A stretch of 34,713 nucleotides of DNA. It comes from Acetofilamentum sp. (GTDB lineage Bacteria; Bacteroidota; Bacteroidia; Bacteroidales; DYOH01). Position 1 is the first letter of the stretch. Every line of letters begins with the position of its first letter. Shown here piece after piece: positions 1 through 34,713 of the stretch. The translations under genes and the position numbers were made by a program. The stretch lies in the NCBI GenBank assembly GCA_020720625.1, contig DYOH01000037.1:1-34713 (forward strand), in the 5' to 3' direction. The notes beneath the pieces were generated by a model, which worked only from the letters and a program-made list of their open reading frames with translations, was not told where the DNA came from and ran no database searches.

Positions 1-3
1 TAC

Positions 4-82
4 CCCTGCCAGCGTTTTCTTAATTGACTTATAAACTGTTTAGTACAGTTACAGAATTTTATAAAAATCAACGCTGGCAGGG
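4..82. repeat. Nested inverted repeat at left edge, possible terminator
   Basis: Perfect 13-bp arms, CCCTGCCAGCGTT at 4-16 and AACGCTGGCAGGG at 70-82, enclose 53 nt. Inside sits a smaller hairpin, AACTGT at 34-39 and ACAGTT at 45-50. The right arm is followed by TTTTT (83-87), so a plus-strand transcript entering from the left would meet a GC-rich stem and a short U-run. It could be an intrinsic terminator of a gene outside the window, or one copy of a mobile palindromic repeat. The arms are seen directly; the role is inference. Confidence 0.5.
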
Positions 83-117
83 TTTTTAGCCTAGACTCAA
101 TTATAGTTAAAAATATT

Positions 118-152
118 AAAAAAAAACGGTTCAGATTTTTTTTCCCTGAACC
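118..152 (-). terminator. Rho-independent terminator of the citrate lyase operon
   Basis: Reading the minus strand, GGTTCAG (152-146) pairs with CTGAACC (134-128) across an 11-nt loop. A single G is then followed by a run of nine T (126-118). It lies 17 nt beyond the citF stop codon, in the right orientation to end the citDE-citF transcript. Confidence 0.75.
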
Positions 153-168
153 ACTTCAAAATCAAGCA

Positions 169-1722
169 TTATTTTATTTTCCTCACTACATCAATAATGG
201 TTCCGTCAACCCATTTTATGGCAGCCACAATTTCGTTCGATAATTTGGGCTTTTCGGGTTTGCCGCAAATTTGCTCTGCCTCCTCTTTTAATTCTTGAAT
301 GGTTTTTATGGGTAATCCGCTGTTTTTCGTTTTTTCTATTAAATCTGTCCTCAGCGGGTTAATGGCGATTCCTCGTTCGGTTACAATTACATCTATTAAT
401 TCTCCTGGGCCGCAAATAGTGGTTACTTCGTCTAAAATTACTGGCATTCTGTCGCGGAAGAGGGGAATCGGCAGAATCACTGTTTTAGAATACAGGCAGT
501 TTTGCCATCCACCAATACCATGCAGTAAATATCCGTCGGAATGGGTTACCACATTAGCATTAAAATTTACATCTACTTCTGTTGCTCCTAGTATTACCAC
601 ATCTACAATTCCTGCAAAATTTCCCTTACTGTGAAAATTGTAGCTTGTAAAGGGGCTTGTGGCAACATGTTTCGGATTTTTTGCCATCGACCTTACACCA
701 TCCAGGTCAAATGTTTGGCCATCGAGTATATAGTCTATCAAACCCTCTTCGAGAATTTTTACCAGGTATTTGTTGCTTCCTCCACGTGCAAAACGTGCAA
801 TAATGCCTTTTTCTCGCATTATTTGTGCAAAATATTCGCTTACTGCCAAACTTGTACCGCCGGCACCTGCCTGAAAAGAGAAACCATCATGAATAATGCC
901 TGTAAGTTCGCAAAATTTTGCTGTTAGCTCTGCCAGATATAGTCTGTCGGGGCTTTTGGTTATTTCGGTTGTGCCCGAAACTATGCGTTCCGGAATGCCT
1001 ACTTTTTCAATTTCAACGGTAAAATCAACATAATTGCCCTGAATTTGCCATGGAATGCACGGAAATTCTACCATATTGTCGGTTACAACAATCACTTTGT
1101 CGGCATACTGACTGTCGGCCAGGGCAAAGCCAAGCAATCCGCTGGCCGAATCGCCTTCTAATCCGTTGGCATTCCCGAAGGGGTCGGAGCAAGCTGCTCC
1201 AATTACTGCAATGTCAATAACTATTTCACCATCCTGAATGGCTTGGTATCTTCCGCCATGTGATCGCAATACGGCTGTTCCTTTCATTTTTCCTTCGGAT
1301 GTGTATTTACCCAGGGGGCCGTTCATGCTGCCTTCTATATGATGTATGGTGCCATCTTCGAGATATTGAATCAGATGATCGTGGCAAGGAAAAGATGCTG
1401 AAGGAAACCAGATAAGGTTTTTTATGCCCAGTTCCTTGGCTATGTCGAATATCTGATTGGCTATTAAATCGCCATTGCGAAAATGGTGATGCGTTGATAT
1501 TATCATTCCATTGCGTAAACCGCAATTAATGAGCGCTTCTTTGAGTGAACTTACTTTTTTGTTGCCATCGTTCGGATAATCTACATTGCTGGGTATATTT
1601 CGGGCATGAATTTTTCCGCTTGGTTTATATTTATTTACGCCCATATAAGGCACTTGCTCCTGGCCATTGATAATGGTTGGGACAAGCCGTCCTACTGCGT
1701 TTTTTACTAATTTATTTTCCAT
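169..1722 (-). CDS. citF: Citrate lyase alpha subunit (citrate CoA-transferase)
   Basis: This is the alpha subunit of the cytoplasmic citrate lyase complex. It transfers the acyl-carrier thiol from acetyl to citrate, forming citryl-ACP for cleavage by the beta subunit. The 517-residue product has the usual CitF length and recognisable CitF stretches: a KNAVGR start, STHHHFRNGD near residue 76, GGRYQAIQDGE near 155, and DGFSFQAGAGGTSLAV near 278, which matches the glycine-rich CoA-transferase segment. It begins 5 nt after the stop of the fused citD-citE gene, so the two are surely co-transcribed, with citF last and a terminator just beyond. No transporter, ligase (citC) or prosthetic-group genes (citX, citG) lie next to it, which is unusual compared with classic cit operons. 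Family assignment is firm; physiological direction (citrate fermentation) is inferred. Confidence 0.93.
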   Translation of the reverse strand: MENKLVKNAVGRLVPTIINGQEQVPYMGVNKYKPSGKIHARNIPSNVDYPNDGNKKVSSLKEALINCGLRNGMIISTHHHFRNGDLIANQIFDIAKELGIKNLIWFPSASFPCHDHLIQYLEDGTIHHIEGSMNGPLGKYTSEGKMKGTAVLRSHGGRYQAIQDGEIVIDIAVIGAACSDPFGNANGLEGDSASGLLGFALADSQYADKVIVVTDNMVEFPCIPWQIQGNYVDFTVEIEKVGIPERIVSGTTEITKSPDRLYLAELTAKFCELTGIIHDGFSFQAGAGGTSLAVSEYFAQIMREKGIIARFARGGSNKYLVKILEEGLIDYILDGQTFDLDGVRSMAKNPKHVATSPFTSYNFHSKGNFAGIVDVVILGATEVDVNFNANVVTHSDGYLLHGIGGWQNCLYSKTVILPIPLFRDRMPVILDEVTTICGPGELIDVIVTERGIAINPLRTDLIEKTKNSGLPIKTIQELKEEAEQICGKPEKPKLSNEIVAAIKWVDGTIIDVVRKIK

Positions 1723-1727
1723 TTTTT

Positions 1728-2948
1728 TTAATTTTGAGAATATTCAATTAACCAGTCTGGCGATAATAGTTTAAGTTGTAAAGCCAATTGAATGTTTTTT
1801 TGCGCTTTTTTTACAACTGGTGCATCAATCATTTTTGTTCCAAGCGAAACTACACCCAGGCCTTTTTTTGAGGCTTCGTTGAATGCGGCTACAATTTTGC
1901 AGGCTTTTTCTATTTCTAAACTATCGGGTGCAAAGGCTTTTTCTATCACCGGTATTTGGCGTGGGTGAATGCAGCCCATGCCTTCAAAACCAAGAGACTT
2001 GCTTTTTCTTACTGTACTGTATAGGCCTTCCATGTCGCCAACATCAGAAAAAACGCTATCTATGGCTTGTATTCCTGCTGCTTTGCAGGCATTTACTAAG
2101 CGTGTGCGTGCATAAAGCGATTCGGTACCATCTATTGTTCTGCTTACACCCAAATCGGCCGTAAAATCTTCTAATCCAATCGCCAATGCTGCTATATTTG
2201 ATGCGGCTGAGGCTATTTCGAATGCTTTTTCTATGCCAATGGCACTTTCTATAATGGGCATCAGAAATACTGGTTTTCGAAGGCCATATTTTTGATTTAT
2301 TTGCTCAATTTCGGCATTTACCTTGTTAATATAATCGCCCGATTCGCACTTTGGTATCAAAAGTAGATTTACATTATGCGGTATAAGATATTTTAGTTCT
2401 TCAATGCCCTTTTCTCCTTGATTAATTCTAACCATTTTTTCGGCACCATAAAACCGGAGGGCACGCAGGGTGTTTCTCACCAACAGTAAGGCTTCGGCTT
2501 TTTTAGTGGGTGCAACAGAGTCTTCCAAATCGAGAATAAGGCCATGAGGCTTGTGTATTCCCGCATTAATCATCATGCTGGGGGTATTTCCCGGCAAATA
2601 TAAGCGGTGAAACCTAAATTGTTCTTTGTTGCTTTCGTAATCGTTTTCGGGAAGTAAATTGGGTAAAAATTCAAGCTCGGTATTGATTAATTGCTTTACC
2701 GCTGCTTCTATTCTGGCCATGATAACATGTTCTAGTGCGCCCGAATCTGTTATTTCGAGTAAGGCATTTTCTATTCCGAAATAGCTTAATGCCTTGTTGG
2801 CTAGAGCTCTTATGCTATTGCCATACATGCTTTCTACCTTACTTTTTAGCTCAATGTGTGTGCCTCCATTTTCCTTGAGTGTTAGCTTTACATAACAATC
2901 CGAACGTACGTTTGGACCTGTATTTCCGGCTTCTGCTACTTTATTCAT
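1728..2948 (-). CDS. Fused citrate lyase gamma-beta protein (CitD-CitE)
   Basis: One 406-residue protein combines two normally separate citrate lyase subunits. Residues 1 to about 90 match CitD, the acyl carrier protein, with RSD at 15-17. Ser16 is the likely attachment site for the phosphoribosyl-dephospho-CoA cofactor, and the domain also has the typical DSGALEHVIMARIEA ending. Residues about 110-390 match CitE, the citryl-ACP lyase of the HpcH/HpaI superfamily: LYLPGNTP at 116, LILDLEDSVAP near 137, PIIESAIGIEKA near 231, GLEDFTADLG near 258 and a GLGVVSLGTKMIDAPV segment near the end. CitE cleaves citryl-ACP to oxaloacetate and acetyl-ACP. The fusion fixes carrier and lyase at 1:1. It is first in a two-gene operon with citF and diverges from recR. 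Domain calls rest on motif recognition; Ser16 is inferred by alignment from memory. Confidence 0.9.
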   Translation of the reverse strand: MNKVAEAGNTGPNVRSDCYVKLTLKENGGTHIELKSKVESMYGNSIRALANKALSYFGIENALLEITDSGALEHVIMARIEAAVKQLINTELEFLPNLLPENDYESNKEQFRFHRLYLPGNTPSMMINAGIHKPHGLILDLEDSVAPTKKAEALLLVRNTLRALRFYGAEKMVRINQGEKGIEELKYLIPHNVNLLLIPKCESGDYINKVNAEIEQINQKYGLRKPVFLMPIIESAIGIEKAFEIASAASNIAALAIGLEDFTADLGVSRTIDGTESLYARTRLVNACKAAGIQAIDSVFSDVGDMEGLYSTVRKSKSLGFEGMGCIHPRQIPVIEKAFAPDSLEIEKACKIVAAFNEASKKGLGVVSLGTKMIDAPVVKKAQKNIQLALQLKLLSPDWLIEYSQN

Positions 2949-2983
2949 GGTTCTGATGTATGAGTTTAAGTTTAAATTGATGA

Positions 2984-2991
2984 CAAAAATA
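2984..2991 (-). promoter_or_regulatory. Candidate -7 element for the citrate lyase operon
   Basis: On the minus strand this reads TATTTTTG, which fits the Bacteroidota -7 consensus TAnnTTTG and lies about 36 nt upstream of the citD-citE start. No TTG or TTTG is present at the expected -33 distance, and the region is so T-rich that chance matches are likely. Confidence 0.28.
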
Positions 2992-3015
2992 GTAAAGCTT
3001 TCTGATGATATTTAT

Positions 3016-3023
3016 TATTTTTG
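3016..3023 (+). promoter_or_regulatory. Candidate -7 element for recR
   Basis: TATTTTTG matches TAnnTTTG and lies about 75 nt upstream of the recR start, in the 149-bp divergent gap. No convincing -33 TTG is found at a 19-21 nt spacing, so this is only a weak candidate in AT-rich sequence. Confidence 0.25.
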
Positions 3024-3097
3024 CTGTTTGAAAATAGGTTTTTGAAAAAAATGATTTTGATTTCAATTTTTTTCAAAAGAAAAAAGTTTGCAAAAAT

Positions 3098-3718
3098 ATG
3101 GGCATGGAACGTAATTACTCATCTCTGATATTGGCTCAGGCAGTTCACGAAATAAGTCGTTTGCCTGGTATTGGCGAAAAAACGGCTTTACGCTTGGCTC
3201 TTCATATTTTAAAAAAGGATGTTGCACAGGCAAGGGCTTTAGGAAATGCTATTATTCATCTCAAAGAAAATATTAAAATGTGTGGTATTTGCCACAATAT
3301 TTCCGATAGTGAAACATGCACTGTTTGTAGCAACAGTGAGCGCGACCACTCCATAATTTGTATTGTGGAAAATACCCGTGATGTGATGGCTATTGAAAAT
3401 ACTGGCCAGTACAAAGGTGTGTACCATGTTTTGGGAGGAATAATTTCGCCAATGGAGGGTGTAGGTCCTGCCGATTTAATGATTGATTCTTTATTGGAAC
3501 GCATTAATAGTGATAAAGTTAAGGAAGTTATTTTCGCATTGCCTACTACAATGGAAGGTGATACAACCAATTTTTATCTCTATAAAAAACTGGCCCATTT
3601 TAATGTGGAAATTTCTACATTGGCAAGGGGTGTTGCTATTGGCGAAGATTTAGAGTATACCGACGAAATTACCTTGGGGCGTTCTTTGGTAAACAGAATT
3701 AAGTTTGCTCAATCTTAG
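3098..3718 (+). CDS. recR: Recombination mediator protein RecR
   Basis: RecR works with RecO (and RecF) to load RecA on gapped DNA. The 206 residues match the family length and domain order: a helix-hairpin-helix around [13 protein letters not shown] (22-34), a four-cysteine zinc finger with Cys62, Cys65, Cys74 and Cys77, then a Toprim domain with [11 protein letters not shown] near 90 and the conserved [15 protein letters not shown] segment. The C-terminal [23 protein letters not shown] is the standard RecR ending. Start is ATG at 3098; a second ATG two codons on (3104) is also possible. The glycosyltransferase gene starts 4 nt after its stop, so recR probably heads a longer transcript. The gene is intact. 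Confidence 0.96.
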
Positions 3719-3722
3719 CTTA

Positions 3723-5693
3723 ATGAAAACTGATATCAAAATTTCTGTTATTATCGTTAATTACAATGTGGAATATTTCCTTGCCCAATGTCTTACATCT
3801 GTTTTAAAAGCTAACGAAGCGCTTAGTAAAATATATCCAAAGGCGGCAACTGAAATTTTTGTTGTGGACAATAATTCTGTAGATGGCTCTATTAGAATGC
3901 TTAAGAAGGAATTCCCTTCTGTAAAACTTATTCAGAACAAAGAAAATGTTGGTTTCGCAAAAGCCAATAATCAGGCATATAAATTTGCTTCCGGAAAATA
4001 TATTTTGGCGCTGAATCCGGATACTTTAATCGAAGAAAATACTTTTATCCGGGCCTTGAACTTCATGGAAGAAAATACCGGTATTGGTGCCATGGGGCCA
4101 AAACTTATCAATGGAAAAGGTATTTTTCTTAAAGAATCTAAACGTGCGTTGCCAACTCCTTGGGTAGCTTTTTACAAAATATTCGGATTAAGTAATCTAT
4201 TTCCTAAATCGAAAAAAGCCGGTAAATACCATTTAAGTTTTTTGCCCGACAATCAGACCAACGATGTGGATGTGCTCGCAGGTGCTTTTATGTTTTTAAG
4301 AAAATCGGTTATAGACAAGACTGGTTTTTTTGATGAACGATTTTTTATGTATGGCGAAGATATTGACTTGTCGTACAGAATTTTACTTGCCGGATACCGG
4401 GTGGTTTATTTTCCCGAAATTACCGTTATTCATTACAAAGGCGAAAGCACCAAAAAGGCTAGTTTTAATTATGTATATGTATTTTACAAGGCCATGAAAA
4501 TTTTTGCTGAAAAGCATTTTAGCAAAAAAAATGCATTCTTGTATACTTCATTAATTAATCTTGCAATTTATTTCAGGGCTTTTTTATCTTTTATTTATCG
4601 TGTTATAAAGTCTGTTTTGTTGCCATTCTATGATTTTATCATTATTTATAGCTCTTTTTTTCTTAGCATGCAGTTTTGGGCTTGGTATAAGTGGAATACT
4701 TCGGCATATTATCCACTAGATTTTACGATATATTTTTTAAGCTTTTACTCATTGATTATTCTTGTTACTCTATGGTTTAAGAATAATTACAGGATGATAT
4801 TTCATTTAAAAAATATGCTTTCGGGAATCTTTACAGGAGGAATTATGCTGCTTTCATTGTATGCCTTATTCTCTGAGAGCTTGAGGTATTCGAGGGCTAT
4901 ATTGCTTTTAGGTACTTTTTTAAGCTTTGGGCTTATTCCGTTGGGCAGATACCTGCTTACGCTATTGCCTGGACATAAATTCCGCTATTATACTCAATTG
5001 CAGGTTAGGGCAATTATTGCCGGTGAACATCAATCCATTGAAAAAACAATGCGGATTTTGGCATCACGATTGCCTAATGTAAAGGTGGTTGCCTATATTT
5101 CTGAGAAAAATTTCAGCGAGAAAGTGGCAGGAAATTTGAATAATATCAAAGAAATTATTCAGATTTATCAAGCACACGAAATAATTTTTTGCTTGGGCGA
5201 TTATAAGGCTGGCGAAATAATACATACTATTTTTAGCCTAAATAATAAAGCATTGGAGTTTAAAATTTTTACCGACGGTTTTTCAGCTGTTATTGGCAGT
5301 AATTCTGTATATGCAGATGCCGAATTTGTGAGTGTGCAAAATAATTCTTTCACAAAATTCAGTTATCGTTTTCAAAAACGACTTTTTGACATTATTTTTG
5401 CTTTATTATTGCTTTTATTATACCCAATTTTGGCTATTTTTATGGAAAGAGGCAAATTTATGCGCAATATTTGTGCTGTTTTAGCCGGAAAACAAACTTG
5501 GGTAGCTTCGGAAATTGATGTATTTTCGGCAAATGATTTTTCCAGAACACCTGTGGTTGATGTGCGACCAGATGTGTTTCTAGAAGATGAAGTTAATGGT
5601 AATCATTATTTTGGATACTCAAAAAGATATAGTTTTATAAAGGATTTATTCAACATTTTGAAGGCAGTAAAAAAATTAGGAACAAAAATTTAG
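3723..5693 (+). CDS. GT2 glycosyltransferase with truncated sugar-phosphate-transferase-like tail
   Basis: A membrane-bound family 2 glycosyltransferase, probably acting in polysaccharide or lipopolysaccharide assembly. The N-terminal 260 residues have the GT2 pattern: SVIIVNYN, VVDNNSVDGS, NVGFAKANNQ, ALNPDTL and a GEDIDLSYR region. Hydrophobic helices follow at roughly 270-430. The region after them resembles the regulatory part and entry helix of polyprenyl glycosylphosphotransferases of the WcaJ type (KRLFDIIFALLLLLLYPI near 560, then VLAGKQTWVA), but the protein ends before the catalytic core of that family. ATG at 3723, 4 nt after recR, is preferred over the in-frame TTG at 3705 inside recR, giving 656 residues. 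The E2 gene begins 4 nt after its stop. GT2 assignment is firm; donor, acceptor and the role of the tail are unknown. Confidence 0.85.
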   Translation: MKTDIKISVIIVNYNVEYFLAQCLTSVLKANEALSKIYPKAATEIFVVDNNSVDGSIRMLKKEFPSVKLIQNKENVGFAKANNQAYKFASGKYILALNPDTLIEENTFIRALNFMEENTGIGAMGPKLINGKGIFLKESKRALPTPWVAFYKIFGLSNLFPKSKKAGKYHLSFLPDNQTNDVDVLAGAFMFLRKSVIDKTGFFDERFFMYGEDIDLSYRILLAGYRVVYFPEITVIHYKGESTKKASFNYVYVFYKAMKIFAEKHFSKKNAFLYTSLINLAIYFRAFLSFIYRVIKSVLLPFYDFIIIYSSFFLSMQFWAWYKWNTSAYYPLDFTIYFLSFYSLIILVTLWFKNNYRMIFHLKNMLSGIFTGGIMLLSLYALFSESLRYSRAILLLGTFLSFGLIPLGRYLLTLLPGHKFRYYTQLQVRAIIAGEHQSIEKTMRILASRLPNVKVVAYISEKNFSEKVAGNLNNIKEIIQIYQAHEIIFCLGDYKAGEIIHTIFSLNNKALEFKIFTDGFSAVIGSNSVYADAEFVSVQNNSFTKFSYRFQKRLFDIIFALLLLLLYPILAIFMERGKFMRNICAVLAGKQTWVASEIDVFSANDFSRTPVVDVRPDVFLEDEVNGNHYFGYSKRYSFIKDLFNILKAVKKLGTKI

Positions 5694-5697
5694 ATGT

Positions 5698-6990
5698 ATG
5701 ACTGAAATTATTTTACCATCAATGGGCGAAGGAATTGTGGAAGCAACTGTAACCAGAATTTTAAAGCAGGTGGGCGAAAATGTGCAGCTTGATGAGGCTG
5801 TTTTTGAAGTGGCTACCGATAAGGTGGATTCCGAAATTTTTTCTCCGGTGGATGGTGTAATTTCCGAAATCCTTTGTAAGGAAGGCGATGTTGTGGAAAT
5901 AGAGAAGGTGATTGCCTTGGTGTCAACGCATGGCAGCATACCTGCTGTAAAAGACCAGAAAATTGTGAATTTGGAGGTTGAAAAATTGGATGCTAAAACA
6001 ATTGTACCCGAAATTGTACCACAGAAAGATGATTTAATAAACAATTCTATGGCTTCGGCAGATCATGATGGAAAATTCTTTTCGCCACTGGTTAGAAGCA
6101 TTGCTCAAAAAGAGAATATAAGTTTTTCGGAGCTTCAGAAAATTCCTGGTTCCGGCTTAAATGGAAGGATTACAAAAGAAGATTTAATGTCTTTTTTATC
6201 TAATCGTACTTTGGAATCGCAAAAACAAGTGATATCCGAAAAACCTGTTATAAAAGTAAACTCAGATTTATCTCATAATCAGTCGCTTGAAATTGTGGAG
6301 ATGGACAGAATGCGCTCCCTGATTGCCGACCACATGATAGAATCGAAGCGCGTTTCGGCTCATGTAACTTCTTTTGTGGAAGTGGATATGACCAATATTG
6401 TAAAATGGCGCAATAGGATTAAGGATTCCATTTTGAAAAGAGAAGGTCAGAAAATTACTTTTATGCCGATTTTTGCAGATGCAGTTGTTAGGGCTATCAA
6501 AGAGTTTCCTGGAGTTAATGTATCTGTTGATGGCAAGAAAATTATCTTTAAAAAAGATATCAACATAGGGATGGCTGCGGCCTTGCCTAGCGGAAATCTC
6601 ATTGTGCCGGTGATAAAAAATGCGGATAAACTGAGTTTGCTTGGTCTTACTAAAGAAATAAACGATTTGGCTGCTAGGGCGCGCATAAATAAGTTGTTGC
6701 CAGCCGAGATTACCGGGGGCACATTTACCATTACAAACATGGGCACTTTCGGAAATATTACCGGAACACCAATTATTAATCAGCCTCAGGTGGCAATTTT
6801 GGCCGTTGGAGCAATCAAAAAGAAACCTGCCGTTATTGAAACTCCGGATGGCGATTTTATAGGCATCCGACATCTGATGGTGATGTCAATGTCTTACGAC
6901 CACAGGGTTGTGGATGGAGCAATGGGGGGCATGTTTTTGAAAAAAGTTGCCGATATGCTAGAGAACTTTAATCCTATAACGAATATTTGA
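5698..6990 (+). CDS. 2-oxoacid dehydrogenase E2, dihydrolipoamide acyltransferase
   Basis: The core E2 subunit of a pyruvate or, more likely, branched-chain 2-oxoacid dehydrogenase complex. It transfers the acyl group from lipoyl-lysine to CoA. The 430 residues hold a single N-terminal lipoyl domain (1-76) with the attachment lysine Lys42 in ATDKVDSE, a peripheral-subunit-binding domain at about 128-166 (SPLVRSIAQKENI, GSGLNGRITKEDL), and the C-terminal acyltransferase domain with the catalytic motif DHRVVDG (His402, Asp406). One lipoyl domain is more usual for branched-chain or 2-oxoglutarate types than for many pyruvate E2 proteins, but substrate cannot be fixed from this gene alone. No E1 or E3 gene is in the window. 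It lies 4 nt after the glycosyltransferase; co-transcription looks positional rather than functional. Confidence 0.93.
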   Translation: MTEIILPSMGEGIVEATVTRILKQVGENVQLDEAVFEVATDKVDSEIFSPVDGVISEILCKEGDVVEIEKVIALVSTHGSIPAVKDQKIVNLEVEKLDAKTIVPEIVPQKDDLINNSMASADHDGKFFSPLVRSIAQKENISFSELQKIPGSGLNGRITKEDLMSFLSNRTLESQKQVISEKPVIKVNSDLSHNQSLEIVEMDRMRSLIADHMIESKRVSAHVTSFVEVDMTNIVKWRNRIKDSILKREGQKITFMPIFADAVVRAIKEFPGVNVSVDGKKIIFKKDINIGMAAALPSGNLIVPVIKNADKLSLLGLTKEINDLAARARINKLLPAEITGGTFTITNMGTFGNITGTPIINQPQVAILAVGAIKKKPAVIETPDGDFIGIRHLMVMSMSYDHRVVDGAMGGMFLKKVADMLENFNPITNI

Positions 6991-7048
6991 ACACAAACAC
7001 CTATAAAATTCCAAAACATTTTGTAAATTAAAAAAAAAATTCTGCCGA

Positions 7049-9160
7049 ATGAAACACTTATTATTAATCTGGCTGTTTTTTATCCCTGTTATATTGATAG
7101 GACAAAACGAAACAACTCTTTCCAGCAATCAGGAAGCGATGCTGGCCGAAGATTTTATAGACGACGAGAACTTCTCCGATGCCATTAGATTATACAGAAA
7201 ACTACTGGAAATGGATACCACAAATTCTGAAATTAATTTTAAACTCGGATTTTGTTATCTAAACACTGCAAACGAAATAACTAATGCCGTTTTTTTTCTC
7301 GAAAAGTCTATTGAATACTTATCTGCTGATAAGAAAAAGAAAAAGGATAATGCCCCTATTGAAGCTTTTTATTATCTCGGAAAAGCTTATCAGGTCAATG
7401 GTCAATACGAAAAGGCCATTGAAATTCTTAATCGACTTAAAATAGATTTGGGTGGTAGCGACAAAGAACTCGAAGCCGCTATTGACCGACTTCTTTTTAG
7501 ATCGCAAAATGCACTCGAATTAGTGAATAATCCGGTAGCTATGACGGTAAAAAACATGGGACCCGTTATTAATTCTGATTATACCGACCATAGTCCGGTG
7601 GTTAATGCTGCCGAAGATATGATGATTTTTACTTCGCGCAGGGAAGGTAGTGTGGGCGGAAAACTAATGCGCGACGGAGAGTATTACGAAGATTTATACG
7701 TATCTTATAAAGACGAAGAAGGTAATTGGGGGGTGCCCAGAAACATGGGGCAACCAATAAATAGCACTGAGCACGAAGCCACTGTTAGTTTGTCGCCCGA
7801 TGGAAATAAGCTGTTTATTTATCAATCTATTGATAATGGCTCTATTTTAGTAAGCGAATTTGATGGCGACGATTGGGGAAAACCTGTTATGCTTAGTGAA
7901 TCTATTAATACAAAGTCGCGCGAAACATCGGCATCTGTTTCGGTAGACGGTAATGTAATATTTTTTACCAGCGATAGAAAAGGTGGATTTGGTGGTTTGG
8001 ATGTTTATATGGCAAAAAAACTACCCAATGGCCAATGGGGCGAAGCACAAAATCTTGGAAATACCATTAATACTGAGTTTGACGAAGAAGGACCTTATAT
8101 TCACCCAGATGGTAAATCGCTTTATTTTAGCTCTAAAGGACATAAAAATATGGGCGGATTTGATATCTTCCGTTCAACTCAAACTGAGTTTGGTACTTGG
8201 GGAACTCCCGAAAATTTGGGCTATCCGATTAATACCACCGGCGACGATGTGTTCTTTATTCCATCGGTTGATAAGCAAAGAGCTTACTATGCATCTTTTC
8301 AGCCTGATGGCTTTGGACATTCTGATATTTATCTGATGAATATATCAACAAAAGAAGACGCTAGTCCTACATTGGTTCGTGGACAGGTGGCCATTTGTAC
8401 CGGAAAAATTCCTACCATGACGGTTACCAGCAGAAATGTTGAAACCGATGAGATTATTAGCATTGTGAAGCCTAACCGAAGGGATGGAAAATTTATGCTT
8501 ATTTTCAATAAACCCGGACGATATGAAATTGAATACGAAGTAAGAGGCGAAATTGTAAACAAAGAATTTTTAGCAATTGCACAAAATCAGCTCGGAACTG
8601 AAATTAAAAAGGTTGTGAAACTCAAATCAGGTACTCCATGCGACGCCACTTTCGATTTATTAAGCTCCGAAGAGGCTGAAGAAAAAATGCTTGGTGTTAT
8701 TTTTTACAATGGTCAATATTTCGACGAACAAATGGAAGTGGAGAATATTTTATTTCCTTTTGGTCAGGCAGGGCCAATTATTTCGAACGAGAGTCTTGAT
8801 AAACTTGCTACATATTTGGTTTTCAACGAAGAAGCAAGGGTCGAAATTGGTGCTTATGCCGACGCAATTGGCAGCGAGGATGCAAATATTAAAATTACTC
8901 AGAAAAGAGCTCAGGTGGTGGTAGAATACCTTATATCCAAGGGAGTAAAGGCAAATCAGCTAAAACCGGTAGGATATGGCGAAGCCAATCCAATTGCACT
9001 AAACGAAAATGAAGATGGCTCATGGAACAAGGATGCTCAGAAATACAATAGAAGAATAGAATTTAGAGTTTTAAAACAAGGATCTAAAAAATTACTTATT
9101 AAACCAATGTCTGATATTCCCGAGAAATATAAAAATCCGGATTATATATTTAAAATATAA
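7049..9160 (+). CDS. PorE-like OmpA-family protein (TPR, PD40 propeller, OmpA)
   Basis: A secreted periplasmic or outer-membrane-associated protein with the domain plan known for the T9SS component PorE. It has a signal peptide (residues 1-18, hydrophobic, ending near IGQ). TPR-like helices cover about 28-155. PD40/WD40-like propeller repeats at about 170-430 carry motifs such as FTSDRKGGFGGLDVY near 305 and FSSKGHKNMGGFDIF. A carboxypeptidase-regulatory-like beta domain spans about 438-545. A C-terminal OmpA peptidoglycan-binding domain at about 580-690 has AYADAIGS and RRIEFRV. The OmpA aspartate and arginine expected to hold diaminopimelate appear present. It lies 58 nt after the E2 gene, and its paralog starts 4 nt after its stop. 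The family is often annotated only as OmpA family protein; PorE orthology is inferred from architecture, since several paralogs occur in these genomes. Confidence 0.85.
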   Translation: MKHLLLIWLFFIPVILIGQNETTLSSNQEAMLAEDFIDDENFSDAIRLYRKLLEMDTTNSEINFKLGFCYLNTANEITNAVFFLEKSIEYLSADKKKKKDNAPIEAFYYLGKAYQVNGQYEKAIEILNRLKIDLGGSDKELEAAIDRLLFRSQNALELVNNPVAMTVKNMGPVINSDYTDHSPVVNAAEDMMIFTSRREGSVGGKLMRDGEYYEDLYVSYKDEEGNWGVPRNMGQPINSTEHEATVSLSPDGNKLFIYQSIDNGSILVSEFDGDDWGKPVMLSESINTKSRETSASVSVDGNVIFFTSDRKGGFGGLDVYMAKKLPNGQWGEAQNLGNTINTEFDEEGPYIHPDGKSLYFSSKGHKNMGGFDIFRSTQTEFGTWGTPENLGYPINTTGDDVFFIPSVDKQRAYYASFQPDGFGHSDIYLMNISTKEDASPTLVRGQVAICTGKIPTMTVTSRNVETDEIISIVKPNRRDGKFMLIFNKPGRYEIEYEVRGEIVNKEFLAIAQNQLGTEIKKVVKLKSGTPCDATFDLLSSEEAEEKMLGVIFYNGQYFDEQMEVENILFPFGQAGPIISNESLDKLATYLVFNEEARVEIGAYADAIGSEDANIKITQKRAQVVVEYLISKGVKANQLKPVGYGEANPIALNENEDGSWNKDAQKYNRRIEFRVLKQGSKKLLIKPMSDIPEKYKNPDYIFKI

Positions 9161-9164
9161 GTAA

Positions 9165-11894
9165 TTGAATATTTTTAAAATATCTTTTTTGGGGGCGTTG
9201 TGCCTATTTATTACATTATTGAATATTGGAAAGATTCAGGCTCAAAGTAGTGCAATTCCTTCCGAACTGAACCCTATTGTTCAGTTAGTAGAAGAAAATC
9301 GGTATTTTTTAGCGCACGAAAAACTGAAAGAATTGGGCAAGGATTTTCATAACAATTTTTATTTTCAATTTTACAGTGGTATAACTACCTTGTTTTTAAA
9401 TATTGAAAGGCCTAAGAGTTTGGCTTACTTCAAAAAGGCCATTTACATTGCGTCCGGATTAAAAAAATTTCCGCAGGCTAATTTGATTATGGCAAAATTT
9501 TATTTGGCCAAAACTTATTTCTTGTTGAATCAAATTGATTCAGCATATTATTTGCTAAATAGACTTTATGCCATAACTCCGGCTTATAAATCGGAGCTCC
9601 GAAAAGAAATCAGCGATTTAATAAACTATTGTAATGTAGCGAAATCTCAGATGGGGCGTGCTCAACGCGTTTCCGTTAATCCTGTTTTTGGACTTAATTC
9701 TGTATTTAACGATCATAGCCCATTATTTACAGGAAATGAAGAAATTTTTGTTTTTACTTCAACAAGAGGCGGAAGCACAGGTGGTAGAATTTCTGAAAAT
9801 GGTGAATTTTTCGAAGACATATATTTTAGCACAAAGCGAGAAAATTCTTATCGCAGTCCTGCACGATTAAGTCAGGATTTGAACACCGATAAGCACGATG
9901 CCGCGGTTTGGATATCCTTGGATGGAAGAGAATTATTCGTTTATAATGATATTTCCGGAAATGGGGATATTTATACTTCGGAAATGCTGGCTGATGGAAA
10001 TTGGAAAAATCCGGAACCTCTTAATGTAATTAATACTGATGCAAGAGAAACCTCGGCTTTTAAATCGGACGACGGAAATTTTATCTTTTTTACCAGTGAT
10101 AGAAAGGGTGGTTTTGGTGGGCTGGATATTTATATGATTGAAAAACTCCCTAACGGATTGTGGAGTGAAGCGCTAAATTTAGGGGCTACAGTTAATACTG
10201 CTAAGGACGAAGAGACTCCTTTCTTTCATCCGAATCAAAAATTATATTTCTCGTCGAAAGGGCACAGCAATATGGGGGGCTACGATATTTTTGTGAGCGA
10301 CAGAACTGGACGAAATGCTTGGGCTATTCCGGCTAATTTGGGTTTTCCCATTAATTCTACTGATGATGATTTGTGTTTTTGGCTTTCTACTGATGGATTA
10401 AGGGCTTATCTTTCTTCGGGCCGATTCGGTGGAAGGGGGCGAAGAGATATATATTTTGCTGAGTTTCAGGAGTCTTATCGAACGGGATTTACACTTGTTT
10501 CTGGTGTTGCAAAAGTTGAATCAGGGTATCTCGATTTTTTGCGCATCATTTTGGATAATAAATTATCAATGAGCGAATACAGAGTAAATATCTCTAACGG
10601 ACATTTTATTTTTCCCGTTAGAAACAATTATACTTATGATGCTACTTTTCGGGCTTCCGGAAATCAATCTCAAAGAATTGATTTTATGGTGCCTGAAAAT
10701 AAAAGTAACAACGAACTGCATATTTATTCTCTGGATACTGTATTTCTGCATTCTCCCATAATTCCGGTTGATTCTATTATCGAAAAGCAATTGGTTCTGA
10801 AGAGTATTTATTTCGAAAATATTGATTTTTTTGAAGCGGAGGATGATTTTCTTCCAAATAGTCAGAAAGTCGAAACTAAAATAAATCTTGATTTTGATGT
10901 AGAATTTTCTGATGTAACTCAGGATATAATTTCTCAAAGCTTTGAGCCAATTTTTGTTCAGCAGAAAAAGGAAAATCTACCAGCCTTCTTCATTGCTTCA
11001 GATTTCACATTTCCTTCAAATTCTACTAACTTTTATGCAAATAATGGTCTTTCGGATTTGATTATGTTTCTGAATAAAAATAAATCGGCCGTAATTCGTC
11101 TTATCGGTTATACCGATGGCATCGGAAGCGAAGATTTTAATAAAGAACTTGCCTTGAACAGAGCGCTTTCGGTGGAACATTTTCTCCTACAAAAGGGAGT
11201 GGCTGCCAATCAGATAATAGTGAATCGAAATAGTGAAAATACTCTGCTTTTTGATGAGAATATTTCCGATAACAAATTACTCAATTCGGCTAGAGCTTCA
11301 AACCGGAGAGTGGAAATTCACCTTGAAAAACCATCTAAAGATGCATTTCTTGTTGTGCAACCTATAAGTGTTGATTCTGCATTGTTGAATCATTATAATT
11401 CTCCGCATAAATTATTTTCTGATACTTTGATTCTGCCCGAATTTTTATATTCTGTTGAATTGATTTCTACTCCGGCTGAGATTGATTTGCCTGAAAAATT
11501 CGGACCTTTTAAAATCGAAATAAAACGCTCTAATAGCGGTGTATACTCATATTTTATAGGATATTTCGAGATTAATACTGATGCACTTTATTGGCTTAGA
11601 GAAATTAGGAAGCGAGGTTTTAGTTCGGCCCGCATTATTTTAGAGTCTACAAAAGATATTCATATTAACTACTATTATTCTATTCATCTGCTAAGTTCCG
11701 AAAAGCAGGTAGATAAGCAATTGTTCGGTAATTTAGAGAGAGTTATCGAAAAAAAAGAAAAAGAGTATTTTGTTTATTACTACGGTCAGTTTATTAGCTT
11801 GAGCGAGGCTGAAAGAGCTCGGTTAAAGGTTTGGGAATCTGGATTTAAAGATGCTTTTATTATCATAAACTATTTGAATAATGCTAAGCAATGA
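9165..11894 (+). CDS. Second PorE-like OmpA protein with SPOR-like C-terminal repeats
   Basis: A 909-residue paralog of the gene before it. It has a signal peptide (1-26, ending IQAQ), a TPR-like helical region at about 30-160, and PD40 propeller repeats at about 175-440 with the same FTSDRKGGFGGLDIY signature. A divergent linker of about 190 residues follows. An OmpA domain at about 630-720 has GYTDGIGSED and NRRVEIHLE. The last 130 residues look like two degenerate SPOR-type repeats: GPFKIEIK ... YFIGYF ... LREIRKRGFSSARII, and YYYGQF ... AERARLKVWESGFKDAFII. Translation starts at TTG 9165, because that is the only start that keeps the signal peptide; the first in-frame ATG is far inside. 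Its end overlaps the GNAT start by 14 nt. A role in envelope or T9SS anchoring to peptidoglycan is inferred. Confidence 0.82.
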   Translation: MNIFKISFLGALCLFITLLNIGKIQAQSSAIPSELNPIVQLVEENRYFLAHEKLKELGKDFHNNFYFQFYSGITTLFLNIERPKSLAYFKKAIYIASGLKKFPQANLIMAKFYLAKTYFLLNQIDSAYYLLNRLYAITPAYKSELRKEISDLINYCNVAKSQMGRAQRVSVNPVFGLNSVFNDHSPLFTGNEEIFVFTSTRGGSTGGRISENGEFFEDIYFSTKRENSYRSPARLSQDLNTDKHDAAVWISLDGRELFVYNDISGNGDIYTSEMLADGNWKNPEPLNVINTDARETSAFKSDDGNFIFFTSDRKGGFGGLDIYMIEKLPNGLWSEALNLGATVNTAKDEETPFFHPNQKLYFSSKGHSNMGGYDIFVSDRTGRNAWAIPANLGFPINSTDDDLCFWLSTDGLRAYLSSGRFGGRGRRDIYFAEFQESYRTGFTLVSGVAKVESGYLDFLRIILDNKLSMSEYRVNISNGHFIFPVRNNYTYDATFRASGNQSQRIDFMVPENKSNNELHIYSLDTVFLHSPIIPVDSIIEKQLVLKSIYFENIDFFEAEDDFLPNSQKVETKINLDFDVEFSDVTQDIISQSFEPIFVQQKKENLPAFFIASDFTFPSNSTNFYANNGLSDLIMFLNKNKSAVIRLIGYTDGIGSEDFNKELALNRALSVEHFLLQKGVAANQIIVNRNSENTLLFDENISDNKLLNSARASNRRVEIHLEKPSKDAFLVVQPISVDSALLNHYNSPHKLFSDTLILPEFLYSVELISTPAEIDLPEKFGPFKIEIKRSNSGVYSYFIGYFEINTDALYWLREIRKRGFSSARIILESTKDIHINYYYSIHLLSSEKQVDKQLFGNLERVIEKKEKEYFVYYYGQFISLSEAERARLKVWESGFKDAFIIINYLNNAKQ

Positions 11895-12402
11895 TTTAAT
11901 TAAGCTTAGGGCACTCGAACCCGAAGATGTAGAAGTGCTCTATCAGTGGGAAAATGATATGAAAATTTGGAATGTGAGTGATACCATTACTCCTTTTTCG
12001 AAATATATTCTTACCAAATACATTCAGAATTCGCACCTCGATATTTTTCAGCTGAAAGAGCTTAGGTTGGTAATCGTTTTAAAGGAAGAAAATGAGCCTA
12101 TTGGTTTAATCGACTTGTTTGATTTTGACCCTTATCACAGCCGCGCAGGTGTTGGCATTATGATTTATTCTGATGAAAAACGCCAACAGGGGCTGGCCAC
12201 TTCGGCACTCGATTTGTTTATTCAGTATGCTTTTCGAACGCTCGGTTTGCATCAACTTTATTGCAATATTGCATCAGATAATGTAGTGAGCATTAATTTG
12301 TTTCAGCGTTTTGGCTTTGATATTATCGGCGTTAAAAAGGATTGGCGAAAATCGTTTGGCGGATGGATTGATGAATATGTATTGCAACTTATTAACAAGT
12401 AG
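11881..12402 (+). CDS. GNAT-family N-acetyltransferase, RimJ/SpeG-like
   Basis: A 173-residue acetyl-CoA-dependent acyltransferase of the GNAT superfamily. The start IKLRALEPEDVEVLYQWEND is typical of the RimJ/RimL-SpeG branch. Residues about 92-112 form the acetyl-CoA pyrophosphate loop with RQQGLATSAL, followed by GLHQLYCNIASDNVVSINLFQRFGF, the usual strand and helix with the conserved Asn and Phe-Gly. The substrate could be a polyamine or a protein N-terminus and cannot be told from sequence. It overlaps the end of the PorE-like gene by 14 nt and is the last gene of the plus-strand run, ending before the bidirectional terminator at 12661-12690. Confidence 0.88.
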   Translation: MLSNDLIKLRALEPEDVEVLYQWENDMKIWNVSDTITPFSKYILTKYIQNSHLDIFQLKELRLVIVLKEENEPIGLIDLFDFDPYHSRAGVGIMIYSDEKRQQGLATSALDLFIQYAFRTLGLHQLYCNIASDNVVSINLFQRFGFDIIGVKKDWRKSFGGWIDEYVLQLINK

Positions 12403-12717
12403 CTTCTATAGTTTGATTATTTTGGAACTTTCAATTGTTTCATAGTTATATTTCAATTTCTTTTTTTTTTTGAATTTTTTTCATTTAATTATTCCATTGC
12501 AAGATAGCATGGCCGGAATGAACTATAATTTTCTATAAAACTTTGGTTTATTCTATTTATCAGCTTATTAGTACCATAGGAAAAATATCCATCAGCACAT
12601 AACACATTATTTCCTTATTATTTAAGCTAAAACACATTGATTTATGCTTAAATACAAAGAAAAAAACCGTTGATAAAATCAACGGCTTTTTGTATAAATC
12701 TATCCGAATGCAATGTA
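12403..12717. other. Gap between convergent genes
   Basis: This 315-bp stretch between the acetyltransferase and the giant minus-strand gene is AT-rich, with a run of twelve T near 12463. It has no credible ORF or RNA gene. Apart from the bidirectional terminator near its right end I see nothing in it. Confidence 0.6.
12661..12690. terminator. Bidirectional intrinsic terminator
   Basis: CCGTTGAT (12667-12674) and ATCAACGG (12678-12685) form an 8-bp stem with a 3-nt loop. It is flanked by six A on the left and by C plus five T on the right, so it can end transcripts from both sides: the GNAT run on the plus strand and the giant propeller gene on the minus strand. Confidence 0.82.
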
Positions 12718-15700
12718 CTATTTTTTTAGTATAAAGGATTCATTAGCAGTGATTTTGCCCATATTAACTCGTATGAAATATTGGCCGGGTTTTAAGCCGC
12801 GAACATCAATCATGTAAATTTTTGTAGCAAAATCAATAGTTTCATGAATTACAAGCTGACCCTTGGTATCAAATACTATTAATTCCAAATTTTGGGTGCT
12901 ATATTCAGGTAACATCAAGCTTATCCAGTCTATTGCCGGATTTGGATAAATTTTCCAACCCAATTCTGATAATTGAACAATACCGGTAATGTAATTTATT
13001 GTAAAGGTATTAGAAACTGTATTCTCATTTCCTACTGCATCTTCTGCAACTCCGGCAGCTACACTTACACTAACTTGTCCGGCTGCGCCCGGAGTAATAT
13101 CTGCTGTCCAGCTTTTTCCGCTTACTGTTTCTACAAGATTAGATGCGCTGCCATTTGTTACATTTATGTCGGCAAGCACAAATCCATTTACTACTTCGCT
13201 AAAACTAATAGATATTTCAAACGGCGATTCTTCAGTAGAGCCGGAAACATTTGAGCTAATTGTTACACTTGGAGCTTCGGTATCTTGTTCGAATTCAATA
13301 CTAAAAGTATTAGAAACAGTATTTTGGTTTCCAGCGGCATCTGTAGCTTTATTAGCTTCAATTATTGCAGTAACTGTACCTTCGGCGATGGGCGAAATAT
13401 TAACTGTCCATTCTTTTCCGGCAGCAGTTTCGCTAAGGTTTGAAGCCGTTGCATTTGTAAGTGTAATATCTGCTAATTCAAATCCATTTACTACTTCGCT
13501 AAAAGTAATTGTAAGTGCAAAGCTAGTTTCTTGTGTAGTTACGGAAATGTTGCTGCTTAATACAACGTCTGGTTGTGTAATATCATACGTAACCGTTTTC
13601 GATACTGCGAGATTCGGATTTCCGGCCAAATCAAAAATAGCATTTGCAGCGATAGAAATGCTTACGTCGCCTTCTGATGAATTGCCTATTTCTACTATCC
13701 AATTTTTGCTATCAACTTGCCTGAAATCGGTAATATCACCATTAACAGCAGTAATTTGAGCTTGTGTTAAACTTTGCAATGCTTCGCTTGAAGTTACTGT
13801 AAATACAATCGGAAGAGCGTTGCTTATTTCGTCGGAAACAGTGATTAGCAATTCTGGTGCCTCGTTATCTAAATTCACTTCCAAAAGGTTCGACACCACA
13901 TTATCCAATCCGTCTGCATTGGTAACTTTGTTAGCATCTAATTGTAATGTAATTAATCCCGAATTAAGTGCAGTTAGCGCAACAGAATAAATTCTTCCTG
14001 CCACAATTTCGGTGAGATTGCTTAACGTTGCATTGCTAGCCGTAAAATCGGTAATATCAAAACCAATAACCGGGGTATTAAATACAACAGAAACGGTAAA
14101 ATTGTTGGTATTTAAATTGTTGCCGGATTCGGAGATTAAATTCACGGTAGGTACCGGGAGCGCTTCAAAATTTTGGCCGGGCATCCAGATTGCCTGATTT
14201 TGTAGATGGCCATTTTTAGAGAAAGCTCCGCCAAAATAGATGTTTGTTGCATCGGCATACATGGCATTGATTCCTTGTGTTGAGCTTTCTGCCAGTCCAT
14301 AACCTAATGTTTGCCAATCTGTACCGTCGAAAACGGCAACATGATTTATAAATTCATCATCGGAGAATCGTAAATCAAAGAATCCGCCTATATACACTTT
14401 ATTATCAGAGCTAATGGCTACATCTTGTACGGTGAAACTTCCTGAACTTCTGTCTATACCTTCGCCCATTGCTTTCCATTGTGTTCCATCCCAAGCGGCA
14501 ACGCCATGCGAACGTATATTACCGGCAAACATAAAATCGCCAGCCGCTATTAGCTCATTGGTATTATTGTTCCAAGCCAAACCATTTACACTGTTAGCCA
14601 AACCGCTCATGCCATTTCCTAGAGGCAGCCAGTTTGTTCCATCCCATTTTGCTACGCGCAAAACTTCGGTAGCACCGGAATTTTCGAAAATTCCGCCTGC
14701 GTAAACATTTCCGCTTTCGTCGGCTGTAAGTGCCGATACTTTGGCATCAAGACCATCGCCAACAGCTTGCCAGGTATTGGTAGCTATATGAAAACGGCGT
14801 ATGTAAGAGTAGGCTGGATCGGTACTATTAAAGGTAAATCCACCAATGTAAACATATCCGTTGTGTACTAAAATGTCATATACACCACCCGAATTTGGAC
14901 CTTTTGTTTGTGTTGTTTCAAAAAACGTAGGGTCTTCGAGTGCGCTCCATGTTCCTTCCGAAACATCAAATTTGGCAACTCTACCTACTGAAACTCCACC
15001 AATAGAGCTAAAATCGCCTCCTACATATAAGTCACCATTTTCGTCCTGGGCCATACATCTAATAAAATTGTAATGAGAATAGTCAATTCCCGGTACTTGT
15101 TCCCAAGTGTTGCTTGCAGGAATATATCTTGCAAGATTTTTCATATCGGTATTGCCACCCACGCTTAAAAATCCGCCACAGAAATATACTTTTTCGTCGG
15201 CAGTAGATTTTTGAATATCAAAAACTTCGCCTTCAATGATGCCATCGAAATCCAGAAACCATTGTTTATCGTTGGCACCCAGATTGGCATCGTATTTAAA
15301 CGAATAAGTGCGCGAAGCAGCATTGGCCTGATTATTTGCATCTACTACAGCATTGGCTTTTAGTTTAATACTTACTATTCCATTGGTTTTTGGATAAATT
15401 TTGGTTTTCCAAAGGAGTTTGTCTACTTGTTGCATTGGAATGTCGGCAATTGAATTTACAAGTTCTAAATCGGATAATTCTAAATCTTGTATCTCTTCAG
15501 AGAATTCGATGATAACTTCTACTGCACTTTGGTTGCTCACACTATCGGTATTTATTATCATGCCGGCAATTGGAGCAATATCGGCATCAAAGTTGATATT
15601 TGGATTCCAAATAGCTTGACGGGCAATATCGTTTGTATTGCCAATTGGTTTGTAGAAAGCCCCTGCACAATAAATATTACTTCCATCTGCAAGCATTGCA

Positions 15701-18700
15701 TTTATACCTTGTGTCGAACTTTGGCTTAATCCAAGTCCCATTGGCTCCCATTGATTATTTTTCCATACGGCTACGCTGTTTAGAAAAAGATCGTCGGAGA
15801 AGCGGGTTTCGAAAAATCCACCAATATAAATTGTTCCATTAGCATCTACCACTACAGATTGGGCAATTCCATTTACGCCACTATTCATGCTAAGCCATTG
15901 TGTTCCATCGTATGCAATAATGCCTTGCGAGTAAATATTTCCGGCTTTTGTAAACGAGCCTGCTACATAGAGCATACCATCGTGCCAAACCATACTAGCT
16001 ACACTTCCATTAAGTCCACCCGAAACGTCGCTCCATGCTGAGCCGTCCCATTTGGCAATATTCGAAACCGTTTGTCCACCAGCCAGGGTAAATGTGCCGC
16101 CCACGTATAAATTGCCATCAGGGTCGGATGCAAAAGCTGATACTTTGGCTGAGTTTCCATCAACAAAACCAATTCCTGAACCAACAGCTTCCCATTTTTT
16201 AGTCTGCACATTAAATCTGCGAATATAACGATAGGCCGGATCATCATTATTAAAAGTCCATCCACCAATGTAAACGTAGTCGTCGAGCAGATGTATGGCA
16301 TACACACCACCTGATAATGGGCCACGCATTTGGTCGTCGTCTTTAAAGGTTTTATCTATCAGACTATACCAGCGACCTTCGCTCACATTAAAACGAGCCA
16401 CCCTGCCAGCCGGAACTCCGCCTATGGTATTAAAATCGCCACCTACATACATGTTGCCATTTTCGTCGGAAACCATGCAGCGGATAAACATGTTGTGTGT
16501 GTAATCTATACCCGGGAGTCCTTCCCAAAGATTTGCCTCCTGATCATATCTTACAATGTTTTTATGGTCAGTATTACCGTTTACGGATAAGAATCCACCG
16601 GCAAAGTAAATTTTGTTATCTGCAGCAGCTTTATGCACCCCAAAAACTTCGCCTTCAATATTTCCTTTAAATCCGAAGAACCAGTTATTATCTGGATTGG
16701 GCAAATGCAAATTGTAGTTTACTGTAACAACATCAGATGCAAGTGTTGCATTGCCATTGGCATCTACAGCTACATTGGCCGGAATAGCCATGCTTACATC
16801 ACCTTCTGCTAGCGGTTCGATGCGAATTGTCCATTTCTGGTCGGTAATTTGTGGAGTAAAATAGATGATTGTGCCATTAGTTACCTGAATTTCAGATTGC
16901 TCGAATCCTATAACTGCTTCGGAGAATTTCAGCGTAAATTCGATTGGTGATTCTGCTGTTGGTGATGGAGTATTGGCAAATATGTAGGCTTGCGGCACTT
17001 TATCTGCTGTGAAATCCATATTTTCGTTCCAAATAGCATGATTAACCCTGAAATTTGTACCATCGGCCGGAATACCAAAATATCCGGCAAAAAATACATT
17101 TTTACCATCAGCAAAAGCCGTACTTACTCCTTGGGTGGTAGATATTCCAACACCACTTTCAAGTTTTTGCCAGTCGGTTCCATCAAAAATGGCTACATTG
17201 TTTAGTGGCATATCGTCGGAATACCGATGGGTGAAATAACCACCAATGTAAATTTTATTGTCAGCATCGGAAGTGATGGCTAAAACAGAATTACCTTCGA
17301 CACCTTTTCCCATGTTTAACCATTGTGTTCCATCCCATTTGGCAATGTATTGTACTGAAAGACCTTCCATTGTTGAAGTAAAGGCGCCGCCTGCGTAGAG
17401 CGTATTGTCATTCCAATGCAGTACAGATACACCATCGTTAAGGCCACTACCTAGAGCCGACCAATTGGTTCCATTCCATTTGGCAACTCCATTTGCTGTA
17501 ATTCCTCCGGCAGTTAAAAATAATCCGCCCACATATAAATTGCCATTTCCATCGGTTTCCAATGCAGCAATTTTAACCAAGTCTGCGGCATTTGGGTCTC
17601 CATCAACACCTGAACCTACGGCTTCCCATTTGTTGGTAACAAGGTTATAACGTCTTAGGTATCTGTATTCGTTTAGCGAACTGTTGAAAACATATCCACC
17701 AATATACAGATAATCGCCCATTAGTTCAATGGCATAAACGCCGCCTGAAATCGGACCACGCATTTGCTCTTCCTCGAAAAAACTAATGTCGCGCAATGCC
17801 GACCACTTGCCTGTGGCTACATTAAATTTTGCAACCCGTCCGGCTTCAATACCGCCGATGCTGCTAAAATCGCCACCAACATAAATGTTGCCATCTTCGT
17901 CCTCAACCATGCATCGAATAAAATTGCTGTGGGTATAATCTATTCCGGGAATTTGTTCCCAATGATTGCTTTCAGGCACCCATCTGGCAATATTTTTCAT
18001 ATTGGTATTTCCGGCAAGAGATAAAAATGCACCGCAAACATAGATTTTGCCGTCAGCTTTGCTTTTTAATGCATCAAAAACTTCGCCTTCAACGGCCCCA
18101 TCAAAATCGAAAAACCAATTTTTATCCGTTACCGGAGGTGTGTCGTTATAAATTGCAGTATATAGAGTTGATGCTGTATTATTATTGCCTGTGGCATCAG
18201 TTGCCACATTGGCCGGAATTTGCACAGTAATTTCGCCATTGGCAGTAGGTGTAATTCTCACTTCCCACCTTCTATCAGTTTCCAATGGAGTGAAATAAGA
18301 AATTGTACCATTGGTAACCACAATATCTGATTGAGTAAAATTGCTTACAATTTCGCTAAATTTTACAGAAAGGCTTATTGGATTGTCGTAAACAATACCT
18401 GTTGGCCCTAGAACGAATGCACTTGGGGCAAGGTCCTCTGTAAAATCTTTGTTTTCGTTCCAAATGGCATGGTTAATTCTGAAACTTGTACCATCGGCAG
18501 GAATGCCAAAATATCCAGCGAAATAGATATCTTTTCCATCGGCAAAGGCGGTACTAACACCTTGGGTAGTGGAAAAACCAACGCCATCTTCAAGCTTTTG
18601 CCATTCGTTTCCATCGAAAACGGCAACATTATTCAGGGGCATGTCGTCGGAGAATCTGTGTGTAAAATAACCACCGATATAAACTTTATTGTCGGCATCG

Positions 18701-21054
18701 GCAGTAATTGCCAATACTGAATTTCCTTCAACGCCCTGTCCCATGGCAGCCCATTGGGTGCCATCCCACTTTGCTACGAACTGAACTCTTTGTCCGTCGG
18801 TAGTTTTTGTGAAAGCACCACCGGCATATAGCAAGTTATTGTTCCACAAAAGTGCAGATACTCCGTCATTAAGCCCTGTTCCAAGTGCCGACCAATTGGT
18901 GCCGTCCCACTTAGCAATTCCATTGGTGGTGATACCTCCGGCAGTTAAAAATAATCCGCCCACATATAAATTGCCATTTCCATCGGTTTCCAATGCAGCA
19001 ATTTTAACCAAGTCTGCGGCATTTGGGTCTCCATCAACACCTGAACCTACGGCTTCCCATTTGTTGGTAACAAGGTTATAACGTCTTAGGTATCTGTATT
19101 CGTTTAGCGTACTGTTGAAAACATAGCCACCAATATACAGGTAATCGCCCATTAGTTCAATGGCATAAACTCCTCCGGTGGATGGGCCTCTTACTTGTTC
19201 TGTTTCAAAAAAAGTGGGGTCTTTTAGCGCCGACCATTGTCCGGTAGCTACATTGAACCTTGCTACCCGACCGGCCGGAACTCCGCCAATATTGCTAAAA
19301 TCGCCACCAACGTAAATGTTTCCATTATTGTCTTCAACCATGCACCGAATAAAGTTGCTATGGGTATAGTCTATTCCGGGAAGTTGCTCCCAAGTGTTGT
19401 TTAAAGGGTTCCATCTGGCAATATTTTTCATATCATCGTTGCCATCTACAGATAGAAATGCACCGCAGTAGTATACTTTTCCATCAGCTTTCGACTTTAG
19501 CGCATCAAATACTTCGCCTTCAACGGCTCCATCAAAATCGAAAAACCAATTTTTATTAGTAATGGGTGGGTTACTGCTGTATGTAACTGTGTAAAGTGCC
19601 GATGCCGTGTTATTATTGGATGTTGCATCGATACATACATCAGCAGGCACTTGAACAGAGATTTCGCCTTCATTTACGGGTGTTATGCGAATTTCCCACT
19701 CATCGTTGCTGCCAACAGGTGTGAAATACGAAACAGTTCCGTTCGTAAGCACAATATCATCTTTTACAAATCCGCTTACCGCTTCGCTGAATCTTACCCT
19801 CAAAGAAACCGGATTGCTGTAAACAATACCCGTTGGTCCTAAAATATATGCCTGAGGTGCAACATCAGCAGTAAAATCGATTGTTTCGTTCCATAAAGCT
19901 TGCCCCAGTTTGGTATTTGGATTGCCATTTGGATCGGCAAATACACCTGCAAAATAGATATTTTTGCCATCGGCAAATGTAGTATTAACGCCTTGTGTAG
20001 AGCTGGCTCCGAGCCCATCTCCTAAACTAACCCAGTTGGTATTATCCCAAACTGCAACGTTATTTATTACGGCATTGTCGGAGCTGCGTGCGTCAAAATA
20101 TCCACCAACATATATTTTACCATCAGCATCCACAGAGATACTATAAACAGAAGCTACACTGCTTTCTCTTTTTAGGCCTCCGGCCATTGATTGCCATTGA
20201 GCACCATCCCAATAAGCAACTCCCTCTGTAGTAACTCCACCCACAGATGTAAAGTTGCCACCCATATAGAGCTTATTGTTATTCCATGCCAGAGAGTAGG
20301 CGGCAGCATTGTCGTCTATTCCGCTTCCCAATGCAGACCAAGAGCTTCCATTCCATTTGGCAACACCATTTACAACAGTTCCTCCAGCGTTAGTGAAAGC
20401 TCCCGCTGCATAAAGATTTTTATTTTCGTCAACAGCAAAGGCCGAAACTTTATAATCGAGGCCATCGCCAACTGCTTCCCATTTTTTTGTTGATGTATTA
20501 AATCTTCGGATATATCGAAGTGCCTCATTGTCGTTGTTAAATGTATATCCGCCAATATAAACGTAATTGTCAATAACGGTAATTGCATATACACCGCCTG
20601 CCGATGGCCCTCTCATCTGGTCTTCATCGGCAAATGTCGGGTCTTTAAGGCTTTCCCAGGTGCCTTCTGCTACGTTGAATTTTGCCACACGTCCTACCGG
20701 TAGGCCGTTAACAACCGAAAAATCACCTCCAACATATAAATTTCCATCAGCATCTGTTGCCATACATCGAACAAAGTTCGTGAATGTGTAATCAATTCCC
20801 GGAACTTGTTCCCAAAGGCTGTTAACAGGATTCCATCGTGCCAGATTTTTTAGATTTGTGTTACCATTTGCGGACAAGAATCCGCCACAAAAATATATTT
20901 TGTTATCGATAGGTGATTTGATAATGTCGAATGCTTCGCCATCAATTTTTCCATCGAAATTAAAGCGCCAATGCTCATTTTGGGCATTTAGATTTGTGAA
21001 ATTGCCTGCTAGAATTATCCACAGGAGAACATGTAAAATAGGTTTCATAGGCAT
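12718..21054 (-). CDS. Giant T9SS-secreted protein, five propeller-Ig units
   Basis: A 2778-residue predicted surface or secreted protein with a signal peptide (about 1-25, ending NLNAQ). It has five homologous units of roughly 475 residues. Each shows seven spaced blade-like motifs of the form (L/I)Y-x-(G/A)-G-x-F, consistent with a seven-bladed beta-propeller. A bacterial Ig-like domain follows each unit (FSEAVSGF..DI.LTNGT.., ending in a DATGNNNTAS-like segment). Three more Ig-like domains then sit in tandem before a C-terminal T9SS type A sorting domain (about 2698-2778, WKIYPNPAIDWISL, ending SFILKK). A cysteine pair in blade 1 (CGGF and RCM) recurs in four of five units. Units 2 and 3 share near-identical DNA. 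It stands alone, with terminators on both sides. The function is unknown; adhesion or glycan binding is only a guess. Start ATG at 21054 or two codons later. Confidence 0.88.
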   Translation of the reverse strand: MPMKPILHVLLWIILAGNFTNLNAQNEHWRFNFDGKIDGEAFDIIKSPIDNKIYFCGGFLSANGNTNLKNLARWNPVNSLWEQVPGIDYTFTNFVRCMATDADGNLYVGGDFSVVNGLPVGRVAKFNVAEGTWESLKDPTFADEDQMRGPSAGGVYAITVIDNYVYIGGYTFNNDNEALRYIRRFNTSTKKWEAVGDGLDYKVSAFAVDENKNLYAAGAFTNAGGTVVNGVAKWNGSSWSALGSGIDDNAAAYSLAWNNNKLYMGGNFTSVGGVTTEGVAYWDGAQWQSMAGGLKRESSVASVYSISVDADGKIYVGGYFDARSSDNAVINNVAVWDNTNWVSLGDGLGASSTQGVNTTFADGKNIYFAGVFADPNGNPNTKLGQALWNETIDFTADVAPQAYILGPTGIVYSNPVSLRVRFSEAVSGFVKDDIVLTNGTVSYFTPVGSNDEWEIRITPVNEGEISVQVPADVCIDATSNNNTASALYTVTYSSNPPITNKNWFFDFDGAVEGEVFDALKSKADGKVYYCGAFLSVDGNDDMKNIARWNPLNNTWEQLPGIDYTHSNFIRCMVEDNNGNIYVGGDFSNIGGVPAGRVARFNVATGQWSALKDPTFFETEQVRGPSTGGVYAIELMGDYLYIGGYVFNSTLNEYRYLRRYNLVTNKWEAVGSGVDGDPNAADLVKIAALETDGNGNLYVGGLFLTAGGITTNGIAKWDGTNWSALGTGLNDGVSALLWNNNLLYAGGAFTKTTDGQRVQFVAKWDGTQWAAMGQGVEGNSVLAITADADNKVYIGGYFTHRFSDDMPLNNVAVFDGNEWQKLEDGVGFSTTQGVSTAFADGKDIYFAGYFGIPADGTSFRINHAIWNENKDFTEDLAPSAFVLGPTGIVYDNPISLSVKFSEIVSNFTQSDIVVTNGTISYFTPLETDRRWEVRITPTANGEITVQIPANVATDATGNNNTASTLYTAIYNDTPPVTDKNWFFDFDGAVEGEVFDALKSKADGKIYVCGAFLSLAGNTNMKNIARWVPESNHWEQIPGIDYTHSNFIRCMVEDEDGNIYVGGDFSSIGGIEAGRVAKFNVATGKWSALRDISFFEEEQMRGPISGGVYAIELMGDYLYIGGYVFNSSLNEYRYLRRYNLVTNKWEAVGSGVDGDPNAADLVKIAALETDGNGNLYVGGLFLTAGGITANGVAKWNGTNWSALGSGLNDGVSVLHWNDNTLYAGGAFTSTMEGLSVQYIAKWDGTQWLNMGKGVEGNSVLAITSDADNKIYIGGYFTHRYSDDMPLNNVAIFDGTDWQKLESGVGISTTQGVSTAFADGKNVFFAGYFGIPADGTNFRVNHAIWNENMDFTADKVPQAYIFANTPSPTAESPIEFTLKFSEAVIGFEQSEIQVTNGTIIYFTPQITDQKWTIRIEPLAEGDVSMAIPANVAVDANGNATLASDVVTVNYNLHLPNPDNNWFFGFKGNIEGEVFGVHKAAADNKIYFAGGFLSVNGNTDHKNIVRYDQEANLWEGLPGIDYTHNMFIRCMVSDENGNMYVGGDFNTIGGVPAGRVARFNVSEGRWYSLIDKTFKDDDQMRGPLSGGVYAIHLLDDYVYIGGWTFNNDDPAYRYIRRFNVQTKKWEAVGSGIGFVDGNSAKVSAFASDPDGNLYVGGTFTLAGGQTVSNIAKWDGSAWSDVSGGLNGSVASMVWHDGMLYVAGSFTKAGNIYSQGIIAYDGTQWLSMNSGVNGIAQSVVVDANGTIYIGGFFETRFSDDLFLNSVAVWKNNQWEPMGLGLSQSSTQGINAMLADGSNIYCAGAFYKPIGNTNDIARQAIWNPNINFDADIAPIAGMIINTDSVSNQSAVEVIIEFSEEIQDLELSDLELVNSIADIPMQQVDKLLWKTKIYPKTNGIVSIKLKANAVVDANNQANAASRTYSFKYDANLGANDKQWFLDFDGIIEGEVFDIQKSTADEKVYFCGGFLSVGGNTDMKNLARYIPASNTWEQVPGIDYSHYNFIRCMAQDENGDLYVGGDFSSIGGVSVGRVAKFDVSEGTWSALEDPTFFETTQTKGPNSGGVYDILVHNGYVYIGGFTFNSTDPAYSYIRRFHIATNTWQAVGDGLDAKVSALTADESGNVYAGGIFENSGATEVLRVAKWDGTNWLPLGNGMSGLANSVNGLAWNNNTNELIAAGDFMFAGNIRSHGVAAWDGTQWKAMGEGIDRSSGSFTVQDVAISSDNKVYIGGFFDLRFSDDEFINHVAVFDGTDWQTLGYGLAESSTQGINAMYADATNIYFGGAFSKNGHLQNQAIWMPGQNFEALPVPTVNLISESGNNLNTNNFTVSVVFNTPVIGFDITDFTASNATLSNLTEIVAGRIYSVALTALNSGLITLQLDANKVTNADGLDNVVSNLLEVNLDNEAPELLITVSDEISNALPIVFTVTSSEALQSLTQAQITAVNGDITDFRQVDSKNWIVEIGNSSEGDVSISIAANAIFDLAGNPNLAVSKTVTYDITQPDVVLSSNISVTTQETSFALTITFSEVVNGFELADITLTNATASNLSETAAGKEWTVNISPIAEGTVTAIIEANKATDAAGNQNTVSNTFSIEFEQDTEAPSVTISSNVSGSTEESPFEISISFSEVVNGFVLADINVTNGSASNLVETVSGKSWTADITPGAAGQVSVSVAAGVAEDAVGNENTVSNTFTINYITGIVQLSELGWKIYPNPAIDWISLMLPEYSTQNLELIVFDTKGQLVIHETIDFATKIYMIDVRGLKPGQYFIRVNMGKITANESFILKK
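12980..14159 (-). repeat. Four tandem Ig-like domains of the giant protein
   Basis: Four consecutive domains of about 95-100 residues each, at roughly 13868-14159, 13577-13867, 13280-13576 and 12980-13279. The last two are most alike, sharing FSEVVNGF.LADI and a DAAGNQNTVSNTF-type ending (DAVGNENTVSNTF in the fourth). They form the stalk between propeller 5 and the T9SS sorting domain. Confidence 0.72.
14160..15270 (-). repeat. Propeller unit 5 of the giant protein
   Basis: The header is QWFLDFDGIIEGEVFDIQK. Blade motifs are YFCGGF, YVGGDF, YIGGFT, YAGGIF, IAAGDF, YIGGFF and YFGGAF. The Ig-like domain after it is the first of the terminal stack. Limits are approximate. Confidence 0.72.
15271..16690 (-). 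repeat. Propeller-Ig unit 4 of the giant protein
   Basis: The header is diverged (NWFFGFKGNIEGEVFGVHK). Blade motifs are YFAGGF, YVGGDF, YIGGWT, YVGGTF, YVAGSF, YIGGFF and YCAGAF, then an Ig-like domain (FSEEIQDLELSDLEL). This unit lacks the blade-1 cysteine found in the other four. Confidence 0.72.
16691..18125 (-). repeat. Propeller-Ig unit 3 of the giant protein
   Basis: Same header as unit 2. Blade motifs are YVCGAF, YVGGDF, YIGGYV, YVGGLF, YAGGAF, YIGGYF and FFAGYF, then an Ig-like domain (FSEAVIGFEQSEI). Contains one of the two 175-bp identical tracts. Confidence 0.75.
17504..17678. repeat. 175-bp identical tract, copy A (unit 3)
   Basis: Identical base for base to 18935-19109, offset 1431 bp, exactly 477 codons. 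The tract starts at CCTCCGGCAG and ends at CGTTTAGCG, with mismatches immediately on both sides. A near-identical stretch continues about 55 bp further to the right. Lies inside the giant gene, covering blades 3 and 4. Confidence 0.95.
18126..19556 (-). repeat. Propeller-Ig unit 2 of the giant protein
   Basis: The header is NWFFDFDGAVEGEVFDALK, shared exactly with unit 3. Blade motifs are YYCGAF, YVGGDF, YIGGYV, YVGGLF, YAGGAF, YIGGYF and YFAGYF, then an Ig-like domain. It is the closest relative of unit 3 in both protein and DNA. Confidence 0.75.
18935..19109. repeat. 175-bp identical tract, copy B (unit 2)
   Basis: Second copy of the tract at 17504-17678. Flanking unit sequence differs clearly, including at third codon positions, so the identity is local and points to recent intragenic conversion or duplication. 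Confidence 0.95.
19557..20980 (-). repeat. Propeller-Ig unit 1 of the giant protein
   Basis: First of five in-gene units, opening with the WRFNFDGKIDGEAFD version of the unit header. Its seven blade motifs are YFCGGF, YVGGDF, YIGGYT, YAAGAF, YMGGNF, YVGGYF and YFAGVF, followed by an Ig-like domain (FSEAVSGF, NGTVSYF). Limits are approximate. Confidence 0.75.
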
Positions 21055-21505
21055 TAAATTTGTTTTTTTGAATTGTGATAAGTTACAAAAAAAAAGTAAA
21101 ATAAAAAAGGCAATGGAATTTTTTGTTTATAAAATTTGTTATTTTTTAGTAAAGTTTTAATAATGTTGATATTACATTTTTGAAAACCTTGAATTTCATT
21201 CGAAATTGAGATGGATAGATTCGGGGCCTCTAATAATAATGAGTTCACAGTTTTTAAGTGGTAATAATTATTTGTTGCATAAGATATCATTCTAAAGTCA
21301 GAAGAGATTTTTCAGATGCAGTAAAAGCTAGAGTAATATTGACAAATTTTTAATGTAGAGCAGAAAAAAACTTATACTAATCTGATACTGGATATATTAA
21401 GAGAATATTAGCTTATTTGCTGATTGTTAGTATATTAATAGTGTTTTATCTCTGTAAGATGATATCAGTTCGGTAATATAAGTTTTTTTTTCCCTGATGA
21501 TATTC

Positions 21506-21555
21506 AAAAAAAAATCTGCCTTATTCATAAACATTTGATTTTATGAATAAGGCAG
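21506..21555 (-). terminator. Intrinsic terminator of the etfB-etfA-acd operon
   Basis: A 15-bp perfect stem, TTATGAATAAGGCAG (21541-21555) with CTGCCTTATTCATAA (21516-21530), has a 10-nt loop whose ends can also pair. On the minus strand it is followed by A and nine T. It lies about 130 nt beyond the acyl-CoA dehydrogenase stop, so the transcript would have an unusually long 3' tail. Confidence 0.82.
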
Positions 21556-21583
21556 TAATCTTAAGATATCTTGAAACTTCCCC

Positions 21584-21654
21584 GGTTTAGAATTTTTTGG
21601 CTTAGCTATGCTAAATTTTATCGTTTTAGATGATAGAGAAAATTCTAAGAACCA
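21584..21654. repeat. Imperfect inverted repeat in the 3' tail of the acd transcript
   Basis: GGTTTAGAATTTT (21584-21596) and AAAATTCTAAGAACC (21640-21654) are complementary apart from two extra bases, with about 43 nt between. It lies between the stop codon and the terminator of the minus-strand operon. It may be a folded 3' untranslated region; the role is unknown. Confidence 0.4.
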
Positions 21655-21684
21655 AGAAATCTTTATTGTAGGTAATTTTCTGGT

Positions 21685-23391
21685 TTAAGCCAGTTTATAT
21701 AATCCTATGTCTTTTAGTTCAGATTTTATAATAAAACTATATCGTTCTTTGTTTTGGCTATCGGCCATTTTTATAAATACAAAAGCAGAATTTTTGTACT
21801 GCTCGTTTCTTAGGCTATCGAGTAATAATAAATAGCTCATCACCAAATTTCCGGCCATTTCTACCAATCTGCGGGCATGAAAATCTACAAATTCAGGTTC
21901 TCCGGCATTATTTACAAAATTAGCGGCTTCTTGAAATTCCAGCTGCATCTCTTTTAACTGCCGCTTAAGATATTCAAATTCCGGATGAGCAATTTGTTCA
22001 GCGTATTCGTTCATGCGTGCGGCAAACACTCCGGTGCTAACGCCTTTAATGGCAGCCACCACCTGAAGCTGTGAAGTGCCTTCGTAGATTGTTGTGATAC
22101 GTGCATCGCGGAAAATACGCTCAATTGGAAAATCTTTCATAAAACCGGTTCCGCCATGAATTTGCAGCGAATCGTAGGCAATTTCGTTGCTATATTCGCT
22201 TCCCATTAGCTTAATGAGTGGCGTATACATATCGGCGAGTTTTTTGTAGTTTTTAAGTTCGTTTCTTTCGTCGGCATCTAGTTTTCTTTCGCGCGAAATG
22301 TCTTCAAGTGCCTTGTATATGTCTACAAATCTTGCAGTTTCGTATAGCAGGGATCGTGCTGCCTGTAATTTTGCTTTCATGTTGGTAAGCATGGTATAAA
22401 CTGCAGGGAATTGAATTATGGGTTTACCGAATTGTTCACGCTCGTGTGCATATTTTAAGGCTTCGCGGTAGGCAGCTTCTGCAATGCCCACCGATTGACC
22501 GCCAACGCCTAATCTTGCACCATTCATTAGCGCCATTACGTATTTGATAAGTCCCATGCGACGTTCTCCAACCAATTTTGCTTCGGCGTTTTTAAATACC
22601 AATTCGCAGGTAGGAGAGCCTTTAATTCCAAGTTTATTTTCTATTCTTCTAACGGTAAGTGCTTTATCTTCGCGTTCGAATACGAAAAGGGATAAACCAC
22701 GTCCATCGCTGGTACCTTCTTCAGTACGGGCCAAGACTAGCGATATTTCGGCATCTCCGTTGGTAATAAATCGTTTAACACCGTTGAGATACCATTTTTG
22801 AGTTTGTTCGTCGAAATGGGCTTTAAGTTGCACTGCCTGTAAGTCGGAACCGGCATCGGGTTCGGTTAAATCCATAGCAGCTGTTGCGCCCAAATGAAAT
22901 CGAGGGAGAACGCTGTCTTTAATTTGTTCGTCGGCAAATTCGTATATAGTTTCGGCGCAATCTTGTAATCCCCAGATATTTGCAAAACCGGCATCGGCGC
23001 GTGAAATAATTTCTCCGGCCATGATATAAGGCAAAATTGGGAAATTTAAACCATCGTATTTTCGAGGTAAAGTCATGCCAATAAGGCCTGCGTTGGTAAG
23101 AGCTTTGTGGTTTTCGCTAGTTCCACGGGCATAAATTACTCGTCCGTTTTCTATTTTTGGTCCCTCTTTGTCTACGCTTTCGGCGTTTGGGGCAATGATA
23201 TTAGCCGAAATATCGCCCACAATTTCAATTACCTTATCGTAGCTGTCCATGGCATCTTCAAAATCGAGTGGGGCGTAATCGAAAGTATTTTTGTCTTCGA
23301 AATGTCTTTCTTTCAGTTCCACAATTCGTTTCATTAGCGGGTGCGAAAGGTGAAATTTCAGGTCGTTATTATCTGTATAAAAGTTTTCCAT
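21685..23391 (-). CDS. Acyl-CoA dehydrogenase, long form
   Basis: An FAD enzyme that oxidises acyl-CoA to enoyl-CoA, or runs in reverse in fermentation, passing electrons to the EtfAB encoded just upstream. The 568 residues are longer than the usual 380-400: the standard N-terminal, middle and C-terminal domains are followed by an extra region of about 110 residues. Signatures include LTEPDAGSDL near 175, GVKRFITNGD near 205, the KLGIKGSPTCEL segment, YAHEREQFGKPI, LQIHGGTGFMKDFPIERIFRDARI, and YEGTSQLQ with the likely catalytic glutamate. The extended length resembles the 600-residue acyl-CoA dehydrogenases common in Bacteroidota. Substrate chain length cannot be read. It is the third gene of the operon, 24 nt after etfA, with a terminator downstream. 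Confidence 0.92.
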   Translation of the reverse strand: MENFYTDNNDLKFHLSHPLMKRIVELKERHFEDKNTFDYAPLDFEDAMDSYDKVIEIVGDISANIIAPNAESVDKEGPKIENGRVIYARGTSENHKALTNAGLIGMTLPRKYDGLNFPILPYIMAGEIISRADAGFANIWGLQDCAETIYEFADEQIKDSVLPRFHLGATAAMDLTEPDAGSDLQAVQLKAHFDEQTQKWYLNGVKRFITNGDAEISLVLARTEEGTSDGRGLSLFVFEREDKALTVRRIENKLGIKGSPTCELVFKNAEAKLVGERRMGLIKYVMALMNGARLGVGGQSVGIAEAAYREALKYAHEREQFGKPIIQFPAVYTMLTNMKAKLQAARSLLYETARFVDIYKALEDISRERKLDADERNELKNYKKLADMYTPLIKLMGSEYSNEIAYDSLQIHGGTGFMKDFPIERIFRDARITTIYEGTSQLQVVAAIKGVSTGVFAARMNEYAEQIAHPEFEYLKRQLKEMQLEFQEAANFVNNAGEPEFVDFHARRLVEMAGNLVMSYLLLLDSLRNEQYKNSAFVFIKMADSQNKERYSFIIKSELKDIGLYKLA

Positions 23392-23415
23392 GATTCAGAG
23401 ATTTGATGAGGATAA

Positions 23416-24435
23416 TTATTTAGCGTTTTTTTTGTAGTATTTAATCATTTTGGGTATTAGCGTCGCCACATCACCTAAAATGGTATAGTCGGCAATTTTG
23501 TTAATTGGTGCATTTGCATCGGTGTTGATTGAAATAATCATGGCCGATTCTTCCATTCCGGCTCGGTGCTGCACTGCACCCGAAATGCCGCAGGCAATAT
23601 ATAATTTGGGTCTAACGGTTACACCTGTTTGGCCAATCTGGCGCTCGTGTTCAATAAATCCTGCATCAACAGCAGCTCTGGAACCACCAACTTCGCCACC
23701 CAGCACTTCGGCAAGTTCGTATAGAAGCTGAAAATTCTCGTATGAGCCAACGCCGTATCCACCCGAAACCACAATGGGGGCTCCTTTGATGTTTATTTTG
23801 CTTTTTTCGATATGTCTTTCAATAATTTCTACTACAAAATGTTCATCTTTTAAGATGTTAGCGCTATCTATATGCACAATTTCGCCTTGGTGATTGATAT
23901 CGAAAATCTCTTTTTTCATTACACCTTCTCTCACTGTAGCCATTTGAGGGTGCATATCAGGGTTAATAATGGTAGCGATAATATTTCCACCAAAAGCAGG
24001 CCTGATTTGGTATAGAAGGTTTGTGTAATTTGTTTCGGTTTTTTTAACGTAATGGTCGCCTATCTCCAGGCTTGTGCAATCGGCTGTGAGACCGCATTTT
24101 AATGCTGATGCTATACGGGGAGCTAAATCACGACCTATTGAACTGGCACCAAAGAGTACAATTTGAGGCTGATTTTCTTGTATAATTTGCGAAACCAAAG
24201 CAGAATAGGGCATATTTTGGTAGATTTCTAAGCGCGAATCCTCTGCCTTGTAAATTATATCCACACCATAAGGGAATAGTTGCTTTTCAATATCTTTAAG
24301 CTCAGCACCTATTGCAATGGCGCCAAGTTTTACCCCTAATTGTTGGGCAAGTTTTTTACCTTTCGAAAACAATTCAAGGCTTACATCGGCCACCAAACCG
24401 TCTTCAATTTCAGTATATATAAATACATTTTTCAT
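23416..24435 (-). CDS. etfA: Electron transfer flavoprotein alpha subunit
   Basis: The alpha subunit of EtfAB, which carries FAD and shuttles electrons between the acyl-CoA dehydrogenase and other redox partners. The 339 residues have the N-terminal nucleotide-binding-like domain (to about 190) and the C-terminal FAD domain: IVVSGGYGVGS near 215, GGSRAAVDAGFI near 245, QIGQTGVTVRPKLYIACGISGA near 265-285, HRAGM, and INTDANAPINKIADY. All the usual FAD-contact motifs are present. It lies 38 nt after etfB and 24 nt before the acyl-CoA dehydrogenase gene, forming a three-gene electron-transfer unit. Confidence 0.95.
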   Translation of the reverse strand: MKNVFIYTEIEDGLVADVSLELFSKGKKLAQQLGVKLGAIAIGAELKDIEKQLFPYGVDIIYKAEDSRLEIYQNMPYSALVSQIIQENQPQIVLFGASSIGRDLAPRIASALKCGLTADCTSLEIGDHYVKKTETNYTNLLYQIRPAFGGNIIATIINPDMHPQMATVREGVMKKEIFDINHQGEIVHIDSANILKDEHFVVEIIERHIEKSKINIKGAPIVVSGGYGVGSYENFQLLYELAEVLGGEVGGSRAAVDAGFIEHERQIGQTGVTVRPKLYIACGISGAVQHRAGMEESAMIISINTDANAPINKIADYTILGDVATLIPKMIKYYKKNAK

Positions 24436-24473
24436 TTTTTGTGTGTTTTTTGAAATAAATCAAATACGAATAA

Positions 24474-25349
24474 TTATCCAATGGTGTGATTATCAATAAG
24501 CTCCTTCATGAGTGATTCTATATCGGTATCAGATGTGGTGTAGGTTTTAGAATCTTTCGATTGAAGAACTACATTGATTACGTCTTTAACTTTGGTTGGC
24601 GAACCCGAAAGTCCGAGCAATTCCACATCTGCTTGAATATCCTGTACACTCCATTCTGCAATTCTTAGATAAGGTCTTTCCACCTGTAGTTTGAGATAAT
24701 CCTCTGCACTTTCTTGTAATTCTGTTTCTGTATGCGCATGTTTGTATTTCATCACATATTTTGCATTTCTGGAGCGGCATTCAGGGGCGGAGCTATGCAC
24801 AGTAACTAGCAGTGGATAGGTGCTTTTTACTATTTCTATTCCCCTTTCCAAACGTCTTTTAATGGTGATGTCTTTCGCAGTAATGGCATTAATATTTTCG
24901 GCATAGGTAACCTGTGGGATACAAAGCTTTTCGGCCACTTGAGGGCCAACTTGAGCCGTATCGCCGTCGATGGCTTGTCGGCCAGCGAAAATAATATCGT
25001 AGGCAGCGATTTTTTTTATGGCCTGCGATATGGCGTAAGATGTTGCCAAGGTATCGGAACCTGCAAATTTTCTGTCGGTAATCAGAAAACCATTATCTGC
25101 TCCCCGGTATAAACCTTCTCTAATAATTTCTGCAGCTCTTCCCGGTCCCATGGTGAGAATGGTTACTGTGCTGTTTTTAATTTTATCTTTTACACTCAGG
25201 GCCATTTCCAAAGCATTTAGGTCTTCGGGGTTAAAAATGGCCGGCAGAGCACTACGATTTACCGTTCCGTCGGCTTTCATGGCATCTTTACCCACATTGC
25301 GGGTGTCGGGAACTTGTTTGGCCAAAACAATAATGTTTAATCCTTTCAT
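24474..25349 (-). CDS. etfB: Electron transfer flavoprotein beta subunit
   Basis: The beta subunit of EtfAB, first gene of the operon. The 291 residues begin NIIVLAKQVPDTRNV, followed by NPEDLNALEMAL near 40, ILTMGPGRAAEIIREGLYRGAD near 65-86, SDTLATSYAIS, and the nucleotide-binding motif GRQAIDGDTAQVGPQVAEKL near 122-141. That motif and the overall length look like the clostridial, butyryl-CoA-dehydrogenase-type EtfB rather than the mitochondrial type, whose motif has DDDxNQ. This raises the possibility of a second FAD in beta in place of AMP, as in bifurcating Etfs. A strong promoter lies just upstream, leaving a leader of about 24 nt. Confidence 0.95.
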   Translation of the reverse strand: MKGLNIIVLAKQVPDTRNVGKDAMKADGTVNRSALPAIFNPEDLNALEMALSVKDKIKNSTVTILTMGPGRAAEIIREGLYRGADNGFLITDRKFAGSDTLATSYAISQAIKKIAAYDIIFAGRQAIDGDTAQVGPQVAEKLCIPQVTYAENINAITAKDITIKRRLERGIEIVKSTYPLLVTVHSSAPECRSRNAKYVMKYKHAHTETELQESAEDYLKLQVERPYLRIAEWSVQDIQADVELLGLSGSPTKVKDVINVVLQSKDSKTYTTSDTDIESLMKELIDNHTIG

Positions 25350-25752
25350 ATAGTTGAATTGATTTACTTTAATTGAGCCAAAAGTATAAGTCTTTTGACA
25401 AAGTTCAAATAATCAATATCTTATGCATGCATATTATTGTTCTAATGAATTGATTTTGTGATAGTCTGAAATTTTAATTTTCAGAATTAGCGTAATTTAG
25501 AAAGATTTTAAATTATTTTTAACAAATATCATTAAGCCGATATTGCTATTTTTTTGATTAATAGAATGTTGGTGTAGTGTGGATGTCCGATGAAAAGATT
25601 ATGTTTTTGGGCAGGTATTTTGATGGCATTTTTTTTTGAGAGAAAAAGTAATCAATTGAAATTTTTTAATGGATAAATCTCCTTTAAAATATTTATCTTT
25701 AGAATTCGTTTTTGGAATACAACCAAAAAACCCAAAAATAGGTTTGTTTAAT
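25350..25752. other. Divergent intergenic region
   Basis: About 400 bp between etfB and the lipoprotein gene. It holds the etfB promoter on the left and a weak AT-rich hairpin (TCTGAAA at 25465-25471 with TTTCAGA at 25479-25485). An in-frame ATG at 25669 could extend the lipoprotein gene but would bury its signal peptide. Nothing else is recognised. Confidence 0.55.
25379..25409 (-). promoter_or_regulatory. Bacteroidota-type promoter of the etfB-etfA-acd operon
   Basis: On the minus strand, TTTG (25409-25406), a 19-nt spacer, then TACTTTTG (25386-25379), fitting the Bacteroidota -33/-7 consensus TTTG-N19-21-TAnnTTTG. The expected start of transcription is near 25373, about 24 nt before the etfB ATG. 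This is the best promoter match in the window. Confidence 0.68.
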
Positions 25753-27372
25753 ATGCATAAAATTTGGTTTTTCGCTGTTTTTCTTTGCTTTTTCTCTGCT
25801 TGTATCAATCAGGAACTGGATCGCGATTTGTTGAGTAAGGAACCCCAGGGAATTATTAGCGCAGCAGTGCCCATTGGCTACAAGCAAACCGGATTGAAAA
25901 ACATTTTTTTGGAACAATTGCAGCAAGGTAAACTGGTGGAAGATGCTTCCGGTCTTTTATGGTTTAAATATCAATTGCCTTGCGATACCTTATCGGCAGC
26001 CGAATTATTCAAATTTCCCACCATTAATCAGGGCTTCCAGATGATAAATATGAGTGGAAAGGCCATACAACTGGATACTTTAACACAAACTTTGGTATTG
26101 CAGGATACTTTTTATGTTGATTTTGCCTATAGCAACGGGCTAAATGGCGAAGAGCTGGATAGCATTGTTGTTGATAGTATGGATTTTAGAGTCGCACTAC
26201 AAACTGCTTATACTTTAAACGGTAATGCTTTTATTGATTTTCCGGAATCTCGTAACAACAACAATTTTTATACTAAAAAACTCATCATCAATAGTGATAA
26301 TTTGTTTAGCGATTGGAAAAATTACAGCCTCGTGCTCAAAAAAATTGATGGAGTGGCTAATGCAATGCAAATGGTTTTGCGTTTGGAATTATCGAAATCT
26401 GATGAAATTATTCCGGCTGGTGCTGTCATGGCTAATTTGAATATTCAGTTTAATCGATTGGTATTTAAAGGTATATACGGATATTTGGGACAGTTTTCGT
26501 TTGATTTGCCAACTGTAACAAGTGTTTTCGATTTTTATAACCAAAAACTCCAGGGTTCGTTTAATTTCGACCACCTAAGCCTTAAGCTTGTTTCGGATAA
26601 TTCTATTGGTTTGCCTTTTGGTTTTTTTGTGCAAGAAATGAGTGTTACCACTACTGATCTGCAAAGCCGGCAGATTGTGTTTTCTGATGTTTTATCTGCC
26701 CAAAATCCTGCCATGCCTGCATATCCTTCGTTTTTGCAAATAGGGCAGCGCATTGCCGATACTACTTCTATGGATATGAGCAGCTTGCAACTTTTCTCGG
26801 AGAATTACGCCACCGAGGCCATTGCGCAAATCAACGGAACATGCAATCCTGATGAATTTTCAACGCAGAACTTTGCACTCAATTCAAGCAAAATGTTGCT
26901 CAATCTGCAATTTGATATTCCGTTTTGGGGAAATACCAAGCATATTGTTATTCAGGATACTTTGCCGTTTGTGCTGAAAGACTTTTATGCAGATGATTTT
27001 GCTTCTATTCAGCGTTTGCTGTTTATTTTAAATACCACAAATGCATTTCCGATGGATGCTGCCATGCAAATATATTTTTGCAATCAATCTATGCAAGTAT
27101 TAGATTCTTTATCGGATGAGGCTTTTTTGATTCCAGCTGCCCAAGAAAAGCAGGCAGATGAAAAGGTGGTTCCGCTGGTGAATGAAACCATCAAAATAGC
27201 CATGTCCAAAGAGAAGGTGCTCACCTTAGAGCCAACATGTTATATCATTATTCGTTCTAGTTTAAATACGCTGGGTGCCAACGATTTGCCGCCACTTTCG
27301 TGGAAGTTTTACGCCGATTATTATTTGTTTGCCCAAGTGGGGGTTGCCGCCGAATTGGAGAATAATCCGTAA
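25753..27372 (+). CDS. Large lipoprotein of unknown function
   Basis: Predicted outer-membrane or periplasmic lipoprotein of 539 residues. From ATG 25753 the product begins MHKIWFFAVFLCFFSAC, a clean lipoprotein signal with the lipobox ending at Cys17. The open frame extends upstream to an ATG at 25669, which would put 28 hydrophilic residues before the signal, so that start is rejected. The body is rich in beta-strand-like alternation with few charged clusters and no motif I recognise. The DUF5723-like barrel gene starts 44 nt after its stop, and a large T9SS cargo gene follows, so a surface complex is possible. TAGGTTTG at 25739-25746 resembles a -7 box but would give an almost leaderless message. 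No function is assigned. Confidence 0.75.
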   Translation: MHKIWFFAVFLCFFSACINQELDRDLLSKEPQGIISAAVPIGYKQTGLKNIFLEQLQQGKLVEDASGLLWFKYQLPCDTLSAAELFKFPTINQGFQMINMSGKAIQLDTLTQTLVLQDTFYVDFAYSNGLNGEELDSIVVDSMDFRVALQTAYTLNGNAFIDFPESRNNNNFYTKKLIINSDNLFSDWKNYSLVLKKIDGVANAMQMVLRLELSKSDEIIPAGAVMANLNIQFNRLVFKGIYGYLGQFSFDLPTVTSVFDFYNQKLQGSFNFDHLSLKLVSDNSIGLPFGFFVQEMSVTTTDLQSRQIVFSDVLSAQNPAMPAYPSFLQIGQRIADTTSMDMSSLQLFSENYATEAIAQINGTCNPDEFSTQNFALNSSKMLLNLQFDIPFWGNTKHIVIQDTLPFVLKDFYADDFASIQRLLFILNTTNAFPMDAAMQIYFCNQSMQVLDSLSDEAFLIPAAQEKQADEKVVPLVNETIKIAMSKEKVLTLEPTCYIIIRSSLNTLGANDLPPLSWKFYADYYLFAQVGVAAELENNP

Positions 27373-27416
27373 TTTTAAGGTGGTTAATATTGATAAATTT
27401 ATTTTAAATTAAGCCT

Positions 27417-28853
27417 TTGAAAAAAATATTGTTCGTTATATCTTTCTTTGCTTCGGTTCAGGCTTTTTCTCAAAATCTGATGCTTTATTCTTTGCGAGAA
27501 ACGCCCAATAGTTTAGCTCTAAATCCTGCTAATGCGCTACAGTGTAAGTTTTTCATCGGAGTCCCTGTATTATCTGCTATTCAGTATCATTTTGCATCAT
27601 CTTCATTCTCTTATAACGATTTTATTACACAAGGAACTGGCTCAAAATCAGATTCCCTTATTTTTAATTATGCGGCAGTTTCCGAAAAAGTGAAGCGAAA
27701 CAATTTTGTCAATAATTCAATTTCTTTGGTTTGGATTGATGGCGGATTTAATCTAAAAAAAAGCTATATCAGTTTTTCTGTTAAATCTGTGGCTAATTTT
27801 AATCTATATTATTCCAAAGACTTAATTGATTTATTCGCAGGAAATTGGAATAGTGCGGAGGATGAACCCCTTAGCTTTCAATTAAGCAATAATAAACCGG
27901 ATTTGCTGGCCTATACCGCATTTTCGGGCAATTTTTCGAAGGAATTTAATAGTAAGCTACGTTTAGGAGTTAAAATTAGTTATTTAAAAGGCGCAATGCT
28001 ATTTAAGGCTCCTAAATCCGATTTTGAAATTGCCACCACTGACAATCCTCTTGCTATTTCATTTTCGCCTGATTATAAGATCCAAGCATCTTTTCCTATG
28101 ACTTATTTTACTGATTCCAGCGGAAAGATTAGTCAAATCAGGCCTGTGTTTAGCAGTCCGATTCAGCATTTTTTATGGAATAAAAATAGAGGAGCATCCT
28201 TGGGTTTTGGTGTTATTTATCAGATTAATAAACAATTACGTTTTTCCGCCAGTGTCGTCGATTTGGGTTTTATTTTTTGGAAATCCAATGCAATGACATT
28301 ACAGGCCAAAGAAAATTTTACTTTTACCGGATTTGATTTGAATCAATACACCACAGGCACTGCAATAGCCACGGATATTAGAACGCTATTGAAAGATTCG
28401 GTTAAAAATTTAATGCATTATACTCATGAAGAAGATGCTTTTTTTGTGCCATTGCCTGTGCGTAGTTTTTTTTCTGCGGAATATCAATTGTCTGAAAAAC
28501 TGAATTTTAGTACCATATCGGCATTTTTTTTTGCCAGCCATGCAATCTTTTGGCAGCAAAATGTGTCTATACAGTATAAATTACACGAAATGCTAAAAAT
28601 AAGCAGTGGAATTAATTATATGAATCACCAAATCAATAACTTGGGTCTTTCGTTGGTTTTTACTAAAAATCCAGTACAATTTTATGTAAGCACCGATAAT
28701 GTGGTATTCAGATTTGTAAAAGACATAAAAACAAACTATCTTTTGCCTTTCGAAGCTAGGTCATTAAATTTTAGTTTCGGACTGAATTTGGTGTTCGGAT
28801 GCAGCACCAAAAATTTATCCCGCGATAATTCTATTTGTCCGGCGTATAAATAG
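27417..28853 (+). CDS. DUF5723-like outer-membrane beta-barrel protein
   Basis: A 478-residue predicted outer-membrane protein. It has a signal peptide (about 1-19, ending VQAFSQ), then LMLYSLRETPNSLALNPANAL, the typical opening of DUF5723/FadL-like barrels of Bacteroidota, and many amphipathic strands ending in aromatic residues throughout. The start is TTG at 27417; no ATG would keep the signal peptide. It follows the lipoprotein by 44 nt and precedes the T9SS cargo by 81 nt. The barrel fold is inferred from pattern and family resemblance. A role as docking or surface partner for its neighbours is speculation. Confidence 0.72.
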   Translation: MKKILFVISFFASVQAFSQNLMLYSLRETPNSLALNPANALQCKFFIGVPVLSAIQYHFASSSFSYNDFITQGTGSKSDSLIFNYAAVSEKVKRNNFVNNSISLVWIDGGFNLKKSYISFSVKSVANFNLYYSKDLIDLFAGNWNSAEDEPLSFQLSNNKPDLLAYTAFSGNFSKEFNSKLRLGVKISYLKGAMLFKAPKSDFEIATTDNPLAISFSPDYKIQASFPMTYFTDSSGKISQIRPVFSSPIQHFLWNKNRGASLGFGVIYQINKQLRFSASVVDLGFIFWKSNAMTLQAKENFTFTGFDLNQYTTGTAIATDIRTLLKDSVKNLMHYTHEEDAFFVPLPVRSFFSAEYQLSEKLNFSTISAFFFASHAIFWQQNVSIQYKLHEMLKISSGINYMNHQINNLGLSLVFTKNPVQFYVSTDNVVFRFVKDIKTNYLLPFEARSLNFSFGLNLVFGCSTKNLSRDNSICPAYK

Positions 28854-28934
28854 ATTTCCCTATAAAAAAGTAACGATTAAGCGGAACAGGAAATGCCTAT
28901 TCCTACCATCAATTTTTAATTTAAATAGTATACA

Positions 28935-31900
28935 ATGACGATGAACCGAAAACGAAAAACAGGTCTTGTCTGGTTACTTCTTTTGTTAGTAATCAATTTG
29001 CAGGCACAAAATGTGGAGCTGATTTCGACGGATAATTCGCAGCAAAATTTTCTAAATGCCTATCGATGGGTGTTGGAGAGTTCGGTGAACGATTATCATG
29101 GTACTTCTTCTTTTTTTGACAAAGATTTATTTCCTGCCTATGGAGAGCACTCCGTTTATTGGGTAATGTCGGGGGTAAATAAAGGTAAGTTTTTAAACTA
29201 TACACCTAAACCTACAGAATATGAAACTGTTACAAGTGTGTTGGGAACTAACTACAATTTAAATGCAGTAGAGCATTTGTCTGTTCAATTTAAGGGAAAT
29301 GCCCAAAGTATTGCAATATTTAAAAGTGAGATGATTTTTGCTGAGCAATCGGTGAGCTGGCAAAGTAATTATTTTAAGTATATTATTGATAGTTATCTGT
29401 TTAAAGACGCATCGTATTTTGTAGATGAGCAGAATATTCTCCAGAATGGCTTTTCGGGAAATACCAAAATGCTTATTGTTCCGGCCTTTGCTGAGGGCGA
29501 GACTGACCCAAAAACATACATTGACAGTGTTTTTCTGAAAAATCCTGGAATTGTGCAAAAGATTGAACAATTTTTGCAAAATGGAGGAACTATCTATACC
29601 GAAGGAAATGCAGCTTATTTTGCGGCTAAATTGGGATATCTGGATACGACCAATTTTAATTGGAAAGATGTGTATTCGCCTGCCGAAGGTATGGCCGAAA
29701 TTAGCTTTAAACAAAATAGCGAACCTTTTTCCTTTGTAGCCGAAAATACCAGTTTATATGCATCGTCCATTCCCAAAATTGATAATCTGGAAACAAGCCA
29801 GATTTTAGCTACCCTAAATACTGATAATCGGGCGGTTTATTTCAAATTGGATAAAAGCAACGGAACCATTTTGTGCAATTTGGGTATCCCGGCAGCCGGA
29901 GGTTATCCTGGCGTGGCAGAAGGTAGCAGGCAATTGCAGTATACATTTAACGCTATACTTTCGGCATTTTTATCGCCTCTGGATATTACTCGTTCCGTTT
30001 TTAATGTAATTCCAAATGATATAATTGCCAGCGAGAATGCTGTGGCTTACGATGCAGTAGATACTTTTTCTGTGATTATACAGTTGCGAAATCTTACCGG
30101 AAGCACAATATCCAATATACAAACCACCGAAATTATTAGCTCATATTTTAATTTTCTCGATATAGCTACTGCCGGCGTTAATGTGGATGTGCATGGCGAT
30201 ACATTAAATTTTTCGGGTATCTCGGTAGGAGCACATAGCGATGTCATCATCAAATACCGTCTTCTAACACCTTCTCCCACAGATTCGGTTCACCAAATTG
30301 TGGATCAATTTCTAATTCGTTCATCGTTTATTAATGTTTCTTCGAATAAAACATATTATCAATTCGAAAACAGAAATTTCGCGCTTAACAAATACCGCAA
30401 TTATGCCGATGTAATGTTTAGCGCTCGCATTGTAGCAGATGCCGATGTAAATTGGAAAAACTTTCTGGGGCTCGATTATCAGCCTTTCAAGGTATTTATG
30501 ATCATGGAAAACAAAGAGCGTACATCGGCTATAAATACGGTTTATACCCAATTTGTGCCCAAAGATGTGCCATTTTATTGGACTGATAATTCTATCAATA
30601 TACCTATTTTGAAGACTCCGGGAGGCAAATTTGTAGATGTGTTGCGCGGAAGCAATAGCGAAACAAATCCCGATTTTGATATGGACAGTGATGGAAATCC
30701 CGATGTTTGGCTGGATACGGCTTCTATTTATCCCAAAGGGTATATCCTTACCGAAGACTCCGTTTATTGGCTTAATCCTTGGAAACATTTAATAGACAGC
30801 ACTGCAACGGCAGTTTATGAGGATATTGACCACGATGGGATGGTGGCTCTGGATAATGATGGTGATGGAATAATTGATGTGCATGAGCCAGGCGATAAAA
30901 TTAGGGTTTGGAAAATTACCTGGAATGTGCAAACTATGCCCGGATATCAGTATTACGACCCTTATTGCTCTTACGAAATGTGGATTGATCCACCGGATTT
31001 AGTGCCGCTTTCAAAAGGGGTGGGTTATGCTTACGGAAATTTGCAGAAAGATGAAAACATGTTTTATCCTTTTGCCCCGGATATTGAATTGGCCAATTTG
31101 AACGACACATCCTGGTCTTACTGGATGGAAAGAGACGAAGACGGTAAAGTGATTTGGAAAAACCTGATTTTGCAATCGATAAGCAATTACGAAGGATTTG
31201 CTTTTGTTGATTCTTCTTATCAAATGAAGCCTACTGATTCTCTACTGGGGCTGGTGCCTCAGCCGCACAGAGAGTTTATTGCAGTGGTTTCGCTTGGTGG
31301 CGAAGAAATTGATATGACGCATCCAACTCCGCAAAAGTCGTTTTATTCTAAGGTGGACTATGAAACTATTTTTGGCGAACAACGCACTACTCCTATACGA
31401 ACTACTTATACTTATTATGCTCCATTGCCTAATCCTTTACAATTTGAGTATCTCAGCAATGGTTTTACACTTACCGACCCCGAAACAAAGGATACTTTGA
31501 TGGAATTACCCAAATTTGGAATGGCAGATATTCATTTTGAAATTAGTGCTTCTACTGAATATACTTACTATTGGATAAGAAATGTGGGATACGATGTGGA
31601 TTATAATGATCCTTCGCTTTCCATTGAGGATGTAAATGAGTTGGGTGATGGTGTTTTTGGCTATTTTATTTATGAAATTCCAAAAGGTTTCGGAGATTAT
31701 AAAATTAGTCTTCCAAAAAAAGAAAGCGGTGAATTTGATTTGGCTTCTATAGTAAAAATAGATGGTACAAATTATCAAAAATGGATTGATAACCCAAATA
31801 CAGTTAACGAGTTGGAGATTTGGGAAACACCTTTTACCTATCAGGTATATGTGCCTCAGATATTGATTCCGCCTGCGCTCGACGACGACAATTTTGATGA

Positions 31901-34412
31901 TGTGGATGATTGGATTGACGACCGCGGTGACCGTTTTCAGTCGGAAACCGGATATTTGCACGATGCTTTTATGTTGGGAAATGGAGAAGATTATCCAATT
32001 GGAAGCGAAGGCGTTTTTCAACACGAAGATTTTGGCTATGCCATCATTGATTCAGGCTGGTCGGCAGGTGTTGATAATACCTATGGCGATGACCATTTTG
32101 AAACACTCGGAAAAACAAGAATTACTATTTTGGCTCAATACGAAGGCAAAGGAAAAGAAGGCTTGGTGGAAATTGGAAAAGGTGGCACCCTCGTTTGTGA
32201 AGAAATTTTCGGAGGTTCACCTTGGGTGATTCACAGCCATATTTTAAATGCTTATGCACAAGGGGTAAATATTCAGTTGAGCAGTGAGATATCTCCGCAA
32301 AACATTCAGTACGGAAAAGATACGGTTTACATTAAACATGTAATCGAAGATTTGGATGAGCCGCGCGATTTCGATGATAAATTTTCGCCCTACAACAGCT
32401 CGTATGGCTTTGGTGTTTCTTCCGCAACCGTTATGGCAGGCGGAAAAGACCCTTGCAGCCTTATTTCTCCAGATTTGGAAACATTCTCGATCACCGATTT
32501 GGATTACGACAAGGCCGAAATTACACTTCTTCCATTGGCCGATGGTTCAAATCCTGATTTAAGTGATTTCCCAAAACAAGTAAGTGGAACTTTTATCGAA
32601 TTTAAGGTTGAAATCAATAATGGTTCCGACCTTAATTGGGAAAATGTGAAAATGCAGGCCGATATTCCTATAGAATTGGGTGCTTCGGATGTGGTGCTTA
32701 ACTATGTGGCCTATCCTCGTCCGTTGGTGCCTGGCGACGATATTGGTACTTTCTCGGCCGGATGGCGGTTTAACCAACCCGAAGGTGAAGTACTGGTGAA
32801 AATGGGCGATTCGCTGAATTTATTGCAGCCATCGCGCAGGGCCTATTTTGTTTTTCTACTGAAATTAGATCCCACACTTGCCAATGGCGTATACAGTATT
32901 GGGTTTACTTGTAGCGGCACGGAGGTGAATTACAAAGGAATATCGCCGGCAGAGCTAAATCTGGAAATTCCGGATGCTTATTTTAGTGTTACCAATAAAG
33001 ACGAAAATGGTAGACCATTAGATTATCAAAAAACGGTGATCGGACAAGCTGATTTGCTGCAAACCAATATACTGGGTAATCAATTTGTTTTGCCTTTAAA
33101 TAATGCTAAATGGTCGTTGACTAACTTAAATATAAGCGATTTTGATACTTTAAGCAACAGTTTGCCGGCTTCGGTAGTCGGAAATAACGAAACTATTGAT
33201 TTGGTGCAATTCAAGGCTTTTCCCAATTTGCAATACAATAAACTGTTTATTCTGGAGCAAGTAGAAACCAATGCCCAAAGTTTGGCCGACACTTTAGCCA
33301 CATTCTCTGAAAATTTGCAGTATACTTATCGCGAAAAATTGTATCAGGTGGAAGATACGGCCTTAAAAGTGCTGCCACTCGGCCCAATGATTGAGATTGT
33401 GCGTAAATTAGAAAGCATCAACGGTGTGCCATATACGGGCGAAGCCATTTCTTTTCAAAATTCGGTTATTTTACTGGGGGTAAACGTGGCTGTGCGAAAT
33501 TATGGCAACGATTTGGCAAAAGATGTACAGGTTCAAATTTATAATGATTCTACCTACGCTATTGAAGCTGATAGTTTACCCGAAAATTGTGAGGTGGAGA
33601 ATAATCATGTGCGCTACTCCCTCGGAACAATGATTCCGGGAGGCACAAAAGAAACTACACTTTATTACAGGTTTACTGATATCGATGATGATGATTTGAC
33701 AGAAGTATTAAAATCTTTCAGCTCTGCTTTTTCCGGCGTTTTGGTAAATGCTCCTTTCTATGTAATCGATTCTATTCCTTTAAATGTGAGTGTGTATGAT
33801 TTTAAATTGAAAAACATTAGTCTGGAAGATCTTGGCAATGAATTGTATAGTATTACGGCCACTGCTGTAAATAGGGGCATTCCTGCAACTAATGTGAAAT
33901 TTGAAATAGTACCGGTAATCGATGGCGTAAACCAGAATCCGATAGGCGAATCTACCATTTTCGTGTATCAAAATCGTCAAATTGCACAATTGTCGGCCCA
34001 ATATTCCGCCGAAAATCAAACAGCCGATATTACCTTTAAAGGAGTAATTGATTATGATAATGCTTTTGTAGAGCTTTTTGAAACCAACAACGAAGAGTCA
34101 ATTGTAATAGAGGTAGACACTACATCCGGAATTGCCGATTTGGCGCAATATCGTTTTAGCATTTATCCAAATCCGGTGAGCACTGTGCTCTATTTTAATT
34201 ATACACTTATTCAATTACCCGATAAAATCAGACTACGAATTATTAATTCTTCCGGACAGATGATAGATGAAAAGATAATTTCTGACTATAAATCAGGCGA
34301 AAATCAATTGGAGTATTTGGTTCCGGAATTGTCAAAAGGCAGCTATTTTTACCAGTTCGAAGCCAAGTTTGGCGAACGAAAACAGCTCTTTAATGGCATA
34401 TTTATAAAATAA
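28935..34412 (+). CDS. Large T9SS cargo protein with GATase-like N-terminus
   Basis: A 1825-residue predicted secreted or surface protein. It has a signal peptide (1-25, ending NLQAQ). The region at about 190-240 has LIVPAFAEG ... FLQNGGTIYTEGNAAYFAAKLG, resembling the class I glutamine amidotransferase-like (DJ-1/PfpI) fold without an obvious catalytic cysteine. DUF11-like beta domains follow near 350-445 and 1210-1310. Acidic loops DFDMDSDGNPDVWLD (about 580), DIDHDGMVALDNDGDGIID (about 630) and DDDNFDDVDDWIDDRGD (about 980) look like calcium-binding loops. A CARDB-like domain lies near 1622-1735. The C-terminus is a T9SS type A sorting domain (FSIYPNPVSTVLYFN, ending GIFIK). ATG at 28935 or 28941. 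It is third in the lipoprotein-barrel-cargo run and ends before a strong terminator. Overall role unknown. Confidence 0.85.
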   Translation: MTMNRKRKTGLVWLLLLLVINLQAQNVELISTDNSQQNFLNAYRWVLESSVNDYHGTSSFFDKDLFPAYGEHSVYWVMSGVNKGKFLNYTPKPTEYETVTSVLGTNYNLNAVEHLSVQFKGNAQSIAIFKSEMIFAEQSVSWQSNYFKYIIDSYLFKDASYFVDEQNILQNGFSGNTKMLIVPAFAEGETDPKTYIDSVFLKNPGIVQKIEQFLQNGGTIYTEGNAAYFAAKLGYLDTTNFNWKDVYSPAEGMAEISFKQNSEPFSFVAENTSLYASSIPKIDNLETSQILATLNTDNRAVYFKLDKSNGTILCNLGIPAAGGYPGVAEGSRQLQYTFNAILSAFLSPLDITRSVFNVIPNDIIASENAVAYDAVDTFSVIIQLRNLTGSTISNIQTTEIISSYFNFLDIATAGVNVDVHGDTLNFSGISVGAHSDVIIKYRLLTPSPTDSVHQIVDQFLIRSSFINVSSNKTYYQFENRNFALNKYRNYADVMFSARIVADADVNWKNFLGLDYQPFKVFMIMENKERTSAINTVYTQFVPKDVPFYWTDNSINIPILKTPGGKFVDVLRGSNSETNPDFDMDSDGNPDVWLDTASIYPKGYILTEDSVYWLNPWKHLIDSTATAVYEDIDHDGMVALDNDGDGIIDVHEPGDKIRVWKITWNVQTMPGYQYYDPYCSYEMWIDPPDLVPLSKGVGYAYGNLQKDENMFYPFAPDIELANLNDTSWSYWMERDEDGKVIWKNLILQSISNYEGFAFVDSSYQMKPTDSLLGLVPQPHREFIAVVSLGGEEIDMTHPTPQKSFYSKVDYETIFGEQRTTPIRTTYTYYAPLPNPLQFEYLSNGFTLTDPETKDTLMELPKFGMADIHFEISASTEYTYYWIRNVGYDVDYNDPSLSIEDVNELGDGVFGYFIYEIPKGFGDYKISLPKKESGEFDLASIVKIDGTNYQKWIDNPNTVNELEIWETPFTYQVYVPQILIPPALDDDNFDDVDDWIDDRGDRFQSETGYLHDAFMLGNGEDYPIGSEGVFQHEDFGYAIIDSGWSAGVDNTYGDDHFETLGKTRITILAQYEGKGKEGLVEIGKGGTLVCEEIFGGSPWVIHSHILNAYAQGVNIQLSSEISPQNIQYGKDTVYIKHVIEDLDEPRDFDDKFSPYNSSYGFGVSSATVMAGGKDPCSLISPDLETFSITDLDYDKAEITLLPLADGSNPDLSDFPKQVSGTFIEFKVEINNGSDLNWENVKMQADIPIELGASDVVLNYVAYPRPLVPGDDIGTFSAGWRFNQPEGEVLVKMGDSLNLLQPSRRAYFVFLLKLDPTLANGVYSIGFTCSGTEVNYKGISPAELNLEIPDAYFSVTNKDENGRPLDYQKTVIGQADLLQTNILGNQFVLPLNNAKWSLTNLNISDFDTLSNSLPASVVGNNETIDLVQFKAFPNLQYNKLFILEQVETNAQSLADTLATFSENLQYTYREKLYQVEDTALKVLPLGPMIEIVRKLESINGVPYTGEAISFQNSVILLGVNVAVRNYGNDLAKDVQVQIYNDSTYAIEADSLPENCEVENNHVRYSLGTMIPGGTKETTLYYRFTDIDDDDLTEVLKSFSSAFSGVLVNAPFYVIDSIPLNVSVYDFKLKNISLEDLGNELYSITATAVNRGIPATNVKFEIVPVIDGVNQNPIGESTIFVYQNRQIAQLSAQYSAENQTADITFKGVIDYDNAFVELFETNNEESIVIEVDTTSGIADLAQYRFSIYPNPVSTVLYFNYTLIQLPDKIRLRIINSSGQMIDEKIISDYKSGENQLEYLVPELSKGSYFYQFEAKFGERKQLFNGIFIK

Positions 34413-34432
34413 ATTCCTGAAAGTATTTTTAG

Positions 34433-34475
34433 AAAAACCTTTGGAAAATTACAACATCCAAAGGTTTTTTTATTT
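34433..34475 (+). terminator. Intrinsic terminator after the T9SS cargo gene
   Basis: AAAAACCTTTGGA (34433-34445) pairs with TCCAAAGGTTTTT (34457-34469) over an 11-nt loop. The stem runs into a T-rich tail (TTTTTTTATTTTT). It lies about 20 nt after the stop codon of the 1825-residue cargo gene. Confidence 0.85.
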
Positions 34476-34592
34476 TTATCTACATTCTGGTATACACGTA
34501 AATTTGTAATACATATTGGGAACATATAAAAATGTCTTTGAAATATGGTTCAAGAATGAGATAAATAAGTGGAAAATCCCTTATTTTGAGTT

Positions 34593-34713
34593 TTTTACCA
34601 CAAAGTAACTTCGTGTTGAAAGGTTTTACCACAAAGGACTCAAAGAATATCACGAAGAACACAAAGGAAAAAACTTCGTGCTCTTTGTGAAAACCCTTCG
34701 TGCTCTTCGTGTT
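34593..34713. repeat. Intergenic CACAAAG/CACGAAG repeat, cut by window end
   Basis: TTTTACCACAAAG occurs at 34593-34605 and again at 34624-34636. CACGAAGAACACAAAG (34651-34666) is nearly complementary to CTTCGTGCTCTTTGTG (34674-34689) and to CTTCGTGCTCTTCGTG (34696-34711). The block has the look of the intergenic palindromic repeats with these words seen in many environmental genomes. It continues past the window edge. No ORF is credible here. Confidence 0.72.

Follow-up and report, generated by a model that had tools for sequence, protein, structure and literature searches.

Introduction

Propeller repeats with GG-containing four-stranded blades are described by the Kelch, DUF5122 (delta-60) and Rax2 families (PF01344, PF17164, PF12768 and TIGR02608), whose models cover blades or a partial propeller. 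Type A cargo of the type IX secretion system (T9SS) can combine a signal peptide, Big_12 Ig-like domains and a Por_Secre_tail sorting domain. PorZ, a T9SS surface protein, has two propellers and a sorting domain. In animals, LRP5, LRP6 and LRP1 carry extracellular strings of propellers and EGF domains that capture ligands. Coronin-7, EML and Utp proteins are intracellular eukaryotic proteins with two propellers.

Here, we describe a bacterial protein in which five seven-bladed propellers, three of them modelled, are strung between Ig-like domains. It has the blade type of the Kelch, DUF5122 and Rax2 repeats, but its unit is a full asymmetric propeller of seven blades with its own conserved blades 1-3. 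It shares signal peptide, Big_12 and sorting domain with the type A cargo and differs from it in the five propellers between the Ig domains. It resembles the LRP proteins in that several propellers, predicted to be extracellular, are separated by small domains; the LRP propellers are six-bladed YWTD propellers with EGF domains, and we claim no relation between the two. It has tandem propellers in one chain as do Coronin-7, EML and Utp proteins, but these are intracellular, eukaryotic and two-propeller proteins. The component parts are of known kinds and their arrangement is unusual or new; among the papers listed on delta-60/DUF5122 repeats, tandem propellers and T9SS propeller or kelch proteins, none describes such an array in its title or abstract opening. 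We propose, as a reading that we regard as evenly balanced, that the protein may serve in multivalent capture of a ligand at the cell surface (adhesion or scavenging) through a single type of binding head present in five copies.

Domain organization of the array protein

The window, that is, the whole stretch of 34,713 nucleotides analysed, contains one ORF for a protein of 2778 aa (Table 1). The original prediction of a single T9SS cargo with five propellers between Ig-like domains was borne out in its architecture. Big_12 (PF19078) was found above cut-off in 8 places: one domain follows each of the five propellers, and the remaining three precede the sorting domain near the C-terminal end, as had been predicted for an Ig-like stack. 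The units start at W29, W503, W980, W1458 and W1932, with a spacing of 474-478 aa, and each unit of about 475 aa comprises one propeller and one Big_12 domain.

Table 1. Features of the array gene in window coordinates.
Feature	Coordinates	Strand	Basis
Whole gene, predicted T9SS cargo, 2778 aa	12718..21054	-	one ORF
Signal peptide, residues 1 to ~25, apparent cleavage NLNA|QNEH	20980..21054	-	by eye
Propeller 1, seven blades	19879..20976	-	AlphaFold2 model and PDB match
Cys97-to-Cys56 stretch, unit 1	20764..20889	-	sequence and model strands
Ig-like domain 1 (Big_12)	19555..19878	-	Pfam match
Propeller 2, seven blades	18448..19554	-	AlphaFold2 model
Ig-like domain 2 (Big_12)	18124..18447	-	Big_12 match
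Propeller 3, seven blades	17017..18123	-	AlphaFold2 model
Ig-like domain 3 (Big_12)	16690..17016	-	Big_12 match
Propeller 4, without first Cys	15595..16689	-	alignment to modelled units
Ig-like domain 4 (Big_12)	15268..15594	-	Big_12 match
Propeller 5	14173..15267	-	alignment to modelled units
Ig-like domain 5 (Big_12)	13873..14172	-	Big_12 match
Three further Big_12 domains	12994..13869 (13579-13869, 13297-13584, 12994-13284)	-	
T9SS type A C-terminal sorting domain (PF18962, TIGR04183)	12745..12951	-	

The Por_Secre_tail domain spans residues 2702-2770 in Pfam (38.3 bits, cut-off 27), and NCBIfam concurs on a sorting domain (30.1 bits, cut-off 23). The signal peptide was read by eye, with Gln as the first residue after the apparent cleavage site. 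Moreover, a SprA_N match (E 2.9e-179) reveals a T9SS translocon component in the same genome, where 34 of 40 Por_Secre_tail matches lie over the cut-off. Signal peptide, type A sorting domain and SprA together support the assignment as a predicted T9SS cargo, which would be secreted and located at the surface.

The propellers matched the Pfam models DUF5122 (135.9 bits, cut-off 27), Rax2 (156.9, cut-off 28.8) and Kelch (79.9, cut-off 20.1), and the delta_60_rpt model of NCBIfam stayed below its curated cut-off (35 bits vs 76.5). The Pfam and NCBIfam scans returned no single family that covers the whole array. A likeness to VIM beta-lactamase was rejected as chance (NCBIfam 20 bits vs a cut-off of 500; PDB E 0.5).

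Blade motifs and predicted structure of the units

Each unit had been noted to show seven motifs of the Y-x-G-G-x-F type. Seven per unit, 35 in total, were counted by hand in register when the motif was relaxed to Y/I/F as its first letter, G/A/S/C before the second Gly and F/T/V as its last letter; the literal form did not hold throughout and is found only 18 times. A single loose pattern gave 33 matches (one inside the signal peptide, with three true motifs missed), whereas 500 shuffled versions of the protein averaged 1.1 matches and never exceeded 5.

AlphaFold2 modelled unit 1 (residues 27-502, 14-sequence alignment) with a mean pLDDT of 92.6 and a pTM of 0.87. Apart from one extra short strand (267-269), the model has 28 strands that form seven blades of four, and the N-terminal strand 3-5 completes blade 7. 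A model of units 2 and 3 together (957 aa; pLDDT 87.9, pTM 0.79) has seven blades in each unit with the same strand order, and the closing strand comprises two residues, shorter than in unit 1. Consistent with the original prediction, the models of unit 1 and of the two-unit span thus give one closed seven-bladed propeller per unit, and units 1-3 are predicted to fold in this way. Alignment to the modelled units suggests that units 4 and 5 are seven-bladed propellers as well.

The best solved match of unit 1 was virginiamycin B lyase 2z2o_D (Z 28.2, rmsd 2.8, 284 residues), tied with WD40 proteins when entries within 1 Z are counted as ties, and 7big_A, titled a 7-bladed designer protein, scored Z 27.3. 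Foldseek gave the unit 1 model, which includes the Ig domain, a query TM of at most 0.46 among the 50 matches listed. These scores are modest; the fold was called from the strand order and the second structural comparison with its Z scores. The nearest PDB sequences are designed SAKe Kelch proteins and human Kelch domains, whose alignments cover only part of the unit; SAKe6AE (7on6), of a design series that we take to be six-bladed, matched at E 7.8e-10 with unit 1 and at 2.7e-9 with the unit profile.

These matches raise the question of whether each propeller could be a catalytic head of the oxidase, lyase or hydrolase kind. The lyase match, tied as it is with WD40 proteins, and a galactose oxidase homologue among the Foldseek matches listed would fit such a role, but the structural matches are at fold level only, with 11-12% identity. 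Both copper-radical oxidases and virginiamycin B lyase rely on histidines, whereas no alignment column holds His in 20 or more of the 21 units. This leaves the conserved copper ligands of a copper-radical oxidase without a counterpart, and we consider an enzyme improbable.

When the two-unit model was searched with Foldseek, the query TM was at most 0.25 throughout the 50 solved structures listed. PorZ (5m11) was the fourth match (E 1.4e-12), and PorZ is reported to deliver A-LPS to PorU (PMC8545088), which could point to a T9SS accessory that handles glycolipid or LPS. The query TM to 5m11 is only 0.21, so a two-unit arrangement shared with PorZ is not apparent, and the six NCBIfam matches include no PorZ model, although that library presumably holds one. 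Furthermore, the protein is unlike a core secretion part in that, within the order, 6 of 393 genomes match at 1e-60, its own counted, and its Verrucomicrobiota relatives have no detected sorting domain. An accessory of this kind is improbable in our view. Both roles, together with the spacer role discussed below, rank as less likely than multivalent capture.

A cysteine pair is not a fixed feature of the unit

It had been noted that four of the five units carry a conserved Cys pair in blade 1, taken to suggest a disulfide. The pair is present in units 1, 2, 3 and 5, and unit 4 lacks the first Cys. The proposed blade 1 disulfide fared less well. In the strands of the unit 1 model, Cys56 lies on strand B of blade 1, whereas Cys97, of the RCM motif, lies on strand A of blade 2. 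Among 22 related units, 11 have both residues, 6 the second alone, none the first alone and 5 neither, the last five all being units of gene L043. In the other 17 units the second Cys never varies, and the first is replaced by S, A or V in 6 of them. A fixed disulfide is unsupported, since the second Cys persists in units that have lost the first. That no unit carries the first Cys alone is compatible with a disulfide that was lost in some units. On these alignments the pair does not appear to be a fixed feature of the unit, and a disulfide is neither proved nor excluded.

Conserved residues are concentrated in blades 1-3

Of the 163 positions in blades 1-3, 38 are identical in 20 or more of the 21 units, whereas blades 4-7 have 23 such columns among 194 (Fisher p 0.005), and near-invariant polar columns, with Tyr counted as polar, number 13 vs 3 (p 0.004); both p values come from a bias noticed before testing, from columns that are not independent and from units that are related within a gene, five of the 21 belonging to one gene and five to another. 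Enrichment on one face (DA/BC vs AB/CD loops) was not significant, either for all such columns (27/161 vs 4/51, p 0.17) or for polar columns (7 vs 1, p 0.68). Ten polar residues (K43, R47, R70, D75, D85, D112, Y130, N147, R157 and Q328, numbered as in unit 1) are the same in all 22 units, G560 having been added for the 22-unit counts, and they span solo and tandem proteins from both Bacteroidota and Verrucomicrobiota. Given this identity, the copies look alike rather than specialised, and we read the array as copies of one binding head, not as five specificities. The conserved polar positions may serve structure rather than binding.

The propellers could instead be bulky beads that give length or cover as a spacer or stalk, with the working part elsewhere. 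Long surface proteins often contain Ig stacks and generic blades, and the non-significant one-face test also suits a spacer. The ten invariant polar residues argue against it, as does the occurrence of the unit alone behind a signal that looks lipoprotein-like by eye in three Bacteroidota genes; a spacer role is hardly possible for the unit in these solo proteins. We regard the spacer as doubtful.

The unit defines a narrow propeller subfamily

We searched for relatives at several taxonomic scales, where G000 is the own genome and the other G and L labels are genomes and loci in the comparison. Of the 119 relatives sampled, a number that includes the own genome, 7 had a match at E 1e-20 or better, and G000, G002, G038 and G067 matched at E < 1e-100; G056, G059 and G091 (E 1e-23 to 1e-25) were excluded from the unit alignment because only part of the unit matched. 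The distribution is patchy: G001, the sole genome of the same genus (78% complete), gave no match, the class sample gave 1 in 395 (1e-40, solo protein as query), and the phylum sample gave 1 in 395, the own genome only. A contig scan with the whole protein as query returned no matches. Searching the own genome with unit 1 found no other propeller match at E 0.001; contig C69 matched through the Ig part of the query. On this contig lies the one further Big_12 protein that the genome yielded (L034:1232-4228, 998 aa); it matches Big_12 eight times, and its sorting tail stays below cut-off.

Named genomes, when scanned, yielded 90 relatives, of which 80 at 79 loci were kept. L039-L044 contain full-length units of at least 484 bits each; the other loci had no stretch above 143 bits among the best 60 of 85 ORFs (at most seven stretches each). 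In these 60 ORFs, the stretch matched by the best-scoring generic relatives was mostly blades 4-5. Two loci, L032:3560-12001 and L031:2091-5042, encode long proteins with many generic delta-60-like blades, followed in L032 by a long row of repeats that look Ig/PKD-like by eye.

L039-L041 were counted as the same genes as those of G002, G038 and G067, and the L042 protein is that of G557, for which reason L124 (G557), with an identical protein, was left out. As judged from sequence, the unit is a narrow propeller subfamily, newly recognised here, with eight genes found. Four are multi-unit (G000 and L043 with five units, G002 and G038 with four) and four are solo (G067, G557, G560 and L044). 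The three Bacteroidota solo proteins are lipoprotein-like by eye, the L042/G557 one weakly, and all solo proteins can be seen as the one-head version of the same unit. Both four-unit proteins contain Big_12 and a sorting domain. L043 and L044 are recorded as Verrucomicrobiia; the five tandem propellers of L043:6592-12636 belong to the same subfamily and form a protein of 2014 aa, and neither Big_12 nor a sorting domain was detected in L043 or L044 at E 0.001.

Probable growth of the array by tandem duplication

In the unit tree, units of G000 and G002 pair by position (u1-u1, u4-u3 and u5-u4), and units 2 and 3 of G000 are sisters. Propellers 2 and 3 arose by a recent duplication, with 84% identity in amino acids and 80% in nucleotides. 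Among the Ig domains, 1 and 2 resemble each other most closely (63% aa identity); together with the propellers, this is consistent with duplication of one Ig-propeller block. Selection on propellers 2 and 3 is purifying (dN/dS ~0.10, a rough value because dS is near 1).

Under midpoint rooting, a branch with support 100/100 sets the Verrucomicrobiota units apart on one side, and the five L043 units separate from the solo L044 with support of 90/82 only. The Verrucomicrobiota five-propeller array is probably a separate expansion, which is favoured but not proved. If the same unit did expand twice separately, this would cleanly illustrate how whole propellers, as opposed to blades, are amplified.

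A possible role in multivalent ligand capture

In the multivalent capture that we propose, the protein would be exported by Sec and then by the type IX system, and the sorting domain would retain it at the surface. Five near-equivalent propellers, spaced by Ig-like domains, would display the same conserved residues of blades 1-3, perhaps with the blade 7 loop beside them as part of the displayed surface. A ligand that is repetitive or bound to a surface, for example a glycan, could thereby be held with avidity, and the array would have grown as Ig-propeller blocks were duplicated in tandem. Should all five heads bind one ligand, the protein would be a natural multivalent scaffold of full-size propellers. 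The gene neighbours in G000, G002 and G038 showed no common theme.

More tentatively, the genes may represent an undescribed subfamily with a conserved ligand surface on blades 1-3, arrayed independently in 4-5 copies in Bacteroidota (T9SS, with Ig spacers) and Verrucomicrobiota (no detected Ig), as a recurrent bacterial answer to the LRP type of multivalent receptor.

Other genes in the window

Several other genes were noted. On the minus strand, a 406-aa ORF at 1728-2948 appears to fuse an ACP (CitD-like) with an HpcH/HpaI (CitE-like) domain and adjoins CitF at 169-1722; these are citrate lyase genes. On the plus strand, two adjacent proteins at 7049-9160 and 9165-11894 combine a PD40 propeller with OmpA and are possibly envelope anchors. 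A second large T9SS cargo of 1825 aa lies at 28935-34412 on the plus strand, with the sorting domain as its sole Pfam match; upstream of it are a DUF5723 protein and a 567-aa ORF with no Pfam match.
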